Assembly: GCA_028554795.2 (NCBI GenBank)
Contig: CM068828.1
Span: 22,715,436-22,779,435 of the forward strand
Direction: 5' to 3'
Length of the DNA stretch: 64,000 nt
Origin: Sinohyriopsis cumingii
Lineage: Eukaryota; Mollusca; Bivalvia; Unionida; Unionidae
Positions 1 to 64,000 of the stretch are shown here, piece after piece. Numbering within the stretch: the stretch's first letter is position 1; the number at the start of each line of letters is the position of its first letter. The translations under genes were made by a program, and so were the position numbers. The notes beneath the pieces were generated by a model that saw nothing but the letters and a program-made list of their open reading frames with translations, ran no database searches and was not told the origin of the DNA.

Positions 1-334
1 GTGTCCATGCTTATTAAATGTCCGAGACAGCCTGGATGCGTATTCGTTTTTGTTAAAGCTAGGATGATAGTCTGGTGGAGTATCCATTTTATTAAAGAAG
101 TATTTTCAGACCTGGGTAGTAGACAGAATAATTGAACACCAAGACGAAGGTGTCATATTATTCTTGGAAAGACCTGATAAGTTACGAGGTATTATTTTGT
201 TCTTCTTTTTACATATCCCTAAAATATTCACAGTTCTATGAAAACACTGTTGGGATAAAGGCATATTTCAGGAAAAATTAAAAAGTACCACCTAGGTCCA
301 TCAAATTTTGCCGATGTCATACCCTATTACAGTC

Positions 335-505
335 TTTCTTTACTAGTCACCAAACGTTTTCTACTAATCACCAACTATTTTCTGCTAGTCACCAAATATT
401 TTCTTCTATACATCTAAGGTTTTCTACTAGTCATTAAATGTTTTCGTTTAGTCAGCAAAGGCTTTCTACGACTAGCAGTAATACTAGTCACCCAAACGTT
501 TTAAG
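335..505. repeat. Degenerate short tandem repeat
   Basis: The phrase TTTTCTACTAGTCACCAAA and decayed versions recur about six times with a spacing of roughly 25-30 bases. The copies differ strongly, so the array is old. No coding potential is visible, and the 330 bases before it show nothing I can name. Confidence 0.5.
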
Positions 506-844
506 TACGTCTGGACAAATCGCTTCACTATTATGCAAATGGCGCTGGCAGATCTGGGTCTGATATATACGGGAGTTTTATACATTAGATGTTGAAATTA
601 CTGGCCGACGATTGAAAAGCGGAGACAACTTATTAATAAGGATAAATAGATATGTCCCTTCAGAACACTTCTAATAGAAAATGAATGATATTTTATTTTC
701 GTTTGTCACAAGAAAGATGATATGAGGAAGACATATATATCTATATGAAACTTGCTACAAATTCCATAAGTCGAAAATATAAATTACGTTTGATATTTAC
801 AAATGTTTACAAGATTTCAGAACCTCAAAATACAGAACACATTG

Positions 845-1085
845 CAAAGGCATAAACCAAACAGGAATCTAATACATTTTAAAGTCACTAAGCATACGGA
901 AATCTATTAAATTTAAAGGCATTAAACATAAAAGAATCTGATACATATTAAAGGTATTCACAAAAAAGTAACATAATATATTAAAAAGGCATAACACAGC
1001 CGGCAAGAGGATACATTAACAAGGCATAACCCAACCGGCCACATGATACGCTTAAAAGGCATATAACCCAAACGGCATCATGATT
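845..1085. repeat. Degenerate tandem repeat (AAAGGCATAA motif)
   Basis: The motif AAAGGCATAACCCAACCGGC with a following GATACATTAA recurs about six times, 35-45 bases apart, with many substitutions. It looks like an eroded minisatellite. Confidence 0.45.
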
Positions 1086-1159
1086 TTGGGCCTTTCCCAT
1101 CAAACAGGGCATTTTAATCAGAACGCAACCTTATCTTGTAATGTTGTGTTTCTATTATA

Positions 1160-1556
1160 GTGAATATACAGTGGCAACGTAAACTTGTTAACGCATTGAC
1201 GAGAATACACAGTGACCGCGTCTAATCGTTGAAGCAACTGACGTGGATACAAAGGGATATGGTATAATTGTTAATACAATTGACATGGATACATAGGAAT
1301 ATTGTATACTTGTTAGTGCAGTTGACGTGGATATACAGGGACAGCGTATATTTGTTAATATAATCGACATGGATGCACAGGGACATTGTATACTTGTTAG
1401 TGAAATTGACGTGGATACAGTGAGTACGCATATGCTTGTTAATGCAGTTGAGGTGGATATACAATGGCAGCGTACACTTGTCAATGTAATTGAAGTGGAT
1501 ACACAGGGACATCGTATACTTGTTAGTGAAATTGACGTGGATACACAGTGAGTGAG
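1160..1556. repeat. 42-bp minisatellite
   Basis: About nine to ten copies of a 42-base unit start with ACGTGGATACACAGGGACA and end near TTAGTGAAATTG. Because 42 is a multiple of three, frames stay open on both strands and give peptides of 74 to 160 residues that are pure repeat translations. Alternate copies resemble each other more than adjacent ones, for example the GTATACTTGTTAGTG copies, which suggests an 84-base higher-order unit. Confidence 0.8.
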
Positions 1557-1559
1557 AGC

Positions 1560-3345
1560 ATATGTCATACCTGCCCTGACCCATGCAACTTCATATGCCG
1601 TCTTTTGTGGAATTTTCGCAAGAAGGGAAGACAACATAAAAAGGTACTGACGCCACTGATAACGAAGCAAGCCAAACTAAAAGTTTTTTGTTCTTGTTTG
1701 TTTTGTTGTTGTTTTTTTTTTAAAAAAAGAAAGAAACTGGATATAATACAGCCGCTTAAACGATGTATGAATCGGATAGTGCCTAAGAAAGAAAGAGGGA
1801 CAGGTGAATGCAGTTACTGTATGTATATGATCAACGCTAATTAATTTTGGATATTTTCTACTGCTAAAACGAAAAAGATACATTCCCACAGGGTAGCTAA
1901 AGCAATCAAGGCCGTAAAACGTATACGTATATAAAGAGTGCCTCAAAAGAGGAACATATACGAAATATAGATAGCCTGTTGCTGTGACCTGTATTCCATA
2001 GGTACCTCCTTCCAGTAAGAAAGTGATGCGATGCAAATAAACCACAGGGCACACAAAAAGAAAAACCTTAATGGCTACAACAGCAATTAAGGCCGTGCAA
2101 ACGTCACCTTCTCATCTATTGCTATCCAGGCTCCAATAGAAAAAGCAAGATGGTGCAACTTCCATTCCCATTATCTGCTTTGTCTTTTTCTTGTACTTCC
2201 GTATCGGCAAGACATTGACGTCATTAACATTGATTGATACAGGTGTCACCATTTTATTGCAAGGATCGCATAGAATATGCACGGTAATATAACAATAATT
2301 TACAAAATAAGTTCGATAGAAAATATATCGACTGATCTATTTTTATATATCAATTAGCAGTGCAAAATATATTTATCGATTCCTCTTGTGAGACAAATTT
2401 ATTTCTTAACGACCTGTTAGTACTCATAAACGTACAACATGAACAAGAATGAGCAAGATTGGAGGACGTAGAAAATATTGTAACGATCCAGGGGTTTTAC
2501 TTGACGCAGCGATGTCAAACCCTGGCTGGATTCCGCAAGAAGTCATAAGTTTCCCCTAATTCCAGATTATTCCATACAACTTATGTTGTAAATTAGAAAG
2601 CCCAACATGTCCATTCTATAAATAATTTTACTCTAATTAATACAAGACCACAGATCTTACAACTTTCCGATTGTCTATCAACCGCACATCTGCATGGTTT
2701 CTCTTCATTAACTTTCCGTACCGTCAACATTCACTCCCTAAAACTATACAACTCCCCCTAATACAAGGAACTACTTTTACTACGCCACCTAAGGCCAGAC
2801 AAATCATGGTTTTAAGACACATTTTCACTGTAAAATTGCATCACATTTGCCACCATGGCAACATAAACGGTACCTGCCAACGACGGAACAGTCCCTTCTC
2901 GTTCATTCCATTGGGTAATATTCCAATCTCCATTGTTAAATACTGCATCTGAGTCACACGATCAATATACACAAAAAGATTTTAAGGGGTGGGGGGGTAT
3001 GAACTGACCTGAATGAACCAAAATTAAACAATCTCATTATGGAAACTCACTAACACTTCACTCCCTGGCGTTTGCTGCTATCCTAATAATTGGCTAATTT
3101 TATCGGGCTGAGAAATATTTCCACAGGCCTGAGTTCCCATAATCAAACAAGTAATCACAAAATCTACAAATTTCTTAAAACGGAGTGCTATAACCAAATG
3201 CGCATACTCCAAATTTATTAAAATATGTATTGATTACTAAAAGGAAGGTACAAAAATATTACGAAACATGTACAAAAAACTATGCAAAATGCTGAATGAT
3301 AGTTTTTTTTAGAAAGATATTTGCATAGAAAAGAATGAATACCCC
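1560..3345. other. No recognisable gene
   Basis: AT-rich sequence with short open frames that show no family resemblance. It holds a poly-T/poly-A stretch near 1681-1735. I see no exon with convincing splice borders. Confidence 0.5.
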
Positions 3346-3562
3346 GATAGATAGATAGATAGAGGTAGGTAGGTAGTTATGTAGGTAGGTAGATAGATAG
3401 GTAGGTAGATAGGTAGGTAGGTAGGTAGATAGGTCGATAGGTACGTAGGTAGGTAGGTGGGTAGGTAGGTAGGTAGATAGATAGGTAGGTAGGTAGATAG
3501 ATAGATAGGTAGATTTATAGACAGACATACAGACAGACATACAGATAGATAGATAGATAGAT
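3346..3562. repeat. GATA/GGTA tetranucleotide microsatellite
   Basis: An impure run of GATA, GGTA and GACA four-base units about 217 bases long. The minus-strand frame reads as tyrosine/leucine/serine repeats and is not a gene. Confidence 0.9.
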
Positions 3563-4540
3563 AATACAGTTACCTAACTTGCCCCTCTTTTTATCGCCTT
3601 CCTCCTCAAATCTGATTGAATTTTTGTCCCTAACAACATACTAAATTTCAATAATAATATAAACTCCCAAACACGGACAATATTTCTGGAACAAACTTAA
3701 ATTCTTTTTATAATGAGCTTTGACGTAAAAAAAAGCAATAGAAAACGACAAACCTTCCTTTTAATACTTCATAACAGGTTGTGTGCTTTGTGTTAGTTAC
3801 GCAGTTGTGAAGTGAACTGTAGCAAAGTTCTGGTGTTCAGAAAATAATAAAATATAACCCACGACATAGGCCGAACGCAAATATCGGACTGTACGTAGTT
3901 GCTCAGTGCACATCGGAAAGAAGTAACAAAACCAGCACATACATCAACTGAAATAAATTATAGTATCGTTCAACTGTAATCAGAACCAATATAGAACGGA
4001 TTTTATTACCGGAACAAGATTTAATTGCGATAGATATTGAACCGGAGTTATACAGACTTTAATTTTATCATGTACATCACCCCACCCACCCACCCCAGGT
4101 AGTGAACACAATATTTATGTCGCGTGTGCTACACAGCTAAATACTGAACCAAACTGTTGTCAAGACATGCCGCATAACTGCTACGTTTATTTCTTTCCGC
4201 ATGCCCCTGGATTAATAACGCATGCATTAACACTTACATTTGTCTAAAGTCGGTACACATGTAGGTTGCTTTTTGGTCTAAATTTTGTCCATCTCGATAC
4301 CAATATATCTTATCATTTACTATTGTGTAATTAAAGAAAATTCATTACTTTTTCATACCCATGTAAGGCAAACATGGTTTTAGTCGCACTTTCTACGTCA
4401 CAAGTCATTGAAATCGAGTAAGCGTTAAACAAACAAACAAACAAATAAATCTTTCTCGGAACCAGACAGCCGTTAGGACGTTCATTTTACCTTGTACCTT
4501 AAGGTCATTGTAACGCGTGTCAGATCATCAGCTGTCAGAA
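3563..4540. other. No recognisable gene
   Basis: Unique AT-rich sequence with a short AAAC run near 4430-4445. No exon, RNA gene or element end was recognised. Confidence 0.45.
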
Positions 4541-4544
4541 AATA

Positions 4545-4991
4545 AAGCAACTACTTCCAAAACATCACTGTATCATAAAGTTCTATATCAGACCAAACAT
4601 TACTATATCAGGTATTACTATATCCGACTCAATCATTAATAAATCAGATATTACTGAATCAGACCAAACATGACGATATCAGACCCAAACATTGCTATAA
4701 CAGACCCACACATTGCTATATCAGACCAACCATTGCTATATCAGACCTAAACATTGCTATTACAGACCAAACAGTTCTATCAACCATTACTATATCCGAC
4801 CCAATAATTGCTAAATCAGATATTACTATATCAGACCAAACATTGCTAAATCAGACCAAGCATTGCTATATCAGACCCAAACTTTGCTATATTGAACATT
4901 GCTATATCAGATCAAACATTACTATTATAAACCCCAAACATTGCTATAACAGACCAAACAGTACTATATCAAATCAAATATTATTATATCC
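4545..4991 (+). repeat. About 21-bp tandem repeat (CATTGCTATATCAGACC)
   Basis: Around twenty copies of the motif CATTGCTATATCAGACCCAAA, with spacing varying from about 18 to 26 bases. The array ends where the SINE beginning near 4992 is inserted, and TATTACTATATCA material reappears after the SINE at about 5308. Confidence 0.75.
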
Positions 4992-5259
4992 GACCTCGCA
5001 TCTGAGAGGTCGCGGAGTTCGAACCCCGGCCGAGTCATTCCAAAGACTTATAAAAATGGTACAAGCAGCTGCCTAGCTTGGCGCTCAGCATTAAGAGGTT
5101 AGTGATAGGACTGGTCAGTCTAGTGTCAGGATAATGTGACTGGGTGGGGCATCATGCTACATGTCTGGTGCATGATGCCTCATAGACATCCCTATAAAAT
5201 GCCATATTGCAGACATCGAAGCGATATGACTGAATTTTTTACAGGTACGTTAAAACTCC

Positions 5260-5294
<35 letters not shown>
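4992..5294 (+). mobile_element. tRNA-derived SINE, family A, copy 1
   Basis: The head carries the tRNA B-box region (GTTCGAACCCCGGCCGAGTC), followed by the family body (CAAAGACTTATAAAAATGG, GGCGCTCAGCATTAAGAGG, GATAATGTGACTGGGTGGGG) and a tail that runs into an AC repeat at 5264-5294. The first half of the tRNA head is missing. It sits inside the 21-bp array. Five other copies of this family lie in the window (9668, 45464, 48607, 59422, 61874). Confidence 0.8.
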
Positions 5295-5296
<2 letters not shown>

Positions 5297-5609
5297 TCAT
5301 ACAAAAATATTACTATATCACACATTACTGTATTAGACCAAATATACCACTGGTTAAAGAATTCTTGAGTTACAATTACTGTGAAAAAAATTATACCGTC
5401 CATAGCTGTTGTACTCGCATGCAAAGTGAGAAACTAATATTTTACCTTGGCTGTTGCATTCTGTAACCTGAGGGTAAAGAAGAATTTTCTTAAAGCGGAG
5501 GCCATCGTGTGAACAATGCATAATTAGACAAGCCAGGTCACTGGACCGGAGATTTAACATGACCAGTTGGTCGTTGTAAAAGGTGCATAGGGTTGACAAG
5601 TCTATCAAA

Positions 5610-5988
5610 TTGACCAATTATTGATATTTAATTTTTAAAAGACTCGTTTTAAGCACCTGTTTGACTACATTCGTGAAAATAACATTTTCACACCTTTCCT
5701 TTCTGGCTTTGCTCCAGGTGCTTATATTGTTAATTGCTTGACATACCTGCATGCTATGTTTTATCAAGAAGCAGATTCCGGTAAAGAAATAAGAGTTGTA
5801 TTCTGTAATATAAGTAAAGCTTTCGTTTGTATGTGGAATAATAGACTCGACCATAAATTGAAAGCTACTTGCCTCACAGGGGACAATTTAAAAAAGTCTT
5901 CTGTTTTAAACAGGAAACAAAGAGTGATACTCCAGAGGGGTGTTTTTCAGAGTGGAGGTGTATTGAAGTTGGTGTTCCTTAAGGATAA

Positions 5989-6020
<32 letters not shown>

Positions 6021-6320
6021 CAATTGCTCAACCTAATAATCGAGAAAGCTGACTCGTACAAACGTCATTACGTTTTTCCTCAATTGACTGATCGTGACAC
6101 AAATATGTAGATTATATAAAACAAAAGCATAATCAAGAACTAATGTTATACACAGACCCAAATTTCAACCCGACTGGAAATAATTACAAATTATATATGC
6201 GTCTCTTATACGACCTGTTCTGGAATATGGTAGTGTGGTTTGGAACACTTGCACATTATACTCGAAACAAAATTAGTATATGTTAAAGCTAGAGACTCGT
6301 CAAAGCGAATCCATGCACAA
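5610..6320 (+). mobile_element. Decayed LINE fragment, reverse transcriptase
   Basis: Translation of the plus strand gives pieces typical of non-LTR reverse transcriptases of the jockey/CR1 group: a FTPFLSGFAPG-like stretch, then EIRVVFCNISKAFVCMW (the RT box with the first catalytic aspartate position changed to asparagine), then NRKQRVILQRGVFQSG, and further on YIRPVLEYGSVVWNTCT, typical of the region after the polymerase core. The catalytic core around the second aspartates is lost and an ATT microsatellite (5989-6020) lies between the pieces. It is a broken 5'- and 3'-truncated copy with no intact gene. Confidence 0.7.
5989..6020. repeat. ATT trinucleotide microsatellite
   Basis: About eleven ATT units within the LINE fragment. 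They probably grew after insertion. Confidence 0.9.
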
Positions 6321-7110
6321 CTTCAAACGCTTTATTGAGGGAGAAAGAAATTGCAAAATCTTCATGCCAAACCTACGACAAATTGCAAGTTACTTACTCA
6401 GCATTTATTTATATCTAAAAAATTATTGTTGGATCACCTCTTTGTAGATGTGGACTTGTGCAAAGTACACAACACTTCGTGCCTTTTGCAAGTTTTACAA
6501 AGAACAACCTTTTTAGTGCCTTACATCACATGGTTAGTTAATTTCAAAAACATCATAAGAAGAAAACATTCGGCGCTACAAGGAAGTACATATAATCTCA
6601 CTTTTTCTTCTTTTCTTGTTCTTCCGATTTCATTCCTCCGCGTTTTCCAAACTCTATACGATTTACTAATAGTTTATCTTTTTATATTCTTTCTTTTCTT
6701 TATTCTCATTTTTTAACTCCCTCGTACTACCATGATAATGGGATTCAAGACCGCTATACCTGACTAAGGTCAAAACCTTATGTTCCTACATGACATAGAC
6801 CATGAATGCACGAAGACTGTCTCATGTATGCAAACACGGAATCGCTCGACTTTATGAACGAGGATAGGTGGACTCACGTGGGCTACAATCAAAGACGCGC
6901 ATGTATGAGAAGAAACTCAAAGAGGAAAAGGCATGTGTTAGGGAGCTGCAGTGCATTGAGCTAGTGGACAGATAGATATACACATGTAACCATTTGCTCC
7001 ATGTATACTGCCTGTATATTTTTCGACCAAGACGGTTTAAAAATCAATCATGCTAATCGTTTTCTCTTAAACAGTCACCAAGTACAGTTTACTGATTGTA
7101 TTGAGACTAC
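6321..7110. other. No recognisable gene
   Basis: The start may still be LINE-derived. The open frame at 6351-6716 ends in a run of hydrophobic F/L/I codons from T-rich sequence and resembles no family I know. Confidence 0.4.
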
Positions 7111-7116
7111 TTTGTG

Positions 7117-9300
7117 TCACCGCGAGTAGTTCCGAGTAAACACGTATTCGCGAATGCAGCCACCACCCGCTACACTGGTTACTGTTATAGCCCGGAAAGG
7201 ATGGCCCACTGGTATGCCTATAATGGCTAATGTAATCGCATATCCAGCAACATCAAGGCCAACTGTGGTCGCGGCTGCGATTCTGTAACTAGCATCTTCC
7301 ACAACACACACGCGCTTAAATTTCGCGGGTGCTATTGGTGATTTCATCTCACAGCTGTTGTTCCGTTTCAATTATTTTTCTAGGTTGGTAGCTTTAAAGG
7401 TCCATCACATTTCGTCATTTAATATAACCAATGTGAATACAAATGATAGGCAGGCAGGCCCTGTCCAGACTCATTATGTGCGTTGGAAGACACACATGCA
7501 CTTTTAAATAATTACCCTTTTTCTGGTGGAAGAGTTATGCAATCATATATAATATCGACGTTGGTAATATTTAAGTCTGTGGGGATTGCGCGTTGCTGGG
7601 GCCTGGCACAACGTTCATATATAGTCATGCTGATTTGCGACAGTGCTTGGTGTTTGAAACGATTGTTCTCATTTTCGCCCAAGAATGTTAAGACAGACAA
7701 GTGCATGCGTGTTCAATAACAGTCGATATTTGTCTCTTCATAGATGAGTCAATGTTGTCTCAATACAATTAACTGGCAAATTAACCAAGGTAGGTTGTTT
7801 GTGAATCCTACTTTACCGTTTTAGAAGAAGTTCCGTTGTGTGTTTTAGGCTTGTTGGTGAAGTCTGCTATAAAGCGTTCTCGCTGTGATAGCAATGATTC
7901 CAAGCTGATTTTGAGTAAGTAAAGACACACCAAGGCTGTCCTAATTGTCAATGACCATTTGTCCCTTGGTAAAATTATGTTAGAACTTTTATGAGGGTCT
8001 GTTAACGCCCTTTTTGTGCAAATATTGGTCGAAAAGCAGCACAAAATCGCCAAAGCTGTTTGCATACCCTGTCAGTCCACCCCACATCTCATTTATAAAA
8101 TCGGCAGCATCTTCCACTTGTTGAAAGGTTCTTTTGTAACGGTGGTGTTGAATAAAACAGTAGCTGCCATCGAGGAACGCTCGCTCCCCGAGTTAAATAA
8201 TCAACAACTCACATGGTAGTGCAAGCCCGTACGAGTCAAAATATAAACGATGTCTTGGCATGACCATGTCCTGTTGTCATATCCAGGTTGATGATTCAGG
8301 TTTCCCACAAGCGTTGAATCACTGATGCAAGTTCACCCAGGCTAATAGACACCTCGGAATCGACTAGTTTTGGCATCGCGAGCAAATAAAATTTGGTCAC
8401 AGCAGAAGACCAATTACACTCGAAAACCTTTAGCTTAGACGGGATAGTCGAAAACCTTTTCCTGTTTTATTTGCCTGCTAGATACTACACGTCTACACGC
8501 TCCGCCTTCAACCACATTTTCAGAGACATTTCAGAAGGCTCCCAACACAGCTGCATTTGCATCAGCTGGAGCTGCGGCCATCAACAACCCTGGAAGCACT
8601 GCAAGGAATATAAATATTCCACCGTTCTTCTGAATTTGCGTCACATCAGATTTTGACGTCTATAATGTTACCGAAGTGTTTTTGTTTTGTTTGGCTGCAC
8701 TGAGCTGATTGCGCTGCATTTACATTAGCCACAAGGGGACAATGTCCAGTTAACTTTGTCCGAGAACATTTCAGTGTGACCCCAAAATTATTTCTTACTG
8801 CACTCTTTATGCTTCCCAAGCTGGTTGTCGCTAAGACCAACCTTAATTTCGTGATATGACATTATTTCTCTTTGTACTGTTCAATTGCAAGTTTTAGAAA
8901 ACCACTACAACGTTTCCACACGTGCGTCAATGACCATAAATTGATCACTCGAGCCCTGCAGCAACAGAAACGTAAAGAAGAGAATTACCTCAACCTACAT
9001 GTACTCGAGATCAATGGCGTTTCCTCATACACACACTATAAAGTACACGCCAACCACAAACTGTTAACATGGTAGATATGTACACGAGAAAAGTAATACA
9101 ATAGGGTACAAATGAATGAAGTCATGCTGGGAAATCAGTAATCCTGTGTCAACATTTTTATCTCGGTTTAGGTACGATAACAGCCGATGATACACACGAG
9201 CGACCTGATTGTTGTCAACGTTATGGGCAAGGTTTTCATTTGACCTCAGCAATACCCCAGTCACTGCCACTTTTTATAATATCATTGGATTGTCTGTGAC
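7117..9300 (-). mobile_element. Possible fossil of a Polinton-like element (very uncertain)
   Basis: This stretch is less AT-rich than its surroundings and holds several short minus-strand frames. One (about 9064-9270) reads with the pattern DNNQVARVYHRLLSYLN followed by DFIHLYPI, which loosely recalls capsid-type proteins of Polinton-like elements. Another (7117-7371) is a glycine/alanine-rich hydrophobic segment of the kind found beside such genes. Neither resemblance is strong, and no terminal repeats, polymerase or integrase were seen. If real it is an old, broken copy. It could equally be unrelated host sequence. Confidence 0.2.
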
Positions 9301-9667
9301 TTGGAATACTATAAACTGGTGTCGTAGCTCGTTAATACCTTGTTAGGTACCTATTTGTCATGAAAATTCTCCTCGAATGGCACTGTGGTACGTGTCTTTG
9401 GTCATTGCAAACAACAGATGTTCCGCCAGACCACAAAAATGATGGTAATCGTTCTTCTTTGAACACTGATGGCAAAGGCACCATCACACCATTTTGCTCC
9501 GTTGGCGTTACAATTTCAGGTTAACGTAACCGTGTGCTTTGACCTGAAAAAGCCTTACAAAAGTCTGTACGATACCCGAATATGGGTGTAAGTGAAATCG
9601 TGCAGGAAAACAGAGAAATCGGATTAGCTGTTCTTCTTCCGTAAATTTGTGAATTTTTCTTATTTTT

Positions 9668-9972
9668 TCCACGTGCGGAAGGTCGGGGGTTTGAACCTCG
9701 ACCGAGTCATACCAAAAACTTATAAAAATGGTACTTGCAGCTGCCTCGCTTGGCGCTCAGCATTAAGAGTTTAGTGTTAGGACTGTGTCAGCCTGGTGTC
9801 AGGATAATGTGACTGGGTGGGACATGATTCTACTTGTCTGAGGCATGATGCCCCAGTGCCACGCATCACTATAAACTGCCACATTGTAGACATCGTATCG
9901 ATATGACTGTAAAATTGTTAAAGCTACGTCGTAAATGTAAATCACACACACACACGCACACACACACACTAC
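9668..9972 (+). mobile_element. tRNA-derived SINE, family A, copy 2
   Basis: It has the same body as copy 1: B-box remnant GTTTGAACCTCGACCGAGTC, then GGCGCTCAGCATTAAGAG, GATAATGTGACTGGGTGGG and the closing ATCGATATGACTGTAAAATT, ending in an AC-rich run. The 5' part of the tRNA head is again absent. Confidence 0.8.
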
Positions 9973-10440
9973 GTTGTACCTCTAACAACAAAATTTATGG
10001 AATGAAATGTTTAAACTAATCAAATGTCGCTTGGACTTTAAATTCGTTATTGATCATAGTCGTAAGCCCTTTAAGTTAGGTTAATCGAACAGGTAACATC
10101 CAATTAAATAACAAACTTTTACATGTAGTGATTTCTTAGTTTATTATGGATGAAAACGTATAAGGTTAATGGGAATAAATACTTAATTATATATCAATTA
10201 ATTAATAAATACTTAATTACATAGCAATACTCAAAACGAAACACACACGCATATAGGTCGCACACGCAACCAAATGCAAGCGAATTGGGGGTGACAGGAG
10301 ACAACATGTTCAAATTTAATGAAACCCTCACGGACTATTAACCTCTCTTAAATCAGCCGAAGAGTTCATAACAGTGGTGGCTGGATTAGTGAGGTTGTAC
10401 TATGCATATTTAATCGCGATCGGTAGAAGTATATATTAAG
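9973..10440. other. No recognisable gene
   Basis: AT-rich with short duplicated bits (TAATTAATAAATACTTAATTA near 10180-10220). Nothing else can be supported. Confidence 0.4.
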
Positions 10441-10606
10441 AATAGGTGATCACATTAGATGCACGAAAACTGATACATTGTATATTTTGAAATTAAAGAC
10501 AGGTGATCACACTAGATACAAAAAACCTGACACACACATTGTATATTTTGAAATTATCCAATCGCGATCGGTAGATGTATATATCAAGGAAATTAGTGAA
10601 AGGTGG

Positions 10607-10709
<103 letters not shown>

Positions 10710-11068
10710 AGCTCTCACTCCTCTCGCAAAGAAATAAGTACTCTTGTTGTCGATTGTGGGATTTATGACAGTTGTATGAGGTACGATGAAAAAACCAGAC
10801 TCGAAGAGTATTACTTTCCCGAAATATATTAACGTATTCAATCCATTTGTCTTTCACTTGCGTGAAAGACAAATCTCCGCACTGCTCGAGGTGTTGTATG
10901 ACTCTCTCTCTCTAGCCTTGAGTAGTAATTCCCTAGCCTTTTATTAGTATCGCGGAGAGGTGGTTTTCATACACGTGACGCACGGGAATCATGCACCGCG
11001 ATTGATCGCTCACTCGTTTGCTCACTCACAACAACCACGCACATTAGCACACGACGCAAGTCCCGGGT

Positions 11069-11095
11069 CACACACACACACACACACACACACAC

Positions 11096-11187
<92 letters not shown>
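11069..11187. repeat. (AC)n(AT)n compound microsatellite
   Basis: About 13 AC units, a short CGTACAT break, then about 44 AT units. It has the same architecture and strand order as the microsatellite 460 bases upstream, so the two may derive from one duplicated seed. Confidence 0.95.
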
Positions 11188-11189
<2 letters not shown>

Positions 11190-11711
11190 TTGAAATTAAT
11201 GGCAGGTGGTCAAATTAGATACGCCAAAAACTGTACATAATGAAATGAATGGCAGGTGATCACATTAGATACGCCAAAAACTGAAACATTGTACATTTTG
11301 TTGGTGAGAGAAGCTTTCTCATTAAAGACGTATGACGAATTTATGAGATCCTTTGAATTATTTTTTTATACAAATATTCCTGATAAAACTTCCCTCATTC
11401 GTCCCTATTTGAAGAGATGCCTTTTAGAGATTAGACGTATTTAAAGCAACAATAAAAATGATGTTAGTATTTTGTTTTAGGAACTTTAATCAATTATTTG
11501 CCATCATTTCTGAACAAGCTGTAAATTTTCTACTTCCATTCTGGTGCAAAATTGCAGAAGCAGCGACAATACGGAGTGTGGGGCGAAGGCTACAAACCGT
11601 GTCAGCTCACAGATAGTAAATTACGGATTGTCAATTTAATGTTGTTATACATTAATTTGTAAATGTGATTATTCATCTTATAGTTTATTTATTTGTTTGG
11701 CTGCTTCAATT

Positions 11712-12217
11712 TATGGATAACGTATGTAAACAAGCATTCCTATGTCTACTTCTATTATTTTCGTAGCTATGGAAAACGTATGTAAACAAGCATTCCAGTG
11801 TCTACTTCTATTATTTTCGTAGCTATGGAAAACGTATGTAAACAAGCATTCCAATGTCTACTTCTATTATTTTCGTAGCTATGAAAAACGTATGTAAACA
11901 AGCATTCCAGTGTCTACTTCTATTTTTTTCGTAGCTATGGAAAACGTATGTAAACAAGCATTCCATTGTCTACTTCTATTAGTTTCGTAGCTATGGAAAA
12001 CGTATGTAAACAAGCATTCCAGTGTCTACTTCTATTATGTTCGTAGCTATGGAAAACGTATGTAAGCAAGCATTCCAGTGTCTACTTCTATTATTTTCGT
12101 AGCTATGGAAAACGTATGTAAACAAGCATTCCAATGTCTACTTCTATTATTTTCGTAGCTATGGAAAACGTATGTAAACAAGCATTCCAATGTCTACTTC
12201 TATTATTTTCGTAGCTT
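11712..12217. repeat. 56-bp minisatellite, nine copies
   Basis: Nine nearly identical copies of a 56-base unit contain AACGTATGTAAACAAGCATT followed by GTCTACTTCTATTATTTTCG. Most differences are single substitutions, such as CCAGTG versus CCAATG, so the array is young or homogenised. No variable spacers lie between the copies. Confidence 0.95.
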
Positions 12218-14841
12218 GAACTAATATTTGGGAAATTGCTAAATTTGAAATTAATAAAATAAATAAAGATCTATTAGCCATAATGTTTCCATTCACCGGA
12301 AACGATTTCTAAATGTTATGTCAAAGTTATGATTGCTCTTATTTTTATTTGTTCATAATGGAGTTCCAAGCAAATAATCCTAATGCAATAAATGACCTCT
12401 GACATCCACCAAGTCAGACATCATTAACACGTTCACTAGTGAATAACCCAAGATGCGTTCTGTGATGGCAATGATCTTAACGTTGCTTATAGGATTCCCA
12501 TCTCTGTTATTTGCTTAAAGTTGGCGGCGGATGCAAAGCAACCAATATCATCGACATTTTCCACAATTGTTTTTATAGGTAATTCGACGACAAAGTACAT
12601 TGAGGCCTACTCTCAAATATGACACATTATGGAATGAGACAGAGTAATAACTGAAACATTTCTTCCTGTAAACTCGCATTTTTTTGTGTTGGAGAAACAC
12701 CCAAATTCATCCAAATGGCCTGTCTGAATATATTAAATTACTTTTTGGGTTCAAAACTATATCGGCATCAAAAATATGCAGAATGGCACACAATATCAAG
12801 GCAACCACCACATTTTGTCCCAAATTAGTAAATCATTCTCTGCCACCCGCATCAAATTAATCAACATCTTCACCCAACAAGGACTTCGGTAAATTACACT
12901 ATATTTGACTGCAGATCAAAGCATTCAACTAATTCTGTTATCAACATATGTTCGTTTAAAAATTAAATTAAAATCTATTTCAAATTAGTTACTTTTGCCA
13001 AAAAATTAGTGCCATGATTACCTTGGATAAAGTTCAACTGATGATCTAGTTAATCGTAACTGGCTATCGTTATATTGCTAGCTAGATACATGGATATACA
13101 CGTGCACACTATTTTTGTCAATATAGGTACTTGCATTATTATAGCTTACCTGTGCATATCCAGTTCAGACAGATCACTGTACATGTCAAGGTCAGGCAGA
13201 CCATTTTTCTCCCGCATTTTGGTCCCATGCTTGTAGGTCGAATCCACTCGCCGTTATAGGAAATTATTTATTTCAAGAAGTTTTAATTCGTAAACCGTTA
13301 ATCTTTCTCCGAGAGTCTTTATTCTTAAGAAAAATCAAGAACATATAAAATAAATATCTATGTATTTAATTTACTTGTTCATACTGATCATAATGAGTTC
13401 AAGAACCTGGTTTTGAAGATATTAATCAGATTTGCAACAATTATGTTTTGTGGAATAAATCCATGAAAACTATATCGTCACTTGAGTTGAATCCTCTTCG
13501 TTTGTTGCTGTATCCAGTTTTTTTTAAAAAAAGATTTCCTTCTGATCAATCTAACTGATAGCAAAGCAACACTGCTTTTTCGATTTCTGTTACAGTTGAT
13601 ATGGTACAAATTATTCCCTGTGATATTTTTAAAAACTTCTTCTGCATGGGTTGATTTATATTGTAAGTGACGACATCTTTTACAATCAGCATATAGAGCG
13701 AGATATTGTATGAAAACATGCACATATTCAGACGTTTTCTTTCTCCCAGATGACGAAAATCGCCATTATGTTCAATAAGATGTCTAGCTAAGGGTGACAA
13801 TATATTTAAAAAGTATGTATCCTTCGAATATGTATAACTCCCAGGACCATTGAATATTTATAAATTATGCATTCTTCAAATATGTACAATTCCCATTTGA
13901 ATGTCTCAGTTCTAACTCTGACAGATAATCTAATTTTTGGGCTCCATGATATTTGCACTTTCAATTCAATACAATATACTATATATTGTCTAACAAACCG
14001 ACCCGTCCCTGCAACTGTTATCAACATATGTACATCTAACGACAGTATCGCTATTGACAAACGCAACAATTGTTTCAAGATTATTGCTTCTTCCTGAGTG
14101 TTGCTAAATTGAACAAAACCCAATGAACCCAACAAATAATCAATTCCAGATGGTTACTATGTCAAACCGTGCCAAGCCGTTTGCTGATCAAGTGCCAGAT
14201 TGCATATCTATATTGCTTTCACAATATTTTGAATACTTTCAAGGAAGCCTTTACTTTCCCAACATAGTTCGAATATTCTCACATTTACCATACCTGCTGC
14301 TTTGGAGTGTTTCAAATCTACATTCAAATGTGAGCATCAAATATCTGTATACTTAACGTCAGGAATGGGAGATTCGATTGCATTGAGAAAGAATAGCATT
14401 TCCATTGGTCGGGAATTTTTCACATTCGATTCTTATCGCCTACTCCAGGACTTTCAAAAGCTTCAAATTCATGAAAATTTAATCAGATGAAATTTTCCGA
14501 GAAACATTTATGTGTGATTAAGCTGTGGTCGTTGGAGAATCAAATGCATTTCAAATGTTCACAGGTAATATGATCGGATATAAATAATACACGTTGCCAA
14601 TGGCGTACACATGTAAAACAAATCCTTTGCAGCTAAACCTTTTGGATTCGGCTTGACCTATGTTATATATGATGTAAATTACGACATGTGGACTTACACG
14701 ATCGTAATTTGATCAATAGCGGTTGAAAGAGAAACAAGAAACGGTAATGTAAGTACCTGCTTGCCAAAATATCAACAAATGACAAAGAAGCTGTAGAGAA
14801 GTCGAGTGCCAAAAAATAAACCCCTTCTTCCCCTGGTCATA
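12218..14841. other. Mostly featureless AT-rich sequence
   Basis: Apart from the candidate exon at 13150-13246, I see only short frames without family resemblance and no element ends. Confidence 0.4.
13150..13246 (-). CDS. Weak candidate host exon (unidentified)
   Basis: On the minus strand a frame reads GTKMREKNGLPDLDMYSDL and continues SELDMH up to CACAG, directly followed by GTAAGC, a good 5' splice site. The composition is higher in G+C and more polar and acidic than the surrounding noise. A possible acceptor AG lies just upstream, but its pyrimidine tract is poor. No neighbouring exon of the same gene was recognised and I cannot name a family. It may be chance. Confidence 0.25.
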
Positions 14842-15108
14842 CCTTAATAATATTCTAATAACCCTTTCCATTCCTTAATAATATTCTAATAACCCTTTCC
14901 ATTCCTTAATAATATTCTAATAACCTTTCCATTCCTTAATAATATTCTAATAACCCTTTCCATACCTTAATAATATTCTAATAACCCTTTCCATTCCTTA
15001 ATGATATTCTAATAACCCTTTCCATACCTTAATAATATTCTAATAACCCTTTCCATACCTTAATAATATTCTAATAACCCTTTCCATTCCTTAATAATAT
15101 TCTAATAA
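14842..15108. repeat. 31-bp minisatellite
   Basis: Eight to nine copies of a 31-base unit read CCTTAATAATATTCTAATAA then CCCTTTCCATT or CCATA. The copies are nearly identical, and one has lost a C in the CCC run. Confidence 0.92.
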
Positions 15109-15960
15109 CTGCAATTGCTAACAATCGTAGATGGAATTTCTAAACCAAAAAATCGAAACAAATCTTAGTGGATAAGTCATATAAGAATAATGACATCAAG
15201 CGGCTTAAACAAGGAAGGCCACAAAAGGCTCAAATTTGCAAATAAAATCAATATCTGTTTAGACTCCATTTTTTCACTTAAATTATTCGTTCATTTACTT
15301 AATTATTCCCTTTTTACCTATAATTACGGCTGTTTTGTATTTATTGTTGGTATTACTATCTATATTACAGAAAAAAACGAATTATCAAGGATATAGCATA
15401 TGGTTTCCCCATTTCATTCCAAAACATAGATGGTGCTTTTCCTCTTTTTTTCATCGATCAATACAAACTATGTTGCCATTTTGTATGTTTGGAGTTCAAA
15501 GCATTTAGGTGCAATGTATCCATTGGAGTCGTTCGAAGTTTGTTAATACAGCCCTTTTCGTTGTGTCTATTGGGTTTTATGTAACTGTTTTTTAAATTGC
15601 CTTTGAGAAAGGCTCCCTGGGAGTTCTATGCGGCAATTGGGGACATATGATAACATATAGGTACAAGATGTAAAACATTTAAAGGAACATAACAGGAAAT
15701 CTTATGTTAAATTTGCCCATGGGTTGACCTGTGAATGGCGTTTGTGGGCACAATATTAAATCCAATGTCAATTTGTTTTTACTTAGAGTCGATGTTAAAA
15801 TATGTATGGGACACAACCATAATAGTAATGTCAAATGTTTAGATACTATCCAACATCTAGTTTTTTATAGATATAATTCAACAAACATCCAACTATTCAG
15901 CGCCTGCATTTTACACATGCTATAATCACATCATATGCTGTTTATACACGTGCTATGCTT
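15109..15960. other. No recognisable gene
   Basis: AT-rich sequence with a few frames of 60-70 codons and no splice or domain evidence. Confidence 0.4.
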
Positions 15961-16010
15961 ACATGCATGCATGCATACATACATACATACATACATACAT
16001 ACATACATAC
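15961..16010. repeat. CATG/CATA tetranucleotide microsatellite
   Basis: About three CATG units followed by nine CATA units. Confidence 0.9.
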
Positions 16011-17270
16011 TATTACGAGTCTATGCTCTTAAAATAAGAACAGAAAAGAGTGAAGACAACAAACCTTGTAAAATTTAACAAATAATTTATATCCCTAAAA
16101 TACAAAGTGAAAAATGAGAAAAAAGAGCTTACGGTATTGCAAATTAAATCCAAAAATAATCCAAGAATTAAAGACACATGTCCTAGTAACAAAAAGTCCT
16201 GAATAGAACTCAGTTCAAGTCCTGAAGAGATCCAACATTGAAGGCGATGACGTGTCTGTTATGGTCTGCGAAGTGCTGATATGTCAGCAGTCTCTTGTTG
16301 AATCACAGAAGTAGTATTCCAGGTTTGAATTCAGTATAAATTCCAATGAATGTCTTTATCCAAGAATATTGTCAGCGCACTTTTCCTGAGAAAATAATCA
16401 TTTGAGTTCAATAGTTTGAAGAAAATAAAATTCAGCCCAAACTGGTCGCAACATAATACAACTTAAATTGCTAGATTTTAAAGCACGACTGACAAAATCC
16501 CACAGACACAAGATAATATAGTTCTCTGTTTGACCTCAGGTCACAATTAGCATTTTCTAAAAACAACCGTTACCTAATGGAAAATAACATTCTAGAATGA
16601 TCTAATGATCCTTGTTTTTTTTACAACACAATAGCCTACGAAATTCACTTAGGGAATCTCCAAAACTCTGACCCTGATCAACATATTTACTCCTTCTTTG
16701 TTTGCCTAAATGATAAACCTGATAACAAGCTCTTACACATAAAGAATAATTAAGTTATTATTAGTTGTTTACATAAATTAAATAAATTAAAAAAATTAAA
16801 AAAGTCAATCAGGTCAAATAGAAATGAATTCACTTTTGGACAAGGTCAAGTCCAGCAAACAATATTACATTACAATAACATGTAATGAAGTTTAAAAAAA
16901 TCAAAACTAAAAAACGAACAATTAAATTAAATATATATAACAATACATACATACATACATACAAACACATACTATCATATACCCGTAGGCATGCAAGAGT
17001 TGGGGTGTTTATAGACACACTATACCCACACGCAAGGATACTATCATACACAAGCCAGGCACCGTTGTTTCTCCACAGTCATCCTTCTTTTCCATTAAGT
17101 TGTATATATGATGACCCATGAAGCATTCACATAGATAAGGTAGTATGAGGTGAACAGCATGCCTGAAACAATAGTTGAAGACTCTAAGATTGTATATACC
17201 TTGACTAATTGTCTCGATAATAAGTGACAAAATGAACATGTGTATCGTCTATGACCGGAATGAAACGGAA
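16011..17270. other. No recognisable gene
   Basis: AT-rich sequence with a short CATA run near 16944-16970. Nothing further is supported. Confidence 0.4.
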
Positions 17271-17380
<110 letters not shown>

Positions 17381-17849
17381 ATAAACTGACAACGAACAGT
17401 GCAAAACTAATATCTTAACTAGCTTGAGCTCTTTCAATTCTTAATGAGTCTTTTTCAATAGCAAATGCAAACATAGACAAAAAAGTAAAACAGAAAAACC
17501 GTTGCGTTTGCAAAACTTGACATGAATATTTCTACAGGAATGAAACCTTTAAATTTATTATGTTTCAGTTAGTGCACTTCAGTTTGATGCGGATGCTGGA
17601 AAATCTTTTATATTGACCTAGAAATCGATGAGCCATAAAGACATCTGCTCTTTAATGTAAATTTATGTAAGCGCAAATTATATCCCGCATATTTCTTTGC
17701 TATAGTAGTAACTATAGGCTATTGGGTGACTAATAAGCAAATTTAGAGAATTATTTGTTAAAACAATGTGTCGGCTGCAAAAAGTTAATTAAAAAAATTT
17801 GTGCATGTTTGTCTTTTTCTAGTCTTCCTGGTTTAAACCGCTTTGTATT

Positions 17850-18430
17850 AATGTTCTACGGCAGCGTATCCAGTAAGATTCTTTTTCTTTCCTGGCTTAG
17901 GAACTCCAGTTGTGGTTGTGAGCAATTGCAATAAGTTGTTATATCACTGAAAGGGGTGGCCACGGGAGGAGAATTGTTCTGCGACTGGGCTTCTTTACTG
18001 ATTCTTTCTCATCCAATGATATCTATGAAGGTTAATCCTGCTGTGTAGCTTTCCAGTTTCTCCGACATACGGAAGGCTAAAGATCTTACATGTGATGAGT
18101 TAAATTATTTTCTCTGTTTTGCACGTTTTGTTTGGACTATATATGTTCAGTTTTTCTCTAGTCACTGTGCTAGAAAATGTCCTTGTGTCTATCATAAGTT
18201 GACAGGTTTTGCACCTTTTATCTCCACAGGGGCCATATTTACTAGGGTGGTCTTGGTTAGTGATTGGCGTTAGCTTCGCCTTGACTAGGATGTCCTTGAA
18301 GATTTTGATCTCCGGTAGGCTACTAAGGTTTGTTCGGGAGGATGAACTTTAGTGCGTCACACGATTCCACGATGGGCCAGCGTTTCCCGATGATTAGATA
18401 AATGGTATCCTATCAGTCTTTTCCTTATCC
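17850..18430 (-). mobile_element. Penelope-like retroelement fossil, GIY-YIG endonuclease region
   Basis: The minus strand reads in order RWPIVESCDALKFILPNKP-like, IKIFKDILVKAKLTPIT, then the cysteine cluster GPCGDKRCKTCQ, and LPYVGETGKLHSRINLHR. This is the characteristic end of Penelope-like elements: the region after the reverse transcriptase, the CxxC knuckle and the YVGET...R...HR core of the GIY-YIG nuclease. Only this 3' part of the element is recognisable. It is an old, broken copy with several breaks; no long flanking repeats were found. Confidence 0.8.
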
Positions 18431-20074
18431 CCATAGTTTAGTAGGTCATATTTTAAAGGAAGTTACAGAGCATAGTGTATTTACTCTGCAAGAAGAAGGA
18501 GACTTCAAAGGCTATGTAAATGTTGTATAAGTTATTGAATCCAAACTAGAATAAATGAAATCAGACGTTAAAATACATAACTATTGGTAGGGGATATAAG
18601 GAAAGAACAGATGCAACCGCAAAAGAGAAATTTCAAAATACAGTAGAAAGTGTTAAAAGTGATAAACGACAATTAATTGAATATTTAACAGAATGGGAGT
18701 GCAATTTAAGAGACAACATTAAATATTTAATTCAGCAAACAGAGAAAATTAGCATTAGGTGGATAAAAAGATCACTCAAAGAAAAGGTATAAAAATTACT
18801 GCTATTATCACAGCGATATGTTTGAAATATCAACTGGTATTGTAGCAACTCTGATTAAAGGGTGGTGGTGTCAAGTGTGGGTATTCTGGTGGTGGAAAAA
18901 GTAGTACAGAGTCATTTGTGAACCAGTTCAAACAGGTCATGAAAAACATTCCCGTCTATTTGTACAAGCTATCAAAAAAAAACAGGAGAAGCAGCATTCC
19001 CTGATATCAATGGTAGTCTATCAATTTATCTGATCAAATTATTCTAGCTTTAGTTGTCCTGTTTGCAGTTTTTGATCGGAGTGTAAATACTGCACCAGAA
19101 ACAATAAAATATTAACTATAAGTTTGAATGTAAACTAGATTAGCGTCTTCAACCGTAAGTAAGTATAAATTTAAAATGATTTTTTGTGTTGTTTCTTAGT
19201 CTGTCTTTACATCACTTGAAGCTGTAGTGACAAGATTGTCGACATTTTAATAATTCTTTTATGTACTTTAACCCAATTCTCCATTTCTACTCTCTTGTGT
19301 ATCTTTTGATAAATTGTTACAGACTGCTTAGCATCTACTGGAATCATATTTTATATCACATCGAAAACAATTATGTCAGTGTACAACTGAAATCAATCAA
19401 ATACATTTTCAAGTTGTTGTATCCAACAATGCAACACATTTTTATCTCTGTATTATTCAAAAATAAAAATATATATCACCACAATCAGGTGCACAGCCGT
19501 GTCTAATTTTGGAATTTGAAACATTTTGCTGAAATCACATCCTATGTTTTCATCTGATTAAAATCAGTGTTGTCCTTCCATTAAAAAAATCTGTTTAACC
19601 ACGTCTTGAACAGATGAAATAGGCTGTGAAACAGATGCTCTGTTTTGAACATGAAAACCTAAACTATAGATAGCCAGGATCTTGTATTCTAATTTACGTT
19701 TGCTATTACTTCAACTCTACAGCCATAACTGTCCCGTAAAACGTATGTCACGCCTATTTCCTTGTTCACTGTAATGAATTTGTTGTAAATATGATTTAAC
19801 TGGCTCATCTTGAAATTCCAAATAAATCCACACAATCCCTTACATGTTGTTTGGTATCTCTCTTCAGAAGTTAAGTCCTGTCATTTATTATGCATCTCCA
19901 ATAATGACTGGGACAAAAATAAACATTATTGCAGATTGTGCTAAATTGTTTGAAATATATGCTGTTATTCAAATTAAACACTTGCTCTATTTTGAAAGTA
20001 GAGATGAAATAAATCTACTTCACAATCATGAAACACTTTGATCTGCTTAATGTCAACAAGATAGTCTGCATCCA
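18431..20074. other. No recognisable gene
   Basis: AT-rich sequence with frames up to 81 codons, without splice borders or known motifs. Confidence 0.4.
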
Positions 20075-20590
20075 GCTCTTGATAATTTGATTTTACCAGA
20101 ATTTTAAAACACACTCTGCATCCAACTGTTGCAATTCATATTACCCAAATAATTTGATTTTACCAGAATTTCATATCACACTCTGCATCCGGTGTTGTTA
20201 CAATTTATATTACCCAAAAAATTTGATTTTACCAGAATTTCATATCACACTCTGCATCTGGTGTTGTTACAATTTATATTACCCAAATAATTTGATTTTA
20301 CCAGAATTTCATATCACAGTCTGCATCTGGTGTTGTTACAATTCATATTAGTCAAATAATTTGATTTTAGCAGAATTTCATATCACACTCTGCATCCGGT
20401 GTTGTTACAATTTATATTACCCAAATAATTTGATTTTACCAGAATTTCATATCACACTCTGCATCCGGTGTTGTTACAATTTATATTACCCAAATAATTT
20501 GATTTTACCAGAATTTCATATCACACTCTGCGCATCCAGTGTTGTTACAATTCATATTAGTCAAAAAATTTGATTTTGGAAATTTCATAT
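20075..20590. repeat. 69-bp minisatellite
   Basis: Seven to eight copies of a 69-base unit contain TTTGATTTTACCAGAATTTC and ACACTCTGCATCCGGTGTTG. The unit is 23 codons long, so a repetitive peptide frame stays open. The copies carry a GTTAC/ACCCAAAT versus ATTAGTCAAAT variant at their ends. There is no sign of real coding use. Confidence 0.92.
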
Positions 20591-21087
20591 CACACATTGC
20601 TCTCTACATGTTAGCATAGTCATTGCCATATCCTAGAGTGTAGCTAACAATATGTTGAATGGTTTGCAACATGAAATTTTCTTTTCAGTGTACTGTATGT
20701 TAGTGTACATAAAATGGAATTTCATACCAGTCTTGTCTTATTGTCAGGGTGCATGTTTAACAGCATTGCATCTAAAAGAAACCTCTTGAATTATTTTAGA
20801 TCTGATGATTGACTATGGAACCAAAGCTGCCTACACATTACAATACATTCACTACTTTTTAAATATTAAACATATCACCTTGTAATTATATTGTTTACTA
20901 GCCTTGTTTACAAAATAAATAGTGCTAATAAACTTTGATCGTCTTGTTCTTTGATTTGTAATGTTAATCAACTCATTTCGTTTCATCCCATTTTGAAGCT
21001 TTTTTGTATGGTAACTCAACCGGAAATACATATTACTGTGAACTTGTTTATATACCTTGTCATTATGTTCTAGATGTGCAAACTAAT

Positions 21088-21337
21088 TGTTGCTGCTTAT
21101 TGGTGTAATGCCATTCTTCATTACATGATAGCCGATCCATGGAGGCCAGAATAACTGGTGGAGGATGAACCTTGGAAAACCCCAGCAACAACCACCAACC
21201 CATAGGAATCTTGTGACAAGATGTCTCACATACCCACATTATCTGAGCCCAAGATTTAAACCCACACAGACAGAGGTGAGATTGCAGTGATCATTAAAAG
21301 TGAGTACTCTATATTACCTGGCCACCCAGGACCCCAT
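21088..21337 (-). mobile_element. tRNA-derived SINE, family B, copy 1
   Basis: Read on the minus strand it has a class II tRNA-like head (GTGGCCAGGTAATATAG, a decayed A box), a B-box-like region, then AATGTGGGTATGTGAGACAT, GGTTGTTGCTGGGGTTTTCC and a tail rich in AAC. The order matches the better copy at 46752-46996. It is heavily mutated. Confidence 0.7.
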
Positions 21338-21829
21338 TTTCAAGCTAGAGCACTGCATGTACATGTTAAATATTCAAAAATAATTTTCAAAACCAGCTGC
21401 CACATTGGACATATTGGATGACAGATTGGCACCATCAGAAGTCTTTTAGTGAAAACCTCATGTTGATAGATGTACGGAATATGGACAACAGACCACCCTA
21501 ATATCATTCCTGGTTTATGGCCAGTAGAGCAAAATATATCTGACTGATTTGGATGGCAAGTACAGATATTAAATAGTGGCATTAAAGAACAAATAAACAG
21601 TCATGGAGTCTTTTATTATAAACCAATCACATGTACTAAATGGCAGTGCACTATGCAAAAGAAAACAATGGAAGCAAAAAGATTTTCAAAAGTATTATAT
21701 CACATGAACATTACATGGATGAAATATTTGTCACCATCTTATTCAGAGTTATAAATAATAGTGAGTGTTATATATTAACACATGTTATACACAGAAAAGT
21801 AGGAAAAGGAATTTCTTTCCTTTTAAGTA

Positions 21830-23540
21830 TCTGTGTGATGTCTCCATTAACTAAGCAGAAAACAGAGTGTGCAAAGTCTCCATTAACAAAGTGGAAAAAT
21901 GAGTGAGCAATGTCTCCATTAACGCAGTGGTAAATTAAGTGTGTCATGTCTCTATTAACTAAGTGTTAAACAGAGTGCAACACTGAGTATGCAGTGTCTC
22001 CATTGATTAAGCAGTAACTGAGTGAATAATGTCTTCATTAATTAAGAAATAAACTAAGTGGAAAACCAAGTGTTCAATGTCTCCCTTAACCAAGTGTTAA
22101 ACAGAGTGCAACACTGAGTGTTCAGTGTCATCTTTAACCAGGTGTTAAACTGAGTGTGCAGTGTCTCCTTTAACCAAGTGTTAAACTGAGTGTGCAATGT
22201 GTCCATTAACCAAGTGGTAAACTGAGTGTGCAATGTCTCCATTAACCATGTGGTAAACTAAATGTGAAATGTCTCCATTAACCACATGACAAACTGAGTG
22301 TGCAATGTCTCCATTAATTAAACCGTACACCGAGTTAGCAATGTCTCCATTAACCAAGTGTTAATTGAAATGTGCAATGTCTCCATTAACTAAATGGTAA
22401 ACTGAGTGTGCAATGTCTCCATTAACTAAGTTGCAAACTGAGTGTGCAATGTCTCCATTAACTAAGTGGTAAACTGAGTGTGCAATCTCTCCATTAACCT
22501 TGCAATTAGCTAAGCGTCCAATGTTTCCATTAACTACGTGGTAAAATAAAGTGTGCAATATCTCTGTTAACTAATGGTGAACTGAGTGTGCAATGTCTCC
22601 ATTAACTATGTGATAAATTGAGTGTGCAATGTCTCCATTAGCTAAGTGGTAAACTGAATGTGCAATGCCTCCATTAACTATGCAATAAACTGAGTGTGCA
22701 ATGTCTCCTTTAACCATGTGATAAACTGAGTGTGCAATGTCTCCAATAACCAAGTGATAGGCTGAGTCAGTGCAATGTGTCCATTAACTACGTGTTAAAC
22801 TGAGTGCAATGATTCCATTAACTAAGCGGCAAACTGAGTGTGCATTGTCTCCATTAACCAAGTGATAAAATGAGTGTGCAATGTCTCCATTGACTAAGTG
22901 ATAGGCTGAGTGTGCAATGTCTCCATTAAATACGTGTTAAGCTGAGTGTAATGATTCCATTAACAATGTGGTAAACTGAGTGTGCAATGTCTCCATGAAC
23001 CAACTGATAAAATGAGTGTGCAATGTCTCCATTAACTAAGTGATAGGTTGAGTGTGCAATGTCTCCATTAACCAAGTGATAAAATGAGTGTGCAATGTGT
23101 CCATTAACTAAATGATAAACTGAGTGCGATGGTTCCATTAACAAAGTGGTAAACTGAGTGTGCAATGTCTCCATTAACCAAGTGGAAACTGAGTGTGCAA
23201 TGTCTCCATTAACCAAGTGGTAAACTGAGTGTGCAATGTCTCCATTAACCAAGTGATAAAATGAGTGTGCAATGTCTCCATTAACTAAGTGATAGGCTGA
23301 GTGTGCAATGTCTCTATTAACTACGTGTTAAACTGAATGCAATGATTCCATTAACTAAGTGATAGGCTGAGTGTGCAATGACTCCATTAACTACGTGTTA
23401 AGCTGAGTGTAATGATTCCATTAACACAGTGGTAAACTGAGTGTGCAATGTCTCCATTAACCAAGTGGTAAACTGAGTGTGCAATGTCTCCATTAACTAA
23501 GTGATAGGCTGAGTGTGCAATGTCTCCATTAACTAAGTTG
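21830..23540. repeat. 36-bp minisatellite, about 47 copies
   Basis: The unit contains AAACTGAGTGTGCAATGTCT then CCATTAACCAAGTGGT. The region holds many variants, including shorter copies (GAGTGCAATGATTCC) and copies with GATAGGC in place of GGTAAAC. The order of variants near 22750-23500 repeats in blocks of several units, so whole blocks have been duplicated. Open frames on the minus strand (HSVYHLVNGDIA repeats) are products of the 12-codon period. Confidence 0.95.
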
Positions 23541-23579
23541 AGTTACAGGGTAAGGATCATGCATTGGGTACTTCTTGTT

Positions 23580-24185
23580 AATTTCGTAAATGTAAAGTCT
23601 ATTACTGAACTGTCACAACTTTTTGTATGAATCAGTCTAAAATCCAGTATTGAACTGTTACAAATTTTTATGCACCAGTCAATTTCCAATATTGCAATGT
23701 CACCCAATTTTATGCACCAGTCAAAAGTATAATATTGCACTGTCATCCAACTGTAACCACCAGTCAAAAGTCCAATATTGCACCATCACCCAATTGTATG
23801 CACCAGTCTTAAGTCCATTATAGAACTGTCACACATTTTCATGCATCAATCTAAAATCCATTACTGAATTGTCACCTAATATCATACATCAATCTAAAGT
23901 TCATTATTGAATTGTCACACATTTTCATACATCAATCTAAAATCCATTATTGAATTATCACACATTTTCATACATCAGTCTAAGGTCCATTATTGAATTG
24001 TCACACATTTTCATACATAAACATATTTTCTCTACTCTTCTTGTTGATTTCATAAATCTAAAGTCCATTATTGTATTGTCACACATTTTCATACATTAAA
24101 AATCCATTTTTGAACTGTCACATAGTTTCATACATCAATCAAATGAACATTATAACTGAACAGTCACACATTTTTATACATCAAA
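23580..24185. repeat. About 43-bp minisatellite (degenerate)
   Basis: Around fourteen copies of a unit contain AATCTAAAATCCATTATTGA and TGTCACACATTTTCATACAT. They are more diverged at the left end. The array directly abuts the 36-bp array on its left and the 57-bp array on its right. Confidence 0.85.
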
Positions 24186-24194
24186 TTATCAGAC

Positions 24195-24835
24195 AGTAAG
24201 TAGTAAGGTGGATGATAAATCAAAACAGGCTTCTAATTTATGGATTGCAAATAACATGAAGGATGATAAATCAAGACAACACACATCTAACTGAGTATTT
24301 ATTAGATTGCAAATAACATGAAGGATGACATATCAAGACAACATGCTTCGAATTTAGTATTTATGGATTGCAAATAACTCAAAAGATGATAAATCAAGAC
24401 AACACACATCTGAGTATTTATGGATTGCAAGTAACATGAAGGATGATAAATCAAGACAACACACTTCTGAGTATTTATGGATTACAAGTAACACGAAGGA
24501 TGATAAATCAAGACAACACACATGTGAGTATTTATTAATTGCAAGTAACAGGAAGGATGATAAATCAAGACAACACACTTCTGAATATTTATGGATTACA
24601 AGTAACACGAAGGATGATAAATCAAGACAACACACATCTGAGTATTTATTAATTGCAAGTAACACGAAGAATAATAAATCAAGACAACACACTTCTGAGT
24701 ATTTATGGATTGCAAGTAACACGAAGGATGATAAATCAAGACAACACACATCTGAGTATTTATGGATTGTAAGTAACACAAAGGATGATAAATCAATAAG
24801 ACACGCTTCTAACTGAATATTTATGGATTGTTTTT
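24195..24835. repeat. 57-bp minisatellite with alternating variants
   Basis: About eleven copies of a 57-base unit contain AAGGATGATAAATCAAGACA then ACACACATCTGAGTATTTAT. In the middle of the array ACATCTGAG and ACTTCTGAG copies alternate, so the real period there is 114 bases. The unit is 19 codons, which keeps frames open on both strands (up to 141 codons). Confidence 0.93.
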
Positions 24836-26995
24836 AATGTCATAGCAATCCAAAAAAAAATTATTCTAAAATTTGATGAAATTGGCAATGGATAGCTATT
24901 TGTTCCATTACTGTTTTATGTCATACATATGAATGTCATGTCACAGTTTGCTTTTATTTTACAAAATATTATTTAAGTATCTGCAATACCTCACAGTAAT
25001 AAAATATTCTAGACTGAAATTCAATTTAGACTTTGGATTGAGGAGTATTGGTCTAGATTTTGTGCCTGGATGTTTCATATATCCCAATGAAACATAAAAA
25101 GGTCACAACAACCTACTTGAAAGGTCAGAGTTCTGTTACCTTTAACACACAATCAAGATCTGAACTTCACAATAATAAGTTTAAGCAAAACCACTAGGAT
25201 GTGTAATACAGGCAAAAGTCAATTAGGTAAAGGGTAACAGTCCAAACCTCATTGGAACTGTACCATTTTCATTACAGCTTCTTCTCTTTGGATTGAACAG
25301 TGATGTGTTGGAAATGTGAATTTTACAAAAGTTCTAACAAAGGCCAATGACATATAAAATGTTAAGTCCCTGGGATGTAGTAGGGATCAGAGTTGTATAA
25401 AAATCTAAGAACTACAATTTTTTTTCTTCAGAAAAGCAATTATAAAAGGTGCACATTAAGCCAGACAATTTTGCAAAATTAAAGGTATTTTTTTAAATAA
25501 TAAGTCTATGAAACAAGTAAGTACACTTTAGCAAATAACACAAAGAAACTAACCAGAAATGTGTTCACGAAACCTAAAGAGTATGAATTACCCATTAAGA
25601 TGGAAAACTGGAACACTAGATTTCGTAACCACTGCAGAACCAAAAGTCCAAGTTTCAAATTTGTTTAAACTTTAGAAATGCTTTAAAAGTTTATGTAATT
25701 GTCCAAATATGATGAGATAATCAACATACAAAATTTGTCAAACTCAAGTTGTTTTACCTTTATTATGCAAACTAGACTTTCTATTTTTTAAAAATCCTAT
25801 GTAATAACAAACATTAACAAGAGTCCTTTGAAGGAACTGACAATTTACAGGGCAAAAAGAATTTGCAGGAATTCAAGACCATTTTTTTCCTTTATTTACT
25901 GAGTTTATAACAAGATAACCAGGTTGGATTTCAGATTTACAACAGAACACTTTTGATGGTGAAACAAATACAATGTTTAATGATGAATGGCTTGAATGAG
26001 AAAAGAATTACGACTAATATGTGCATGTATAAGATCCAAATACTGGACAAATTAACTTAACTGGCACAAGCCTAATAATGCAACAAATACAAATAATGAC
26101 CTTACACAGTACAAGGACAAAGGTGAATGATTCACAGTAATTTCACACGACAAAAAGAATGATGTGTTTTACTCAAAAAGTAAACACGAATTCACTCAAA
26201 CAGTGACAAATGAGGTATTTTACTCAAAATAGTAAAATGATAAAAATAAAGGGACATATATCATACAAAATATCTTTAATCCCTAAACACTGGGTATTAC
26301 AAATCCAAAAAGTAGCCCACGGCTAAAAGATTACATGTATGGAGTTACACACTCCATCACCAGCACACTTGGCTACCAGTCACAATTGACAGTCAAGCAG
26401 TCAGTATTCTAGGTAGTCACCAACCACCATTCAATTCCTTGGTCAATCATGCATTCAGTGCCCACCTTTTGGTCAGCAATGCTTGATCACCTGCTACTCG
26501 ACCCGCAACACTATTCACTCATCTCTATGGCTGCTATGGTTCAGCTTTACTGCTGTTATGGTCAACTGCTATGGTTAGCTCTACAGCTGGTACCATGTCG
26601 ACTCCTATCAGCTAAATATAAATCTAACACAATGTACTATGCACGACATGGGCATACACAATAAAATATAATGATGTTTTGCTATACAGATTACATTACT
26701 GGCACAATAATTACAAAACATTAAACAGGTTCATAAGTGAACCTACCCATGCCTGATAAGAATCCTATGGTACTAAATATTTTTAAAAATGCAACTTTAC
26801 ATTGCTAATATACATCTCTTGCTAAGTTACAAACAAGAATAGAAAATATTTGCATTATACCACGAAATATTGTACAATATAGATAAATGTCCCTTGGGTA
26901 TCGTTGTACACAAAAGAACGAAACCTGAGTACATGTATTTAATAAATAAAGGGATTTATACAATTCTGTGACAGAGATTTGAAAAATTTTTGATA
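24836..26995. other. No recognisable gene
   Basis: AT-rich, mostly unique sequence. A short frame at 26449-26664 has no family resemblance. No element ends or splice-flanked exon were recognised. Confidence 0.4.
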
Positions 26996-26999
26996 TTCT

Positions 27000-27790
27000 T
27001 CAGCAATACACATAGTGGATGTCAGCTTGGTACCATTTTTATTTAGGATAAAGTAGACATCATTAGAAATCTTTTGGTGAAAACCCTATGCCATAATGAT
27101 CATTAATTCACGGGAGTAGTGACAACAAGATTTTTAAGACAGTCATCATGACAGCCATATTGGATATTAGTGAAAACTCCATGATGATATCGCCATCCAT
27201 TTGGACCGGACAGGAGTAGAAGTGGCCAGATTTAACATCTGAACAGCACCATTTACATTTAAGAACATTTATACATCATAATCAAGTTTTCAGTGAAAAC
27301 CCCATGTTCATATGACCATGCATTCAGACAAGAAGCCATAACAAGATTTTCAACATGGCTGTCATAGTGGTCATCCTGGACATCTGATCAGCAACAGTCA
27401 TTTCAGGAGGAGTAGTGAAAAAAAAAACATTTTCAAGTTGGCTGCAGTGATGGCCAAATTAGATGTCAGGTCTGCACCATTTTAACTTACAATCAACTGC
27501 ACAGCATAAAAAGTCTTCCGTGAAAACCCCATGTTGATATGACCTTCATTTCAGTTATAAGGAGTAGCTACTGCAAGAGTTTCAAGATGGTCACTGTGGT
27601 GGACATATTGAATGTCCGATCAGCACCACTGTCATTTATGACCAACTAGACCATGGAATGAATGTGTGTGCAAATTTCAAGGCAAACTCCAAAATAGTTA
27701 AGGAGGATTAACATTAATAAGGTTTACAGACAACATCCCATACCAAAAGCACTTCTGGTCTATGACCAGTGGAGAAAAAACATTTAAAAA
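27000..27790. repeat. Diverged interspersed repeat (GTGAAAACCCCATGTTGATAT type)
   Basis: Four to five decayed units, each about 130-190 bases, share GTGAAAACCCCATGTT, CAAGATGGCTGT and GACATCTGATCAGCACCA. A related single unit lies at about 21345-21580. This is an old dispersed tandem family and carries no gene. Confidence 0.6.
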
Positions 27791-28035
27791 TTGCTCTGAA
27801 AATCTAATCAAGTCATCAACATATTAACAAATTAATATAAATATGTCGACCAAATTTATTTTGCCTACCGCATACTAACAACAGTTTGTTTAATCATGCT
27901 AACAAAATCCAAAATCTGTCTACAAATGTGGGTTTTGTCTAATTATGCTAATATATGTCTAACTCATGTGGGTTTTGTCTAATTACGCCAACATCTGCCT
28001 ACCTCAAGTGATTTTCACTTAATCATGCAAAGACC

Positions 28036-29150
28036 TTCCCAGTACCAGTAGGGTATGGTTGTACATTGCTGTGTAGGTACCAGTAGGGTATGGTTGTACA
28101 TTACATGGTTTATAGATATCCTGTGTAGGTACCAGTATAGAATGGTTGTACATTACATGGTTTATATATCTATTGTGTATATACCAGTAGGGTAAGTTTG
28201 TACATTACATCGTATATACATTTGCTGTGTAGGTACAAGTAGACTGTGGTTGTACATTATATGGTTTATACAAATTTTATATAGGCACCAGTAGGACATG
28301 GTTGTACATTACAATGTGTATATATCCTCTGTGTAGGTACCAGTAGGGTAAGTTGTATATTACATGTATGTACCATTATGGTATTTGTTGTACATAACAA
28401 GGTTTTATATATATCTTCTGTGTAGGTACCAGCAGGGTATGGTTGTACATTACATGGTTTATACGTTTGCTGTGTAGGTACCAGTAGAGTATGGTTGTAC
28501 ATTACATGGTTTATACATCTGCTGTGTAGGTACCATTAGGGTATGGTTGTATACATGGTTTATACGTTTGCTGTGTAGGTACCAGTAGGGTATGGTTATA
28601 CATTGCATGTATGTACCATTATTGTATTTGTTAAACATGGTTTATACATCCACTGTATAGGTACAGTACCAGTAGGGTAAATTTGTACATTACATGGTAT
28701 ATACATTTGCTGTGTAGGTACTAGTAGAGTGTGGTTGTACATTATATGGTTTATACAAATTTTATATAGGTACCAGTAGGGCATGGTTGTACATTACAAT
28801 GTGTATAGATCCTCTGTGTAGGTACCAATAGGGTAAATTTGTACATTACATGGTTTATATGTTTGCTGTGTAGATACCAGTTGAATATAGTTGTACATTA
28901 CATTGTTTATACATCTGCTGTGTAGGTACCAGTAGAGTATGGTTGTACATTACATGGTTTATACATCCGCTGTATAGGTACCAGTAGGGCATGATTGTAC
29001 ATTACATGGTTTATACATCCGCTGTATAGGTACCAGTAGAGTATGATTGTACATTACATTGTTTATACATTTGCTGTGTAGGTATCAGTAGTATTATGTT
29101 TGTACATTACATAGTTTATACATTTGCTATGTGGGTACCAGTATGGGCAT

Positions 29151-29213
<63 letters not shown>

Positions 29214-30786
29214 GCTGTGTAGATACCAATATGATTGTACAGTAATACTAGTTTTATACATCCATTTTGTTGGTACCAATAGGGTAAGGTTGTACATTAC
29301 ATGGTAGATGTATGTACATTTGCTGTGTAGATACCAGTACCTCAATGGGTTTTGTCTAATTAAGCCAAAATGTGCCTAAATCAAGTGATTTTCACCTAAT
29401 CATGCGAAGACCTTCCTGGTATCAGTAGGGTATGGTTGTCCAATTCATGGTGTATACATCTACTGTGTAGGAACCTTTAGGGTATGGTTTTACATTACAT
29501 GGCTCACACATCTGCTGTGTAGTACAGGTACCAGTACAGTATAGATAGATTACATGGTTTATACATCCACTGTTTTTGTATATTATATGGTTTATACAAC
29601 TTTTCTATCAGTACCATTATGGTAAGATTGCACATTACGTGGTTTATACATCAACTGCATAGGTTCCAGTAGGCTATGGTTGTACATTACATGGTTTATA
29701 TATCTTCTGAGTAGATACCAGTAGAGTATGGTTATACAAAAGTAACGCTACAAAGACAATTGGAAAGCTGCATTGAAAGCGTTCAACATAAATCCTTTTG
29801 TACAGTACATGTTGTATACATCTTCTGTGCAGGTACTATTAAGGTGTGTTTAACTTTGCACATTACATGGTTTATATATCCACTGTGTATGCACCAGTAG
29901 GGTATCATTGTGCATTACATGGTTTATACATCCACTGAGTTTGTACCAGAAAGGTGAGGTTGTACATTATATGGTTTATACATCCATCGAGTTGGTACCA
30001 GAATGGTATGGTTGTACATTACATGGTTTATACATCCGTTGAGTTGGTACCAGAATGGTGAGGTTGCACATTACATGGTTTATACATCCATTGATTTAGT
30101 ACCAGAATGGTAAGGTTGTACATTACATGGTTTATATATCCACTGTGCATGTACCAGTAGGGTATGGTTGTACATTACATGATTTATATATCCATCGAGT
30201 TGGTACCAGAATGGTATGGTTGTACGTGACAAGGTTTATACATCCACTGAGTTGGTACCAGAATGATATGGTTGTACATTACATGGTTTATACATCCATT
30301 GAGGTGGTACCAGAATGGTGAGGTTGTACATTATATGGTTTATACATCCGTCGAGTTGGTACCAGAATGGTATGGTTGTACATTACATGGTTTATATATC
30401 CATCGAGTTGGTACCAGAATGGTATGGTTGTATGTAACAAGGTTTATACATCCATTGAGTTGGTACCAGAATTGTATGGTTGTACATTACATGGTTTATA
30501 CATCCATTGAGTTGGTACCAGAATGGTGAGGTTGCACATTATATGGTTTATACATCCGTCGAATTGGTACCAGAATGGTATGGTTGTACATACATGGTTT
30601 ATACATCCATCGAGTTGGTACCAGAATGGTATGGTTGTACGTGACAAGGTTTATACATCCACTGAGTTGGCACCAGAATTGTAAGGTTGTACATTTCATG
30701 GTTTATATATCCACTGTGTATGTACCATTAGAGAATGGTTGTACATTACATGGTTTATATATCCACTGTGTAGGTACCAGTAGAGT
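28036..30786. repeat. 52-bp satellite-like array, left block
   Basis: About fifty copies of a 52-base unit: TACCAGTAGGGTATGGTTGT, ACATTACATGGTTTATACAT, then CTGCTGTGTAGG. The part at about 29930-30710 uses a distinct subtype (GAGTTGGTACCAGAATGG). A (TA) microsatellite interrupts it at 29154-29211. A single-copy-looking segment beside the array (about 27978-28035, TGGGTTTTGTCTAATTACGC) is repeated inside it at about 29346-29415, so the array and its edge were duplicated together. Confidence 0.95.
29154..29211. repeat. (TA)n microsatellite inside the 52-bp array
   Basis: About 29 TA units lie between two 52-bp monomers. They probably expanded from the TATATA in a monomer. Confidence 0.95.
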
Positions 30787-31895
30787 ATGTGGCCATGTGG
30801 TCCAATGCACTCACCGTTACGGATCACAGCCATCTCACCTCTGTCTGCATGGGCTCGAGTCTCGAATTCGCATAATGTGGGTATATGAGAAAGCTTGCCA
30901 TAGCTTCTCGTGGGTCTGTGGTTCTTTCTGGGGTGTTCCCGGGTTCTTCCTCCACCATTTATACTAGCCGCTATGAATAGCCTATCTTGTGCTGAAAAAT
31001 GGCGTTATACCCATAGCTGCCAACCTTCCATGCTTGCAATTAGTGAAAATAGGGATAAAAATTCATGAATTTTGGCATGAATTCGTGAAGCGATCTTCCA
31101 GTCAATGAATATTTGTCGGAACAAACGTTTAGGATTGTCTCCAGCTGATAAAGGTAGATTGTGTTCCACAAGAAAACTCATAAACAATGCTTCAGATTTG
31201 GTAGCTTGCAGGTCTTCCGTAGATGGCTTAAAATATTCCAGAGTTGAAATCTGGTGCGAGTTCTTAATTTCCCCAACCTCTATGTGCTTTTTGTTACCCA
31301 TGTGCTTCATCACATCATCTCTTCCACCATGCCTGATGCTAAAATTGTGGCACACTGCGTCCAAAAAGCATGATGTATATCAGTGTTTGATGGCTGAATG
31401 CACGGCCAACTTTTGGTACATTTCAAACTAAACTTCACTTTTTGTGCATTACATTTCTTTTTCCTTGTTGGTGAAGACATTTTCAAGATACAACGCTGAA
31501 TGGTAATTCAAATAAGTGTTTGCGGCGCAAGCGCGGAGCAAAATTCCGGTCAGGCCCCAGTTTCTCTCAAAAGCATTTGTAAAACTACGCTTATGCATAT
31601 AAATTAAAATACACTAAAATACTTGCTACCGGGCCAACTGTACCAATCAGCTATGGTTCCAGTAATGTCGCGACCAGCAGTACCGGACCGTTCGGCAACT
31701 GCCTATATCTCGACTTGCGCTTAATGGCAAATCGGTTATTTTATTAAAGAATTAAAATAATTGAGAATTGGGGAATTCGTGATTTTTTTTTTTTTTTTGC
31801 ATGCGGCGTGAATCAGTGAATCGCTGAAAAAGTCGTGAAATTCACACCAAAATCGTGAGGGTTGGCAGCTATGTAAACCCTACAACAACAACAAC
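30787..31895 (+). mobile_element. tRNA-derived SINE, family B, copy 2 (split by a hAT-like element)
   Basis: The SINE head begins GTGGCCATGTGGTCCAATGC. The body contains TGTGGGTATATGAGAAAGCT and GGTTCTTCCTCCACCATTTA and is cut after GCTGAAAAATGGCG near 31012. The AAC-rich tail resumes at 31881. It sits in the 52-bp array, flanked by near-identical direct repeats CCAGTAGAGTATG and CCAGTAGACTACG. Those repeats resemble the array monomer itself but read as a target-site duplication. Confidence 0.85.
31013..31872 (-). mobile_element. Non-autonomous hAT-like element inside the SINE
   Basis: This 860-base element has inverted ends ATAGCTGCCAACC. It is flanked by TTATACCC and GTAAACCC, an imperfect 8-base duplication of the SINE site, as expected for hAT transposons. 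The minus strand keeps the N-terminal part of a transposase: a lysine-rich start (MSSPTRKKK), then a BED-type zinc finger whose frame shifts near 31350 (FSIRHGGRDDVMKHMGNKKH), then SFLVEHNLPLSAGDNPKRLF. The DDE core and C-terminal dimerisation region are missing, so it cannot move by itself. The same family appears more completely at 60820-62964. Confidence 0.8.
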
Positions 31896-33220
31896 CAGTA
31901 GACTACGTTTGTACATTATATGATTTATACATATGCTGTGTAGGTACCAGTAGAGAATGGTTGTACATTACACGGTTTATGCATCTTCTGTGTAGGTACC
32001 AGTAGAGTATGTTTGTACATTACATGGTTTATACATATGCAGTGCAGGTAACAGTAGAGAATGGTTGTACATTACACGGTTTATACATTGGCTGTATAGG
32101 TACCAGTAGAGTATGGTTGTAGATTACATGGTTTATAGATCAACTGTATAGGTACCAGTAGGGTAAGGTTGTACATTACATGGTTTATACATCAACTGTA
32201 TAGGTACCAATAGGGTATGGTTATACATTACATGGTTTATACATCTTCTGTGCAGGAACCAGTACGGTAAGGTTGTACATGACATGGTTTATACATCAAC
32301 TGTATAGGTACCAGTAGGGTATGTTTATACATTGCATGGTTTATACATCTTCTCTGTAGGTACCAGTAGAGTATGGTTGTACATTACATGGTTTATAGAT
32401 CAACTGTATAGGTACCAGTAGGGTAAGGTTGTACATTACATGGTTTATACATCAACTGTATAGGTACCAGTAGGGTATGGTTATACATTACATGGTTTAT
32501 ACATCTTCTCTGTAGGTACCAGTAGAGTATGGTTGTACATTACATGGTTTATACATCTTCTCTGTAGGTACCAGTAGAGTATGGTTGTACATTACATGGT
32601 TTATACATCAACTATATAGGTACCATTAGGGTAAGGTTGTACATTACGTGGTTTGTACATCCGCTGTATAGATATCAGTAGTGTATGGTTATAAATTATG
32701 TGGTTTATACATCAACTGTATAGGTTCCAGTTGAGTATGAGTGTATTATTCATGGTGTATAAATCTTCTATGTAGGTACCAGTAGGGTAAGGTTGTACAT
32801 TACATGGTATATACATCTGCTTTGTGGATACCAGTAGAATATGGTTGAACATTACATAATTATACATCTTCTGTGTAGATACCAGTAGGGTATGGTTGTA
32901 CATTACATGGCTTACACATCTTCTGTGCAGATACCAGTAGAGTACGTTTGTACATTACATGGTTTATACATCAATTGTATAGGTACCAGTAGTGTATGTT
33001 CGTACATGACATGGGTTATACATCAACTATATAGGTACCAGTAGGGTATGGTAGTACATTACATGGTATATACCTCTGCTGTGTAGAAACCAGTAAAGTA
33101 TGGTTTAACATTACATGGTTTATACATCACCTGTGGTACCAGTAGGGTAAGGCTGTACATTATATAATTAAACATCTTCTGTGTATGTACCAGTAGTGTA
33201 TGGTTGTACATTACATGGTT
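31896..33220. repeat. 52-bp satellite-like array, middle block
   Basis: About 25 more copies of the 52-base unit, mostly the GGTACCAGTAGGGTA subtype with ATCAACTGTATA or ATCTTCTGTGTA linkers alternating. This gives a 104-base higher-order period near 32120-32600. It ends in mid-monomer (ACATTACATGGTT) at the LINE insertion. Confidence 0.95.
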
Positions 33221-33670
33221 ATGGCTGCTATCGCTTTACCGGCTTGACGCAGCTGTTCCGTTTTTTGTGCCGTTTTCATAATATTTGTGCTTGTTGCCTG
33301 ACTTCGTCTATGTTATTGTTTTCATTATGTACTGGCTGTTCAGTTCGTATGTGTTTCTTCATCTCCTTATTTTGGAAACGAGAACAATTAGACCTTTTCT
33401 CAGCTGTCTTGCTCAACTGCTACAACTTCCTTTATTTTCGAACAACCTCTATCACGTGATACTCGCCAGTCAACCCGTTTATGCTATGATGGACTCTCAT
33501 TAATTGCTTTAAATGATCACTCCTTGGCTCTCCGCACTACATTGTGCTCTAGACTAAATGAACTGTAACTACATTCATCATTACCTAAACGTAAACAGAA
33601 GCGAAAAAATAAACGTTGTTTCAAAGCTGGCAGGCGTAGAACAAGAAGAAGAATTCCAGTTATCTCCCTT

Positions 33671-34508
33671 ATGCCCTTTCCGGCTCAACAATTTAAAAAT
33701 TCGAACGTTAATTTAGATAACCTAATTCAAATCCCTATTAATTCGTCAACATTTGTGTCAACTATCCCTGAGATACATCTGCGTATTGCATTATTCAATG
33801 CCCAGTCAGTAGGACCACCGGAAAAAAAGCGCACAGAAATAGTTAATTTTATCAACGACCAGAATATTGACGTCTTTTTCCTCACATAAACATGGCTAAA
33901 AACATCAGGCGATGAGCCCAAGTGTGCGGATCTAACACCCACTGGTTACTCCATCAAGTCGTTTCCCAGTAACTCTTGCGGAGGTGGAATTGCTGACATC
34001 ACAAACGTAATCAAACGTCTTAACCACACCACAACATTCAATTTCGACAACACATCGTTTGAACTAGTCCAAACCACACTCACACTGAAGCAAATGTCAG
34101 TCCATTTTTTTCTGCCTATACCGCCCTCCTCCTAGTAGAAAAAACAAGCTGAATGAATCTCTCTTTTTGGAGCAGTTTCCGAATCTCCTGGACTATGGAA
34201 ATTCGATAGGTGGCAACCTGATTATTCTTGGAGATTTCACCTTCACTTCGACTGTCCCGGAAACCCAAACACATCAAGATCCATATATTTCATTAATGTT
34301 TTCAACCTCAAACAGTCAGTTAACCAACCCACCCATAAACATGGTGACATTTTATACTGGATTCTTCATAGACCTGATGATAACATTCTACGGTCCTCCC
34401 TGGTATCCCATGAACTTGCATCAGATCACCTCTGCATTATATGCCATCTTGACGTATCAGTCCCTAACCTTCCACCTTTATCTGCTACTAAGAGAAACCT
34501 CCGTATAA
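33671..34508 (+). pseudogene. LINE apurinic-type endonuclease domain (broken)
   Basis: It opens with MPFPAQQFKNSN, then RIALFNAQSVGPPEKKRTEI and IDVFFLT, followed after a stop by TSGDEPKCADLTPTGYSIKS and SCGGGIADIT. These match the start of the EN domain: the asparagine of FNAQS, and the position of the catalytic glutamate of LTETW, which is here lost to a stop after LT. Further pieces with GDFTFTSTVP (the GDFN box, changed) follow near 34225. At least two frame changes separate the pieces, so no functional nuclease can be made. Confidence 0.75.
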
Positions 34509-35069
34509 TAAATAGAACCAAACTACTTCACGACATCCAAGCAAATGTAGCAACTTGCTTACCTCCTACAGCAGAAGAACTCGATAGCTGCCTGCATTCA
34601 TTGCTCGACAAAAATGTCCCTTCTACCAAGTGCAGAGTATAAATTCAAAAGTGTTCTCCAAAGTATAGCAGTGTTAGAGACCAGCTTCGCACTGCTAAAA
34701 GAGACCGCCGTAAAGCTGAGAGGCTTTGGCTTTCCACCAGACTCACAATTCATAAGCAAATCTATGAAGCTGCTAAGAAGAATGTCACAAATATAGTCCA
34801 TGCAGCGAAATCAGCCCACTACAGTACTAGGATCATGGAAAGTTCCAGCTGCAAAGAGCTCTTCGAGATTACTAACAAGCTAATGTCAAGGAATAAATCT
34901 ATACCACTTCCAACTACCTTCTCTCCAGTCGATCTTCCGGACATGTTGGCAAATTTCTTCCGTGACAAAGTACAAACCATTAGAGATAAGCTTGACACCA
35001 CAATTTCAATTGACTCATCATCACCATACAGTTGGGATACAGAATTTGAGCAGCAACCATTAGCAGCAT

Positions 35070-35969
35070 TTGAACCTGTCTGTACGTACAATCCTGATGA
35101 AGAGTGCACCAAAGACATGTGAACTTGATCCAATTCCAACATCACTGCTGCTTGAGTGCTTAGATCCAGTATTTCCTTCACTAACTGATGTTATCAATAC
35201 CTCTCTCGCATCAGGGGAATTCTCATCATTTTTCAAAACTGCCATTGTAAATCCTCTGCTGCAGAAACCAACACTAGACCATAACGATTTAAAGAACTAC
35301 CGCCCAGTTTCTAATCTCCCATTCATATAAAAAAATCTTAGAAAAGGTTTTTCTATCCCAGCTTGTATCTCATCTGAATTCAAACAGTCTTTATAGCAAT
35401 GTACAATCTGCATATCGCCCTTGCCACAGTACTGAAATTACTCTTCTAAAATTAATGACATTCTCTCTGCTTTGGATAGCGGAACGATAACAGTCCTCAG
35501 CCTCCTTGATTTGTCTGCAGCATTTGACACAATAGACCATGATATATTACTTAGCCGTCTCCAGCATGTATTTGGCATTCATGATACAGCCTTACTGTGG
35601 TTCAAGTCCTACTTGGTCAACAGGACACAAATTGTGTCTGCAAATGGAATACACTCCAGCCCAGTTAATCTATGTTGTGGTGGTCCGTTTTTGGACCCGT
35701 TCTTTTCATTCTGTACACTCAGCCGCTCTCAAGTGTCATAGATCATCACCCTGTGTCTCACCAATTGTACGCTGACAACATCCAAATATACAAATCTGGC
35801 CACCCAACTGAAGTTGATGCTACCATACAAGGCATAGAGAGGTGCATTTCTGATGTGAAATCATGGATGACATGTAACAAGCTGCAGATGAATGAGGATA
35901 AAACTGAGGCCATTCTGATCACAACACAAAGACTTTCTCATTCACATCCTTTACCTCAAACAATAAATA
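35070..35969 (+). pseudogene. LINE reverse transcriptase, 5' part (broken by frameshifts and by an insertion)
   Basis: Frames here give ELDPIPTSLLLECLDPVFPS, KPTLDHNDLKNYRPVSNLPF, LSLLDLSAAFDTIDHDILLS (RT motif with the first catalytic aspartate), GPVLFILYTQPLSSVI and HQLYADNIQIYKSG. In the last, the usual YADD box reads YADN, a changed catalytic residue. The frame ends at the boundary of the DNA transposon, after QTIN. The order and spacing are those of L2/CR1 reverse transcriptases. A frameshift near 35330 and another near 35690 are visible in addition to the insertion. Confidence 0.85.
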
Positions 35970-36078
35970 CACTGGTCAACAGTGAAATCATTACTGACTT
36001 GAAAAGGCCCTAATCTGTAGTATTTTGGTGTGCCGAACACGAATATAACCGTGAAAAATTTGTATTGGCTCTCGTTTT
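35970..36078 (+). repeat. Left terminal and subterminal inverted repeat of the DNA transposon
   Basis: The outer 12 bases are CACTGGTCAACA. The inner block starting GTGCCGAACACGAATAT and ending TTGGCTCTCGTTTT pairs with the right end. Between them the two ends are only weakly similar. Confidence 0.85.
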
Positions 36079-36227
36079 GAAGATATTCATATACCTCATT
36101 TTCTATGTTTCACTGTGTAAATTTCTCCAGTAGGACTGCAGCAACATCCGGAATAATGATGTAACATTGCATAATACCATCATGCTCACATCATCCACAG
36201 TTGATTGCATCATTTTCTGATGCAATG

Positions 36228-36350
36228 CAATACTAATGCCATGCGGCTGCTGAAGTAAGTTGACGTCAGCAGTGTACTATACATGTGTAGGCCTATTATA
36301 CTAATGCCAGGCGGCTGCTGAAGCTGACGTAAGCAGTGTACTATATAAAG
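36228..36350 (+). promoter_or_regulatory. Duplicated promoter segment with CRE-like site and TATA box
   Basis: A segment starting ACTAATGCCA(T/G)GCGGCTGC and ending GCAGTGTACTATA occurs twice in tandem (about 36228-36281 and 36298-36347). The first copy holds the perfect CRE palindrome TGACGTCA (36261-36268), the second TGACGTAA. Only the second copy ends in TATATAAAG (about 36343-36350), a good TATA box lying about 115 bases before the transposase ATG. The arrangement looks like a self-contained promoter of the transposon. Confidence 0.6.
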
Positions 36351-36463
36351 CCCAATCAGATAGGTTCAGCATTTAAAATATTTTAGACGTTGTGCGAGAC
36401 AGTTCAAGCTACTGTTACATAAAACTTATTATTTTATCCATTTACGTACAATAAAGAACAGTA

Positions 36464-38152
36464 ATGCCTCGAAAGTGTGTTAATACCGTGGACAATTTTT
36501 GCTATATTTGTGGGGAAGTGACATTTGCCAACCAGAAGAAAAGTATCAATTCTCAAGTGAAGAAGGCATATCATCTTTACTTCGGATGCAAGGTTGGTGA
36601 CCAAGACAAGCCTTGGGCTCCGCATATATGCTGTGCTACATGTACAACACAGCTTTCACAGTGGTTGAATTGCAAAAGGTCATCAATGCCGTTTGCAGTC
36701 CCAATGGTGTGGAGAGAGCCAAGCAACCACCTAAATGACTGTTACTTCTGCTTGGTTCCTCCTCTTTCCGGCGGAATAACGAAGCGAAAGAAGTCGAGAA
36801 TAGTCTACCCAAACATTCCGTCTGCATTGAGACCAGTTCCACATGGTGAGGGACTTCCTATTCCAGAACCTCCAGCAGAATATTCTCTTGATTCATCTGA
36901 CGAAGACAAAGGTGAGTCGACCTGTTCTTCTCCTGGTCCATCAGCATGCAGTGATCCAGATTTTCACTGTGGTGCATCATCAACCCCACACAGAATAACA
37001 CAGGAAGAACTAAATGACCTGATTCGTGATTTGGACTTATCAAAGAACAAGGCAGAATTGCTAGGATCAAGACTCCAACAATGGAATCTTCTAGAAGAAG
37101 ATGTCACAATTACTGCATATCGAAAGCGCCACCAGCAATTGGAGCCTTTCTTCAGAAAGGAAAGTAATCTGATATTCTGTTCCGATATTGAGGGCCTCAT
37201 GAATGCTTTAAAAATCACTCATGACCCACAAGAATGGAGACTATTTGTGGACTCTTCGAAACTGAGTCTCAAGGCTGTGCTTTTGCACAATGGAAACATT
37301 CTTCCATCTATTCCAGTAGCGTATGCTGTCCACATGAAAGAGACATACGATAACTTAAGGCAGCTACTGAATTCCATTGAGTATAACAAGTACAGCTGGC
37401 ACCTCTGTGGTGATTTGAAGGTAGTTGCCCTTTTAATGGGACTGCAGCAAGGATATACAACATACATGTGTTTCTTATGCGAGTGGGATAGCCGAGCAAG
37501 GGAAAAGCACTACATGAGGAAGGAATGGACTCACAGGCAGAATGTAGCCATTGGAGAGAAGAATATCCAACACCCAGCTCTGGTTGAGGCTCAGAAAATC
37601 TTGCTACCACCCCTTCACATCAAACTAGGTTTGATGAAGAACTTCGTGAAAGCCATTGACCGGACTTTGCCAGCATTCCGATACCTGCATGAAAAATTCC
37701 CTCGACTCAGCGAAGCAAAGATTAAAAAGGGAGTTTTTGTGGGTCCTCAGATTCGAGAGCTTTTCAAAGATGACCGGTTCAACAACTTGCTGGAAGGTGA
37801 CGCGAAACAAGCATGGAATGCTTTTCGCCTAGTTTCTACAAACTTCCTCGGAAATGTTAGGGCAGAAAACTATAAGGAACTAGTAGAAGACATGTTGATG
37901 AAGTATAAGAAACTTGGCTGCAATATGTCTCTAAAGATTCACTTCCTTCATTCCCATTTGGATTTCTTTCCTAGCAACTGTGGTATTGTTAGTGATGAAC
38001 ACAGCGAACGTTTTCATCAAGATATCGCAACAATGGAACAAAGATACCAGGGAAAATGGTCCACTACAATGCTGGCTGACTACTGCTGGACACTCCTCAG
38101 AGATGCTCCCGAACAGCTGTACAAGAGACAGGCGAAGAAATCTAAGATGTAG
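36464..38152 (+). CDS. Transposase-like protein of the CACTGG-ended element, 562 aa, intact frame
   Basis: A single uninterrupted frame from ATG to TAG. The N-terminus carries a zinc-binding pattern resembling a ZAD/THAP-type finger: C13xxC16, then C57xxC60 after the FGCKVGDQDKPWAPH stretch. Residues about 110-170 are proline-, serine- and acid-rich. The C-terminal two thirds carry a DDE-like core: FVDSSKLSLKAVLLHNG (first Asp), HLCGDLKVVALLMGLQ (second Asp), then CFLCEWDSR (a CxxC insertion), LPPLHIKLGLMKNFVKAID, and DEHSERFHQDI, which supplies the Glu and an H-x4-H. D, D, CxxC, LH and E in this order is the arrangement known from CMC-type transposases. Close relatives occur as uncharacterised proteins in many invertebrates such as aphids (from memory). 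It likely binds the element's ends and cuts and pastes it. The catalytic assignments are inferred. Confidence 0.85.
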   Translation: MPRKCVNTVDNFCYICGEVTFANQKKSINSQVKKAYHLYFGCKVGDQDKPWAPHICCATCTTQLSQWLNCKRSSMPFAVPMVWREPSNHLNDCYFCLVPPLSGGITKRKKSRIVYPNIPSALRPVPHGEGLPIPEPPAEYSLDSSDEDKGESTCSSPGPSACSDPDFHCGASSTPHRITQEELNDLIRDLDLSKNKAELLGSRLQQWNLLEEDVTITAYRKRHQQLEPFFRKESNLIFCSDIEGLMNALKITHDPQEWRLFVDSSKLSLKAVLLHNGNILPSIPVAYAVHMKETYDNLRQLLNSIEYNKYSWHLCGDLKVVALLMGLQQGYTTYMCFLCEWDSRAREKHYMRKEWTHRQNVAIGEKNIQHPALVEAQKILLPPLHIKLGLMKNFVKAIDRTLPAFRYLHEKFPRLSEAKIKKGVFVGPQIRELFKDDRFNNLLEGDAKQAWNAFRLVSTNFLGNVRAENYKELVEDMLMKYKKLGCNMSLKIHFLHSHLDFFPSNCGIVSDEHSERFHQDIATMEQRYQGKWSTTMLADYCWTLLRDAPEQLYKRQAKKSKM

Positions 38153-38250
38153 TCAATGACTTGATTTTTTATAGGTAGGCTATTACAGTTGACCTTTTAC
38201 TATTGGAATGCATTTCGTTATGTAAACATTAATTTCTTGCAGATTACAAA

Positions 38251-38369
38251 AAAACTAGAGCCAATTTTGCAATTTGACTGTCATATTCGTGTTCAGCACA
38301 TAAAAATTGATAAGAATTGACTAATTTTATTTCAGTAACATGACTTTTGTAAAAATTTGTTGTCCAGTG
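38251..38369 (-). repeat. Right terminal and subterminal inverted repeat of the DNA transposon
   Basis: It ends in TGTTGTCCAGTG, the inverse of the left end with one change. The inner block (38251-38299) contains ATATTCGTGTTCAGCAC. The following three bases ATA repeat those before the left end. Confidence 0.85.
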
Positions 38370-39009
38370 ATATCAGCAATGCCAACATTAAATTCACACA
38401 ATCAGTATGAAACCTAGGTGTTACTCAAGACAGTACTCTCACTTTGCACCAACATGTCATGAACATATGCAAGGCTGCATATCTTGAGCTGAGACGCATC
38501 AGCTCCATTCGCAAATATCTTTCAGTTGATGCAACTAAAACACTTATGTGTTCATTAGTACTTTCAAGACTGGACTATTGTAACTCAATTCTGTCTGGTT
38601 CATCTCAATATCTACTCCAGAAACTTCAAAACACAGCTGCTCAGATCATACTTAGATTACCACGATCAGAGCACACCTCCCCGCTGTTCTGTATCCTACA
38701 CTGGCTATCCATTCAATCCAGGATCAAACACAAAATTTGTTCTGTGTTATGTTTCACTGACGGACTCTAGTCCAACATAGCTATCCAACCTCACCCATGT
38801 GTATACACCAGCAAGATATGCTCCTCTTCTGACAATCGTATACTCATTATTCCCACTATGAAAACAAAGTCATATGGACAGCGTTCTTTTGCATACCTGG
38901 GCCCAGCAATGTGGAATGAATTGCCCACTGAACTTAGTCATAAAGACACAGTGATCCCATTCAAGAGCGCTCTCAAAACTCACTTATTTCGACTGCAAGA
39001 ACAAACTTA
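38370..39009 (+). pseudogene. LINE reverse transcriptase, C-terminal part (after the inserted transposon)
   Basis: The frame resumes as ISNANIKFTQSV, one stop, then NLGVTQDSTLTLHQHVMNIC and LVLSRLDYCNSILSGSSQYL, RLPRSEHTSPLFCILHWLSI and, after another stop, SFAYLGPAMWNELPTELS and FKSALKTHLFRLQ. These are the standard thumb and tail motifs of L2/CR1 polymerases (LGV.LD, SRLDYCN.LL, LHWLPI, WN.LP, FK..LKTHLF). Two in-frame stops are seen. Confidence 0.85.
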
Positions 39010-39183
39010 AAGACCTAATAATGTTTCCTACCTTAAATATCTCAGCATGTTTTTATGGTTTCTAATTTCATGGTGTTTGTTTTTGTAATATTATATGTTT
39101 TTTAATCTTATAGGTGTTGTCTAATGTTGTAAAGCACTTAGAGCTTCTAAAGATTAGGCGCTATACAAAGTCCTCATTATTAT

Positions 39184-39655
39184 ATATACATCTGCTGTGT
39201 ATGTACCAGTAGGTTATGGTCATGTATTACATGGTGTATACATCTTCTGTGTAGAAACCAGTAAAGTATGGGTATACATTACATGGTCTATACATCAACT
39301 GTATAGGTACCAGTAGGATAAGGCTGTACATTATATAATTAAACATCTGGTTAGTAGATACCAGTAGACTATGGTTGTACATTACATGGTTTATACATCT
39401 TCTGTGTAGATGCCAGTAGAGTATGGTTGCACATTACATGCTTTATACATCTTCTGTGTAGATACCAGTAAGTTAAGGCTGTACAGTACATGTTGGTACC
39501 AGTAGGATAAGTTTGTACATTTCATGGTGTATACATCTTCTGTGTAGGTACCAGTAGGGTAAGGTTGTACATTACATTGTTTATACATCCTCTGTGTAGG
39601 TACCAGTAGGGTAGGTTTCTACATTACATGTAGGTACCAGAAGGGTAAGGTTGCC
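39184..39655. repeat. 52-bp satellite-like array, right block
   Basis: About nine more monomers resume in register after the LINE (ATATACATCTGCTGTGTATG...), several of them shortened or rearranged. The array stops near 39655. Confidence 0.92.
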
Positions 39656-39659
39656 CAAT

Positions 39660-40560
39660 GAGAATACTGACTAATGGATCTCAGTTATCGTGAACTTCAA
39701 GGTATGCTGTCTTATACTAAACCAATATGCACAAATCATCATTTCTTATTTGACTTTCAAAGACCAGGAGTTCTGACTTCTAGACCACATTATCTCTAGG
39801 CTAGGGTCTTCATTGCAAGCAATCGAAAACATATTCTGTAAAATGCCCTTTTTCTTTGAGCTACAATGACCCAGGCAATTGAAATTCTGACCCCAAAATC
39901 AATAGGTCTTGTCCATACCTTAAGTGCAAGCATTCCAAAGATTTGTTGGTGAATCTATGAGGTCCAGAACTACGGTTATAATGTACCCCCCAATTTTTTG
40001 TTGATGCCACAGTGAGCTACACCATTAACCTTTTGACAAAAATAAAAATTCTTCATTTTACCTTTGTTGAAGCTACAACAGAAATTTTCATGCGGAAGCC
40101 ATTTTCTTCTTTCAGTTACAGCAACCATGACTCTTGACCTTTTGACCATAAATAAATAAGCTTTCTCATTACCACAGTGTGAACCATGCATATACTTTGG
40201 TCCAGGTGTGATGAAGAACTAATGTTATCATGTGGAAACAATTTTTCTTCTTCCTGTGACCTTGAACATTTCTGTTTTTTAAAAATAAAACTGAAATTTT
40301 GATAGTTTTTTTTTCCTGACCCCCAAGTGCAAGACATCAATAAAATTTGGCAACTGTAGATGGCTGAGAACTCTAGTTATTGTGTTGACACCATTTTTGT
40401 TCTTTCACTCAGGTCCTTCTATAGCCCAAGTGCAAACCATCTACTCAGTTTTATAAATGTAGCTGGTGGACAACTTTATTATCATTCATACATTAAATTT
40501 ACAGCAGATGGATGGATGGACAGATAACAACATAACATATCTTACCTTATTATCTTACCT
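39660..40560. repeat. Diverged interspersed repeat (TTTTGACC / AAGTGCAA type), copy 1
   Basis: Six or seven decayed units of about 120 bases share phrases such as AAGTGCAAGCATTC, CAAGTTATTGTG-like, AACCATTTT and GACCTTTTGACC. It ends with GATGGATGGATGGACAGATAACAACATAACATAT. A second block of the same kind lies at 47590-48120. I know this look from molluscan genomes, and I see no gene in it. Confidence 0.6.
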
Positions 40561-43360
40561 TATTATGGCATATCAAAAAATGTGTCAAAACTTGGAAAAC
40601 GGATGCAAGTGTCTGAAGATCTAATCAGGTCCTCTTCAAAACAATACAAATATGTCTAACAAATTTTCATGTGGGTTTTTTAAATTGTGCTAACAATGTT
40701 ACTAAAACAGAAAAGTGATTAAAAATGCTTAAAAACATTTTAAAATTATTATAGGACTTGAAGTCTAATCTAAATAGGAATAAATACAAATATAAAATTT
40801 CTTTTGTCATAGAGTTAAGGCAGTCTTGCTAACAAGGGTCTCAGCATGGATGGAGGTAATGAAGGATCAGATCCCCACAACAATAAAATGTCTGGGTCCT
40901 GATTCACACTATTGGAAATTTTTATTGTGAAATGAATATCTTTGTGAATTTGGAACATGTACACTATCCCTCATCACTCTCTAATTTTTCTTGCAATTTA
41001 TTTTCAGGTGTCCCTACAATGGAGATGAAAAAAATTAATATAATTATGATAAGAGTTTATGTACAGAGTAAACCAAATTAAAGTTACACAATTTTGATCC
41101 AGTTTTGCAAAAAACTTGCTTTTTTAAATATCAGGGTTAAAGCTGTTGTGGTCCTGGCATGAAAAAACTGACAGCTTTTTAAGTAAAGCTCTTAATCACA
41201 AGGCAATATATGTAAGTTTATTCATCGAACAAAATATATGTTTAAGCTGCATTATAATGATTTTGTTTGTTACTTACAGGTGTTACTGGATTAAAGGTAC
41301 CCTATGATTATATTACACCATTGGTTTTGTATTAAAGTTTTGTTTTGAATTCAAGGAAAGGGATCTTTGCAGCATATTTACCAAACAGACACTAGTCAAC
41401 GAACTAGAATATTGCACACTATTTATTCCCTTTAAAAAAGCATGAAATTGAATATCACAAAAAACATGATTTGGTTCTTTAAAAGCAGTCACAAAAAGTC
41501 ATTTACCATTTCAAGCTAAACCATGGGACTCAAAACATACTTTGGCAGATGACTCTAATGGATATATTTTGAATTTAATCAACTGAAAGTATAACATGTG
41601 TGTATTGATCATTACCAATGTGTAGTCCTCTATGCAAAACAGCTAGCTAGTCAAAATATTTTCTAATTAGGGAATACATACATATATGTTGCTATGAAAA
41701 TGAAGGAGCTGCTCAATGTTGCAGAATCTGGATACAAACAAGGTCCATGCTGATGGGGGGGGGGGGGGGTAATTTGGGTAAAATAATTGCCATTTCACAT
41801 AAACAGGCCCCAAAAGTTAAGTTCACTTTGCCTTACATTCCTTTCAGGTCATTACCCTACCTCACTTCATTTCAATACAGTACTTTACTAATCAAAGTAA
41901 AATGAAGACTTATATCAATTTTTCCATCAAAAGGGAAGATAGAAATGTGGAAAAAGAATTTTTTTTAGGTATGAAATTAATTCTAGTGCTAATCTGATAA
42001 TCATAAATTCCATAATTTCTCACTGAAGAAAACATATAAGATCCTTGAAAACAAGTGATGAACTGAATTTGTGTAGCCCAATCACATATCAAGCTCCACT
42101 ACAAACAACATTAATAATTTAATCTAATAGTTCATCATACATTCATTTAGAAAGAGTCCTTCTGGTATGGAAATTGTAATATATTTTTGAGGCTGCCATT
42201 TTATGTCATACACCAAAAGTACTGTGGTACTATTTTTTATAAATGTTTAATTGTATTTCATGTTGTAATCATCTGATATAAAATTATTAAAAATGACAAT
42301 TTTTAACTTGTACAACTACTTCTCCCTACTTTTGACCTATTCTGGCTGGAGAGGTAATTTCATAGATATCAATGCAATTAGGGACAAGTTATGGCAAGCA
42401 AGATTTACAAACATTTTAAAATCAAAATCCTGGGGCTGCAGCAAAACTCAAGCTACCAGGTGGCCTTAACATAGCAGAATCATCCATGCTATGTATTTAA
42501 TTTGAAAAAAAATTAAAGTTGCCAGATTCAAGAATTTAGAACAAGATTTCCAAATGTGTCTGAAACAATGGTGGGGATAAGAACTTCAAAAAATAATGAA
42601 GTGTAAAAAAAACCAAGAAATATAATCAAAGTAACCTGATTTGGTTGGCATGGAACAATGAGTCGCAACAAGTCAAAAAAATTCTGCCTGTGGCAGAAAA
42701 TGTGACAGAAATCATTGTATGAACTTGTACCAAAATACCTACCACAGTTTCATGCCCAATATATGCACATATACTCATTTTTATGCCCAATATATGTACA
42801 TGTACTAACATGTATGCAAACTATTGTCCAAACTGATGGGGGGGGGGGGAACAAAAGTGAAGTGATAAAATGACCTGTTTAATTATTTATTTTTCAGACT
42901 TGGTTGAGCAATGACTAGCTTAGGCTGTTTTGGTGGACTGTATTAAATTATTTCAGAAAATTCAAATAAATAAACACAATGTATTTATAAATAAGTAACA
43001 GACTTGCATGAAAAACAAGAAATACAAATGTGAAAATGGTTCAAGCAATGATTTATATTCAATAGCTTTGTACCAAAAAGCAGAGATATATCTGAAACAA
43101 AGCTCCATTGTATCTGAAGCAACAGGCCTGCCTGCATTAAATACAAAATTTGAAAATGAATCAAGCAGTGATTTATGGTCAGTTGCCTTGTCCCAAAAAA
43201 AGAAATTCAAGTATCTGAAACAACAGGCCTGCCTGCAATACATACCAAGAAAGAAAGAGCCTAGGAGAACAATATCATAAGTGGCTAATTGTAGGAGTTT
43301 TTAAATCTCATGTCTTATTATAATGGCATATATGCATGTTATAAATATATTTTGAAAAGC
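40561..43360. other. AT-rich sequence, two G runs, one short duplication
   Basis: No gene seen. Uninterrupted G runs lie at 41755-41769 (15 bases) and 42838-42849 (12 bases), each preceded by a GTCCA...CTGAT context. A segment of roughly 110-120 bases is duplicated at about 43015-43130 and 43140-43235 (both copies end AACAGGCCTGCCTGCA). It is downstream of the UVRAG stop and may include its 3' untranslated region. No clear minus-strand AATAAA signal was found. Confidence 0.45.
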
Positions 43361-43364
43361 TGAC

Positions 43365-43640
43365 TTCATTAGTTTAAGACTGATAGATAACTTCTGGTCA
43401 TCAGTTTAAGACTGACAGATAACTTCATCAGTTTAAGACTGACAGGTGACTTCATCAGTTTAAGACTGACAGATAACTTCATCAGTTTAAGACTGACAGG
43501 TGACTTCATCAGTTTAAGACTGACAGCTGACTTCATCAGTTTAAGACTGACAGGTGACTGACAGGTGACTCATCAGTTTAAGACTGACAGCTGACTTCAT
43601 CAGTTTAAGACTGACAGCTAACTTCATCAGCTTAAGGATA
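43365..43640. repeat. 27-bp minisatellite just downstream of UVRAG
   Basis: About ten copies of GACTTCATCAGTTTAAGACT then GACAGGT, with AGATAAC and AGCTGAC variants and one partial copy. It starts only about 130 bases past the UVRAG stop codon, so it may be transcribed in the 3' untranslated region. Confidence 0.9.
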
Positions 43641-43766
43641 GACGATTTCAGCAGTTTTGAGACTGATAATGTACCAAAGCTAATGAAATACATCATAAGA
43701 ATTTCTCCCTAGGAGGTTTTGATTCAAAACAGACATGGACATTTACTACAATAAATATATTGATCA

Positions 43767-44472
43767 CTACGACCCATTTTCTTCTGATACATTGGTATGT
43801 TTTTTTTCTTGAGTTTGAACTTGTTCACTGAGTCCAGTAACAGCACAAGACATGCTGGCATTGTCACTTTTGGAATGGATTTCAACTACATCAGTAAATT
43901 TAACTTCCTTTTTCCTAGTATCACAGTCTGATGGGGACCCTGATTGTGTCCCCTGAGAGATGAGGTCTTCATCCAAAATATCACATACAAGATTTGAGCT
44001 AGAATTGCTTGCATTATCATCGTGGTTCATATACACTGAATTATTATCTTGGAACAAAACGCTGATCTTCGCTGGGTAGGCTGAGTTTATTTCCCTGTCA
44101 TACTCTTTCTTGGAAGTATCATCAGCAATGTGTTCTTTGGAGTTTATGTCTTTCTTAATAGGATTGACCACTTGAAAGAAATGATCATCTGTTCCTTTAA
44201 ACAGATCCTCCTTTTCATCATCATGTATACATGTCCTATTATGGATGGTCTGTGATAATATAGCACCATCTACTTGATCCTTCAGGGAAGGTAAACCATT
44301 TGTATTTGCACGTAACATCTTTTCCAGTGCCTCTTCTGCTGGATCATGGGCACTATATTTACCTCCAGAAGCTAATGAGCTTACAGTTTCTGCCCTTTCA
44401 AGGTCATTTGAAGGACTGCTAACTACTTCCTTTTTGTCTCCCATCCATCCTAGCGATAAATTCTGCTTATCA
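43767..44472 (-). CDS. UVRAG: UVRAG terminal coding exon
   Basis: It starts after TTTGCTTTTTTCAG; the T completes the codon begun by TT in the previous exon (GVKF then DKQNLSLGW). It encodes 234 residues and ends in TAG at 43767-43769. The tail is acidic and rich in Ser, Asp and Asn, contains SLASGGKYSAHDPAEEALEK and has no domain I can name. This matches the long, poorly conserved, phosphorylatable tail of animal UVRAG, which is of similar length (about 225 residues in human, from memory). An alternative upstream ATG at 44552 is intronic and not real. Confidence 0.88.
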
Positions 44473-47400
44473 CTGAAAAAAGCAAATATATATATATATA
44501 TTAAAAGGATATCTAAAAGTTGCTGATGATATTTATTTGTGAACAGTCTCATTTAAAATGCAGTCTTAATGTCGATATACAAACTTTCCTGAAAGATTCA
44601 TCAAGTCAGTGGTATATTTTGAGCTAAACAAGAAAGGAATCTAGTGATGAAATTGCTACTTCAAAAGAATAAGTTCTGAGATGATAACATTTGTACCTGG
44701 TTTATGTTGACAGGAATCAATATAAGGCACATCAATTGTGTGCGTTTCTGGTTTATGCTGACAGGAATCGATATAAGGCACATCAATTGTGTGTGTTTCT
44801 GGCTTATGCTGACAGGAATCGATATAAGGCACATCAATTGTGTGTGTTTCTGGTTTATGTTGACAGGAATCGATATAAGGCATATCAACTGTGTGTGTTT
44901 CTGGTTTATGCTGACAGGAATCGATATAAGGCACATCAGTTGTGTGTGTTTCTGGTTTATGCTGACAGGAATCGATATAAGGCATATCAATTGTGTGTGT
45001 TTCTGGTTTATGTTGACAGGAATCGATATAAGGCATATCAATTGTGTGTGTTTCTGGTTTATGCTGACAGGAATCGATATAAGGCATGTCAACTGTGTGT
45101 GTGTTTCTGGTTTATGCTGACAGGAATCGATATAAGGCATATCAATTGTGTGTGTTTCTGGTTTATGCTGACAGGAATCGATATAAGGCACATCAATTGT
45201 GTGTGTTTCTGGTTTATGCTGACAGGAATCGATATAAGGCATATCAACTGTGTGTGCTTCTGGTTTATGCTGACAGGAATCGATATAAGGCACATCAACT
45301 GTGTGTGTTTCTGGTTTATGCTGACAGGAATCGATATAAGGCACATCAACTGTGTGTGTTTCTGGTTTATGCTGACAGGAATCGATATAAGGCATATCAA
45401 CTGTGTGTGTTTCTGGTTTATGCTGACAGGAATTGATATAAGGCACATCAATTGTGTGTGCTTTTTAAGGATTTTAATGTAGCTTTAATAACTTGTTTCC
45501 TGTTACTAGGATTTATGCAGTGTGACAGTTCACAGTGATGTCTAGCACTGGGACATTATGCTGCAGACATGCAGCATCATGTCCCACCCAGTTACATTAT
45601 CCTGACACCAGGCCGACCAATACTAAACACAAACCTCTTAATGCTGAGAGCCAAGCGAGGCAGGTGCTATTTATCAATTATAACTGTGCTCAATACATTA
45701 TTTAAAATAATGTAACTTACAATTTGACCCCAAGTCGAAGCTCCAGCATAGACTTTATATTTGGCAATGTCTGTCGGAGATCTTGAGTTCCCAAGCCACA
45801 ATAGAACCTCAACTATCAACAAAAAAAGGAAAAAATAAAACTTTGAAATAGTAGATTCAAGACCACTTAAGGAAATAATTAATTAATCCTTTCAGAAAAG
45901 AATTCAGACTACATTTAAAATTTAGGCTATATTTTAATTTGCATTTCTCCTTCATCATCATAAAAGAACTTTAAAATAATGGCTAACTTTACCAAATCTG
46001 CAACTTTTCTTCACCTGCATTATAATGAATTCCAACTTCTTTCATTTCCATTGTACTTGCATTTCAGCTATTATCTGATTACTTTTTGTTTAGTCTCAGA
46101 AAATGCATTCTGATTTTGCATCTATTATTTCATCATTTTGTTTTCATTCATTTTGGAATAAAAGAAAAAAGATTATTCATTTACCACAGCCAGTAGATCC
46201 ATTTTCAAAACTGATGGTTTTATATTTGTGTCTTACCAAAAGTGTGCTTTATTAAAACAGCAAATAAAAGATGACAGTAAATTTATGACAAATAAGAATA
46301 GTACTGCAACTGCAACAAATGTGAAAATATAGTTGTGGAGTATTTGTCTGCAAATATTTTTCCTATTTTGCTTTGTTCAAATTGTACAGATATACCCACT
46401 GGTAATGTTATTACATCAACTTAAGTCGGTCTCAATAAAAACAGCCTGTAAGGAGTGAAAAACCTGGTGTTAATAATCCCATCCCAGATTATTATTTGTG
46501 AGAACTTTCCACCATGGAAATTTAATGGCAGCCTGAAAAAAATAATCAATTTTTAGATCAGCTCATGCTGGCATTTTAATCCATATTTGTTTACCATTCT
46601 TCATTCTGCATTTTGCATTTGCATTCTCCATTTTCTTCAAATGAATTCATCATTTTGTTTGTCTTCATTCTGCATTCCAGTTTAGTTTAATCAGTAAAGT
46701 ATCTGTTATTGAGACTGTACTATGCATTTCAAATGCTATTACTTTTTTTGATGTTGTTGTTGTTGTTTTGGGGCTTAACGCCATTTTTCAGCACATGATA
46801 GGCTATACATGGCGGCCAGTATTAATGGTGGAGGAAGAACCCGGGAAAATCCCGGAAAGAACCACCGACCCACGAGAAGCTACTGGCAAGCTTTCTCACA
46901 TACCCACATTGGCTGAATCCTAGACTCGAACCGCCGCAGACAGAGGTGAGATGGCAGTGATCCGTAACGGAGAGCGCTTTAGACCACTCGGCCACTCGGG
47001 GCCCCGCTTTTTTTGAAATAGTTCTTAAATAAATCAAGCACATTTGAACAAAGAAAGGTATATTCCAAAACTACTGATGACAATAAATGTACATACTTTT
47101 ATGCTATACAAGAACAACACTTATTAGACACATTGAAAGAAAAGAAATACATACAGGAACTCATACGGTAATTTTGTAATACTAAATGAACAAGAAATAT
47201 TCCATAGAACATGCATCCATCTCTCAGTCTTGACCATTAAAACTAAAACATTAAATAGGCATGAGTATTGAAAGCCACAGTGACCTATACGGAAGAGTAC
47301 TGAAAGCCATATTTTAAGTGCAGCCAGTAACCCTGACCTTTGATTTCAAAATCAAAAGGAATCTTCCTTACATAAGACAGTCTACACATAGCAGCCAATA

Positions 47401-50400
47401 TATTTGGTGGATGAAGAACCTGGAAAACTCCCAGGAAGAACCACTGACCCACAGGACATTACTGGCACATTTTCTCGTATACTCACATGGGCCAAACTCA
47501 AGACTTGAACCTGCACAGAATAGGTTAGATGTCAGTGACCTATAAAGGTGAGTGCCTTAGACAACATGGCCAGATGGGTCCCCTTTAGAAAAGGTACATT
47601 GTTGATAACTGAAACCTTTCAGTTGCAGTGACCATGACTTGAAGTGACCCCTGACTTTAAACCTTCTGAACCCAAACTGATAGGTTTCTTCATTATCCCA
47701 AGTGTAAGCCATAAACAAAGCCTAGTCCAGGCTCATGATTTAGAACTCGTGTTATTGTGTGGAAACCATTTCTTTTCAATCACAATTACCATGACATTTG
47801 ACCATAATATTAATAGGATTCCTACTTAACTCAAGTGAATGCCATCCATAAAATTTAATTACTGCAAGTGGTGGAGAACTCAAGTTATTGTGCAGTAACT
47901 ATTTTGCTTTTGTGTCACAGTAACCTTAATCTATGAGTCTAAAATTTATAAGGGTCTTCCGTATCTCAAGTGTAAGTCATTCACAAAGCTTCATAACTGT
48001 ATTTCGTGAACAACTCAAGTTATTGTGAGAAATGAAATTGCTAACAAAAGATGGAAAGGCAGAAAGACAAAGGATGGAAAGGCAGAAAGACAAATGAACA
48101 ACATAATATGCTCCCCATACTGCAGGCACATCAAAATCCAGGTAACTAAAAGACACTCACCTGGCTTGTATTTTTGTTTAGCAGGAAGACTCCATAGTTA
48201 AACTGGAATTTTTCTCTGCCTTTACTATACAATGGAAAACTGGAAGAAAAAGAAGACAATTCAGCATATTCAAGTTTTAAAGCAAATAAATAAACAGTTA
48301 CAGTTACAGCATATATTCATACAGTTGTGTGCACAGGATTAGATTTCATACATAAAACTATTGAATCATACATTTTCAGACGTACTGCATCAAGATGAAA
48401 CAAAATACTTGAACTCCTTTTTACATCAAACAGGATCCTATTTTAATTTTAAACTAGAAATGTGTTCATGATGCAAGAATGTCCTTTTCCTGTGCAGTGC
48501 ATTCATTTCCTGATCAAAATGAACAAACAACTCTAATCATGGTGTGATGAATACATGGAAGGAAAGATGGACACATGACATTATAAGCTCATTAATATTT
48601 TCCGTGAGTCCACTCTGGTGGCCTGGTGGTTTGAGCATCTGCCTTGGATGCAGGAGGTTGCAGGTTCAAACCCTGGCCGAGTCATACCAAAGACTTGTAC
48701 AAATGGTACAAACAGCTGCCTTGCTAGGCACTCAGCATTAAGAAATTAGTGTTAGGACTGGTCAGCCCCAGTGCCACATGGCAGACATCATAGCAACATG
48801 ACTGAAAAACTGTTAAAGTGATGTCCAAAATCCAAATCACACACACATCTTTTTGTGGTAGGGCACTGAAGTGGTTCAAGCAGGCATGATGCTGAACATC
48901 TGGCTTACATAACAGTTTACCAAACATACAGTACACATGGCTTTCATAAAAGCTGACCATACACCAGTCTTATGCTAAATTATAAGAACACAACCTATGC
49001 AAAATATCTCATAAACTTCATATCATGTTGATTTTATATTTTACTATAGTCTGATAGAATTTATTTACAAAGATAACAGCATAATCATCACGCCCATAGT
49101 TCAAGATATCAAAGATCTTGAAAGATTAAGTTTACCGACAAAGTTCTAATTTGTAACCTATAGAATCAAATGTCTTTCACGTGAATTCTGGATATTGTTT
49201 ATTGCAAACAGTTGAAATAAAAAGCATAAATTCCAAATACATTCTAGTTAATGGCATTTAACATGTTATATATCATTAAAAAATGCAAAATACAAGTGAA
49301 CATATAAAACAACAAATGTTTCAGGCACTTCAACATAGCAATACTAGCAAATGTCAAGCTCCACTTCACCCGACGTATCAAACTTGCTTCCAAATATTCA
49401 AGAATTTCAAATATGGCACAATGTCTAGAAATAAGTCTCTGAATTCGATCATGGTTTTTACAATATGTTCATTATTGGAGCAAAATCAATATTATAAATA
49501 AAAACTGCAATAAAATATCCAAAATCAGGTGAAGAAATTCTAATCCTAAGTTACAACACTGCACAAAGTTTAAGATGCCTTCAACTGAACATTTACTCCA
49601 GCAATATTTCTTTTTCGTACTTTTTCTTGAGCTATAAATGACAAATTATTAATTTTAACCCATAAGGGAGCTAACTCTGATACTTATTTTTATTATTTTG
49701 CTATGGGGGCGCTCACCAGTTATGTACTTTTGAGAGAGTGATGTATGTAAGGTGAAGTTGTTTGCATTTAAAACATGCACAGTGGAGAGAATGGTGGCAT
49801 ACCTCTATGCTACATTAATGTAATGTGGATGATATTTCTTTGGATATTGTACTTTTGGAAATTGTACATGATTTAAACTCACTGCTAACTAAAATGAATG
49901 CTCCCTTGTGCTAAAAAATCAGCCTGAATTAGTCTAAAGTATACTATCCACAGCAGCTATTAAAACAGGGAAAATGAATTTTGCCAGACTAGACAATACC
50001 AGCTTCTGAAAGTGCAATGAATGAATTACCAAATACATAAAATGTAAAAAACGTTATCGGCTCTTTTTTATACAATTTACCTCTGAAGTTCAGGAAGTGA
50101 AAATGACCAAGTGGAGCAATCACTTTTTTGAAAGGTGCACACTGGAGTAAGGCCAAGCTGTATACTCTATAACCCATATTTTACACCCATCAATCATATA
50201 CCAAAATAAAGGGAATTAAAGGTTCTTTGAATTATACCTAAGATATACAAGGTCTTTTTTAAACAGCCAGTATAACCAGTGAGGAAAGCTGGGGAAATTC
50301 GTTTTCTTTAAAATCCTAACCCTATGCAAAATAAGAAACTGTAGAGTGCCACCTAATTATTACATATGGTTCTATTAACATTTATGCATCTTATATTCTA

Positions 50401-53400
50401 AGGTTTTTTTAATTATGATTTTCAAAATGTCTGCAAGAGGAAGAACTATGTAATCCCAAAACCGGTTATTCTAAATTGTCAGTGAGAAAAACAATTCTTT
50501 TAAAAGAAATAAAATTTATTTAAATTGCATACAATCTGAGAAATATTTCTCGCTGTGCTGAATTTCTTTAATATGCACAGATACTAACCATTACAAAACT
50601 CACTGAACATCATGATGTTTTAGGTATATTTACCAAGTGATAAATCAATTTTGGACCCCAAAAAGTGTTTTTGCATTGTTAACAATCAGCCAATAAGATA
50701 TATGATTACATTACTATGTGCAAAGGCGGCTCATTAATGAACTTGTTTGAGATCTCGATCATACAAATAAATTTTCCAAGTTTGATAAAAATTGGATCTG
50801 GAATAAAGATTTGTGTGATATCAAACATAGCATAATGACCTCACTAAAATGACTAATTGCTAATTATCAAACTCATTAAAATGACTAATTGCTAATTATC
50901 AAACTCATTAAAATGACTAATTGCTAATTATCAAACTCATTGTAGATCTTGATGATGTAAGTATGCAGGTCAAGTTTAATCAAAATCAGATCAGAAATAT
51001 GATCAAAAGAGTGGTAATCAGATGCAAGATCACCTCATTAATACTCACCAATCTTGCTCATATTGAATTAGTCCATTCTTGATAAATTGTTGATATAATG
51101 AACAAACAAAGCCTGTAAAAGAAACTTTGACTATCCAACCTTGTTTAACTGGAACCTGTCAAAGAGACTTTAACTGAATCCACTATTACCTGATCACTCC
51201 CATATAGGTTCTCGGGGCAGAGGCAAGGCCAAAGGCCCAAACTTGAAATACCTCCTAACCAAGACAAAACCAGAGGTATTTCCTGTGGGGGTTGGAAGAT
51301 GGGTATGTGAATATATGCATCCTGAAGATCTAAGGAGATTGCCCAGTTGTTGAGCCAATTGGCATTCCTAACCAAGGCATGAGTCTCCATTTCAAAATTA
51401 TTTCCTGAAAAATTTGTTTAAGGTGTAAAATCAATTACCTAATTATGAGAAAACCTTCCACCTTTTCTAACATCAAAATGATCTCAAAATAGAAACCTGG
51501 ACATTGGTCATTTTTCACCCTCTCTACTGCACCCTGCTACAGAAGGATGTACACCTTTACTAAGGGATGAACCATTCTGGACTAGTGAAATAAATGTGGG
51601 AAGAAGGTTCCTGGAAATGAAGTCACTAGCCTTCCTTTATAGTGATGATGCCCAACCAAGCTCTGAAACAGGGGCAAGTCAGGCACTGAGAAGACATCAC
51701 ACAAGTGGGTACAATTCTCAGAGCATCTCTACATCAAACAGTACAGCCCTCAACAGGTTTTTGCTGAGATCCAGCAAAATCCAGAAAGAGTCCAAAGCAG
51801 TATCTCTGTGGAGGTGAAAACCTCGCAGAGAGTACTATGGACAATGAAAGCCTTGATGTTTTAGTCACAGAATCCAACAAGCACTGTAAAGCTGCTGGAG
51901 ACAACAATTCCTCCTTCATAAAGCTGACAGAGGCAACAGAAAAGTTAACAGCAAGTGAGGCTTGTAATGAGGGTCCTAGCCATATGCTTCCTAAGTCTTT
52001 AATGATCAAACAAGATCCCAGCTGATATTTTTACCTGGAAAGCACCTAAATCCAGGTAGGGGGATGCTTAACAAAAGATGGAATGTAAACCAGCAGCTGA
52101 AGAAAAGAAGAGGGGAAGGACCACCCCTTCTAATGTCTGGCAGACTCTTGGATTAAAAAAAGTCTAAGTAAGCTCTTGCTGAGAACAGAAGGAAGGAACA
52201 GAAGGTCCAAATGACCTAGAAAATCTCTCCAAACTTGAAAGAATATTAGACACTGGACACAGCCCTAGGAGACGGAGGTGGTAAACCTTATTTAAAAAGT
52301 CTGATCTTCTTATTCCTTATTCAATATATACCCTGAGAGATGAGATTAAATGGGGACCCTAATGGAAAATAAGGTCCTACAACAACCAGTTCTTCTGGAA
52401 ACTCATTCAAATCAACCAGAATAAAAAGAATATTGTCATCCTGGTCTCACTCTTGAGCTGAGACATAACTACTTTTACTGGCATCCATCTCTGGAGAAGC
52501 AAACTATAAAATGGGGTTTTCATCATTCCTCAATTTCTCATGGAAGGGCAAAGGGATGAACACTTCAATCTACCCTCCTAGGCAAATGGAATCAATGATT
52601 CCTCCTTAACAATCTAGGAGACAGGCAACCAGCCACCTTTCTGTTGGACAGACCAGACAAGACGGAGAAGGTCAATAGCCTATTTTTAAAAAGGCGTATC
52701 TATTGTACTTTTTGGGCAAAAGCACTTTCTCTTCCTTGGAAGGAACCAAAGATCTCTCCCTAAGTGGAGCTGACAGCAATGGTTGGAATGTCAGAGATCT
52801 GAAGTCTTTAGCTGATTTGTAAACCACAGAAAGTGTTCGTTATCCCTCTCTCAGGAATTGGACAATGATGTGTGAATGGTGGGGGTCTTCCTGTGATTAT
52901 GCCCCTTATCCCTTTCCAAATGATCATCTCTCCTTTGAGGCTAAGACGAATTCAGCCTGAACACCCATGTAAGTGGCAAGGCAAGTTGAAAAGAGTTTTC
53001 CTGTGCTGCTTGCTTCCGTATCTTCTCCAGTCCAATACCAAACAGTAATGGCGATATGAAAGGTGTTGCATGGAAAGACAATGAATGATGTGGTGTAGAA
53101 CTGTTGATGAAGGCAGTCTTGGCCTCTTCTTCCAAGTCTACTGAAGCCTTCACTTTACTTCACCCACAGTTGTTGTTGGTGGTTAACACATTATATATTC
53201 CTCCCTCCCAGTTGCTTTAAAGCTGAATTCAGTGCATTCTATTGCAGGATATGAGCACCCTACGTCGTAGTGGTCATACCCGCACTGATTGTGGGATTTG
53301 TCCTCATCTGACACAACCTCCATGTCTGTGTACAAATTCCTAGAGGCATGGACTAGGTAGGCAATGTCCCTAAGTATGTCACCATATCTCTCCAACAAGT

Positions 53401-56400
53401 GATACGCCAGTTTAATCAATGACCAGGCAAGAGCCATGGCCTGTCATACTCGTATAGATGACTAAAGAAGGTGATGAATGGACTGCTGGCTCAGTTGGTG
53501 ACTGGATGGATGGTCACTTAAAGCAGAAAGTGTGGCAAAAATCAATGGATCATCAAAACTCTGTCCAAGACTACACATCTGTCATGGTGCTTTTCTGCAA
53601 CACAGATGCCTTCCGACAATAACGTATAAACACTGAAGGATGATGAATATTTCATACAAGCAAATCACAATATAAATGTGTCTTCATTAGCTTATTGCAT
53701 TCTGTCACTACTGTTTATCTGAAATGACAAAAATGAATAAAATTCAGAGGTGTTGGAGAAGTATATTCATTTAGCCATTCCTATCAACAGAAAGAGCATA
53801 GGTTATTCAGGCCTTTTGTGTCCAAGACTTTTGCCCATTCCAATCAATAGAAAGAGCATCAATTATTCTGGCCTTCTGTGTCCAAGACTGGCTAGACAAA
53901 GGCTGAGTTTCTGGCCTTCCACCTTGTCACCCATAAGTCCATCAAAGTTGATACCAGAAAGTGTCTACTGAGTGAATAACAAGGGATAAAGAGACCATTC
54001 CATTTGTATTATTTCCTTCTTGCAGAAACATTGAGTCAGCCAGCTAGTAAACACATACTTAAACATGAGTATGCCCATATGTCAGCCAGCTAGTAAATAC
54101 ATACTTAAACATGAGTATGCCCATATATCAGCCAGCTAGTAAATACATACTTAAACATGAGTATGCCCATATATCAGCCAGCTAGTAAATACATACTTAA
54201 ACATGAGTATGCCCATATATCAGCCAGCTAGTAAATATATACTTAAACATGAGTCTGCCCATATATCAGCCAGCTAGTAAATATATACTTAAACATGAGT
54301 CTGCCCATATATCAGCCAGCTAGTAAATACATACTTAAACATGAGTATGCCCATATATCAGCCAGCTAGTAAATATATACTTAAACATGAGTATGCCCAT
54401 ATATCAGCCAGCTAGTAAATACATACTTAAACATGAGTCTGCCCATATATCAGCCAGCTAGTAAATACATACTTAAACATGAGTCTGCCCATATATCAGC
54501 CAGCTAGTAAATACATACTTAAACATGAGTCTGCCCATATATCAGCCAGCTAGTAAATACATACTTAAACATGAGTATGCCCATATATCAGCCAGCTAGT
54601 AAATATATACTTAAACATGAGTATGCCCATATATCAGCCAGCTAGTAAATACATACTTAAACATGAGTCTGCCCATATATCAGCCAGCTAGTAAATACAT
54701 ACTTAAACATGAGTCTGCCCATATATCAGCCAGCTATTAAATACATACTTGAACATGAATTGTCAATGAGGACACCACTTCAGAAAATCCCCCCCAAAAT
54801 ACAAATGTCTGAGTACTTGTTCCACTTTTCCGTTTGAGACAAGTCACCAAGGTGAAGTTATTGGGCAGAAAGTAAACTCCATTCCTGCATAGGTTCTCCA
54901 GCCACCAAGGAAAACAGTTTCCACCTCAATGATGTTCATATGTAAATAATGACCTTGAAGGGGGTCACCCCCCACGGTACTTGCACCCACAGCCCTCTGT
55001 GTTCACATCTGTAGCGATCATGTTTGCCAGAGGTTGTGCGTGCAGAGGTATCACTGATACAAGTCCCAAAAGGTTTCCCTGCCTTCAGGATAGAACCTCA
55101 TTCATACTGTTGCAGATTGTGAAAGTTGCCCCAATGGTCACAGCTTTGGTCTCCTCTTGAACCAAAAGATCATTATTATGCGAGTCCAATAAAGCCACCA
55201 AGGACTAAGACTTCCTCTACCACACTGAGCAAAACTTGGCTGGCGAAAGAATTCTCTGGCAGATGGATTGCTCCAAACAGACATGGAACCTGCCATTGTG
55301 TGAATTATATTCTCATTCTTGGGGAACACATTCATTATACTTTAACACAGATTCCAGACCAAGTCAACCAAATCATTAATATGCTTTTGTATTGTCTTTT
55401 ACCTTATGTTGCATTGTCTTTTAAATCGGCTGTAACAGTTAGCACTCTAATGTCTGCATGTATACTGTTACACTGAAAATATGTACTATCTGTGCACCAG
55501 TGTTGAAATAAATGTTACTGTTATGTCAGTAAAATACCTTGTACAGAGCCATTGTTTTATTTTACTCGGATAGCCAACATTAAATAAAATTTCTTGTATC
55601 TTGTCTTGTATCTTGGCTGCCATAGCAGCCATATTGTCAGATTGGCACATTTTTATTATATATATTATATTGACTTTCAGGTTGAATGGATTGAAATCAA
55701 GAAGCAAATAGACTACTACAATGTATTATATTGACTTTCTGGTTGAATGGATTGAAATCAAGAAGCAAATAGACTACACCAACATATTATATTGACTTTC
55801 TGGTTGAATGGATTGAAATCAAGAAGCAATAGACCACTACACTGTATTATATTGACTTTCTGGTTGAATGGATTGAAATCAAGAAACAGAGTGACTTGTA
55901 CAATGTATTATATCAACTTTCTAGATGGATGGGTTGAAATCATGAAGCAAATTGACTTCCTTTATGTATATGGTATAAAAACAGAGAAGACAGAATTTTT
56001 CATCTTTCCAGGAGGGTTATATCTAACAGACAGAAAAGATTTTGTATCCTATAGTCAATGTGATCAGGTAATGCATTCAAAGGAGAAATTACATTCCTAT
56101 ACTATACAAAAGGAGATTGTTGGTATAACCCAATACTTAACATGAAATTCTGGTGCTCCAGTACAGCTAATAATTACAATAGCACACAAATATCAGATCA
56201 GATGAAAATATTATGATCAGTAAGAATTCATAATACAAAATCTGACACAAATACCAAGACCTGGGTTAAAAAGATACTTCAGACACATAGGTTGAAAAAG
56301 TGATATATGTAGGCGCATTGGTTTGGGTTGGCATCACAGGTAGGTTATTGACAGCAGAGGCAACTGGAGTGAAGCACCTTATCCAAGGACACACCACTGT

Positions 56401-59400
56401 AGCTAAACTAGGCTGATCCGGTGGTAGGATTTGAACCTCCACTCTTTTAACTGCTAGCCTGGAAGGCAAACCAGTGAGTGACTGCAGCTCTGTATTTAGA
56501 CAGATAGCTGGTTAAGATCTCTACATTTGTACTCAAGTTTCAGACCTGCCAACCCTGATGAGTCTGTCTCAGTAAGGCAGCTGATTTGTTTTTTGTAAGA
56601 CTGACCAGTTTTCGGTAAGGTGTAACAAAATATCAATAACTGCTATTGTAAAGCTGGAAAATGTATTTAAAAGTTTGATGCAGTGACAATAAACATTATG
56701 TTCAACTGAAAAGTTTGTAAAGTATGCATAGACATTATTTACCACTAGTACAGTTGCACAAACTTTAGTTCCAAACCCTATGCAACTCAATGGCTTGTTG
56801 CTATCTCTCAACTTGACGTAATTCTTTGAAATTCTTTTTCCATTTCACATGATGACAGCAATCATATCTCCAGCCACAAGAATACTCAAATTGGCACGCG
56901 AGGTTCATTAAACGTAATTGTGTCCTGTCCAGCTTTTATTTCCAAGAATCTGAATATTCCTTTTTATTCTTCTGTGTTGATTATTAAATTCTTCTGTGTT
57001 GATTATTAACACCTTTCTAGCAGCTCATTTTACCTTTTGTACTAAATGTGCATCGCTTTCTGGACACCATTTTAAAAAACTTCTAGAATCAACAGTTTGA
57101 TCATGCAGACTGTTTGCATGAACAATTAGGTGCAGTTTAAAGCATCTGGGGTGCTGCTGTAAAGTTAGTCTGGTTCCCTGACTAATTTCACTAATTCTAA
57201 TATGAAACCCGGATCCAAATCAAGCATGGATGAACCAATTATCCAGATTTTTCAGCATGGATAATTTTTTCCATAGTTTTTGTTTGTATGCCATAAGTCC
57301 GTATTTTAAGGGTAATATTCATAAGACTTACAGAAAAATCATATGGGTTGGCAGGTCTGTAGTTGACACATAACTTGAACCAATATGGTAACTCATGTCT
57401 TACCCATTTTAAGCAGAACTTGAACAATAAAGGTAACTCTTGTTTGATCCATTGTAAGCAGAATTTGTACTATATAGGTAACTCTTGTCTGCCCATTTAA
57501 AGTTGAACTTGTACAATATAGGTTACACAACATGTATATAATGAATTTAACATCACTAACTTTCTATCTTTATCTGTAAGTTTGGGATGTATATGGTCCT
57601 GAATCATGGACCTGGACCCTTGAAAGTCTATCGGGTATCTGAGTGGAAAGTCCAGAAACTGGGACATCATCAGGATGAGATGGCCAGTATATCCAAGGGC
57701 CACAGCTACCATGGTTTCATCCTGACCTACAATGGACAATAACAGACATCATCCACAGAGAATGTAAACAGCAGTAAGGTTTTAATGAGGAATCACACTT
57801 TTTGCATGTATTTGCATTACTGGTTACACAAGCCAATCAATACATGTGTATCGTATATTTATAACACTATTTCATGAGCTGGGAATTAAACTACACATAT
57901 AATGTACTTTTCAGATAATAAGACAAGATACCAGTCAAGATCCCATCTTGTTCATATATACCGAAAGTGTGCTGAATTACTATTTTTCTAAGAATAAAAT
58001 GTTTATGTTTGTAAAAATATAAATTTTTCTCAGATTCCTTAAAAGTGGTAAATACCAACAAACTGTTAAATGTTTTAGTACTAAAAGTTAACTGTCTCAA
58101 TATCAAAGTCCGTTTTTTTCATGCAAATGTAGTCTCATACAATTGTTGACTTTGATTAGCAACTGACATCATCATCACAGCACCGGAAGAAGAGTCGGCT
58201 TATCTCTCTGATGGATTCAGGTGAAACAAAGTAACTGAATGTATGCCGTATTCCAAACTAAATACACAAGTGCAGATTAATCATGACACAACAACAACAT
58301 TATTAATGTGCACTTAACTTGGCTCAGATAAATTTGAACTTAGTCGCGTGCTAGACATACCTTTAGAAAGAAAATGGCATTTTGGTCTACTTAAAATTGA
58401 AATTTGGAGTCATATTGTGAATGAACGTGCATTTCAACAACTTTTCCATTTGATCTGGAATGAATAGAATTGGTTATTTGTATCATTTCTACGAAATTTC
58501 TTGGTTCTGGACTGGATTTATGTGCAAGTTCTACAGGAAGTACACTGGATTTCAGCGGCGATGGAGCAGTGTGTTGACATTTGCAAGTGTGTTTCTTTTC
58601 TGCCATTCAATGTTTGAAATCATAATGTGGGAAAAATATGAAGTCATTCAATTTCAATTATCAAAAAGATGCTATGGAATATGTTTATTTCATTTTTAGT
58701 GCAGTAAGGAGGATGTAATTGCACCAGGAATATAGTCAAAATTACAGCACAATTTCGAAATGTGTAATCAAGCTTGAGAACCCATGACATGGCTCATGTA
58801 ATTCTGATTTGCAGAACTAAGAAAGTACATTTTGAGGAAATTCAGGATGTAAAACTAAGTATATCTTTTGCCATTCTTATTACCAGCTAAAGGAGACAGT
58901 TTATGCCTTGTAACTTGCATGTTATTTGTAGGTACCCAGCAATTTTATGAAATCTGACGTCTATCGCCAAAATCCAAAACACTGTTATCAAAAAAGGTAA
59001 TGTGGAATGTAGCAAAGCAGATGGTATGTGGCAGTCCATGAAACATGTTTTAGTTCATTCAGAAACAAATTTAATCAACCAAAAACATAAAGCATCTGCT
59101 ACACGAGTGTACATGATTTGCTTACAAAGTAGTTCCTAATACACTAATGGGAACGTGTCCTGCACGAGTGCAATATGAAGGTGTGCAATATCATAAAATA
59201 TTGCACGATTCTGACAATGTTACGGTAATGGAGAAACAAATGAGCATATAATAATTGGAGTGATTATTACAAGTAATTCTATTCCAGTCAGAATACTCCA
59301 TTGTAATTGGAAATGATTATTACAAGGAATAGTATTCCAGTCATAATACTAAATAGTGATTAGATAAAATAAATAAAAGTATGCCAGACTGAATATACCA

Positions 59401-60487
59401 TAATAATTGGTTATTACAAGTGGTGTGTGTGTGTGCGTATGTGTGTGTTGGATTTTTAATGTAGCTTTAACAATTTTTCAGTCATATTGCTACAATGTCT
59501 GCAGTATGGCAGCTTATAGTAATGTCCAGCACTTGGGCATCATGCCACAGACATGTGGCATCATGTCTCACCCAATCATTTTATCCTGACACCAGTCCTA
59601 ACACTAACCTCTTAATTTAGAGTGCCTAGCGAGGCAACTGTTAGTACCAATTTTATAAGTCTCTGGTATGACTTGGCCAGGGTTTTAACCCATGACATCC
59701 TGCATTCAAGGCGGACACTCTAATCACTAGGCTACTGGAGCAGTCAGTTATTACAAGTAAAAATATTTCTGTCAGAATACTCCATTATAACTGGAAATGA
59801 TTCAGGTATGAGAATGAACAATTTAAAACTTCCCTAAGTGTTTGTGAATTACCTAATTATGTTACCATGTATTGCTAAAAAAAATCCTTAAATTCTGCAC
59901 CAACTGGTAACTGTTTTCAAGGAGCAAAAAGCCCTGGAATTTTGAATTTCTTGAGATTTATATATCTATTCAATTTCAGAGTAAATCAAAAAGACATGAC
60001 TGCAATCTCAATGTTTTACAGACCTTGAAAGTCTTCGGAATTCGGCAGCCTGACATTACATATATAATGATTGTGTTTTTCATCCTGGAAATAGATCAAC
60101 AAAAAACTTTAAATTATAAAACAAAGCCCATGGATGACTGAATGGCTTCATAAATTAGATATGAAAATATGCAAAATTGTTTTTCAGTGGATTGTTGTTA
60201 TTTACATACATATATACATACATGCACACACACACATATACATACATACATACATACATACATGCAGAGCTTGATCAGACAAATAAACCGAATCAAGACA
60301 CAAAAGTATTTGAAAATTCTGAAATGTTTTTTCTCTCATTATTTTTATGAACATGGCAGATATTAATTATATTCAAGATTAATTATTTTCTTTTACCTCT
60401 GTTATTGGGTAGATGATGGTAGCTAGTTCAGATATTATCTGTTTCCGCCGTATCATTAACTGGGCCGTCTCTTTGATGTATTTCTCT
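43767..60487 (-). CDS. UVRAG: UVRAG (UV radiation resistance-associated protein), 3' two thirds of the gene, six exons
   Basis: Joining six minus-strand exons (60487-60397, 60084-60024, 57726-57561, 48239-48161, 45812-45721, 44472-43767) gives about 396 residues. They align in order with vertebrate UVRAG as I recall it: [82 protein letters not shown] and GLGTQDLRQTLPN. All five introns are GT-AG and all phases agree. UVRAG is the Vps38-like subunit of class III PI3-kinase complex II with VPS34, VPS15 and Beclin 1. It acts in endosome sorting and autophagosome/lysosome fusion. Present here are the end of the coiled coil, the conserved C-terminal (BARA2-like) domain and the variable tail. The C2 domain and most of the coiled coil must lie beyond the right edge. 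No break is seen in the exons. Confidence 0.93.
44698..45463. repeat. 51-bp minisatellite in a UVRAG intron, 15 copies
   Basis: Fifteen copies of GGTTTATGCTGACAGGAATC, GATATAAGGCACATCAATTG, TGTGTGTTTCT. They differ at only a few positions (CACATC/CATATC, AATTG/AACTG, GCT/GTT). Because the unit is 17 codons, five frames stay open for up to 263 codons. No start, splice or composition evidence supports translation. A two-base insertion at about 45098 shifts all frames midway. Confidence 0.97.
45464..45668 (-). mobile_element. tRNA-derived SINE, family A, copy 3 (head missing)
   Basis: Minus-strand body: GCTCTCAGCATTAAGAGG, GATAATGTAACTGGGTGGG, then a near-perfect hairpin (45550-45585) and the closing part before a TTTTTAAGGATTTT tail. 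The tRNA head is absent. It lies between the 51-bp array and the next UVRAG exon. Confidence 0.75.
45721..45812 (-). CDS. UVRAG: UVRAG exon (QLRFYCGLGTQDLRQTLPN)
   Basis: Acceptor TTGTTGATAG and donor GTAAGT. 92 bases: 30 codons reading LRFYCGLGTQDLRQTLPN, then IKSMLELRLGVK plus two bases. It matches the human LRYQHGLGTPDLRQTLPN segment, the most conserved mark of the family. Confidence 0.95.
46752..46996 (-). mobile_element. tRNA-derived SINE, family B, copy 3 (best preserved)
   Basis: Minus strand: a class II (Leu/Ser-type) tRNA-like head CCGAGTGGCCGAGTGGTCTA (A box) with GCGGTTCGAGTCT (B box), body TGTGGGTATGTGAGAAAGCT, GGTTCTTTCCGGGATTTTCC and TGAAAAATGGCGTTAAGCCC, ending in AAC repeats. 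Direct repeats CTTTTTTTGA flank it (46742-46751 and 46997-47006). Confidence 0.88.
47368..47583 (-). mobile_element. tRNA-derived SINE, family B, copy 4
   Basis: A diverged copy with the order head (CCATCTGGCCATGTTGTC), B-box region, body (GGTTCTTCCTGGGAGTTTTC) and then loss of the AAC tail. No target duplication was recognised. Confidence 0.7.
47590..48120. repeat. Diverged interspersed repeat (TTTTGACC / AAGTGTAAG type), copy 2
   Basis: About four units of roughly 120 bases related to 39660-40560, with CAAGTGTAAGCCAT, GAACTCAAGTTATTGTG and AACCATTT. Like copy 1 it closes with a GATGGAAAGGCAGAAAGACA / ACAACATAATATG end, so the closing sequence is part of the family. Confidence 0.6.
48161..48239 (-). 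CDS. UVRAG: UVRAG exon ([16 protein letters not shown])
   Basis: Acceptor TTTTTCTTCCAG and donor GTGAGT. 79 bases: one base completing the previous codon plus 26 codons reading [17 protein letters not shown], then FLLNKNTSQ. Nearly the same as human [20 protein letters not shown]. Confidence 0.95.
48607..48850 (+). mobile_element. tRNA-derived SINE, family A, copy 4 (internal deletion)
   Basis: It has a complete tRNA-like head: GGTGGCCTGGTGGTTTGAGC (A box), the CCTTGGATGC anticodon arm and GGTTCAAACCCTGGCC (B box). The body then runs on, but the GTGACTGGGTGGGG hairpin segment is deleted between CTGGTCAGC and CCCAGTGCCACA. A CACACACA tail follows. It lies in the 9.3-kb UVRAG intron. Confidence 0.85.
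48961..51099. other. UVRAG intron sequence without recognised genes
   Basis: AT-rich. The only structure is a threefold 36-base tandem repeat (AAAATGACTAATTGCTAATT, then ATCAAACTCATT) at about 50838-50941. Confidence 0.5.
51100..53450 (-). mobile_element. DIRS-like retroelement fossil in a UVRAG intron
   Basis: On the minus strand near 51300-51390 the translation reads ETHALVRNANWLNNWAISLD then LQDAYIHIPI. This is the start of the reverse transcriptase of DIRS-type (tyrosine-recombinase) elements. Upstream on the same strand (51734-53437) several moderate frames of higher G+C content may be the gag-like part, but they cannot be assigned by motif. The copy is old and much broken. No terminal repeats or recombinase were recognised, and the outer borders are estimates. 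Confidence 0.5.
53775..53894. repeat. 60-bp tandem duplication
   Basis: Two copies of a unit starting CCATTCCTATCAACAGAAAG and containing TGTGTCCAAGACT, about 85% alike. Confidence 0.85.
54034..54759. repeat. 46-bp minisatellite, nearly 16 copies, with block structure
   Basis: The unit is TCAGCCAGCTAGTAAATACA, TACTTAAACATGAGTATGCC, CATATA. Copies differ mainly at GAGTATG/GAGTCTG and at AAATACA/AAATATA. The A/C pattern along the array is AAAACCAACCCAACC, and copies 7-11 are echoed by 12-15, so multi-monomer blocks were copied. It lies in the 9.3-kb UVRAG intron. Confidence 0.97.
54760..55660. other. UVRAG intron sequence, possibly retroelement-derived
   Basis: Moderately G+C-rich around 54880-55340, with overlapping frames on both strands (55126-55476 plus, 55138-55335 minus). 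No family is recognisable. It may be the outer part of the DIRS-like fossil separated by the 46-bp array, but this is a guess from composition only. Confidence 0.3.
55665..55930. repeat. About 61-bp minisatellite
   Basis: Four to five copies contain TATTATATTGACTTTCTGGT, TGAATGGATTGAAATCAAGA and AGCAAATAGACTAC. The rightmost copy is the most diverged. Confidence 0.9.
56541..57359. mobile_element. hAT-like MITE with TGCCAACCC ends
   Basis: An 819-base element has perfect 15-base inverted ends CAGACCTGCCAACCC ... GGGTTGGCAGGTCTG. A second copy of its left half starts at about 63573. The ends resemble those of the hAT relic at 60820-62964 and the element at 31013-31872, so it is probably mobilised by the same transposase. 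No clear 8-base target duplication is visible and no coding potential was recognised. Confidence 0.75.
57362..57527. repeat. About 45-bp tandem repeat next to the MITE
   Basis: Nearly four copies contain GGTAACTCTTGT, CCCATTTTAAGCAGAACTTG and TACAATATA. It ends about 30 bases from the UVRAG exon's donor side. Confidence 0.8.
57561..57726 (-). CDS. UVRAG: UVRAG exon ([16 protein letters not shown])
   Basis: Acceptor GTCCATTGTAG and donor GTTAGT. 166 bases encode [40 protein letters not shown] and IQDHIHPKLTDKDR, with split codons at both ends. It matches human [20 protein letters not shown] and LRYPIIHKGSRS. This is part of the membrane-binding BARA2-like domain. Confidence 0.96.
57728..59421. 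other. UVRAG intron without recognised genes
   Basis: A frame at 58391-58606 (minus) and another at 58460-58699 (plus) overlap each other and have no recognised domain or splice context. The rest is AT-rich, with a loose repeat of TATTACAAGTAAT and AATACTCCATTGTAATTGGA near 59250-59420 and again near 59745-59800. Confidence 0.45.
59422..59746 (-). mobile_element. tRNA-derived SINE, family A, copy 5 (full length)
   Basis: Exact 12-base target duplications GTTATTACAAGT flank it (59410-59421 and 59747-59758). On the minus strand the tRNA-like head, the body with the hairpin segment and a CA-rich tail are all present. The tail (59422-59449) is a GT/AC microsatellite, a 3' end typical of this family here. 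Confidence 0.93.
60024..60084 (-). CDS. UVRAG: UVRAG exon ([12 protein letters not shown])
   Basis: A small 61-base exon with acceptor GATCTATTTCCAG and donor GTCTGT. It encodes [20 protein letters not shown] and leaves one base for the next codon. Human has [21 protein letters not shown] at this point. It is too short to show up as an open frame, but it is required to join the flanking exons in phase. Confidence 0.95.
60203..60261. repeat. CATA/CA microsatellite
   Basis: A mixed run of CATA, CACA and TATA units just upstream of a UVRAG exon. Confidence 0.85.
60397..60487 (-). CDS. UVRAG: UVRAG exon ([18 protein letters not shown]), most 5' exon in the window
   Basis: Acceptor TTTTAATTTTAG and donor GTAAAA. 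91 bases: one base plus 30 codons reading [20 protein letters not shown], then [10 protein letters not shown]. It matches the end of the human coiled coil (LTIRCRQLLSELSYIYPI). The upstream exon must lie beyond 64000 or in sequence I could not read; the intron is at least 3.5 kb. Confidence 0.92.
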
Positions 60488-60640
60488 CTAAAATTAAAAT
60501 GTGTGGAAATGAAAATTATGTGTACATAACTGGAAACCTTTCATGTGTAAAACAACAAAATCTACAAAAGAAAAGAAACTGTCCAAGCTATTTATGGAAA
60601 AACTAATGCTGCAATGCTTCCCTTTTCATAGACAAGTTGT

Positions 60641-60819
60641 TAATTGTTGTTGTTGTTGTAGGATTAAAGCCATTTTTCAGCACAAGATAGGCCATACATG
60701 GTGGCCAGTATAAATGGTGGAGGAAGAACCCTGGAAAAAACTTGAAAGAACCACTGACCCACGAGAAGCTACTAGCTAGCTTTCTCACATACCCACATTT
60801 GCTGAACTCAAGACTTGAA
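60641..60819 (-). mobile_element. tRNA-derived SINE, family B, copy 5 (head truncated)
   Basis: The AAC-repeat tail, the CAGCACAAGATAGGCCATAC body and the GGTTCTTCC part are clear. The copy stops at its B-box region, exactly where the hAT-like relic begins. The missing head was not found on the other side of that relic. Confidence 0.75.
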
Positions 60820-62964
60820 CAATACATGCCAACCCCTGGCAAGGAAAAAGTGTAATCCAAGTGGACAAAAACAGTAATCTGAGCAGAAAAAGAGTAATCC
60901 ACATATAACATGATAAAAATTCAATGAGCATATATGTACAAAATGATTTATTTATCCCTCTGGACTTTTAACATCAATTACTGCTTCAAGTTTTCATATA
61001 TAATGCTTTGAGCTTTAAGAAGCAACAAACTCTCATATCGCATTTCAAAACAGTTTGTACCAGCTGAGACTATGAATGTTTTGCACACCAGCAGAGATCC
61101 AAGTGCTGGGTTACAGAGACTGGATCTGAATTCAGTTTTATTTCTGATACTGAACAATCTCTCTGTCAGCATTAGAATAGTAAAAAACTAATATTCCTTT
61201 CATAACCTTACAAAGAGGAAATTTATGAATTACAGTTATTGGGTCTTTTAGTGGGAAAATAAGATGAAAAAAAATAAATTCTGTCCACATGAAGTACGTT
61301 GTCAGGTTGAAAGTCAACTTGATACTTCAAGAGTTCTCCTTCTAATTTATCAGCAGCCTTTCCTGAAGCATGGTACATCATATAACAGAGACAACCTGAT
61401 ACGTACAATGATGAAGACATTTTTCAAAATATAAAATGCAACTACTTTATGAATTCCAGTCATCACTGATGCAGTATCAGCTGAAAACCCATACAGTTCT
61501 GCCAGCATATGTTTATTCAAAAACATTATAAAGCAAATACATAAAATGTTTTCTCAAGTGGAATCTACTGTTAAATATGGTAATGAAAGAAGAGCACTCT
61601 GACTTTGCCCTTTTCATTTTCAAAGTCTCTTACAAAGACTGGGCACAACTTTTTGTCACAATCACTACTCCTGTCTGTTGCAATACTAAACAGTCCAATT
61701 ATCATGGCTTCTGTAATTTTAAGTGAAGTATCTTCTGCTAAACACCTAACAATATTAGATGATTTTGTTCTTGCACATGCATATTTTCTGCAATTTTGGA
61801 ATCAGGAAACCTTGTCAGAACAAAGGACCAATGTAGTCTTCTACCGCTAGATGTTGTCCGTGTTTTATTAAGATGTGATGTGATTTTTGATTTTTAACGT
61901 AGCTTTAACAATTTTTCAGTTATATTGCTACGATGTCTGCAATGTGGCAGTTTATAGTGATGTCTAGCACTGGGGCATCATGCCGCAGACATGTAGCACG
62001 ATGTCCCACCCAGTCACATTATCCTGACACCAGGCCGACCAGTCCTAACACTAACCTCTTAATGCTGAACGCCAAGCGAGGCAGCTGTTAGTACCATTTT
62101 TTAAGTCTCTGGTATGACTCGGCCGGGGATCGAACCCACGACCTCCCGCATCCGAGGCGGACGCTCTAACCACTAGGCCACCGGAGCGGTGTTTTATTAA
62201 GAACTCAGTAGATAACACATCTGCATTTATAAAATTCATGTCCACAATTTAGTTCGGCTGTATAAAAAGAAGTTACCTCAGTACTGGAGTTAGTAAATGA
62301 GCTAATTCAATGTTTCTTGTTTTACCATGACCAATATTAAAATCCTTTCCACACAGCCTGCAAGGAGCATGAAGGTCCCTAGAATGGAATGCTGTATTGT
62401 GTAATTCATGTATTCATCTCGGAATCAGTTTTTTGTCTTTTCCTAATCCATCTGTGAAATTATTTGAAAAATATTTTTGCTCTAACACGCATCGACTATA
62501 ATAAAATGAACTTGACTTATAGCGCCAAATACCTACAGACTGGTTCTGTTTTGAATTAGAACAAAGAATCTGCGAGCTAAAAGTTAGAAAACCAGTCTGT
62601 TCTCTCCTAACTAAGCCATACAGCTGCTATAAATAGAAACCAAGGTCAAAAGTTGAAAGTAGAAACCAGCATGTTTCTTGAAGTAGGGCAACTGCTATAA
62701 ATAGAACATAAAACTGTTAGGAAAGTGTATGCAAGTCTTCGGACAAGCGTACTCTTATGTCGTAGTTACATATAAGCTGTCTTTTCTAGAATATGGCCTG
62801 TGGGATTAATGGGATGTTAATAAAAATGAGAAAACAAATTATAAATTTTTTGGGAGGGGGATATACCGAAAACACATAATCCAAATACAGTTATAAATAA
62901 TGCGTAATTTGGTGAAAAAAAGCGTAATGATTATGCCAAAAGCATAATGGTTGACATGTATGTG
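60820..62964 (-). mobile_element. hAT transposon relic with transposase remnants
   Basis: The ends read CAATACATGCCAACC and, inverted, CACATACATGTCAACC. The minus strand runs in the right order for a hAT transposase: a BED-type finger (CRLCGKDFNIGHG, about 62360), then KYACARTKSSNIVRCLAEDT and EAMIIGLFSIATDRSSDCDK (about 61600-61790, the first catalytic Asp region), KLEGELLKYQVDF (about 61310), and LTERLFSIRNKTEFRSSLCN plus PALGSLLVCKT (about 61070-61170, the C-terminal dimerisation region). The frame is interrupted by stops and shifts, and a family A SINE has landed inside (61874-62188). No 8-base duplication was found. Confidence 0.75.
61874..62188 (-). mobile_element. tRNA-derived SINE, family A, copy 6 (full length, best preserved)
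   Basis: Exact 14-base target duplications GTGTTTTATTAAGA flank it (61860-61873 and 62189-62202). The minus-strand head CGGTGGCCTAGTGGTTAGAG ... GGTTCGATCCCCGGCCGAGT folds like a tRNA, and the anticodon loop reads CTCGGAT. The proline-like identity (CGG) is only a guess. It inserted into the hAT relic and is therefore younger. Confidence 0.95.
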
Positions 62965-63570
62965 CCGGGGTTGGGTTTACAGTGTTGGGGTTTCTCCCAT
63001 CTGTTTCATTAGTGTATCAACTCGTGAAGCAAATACAATAGAACTGGTAAGGAGTGTCAAAAAAACATTACAGCTGTAATCAAATCTGTGATGAACTTCC
63101 ACTAGATTGAGTGGATTTCTGCTAGATGGGGGGATACACCTGGCTGAGTTGACTTCCAATACTCATAGTGGGCACTTAATTCCCTGCCTCTCTGTCCATG
63201 TCTACAATATGGTGCCAAGCAGTCCGGAAATCAATGTGCTGTTGAGCACTGTACTATTACTGAATTACAAAGGGTTAAGCTGTAACCCAAGTATGGCTTG
63301 GAGGAGACCTGGCAAATACAGACTGTCCACTGCCACAAGCAACAAACAATTCCCAAGACCTAAAGTTTTTGTCATAAAAGGATACCATTCTGGAGCAGCA
63401 TAGATGGGTCACTGAATTTTCCTCAAACCTGCCTGATCTGTTCTTTACAAATGACAAGACATTAATCAACATGTCATGTGATACCAGGAACTGCTGACCA
63501 TGAAGCAGTATTCATATATGACCAATGAAAATTAAGAAATCCCCAAACAAAATTTTCCAATACAGGACTG
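62965..63570. other. UVRAG upstream intron, unassigned
   Basis: Frames on both strands (62977-63159 minus, 63107-63403 plus) show no known motif. No UVRAG coiled-coil exon could be found here. Confidence 0.4.
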
Positions 63571-63572
63571 TA

Positions 63573-64000
63573 GTGGACCTGTCACCCTAACAAGACCTTC
63601 TCAGTAAGGCAGTCGATTTTTTAACATAAGCTAGACCAGTTTTCAGTAAGGTGTAACAAAATATCATTTACTGCTATTGTCAAGTTGGAAAACATGCATT
63701 TAAAAGTCCAGAAGTGTTATTCAAGACTTATGCAGTGACAGTAAACTGTATTCAACTAGGCCTAAAAAAATTTAAAGTTAATCTGATCCTTAATTACTTC
63801 CTGTACTGTTTCACAAACTGCAGTTCCAAACTCTATGGAGCTCAATGGCTTCTTGCTATTTTTCAACTTGATGTAATCCTTAAAAGGTTAAACTGATGTG
63901 GGCCGTGGCAATGGCAAACATCCTTCCCACCATTTGCCATATTCAAATCAACATACTGTAACAGTTGTCCTTATTGTTTTTCTGTCAAGAATCTAAATAC
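63573..64000. mobile_element. Second copy of the hAT-like MITE, cut by the window edge
   Basis: It begins GACCTGTCACCCTAAC and parallels 56542 onward: CTCAGTAAGGCAG, GGTGTAACAAAATATCA, ACTGCTATTGT, TATGGAGCTCAATGGCTT and CAAGAATCTAAATA all have counterparts in the same order. The copy is diverged and incomplete at the right. Confidence 0.75.

Follow-up and report, generated by a model that had tools for sequence, protein, structure and literature searches.

Embedded in a LINE, and lying between positions 35970 and 38369 of the window (the whole 64-kb stretch of DNA that we analyzed), is a DNA transposon of 2,400 bp with CACTGG ends. Its features are collected in Table 1. A preliminary description of this DNA had claimed inverted CACTGG ends with an ATA target duplication, subterminal inverted blocks, borders exact to the base and one uninterrupted gene of 562 codons, and all of these are present: the borders are confirmed by the ATA pair, by the joined frame of the LINE and by empty LINE sites, and the open reading frame of the gene is free of stops.

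Table 1. Features of the transposon and of the LINE around it, in window coordinates.
Feature	Position	Strand	Remarks
Host LINE, RT part preceding the insertion; contains a frame break	35436..35969	+	RVT_1 matches in different frames
Left ATA target duplication	35967..35969	.	single ATA at uninterrupted LINE sites (6/6 read)
Left terminal inverted repeat, CACTGGTCAACA	35970..35981	+	identical end in 40/40 copies
Subterminal inverted block 1, left arm	36022..36056	.	83% identity to 38273-38307
Subterminal inverted block 2, left arm	36064..36078	.	93% identity to 38251-38265
Leader direct repeat, copy 1	36230..36281	+	86.5% identity to 36298-36345
Leader direct repeat, copy 2	36298..36345	+	internal direct repeat
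Possible TATA box of the transposase gene, TATATAAA	36342..36349	+	proposed from a motif match
Transposase gene, single exon, 562 codons	36464..38152	+	ORF without internal stop
Subterminal inverted block 2, right arm	38251..38265	.	pairs with 36064-36078
Subterminal inverted block 1, right arm	38273..38307	.	pairs with 36022-36056
Right terminal inverted repeat, top strand TGTTGTCCAGTG, minus strand CACTGGACAACA	38358..38369	-	identical in 39/40 copies, 1-base change in the other
Right ATA target duplication	38370..38372	.	single ATA at uninterrupted LINE sites
Host LINE, part following the insertion	38370..38770	+	in copies elsewhere the first 150 bases run on from the left part

Compared in inverted orientation, the 12-base ends agree at 11 of 12 positions, and the only exact matches to CACTGGWCAACA in the window are the two ends of the element. 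The terminal motif alone is nevertheless weak evidence for a border, because matches to it with up to two mismatches are found at 15 sites in the window against 13.6 expected, which is about what chance would give. What sets the borders is the ATA on both sides, together with the joined LINE frame and the uninterrupted LINE copies found elsewhere. The first of the two subterminal blocks is also recovered by blastn within the window (E 2e-5).

In the RT part of the host LINE there are two matches to RVT_1, one with E 9.6e-8 (35669-35968) and a weaker one at 35436-35738, whose E of 1.3e-4 does not reach the curated Pfam cut-off. When the flanks are joined with one ATA, the LINE frame reads ...PLPQTINISNANIKFTQSV*, a stop following, and the reading regained once the element and one ATA are removed is QTINISNANIKF. 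The best 40 of 1,541 LINE candidates match the joined site of 297 bases at 96-97% identity along 295 bases or more, and the site is uninterrupted, with a single ATA, in all six LINE copies that we read elsewhere in the genome. The in-frame reading of the LINE proposed beforehand is confirmed, with six empty sites in addition. Five of these six copies share the stop after the joined site, so the break of the LINE at that stop is not special to the window. Also, the transposon is younger than the LINE, as had been proposed: sampled copies of the transposon differ from each other by 0.45% (see below), whereas the LINE site is 3-4% away from its closest copies (the best 40 of the 1,541 candidates).

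Copies in the genome, their target sites and their age

We searched the genome (2.905 Gb in 1,138 contigs) with the DNA of the element and obtained 40 full-length copies, the one in the window included, as the best 40 of 79 candidates ranked by closeness. The preliminary description had held that copies of a transposon would share both ends and carry 3-base duplications, rather than end at different positions, and the closest 40 bear this out without exception: all have the same start and end positions and a matching 3-bp duplication, and they sit at 40 different target sites. In one of them (L012) the match between the duplications happens to extend to 6 bases.

Counts of exact k-mers give the size of the family. 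The genome contains 4,956 occurrences of a 30-mer from the left end, 4,862 of an internal 30-mer, taken from the gene's 3' part, and 4,856 of a 31-mer from the right end, with zero matches to the reversed control k-mers in each of the three counts. These totals are lower bounds, as they hold exact 30- and 31-mers only; they cover derivatives that keep the ends of the element, MITEs with shorter shared ends falling outside. About 4,900 copies of 2.4 kb amount to about 12 Mb, or 0.4% of the genome. On contig C1, the internal 30-mer follows 94 of the initial 100 left ends at full-length spacing (1,934-1,979 bases), with exactly 1,970 bases in 80; one further left end has it at 1,110 bases and five lack it. 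A search with the protein returned, among the best 77 of 9,587 candidates, at least 71 copies with one and the same bit score on contigs C1-C3, which probably encode an identical protein. The family thus consists of about 4,900 copies, nearly all of the sampled ones being complete and nearly identical, and it is unusual to find so many complete copies with so few shortened ones.

For age and selection we used a separate sample, the first 20 left ends on C1 in coordinate order, irrespective of their similarity to the window. The closest 40 were left aside for this purpose because a ranking by closeness biases both the shared variants and the majority (their majority, moreover, left out 3 of the 40 copies, of other length). 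Nineteen of the 20 left ends belong to full-length copies of 2,392-2,400 bp, and 17 of these 19 have an exact 3-bp duplication, which is absent in L068 and L076. The remaining one, L060, has an internal deletion and no right end within the sequence retrieved. About 17 kb farther on there is an exact right end with the orientation of L060, so that L060 may have been split by an insertion.

Both sets of copies reveal a target preference. Among the closest 40, A is found at position -4 in 33 and T at position +4 in 32, and 19 of the 40 duplications are TWA, as compared with 5.5% of the background triplets around these copies. The 17 exact duplications of the C1 sample give 16 with A, 12 with T and 10 with TWA, and pooling all exact-duplication sites yields TWA in 29/57, a preceding A in 49/57 and a following T in 44/57. 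A-TWA-T, that is, TWA between A and T, is therefore the consensus in both samples, strict TWA being a preference and not a rule. The ATA in the window, which is not TWA, is a minority duplication (9/57 sites).

Divergence was measured on the 16 copies of the C1 sample with a length of exactly 2,400 bp, L061, L072 and L076 being excluded for their length differences and L060 being dropped as well. The mean distance of these 16 copies to their majority is 5.4 bases (0.227%), with a range of 3-11 and a variance of 4.0, and that between copies is 0.45%. The 87 differences observed comprise 39 missense, 17 synonymous, 4 nonsense and 27 non-coding changes, where neutrality would predict 42.5, 16.2, 4.0 and 24.3, respectively. 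Five variants are shared by two copies, and the transposase frame is open in 12 of the 16. This is the pattern that a burst of independently drifting copies would give: the spread of the family was a recent burst, from which few end-keeping deletion derivatives remain, and its copies have drifted almost neutrally since they inserted. We see no sign of present insertion, because every one of the 16 copies, a small sample, has at least 3 differences.

Against the majority of the C1 sample, the copy in the window has five differences, all of them missense, one of which falls between the two histidines of the H(4)H motif described below. It is an ordinary, slightly drifted copy, whose open frame says little about activity. 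The element had been called intact-looking, which has to be qualified by these five changes, the one inside H(4)H included. It had also been suggested that it may still be active. The family was recently active; the open frame is a weak argument for the copy in the window, because 12 of 16 copies are open under near-neutral decay and this one has collected five missense changes.

Transposase and assignment of the family

Judged by the position of motifs, the putative residues of the transposase (P0001) are D263, D317, C336/C339, H385, H513/H518 and E525. The motifs themselves are C336-FL-C339, or C(2)C, L384-H385, or LH, and H513-SERF-H518, or H(4)H, with C(2)C and H(4)H placed between the second D (D317) and the last E (E525). 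The N-terminus is rich in cysteine and histidine (C13, C16, H37, H54, C57, C60, C93, C96). Both the catalytic residues and the binding of zinc are putative. Scans of Pfam and NCBIfam with P0001 returned zero family matches; DUF1280 (PF06918) and Transposase_21 (PF02992) were each unmatched up to E 10, and DUF1258 was unmatched as well. The best matches in PHROG (E 0.047) and in a sequence search of the PDB (E 0.91) were at the level of chance, which a PDB profile search and a Pfam scan of a 20-row protein alignment did not exceed either. AlphaFold models of the transposase were poor, with a mean pLDDT of 38 for the single protein and 47 for the 20-row alignment, and fold searches with them gave nothing at E <=0.001, so the DDE fold stays a prediction. 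In the model from the alignment, strands and helices follow one another around D263 and D317 in a way suggestive of RNase H, but a mean pLDDT of 47 makes this too weak to serve as evidence. The lack of a matching Pfam family may leave such proteins filed as uncharacterized.

It is highly probable, in our judgment, that the element comes from a cut-and-paste family, young and autonomous, that belongs to the CMC group (CACTA, Mirage, Chapaev). Chapaev3 is the most likely kind, because the ends, duplication, consensus target, motifs and the lengths of element and protein agree with its published description. Chapaev3 elements have CAC...GTG ends, a 3-bp TWA duplication between A and T, the motifs C(2)C, LH and H(4)H and mostly a single exon, with TWA duplicated in all those examined (PMC4079192); the 29/57 sites with strict TWA found here fall short of that rule. 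They were described in Repbase Reports in 2007/2008, as cited in PMC4411706, where an N-terminal Chapa zinc finger is said to be common to them. More generally, C(2)C and H(3-4)H between the second D and the E are given for CMC plus Transib (PMC12730594), an order with which that of the motifs in P0001 agrees. CMC-type termini with a duplication of 2-4 bp are likewise what we find, the duplication being of 3 bp in 40/40 of the closest copies and in 17/19 of the C1 sample.

The closest counterparts, compared by description only, are Merrow and Garfield. Merrow (Chapaev3-1_PM, from sea and Arctic lamprey) measures 2,451/2,455 bp and encodes 78+484 = 562 aa, as against 2,400 bp and 562 aa here, and shares CAC..GTG ends, A-TWA-T, C(2)C, LH and H(4)H at the level of the group; it differs in having two exons rather than one, and in its copy numbers of >254 and >249 (fragments >100 bp counted) versus about 4,900 here (PMC4079192). 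Garfield, a Chapaev3 of the silkworm, has 2,289 bp, 556 aa and a 3-bp TWA duplication, but two exons, and its >7 full elements and 97 short derivatives make for a ratio opposite to the one we observe (PMC4079192). In Table 1 of that paper, where copies were counted by other criteria than ours, full elements reach >254 copies, the largest entry is a short derivative with 281, and in silkworm and lizard short derivatives outnumber full elements (PMC4079192). It had been expected that the element would give an orphan protein family its first transposon identity. This expectation is not supported, since the features fit Chapaev3, already described, and judging from sequence features we are most likely dealing with a new family of a known group. 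The novelty is the family itself and the structure of its copies, not its kind. A description of this element was not found in the literature searched, with most subscription journals and Repbase outside that scope, and a literature search for motif strings of P0001 gave zero matches.

There is a modest chance that the element belongs to the CMC group outside Chapaev3, as EnSpm/CACTA proper, Mirage or an unnamed animal clade related to CNEST, in which case the cut-and-paste mechanism would be unchanged and the family name would differ. CACT-type ends and 3-bp duplications are indeed CMC-wide: CNIRT6 of Cryptococcus, which like CNEST encodes a CMC-type transposase, has ends that begin with CACTG (PMC12810828), in fungal families of EnSpm type the termini are CAC..GTG and the duplication is of 3 bp, and the group as a whole shares the C(2)C and H(3-4)H motifs (PMC12730594). 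The missing matches to Transposase_21 and DUF1258 do not discriminate, because DUF1280, which is equated with Chapaev transposases (PMC3985635), is unmatched too. What favors Chapaev3 is the A-TWA-T consensus, the size of 2.4 kb and the single exon encoding 562 aa (PMC4079192), whereas CNEST (about 7.2 kb, TA duplications, CACGG start) and CNIRT6 (about 7.5 kb) are much larger (PMC12810828). Chapaev3 remains our preferred assignment.

Transib elements have CAC ends and duplicate 5 bp of their target. Duplication length argues against a Transib or RAG1-like transposon, 57 of the 59 full-length copies that we examined having a duplication of 3 bp, and the RAG1/Transib chains in the PDB are unmatched by sequence or profile; this makes such an identity very improbable, for all that Transib shares C(2)C and H(3-4)H between the second D and the E (PMC12730594) and that Chapaev3, only distantly related to other Chapaevs, has been placed within a wider Transib superfamily (PMC4411706). 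Least credible of all is a conserved host gene, a domesticated transposase or a repeated segmental duplication, which the uninterrupted gene alone would suit and which is ruled out by 40 distinct target sites with 3-bp duplications in a family of about 4,900 copies, the near-neutral counts of nonsynonymous and synonymous changes also speaking against it.

Mechanism and spread of the family

The transposase of this Chapaev3-like family would be expressed from its single-exon gene behind the TATA-like box, would bind the ends and presumably the subterminal blocks before cutting, and would insert the element at staggered cuts 3 bp apart. The copies display no more of this than the ends, the 3-bp stagger and the target preference, while the cut-and-paste chemistry and the binding to the subterminal blocks are putative. 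Deletion derivatives may be scarce because the burst gave them too little time to build up, or because multiplication proceeded mainly without interrupted gap repair.

A more far-reaching reading, which we put forward tentatively and consider rather doubtful, is that a single recent Chapaev3 founder, possibly arriving horizontally, gave rise to about 5,000 complete coding copies and almost no short derivatives. If so, interrupted gap repair would seldom be a step in its multiplication, and among the many copies with an open frame some may still be mobile. In the literature covered here, no demonstration of movement by an animal Chapaev-type element came up. The many open copies, with known ends, a known target preference and an empty site, would make such mobility directly testable, and so few shortened copies among almost 5,000 offer a clean natural case for studying how a cut-and-paste element can multiply with hardly any MITEs arising.

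Older relatives in the genome

A first pattern search gave 9 matches, all to this family, as if the genome held no older relatives. A degenerate pattern for LMKNFVK that excludes the codon used by this family refuted this: it is found at 148 places in the genome, which include, among the matches listed, mutated members of this family and older relatives. We read eight older loci (L092-L095 and L097-L100), all of them with stops and frame breaks; 19 of their 28 tblastn pieces have 40-60% amino acid identity, with a range of 26-75%. Seven of the eight look like one old family, with pairwise nucleotide identities of 73-82% (87% for two short ones), and L098 looks like a third lineage. The presence of older relatives implies that this genome has hosted Chapaev3-like elements on more than one occasion. 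Outside it, no relatives of P0001 were found in phages and plasmids or in viral_contigs, where 8 pattern matches had no tblastn match, and the one locus in genome_contigs (L048) is a chance match by its translation.

The decayed relatives also bear on the residues proposed for the transposase. The pieces that cover them keep D263 in 4/7, D317 in 5/6, C336 in 7/8, C339 in 6/9, H385 in 6/8, H513 in 1/4, H518 in 4/4 and E525 in 2/4. By tblastn, L100 also lacks H513 and E525, and L098 keeps E525. As far as these alignments go, the assignments of D263, H513 and E525 gain no support from the relatives, H513 and E525 least of all, and decay explains part of this. Left ends of the old family were not found; its right ends, seen in five copies of which only L100 is unchanged, are consistent with a CACTGG-type terminus, CACTGGTCTACAATTTT.

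CpG changes among the transposon copies

Among the 16 copies of exactly 2,400 bp found in L058-L077 (the first 20 left ends of the transposon on contig C1, in coordinate order), C>T/G>A changes affected 20/1,728 CpG positions versus 19/14,032 other C/G positions, a frequency about 8.5-fold higher at CpG. This excess suggests germline methylation of the sampled copies.

An incomplete copy and older relatives

One copy, L060 (G000:C1:1359842-1362361), carries an internal deletion. A right end situated about 17 kb from it, with matching orientation, may belong to this copy, which was possibly split by a later insertion. The same genome also harbors older, decayed families related to the transposase (L092-L095, L097, L099 and L100, as well as L098), one of which has a right end similar to that of the transposon.

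Repeats and tRNA-like sequences in the window

The transposon leader contains a direct duplication that extends to the TATA-like box, and that perhaps represents a duplicated promoter element. The LINE hosting the transposon has arrays of a single type of satellite unit to its left and right. Another tandem array is open in all six frames (117-267 codons), probably as a by-product of a unit length divisible by three. As for the two tRNA-Pro-like sequences, they may be genes or SINE heads.

Repeats and tRNA-like sequences, in window coordinates
Feature	Unit	Position
Leader direct duplication	~50 bp	36230-36345
Satellite array	52 bp	28055-30789
Satellite array	52 bp	31894-33220
Satellite array	52 bp	39185-39653
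Six-frame-open tandem array	51 bp	44656-45484
tRNA-Pro-like sequence		48611-48684
tRNA-Pro-like sequence		62115-62187
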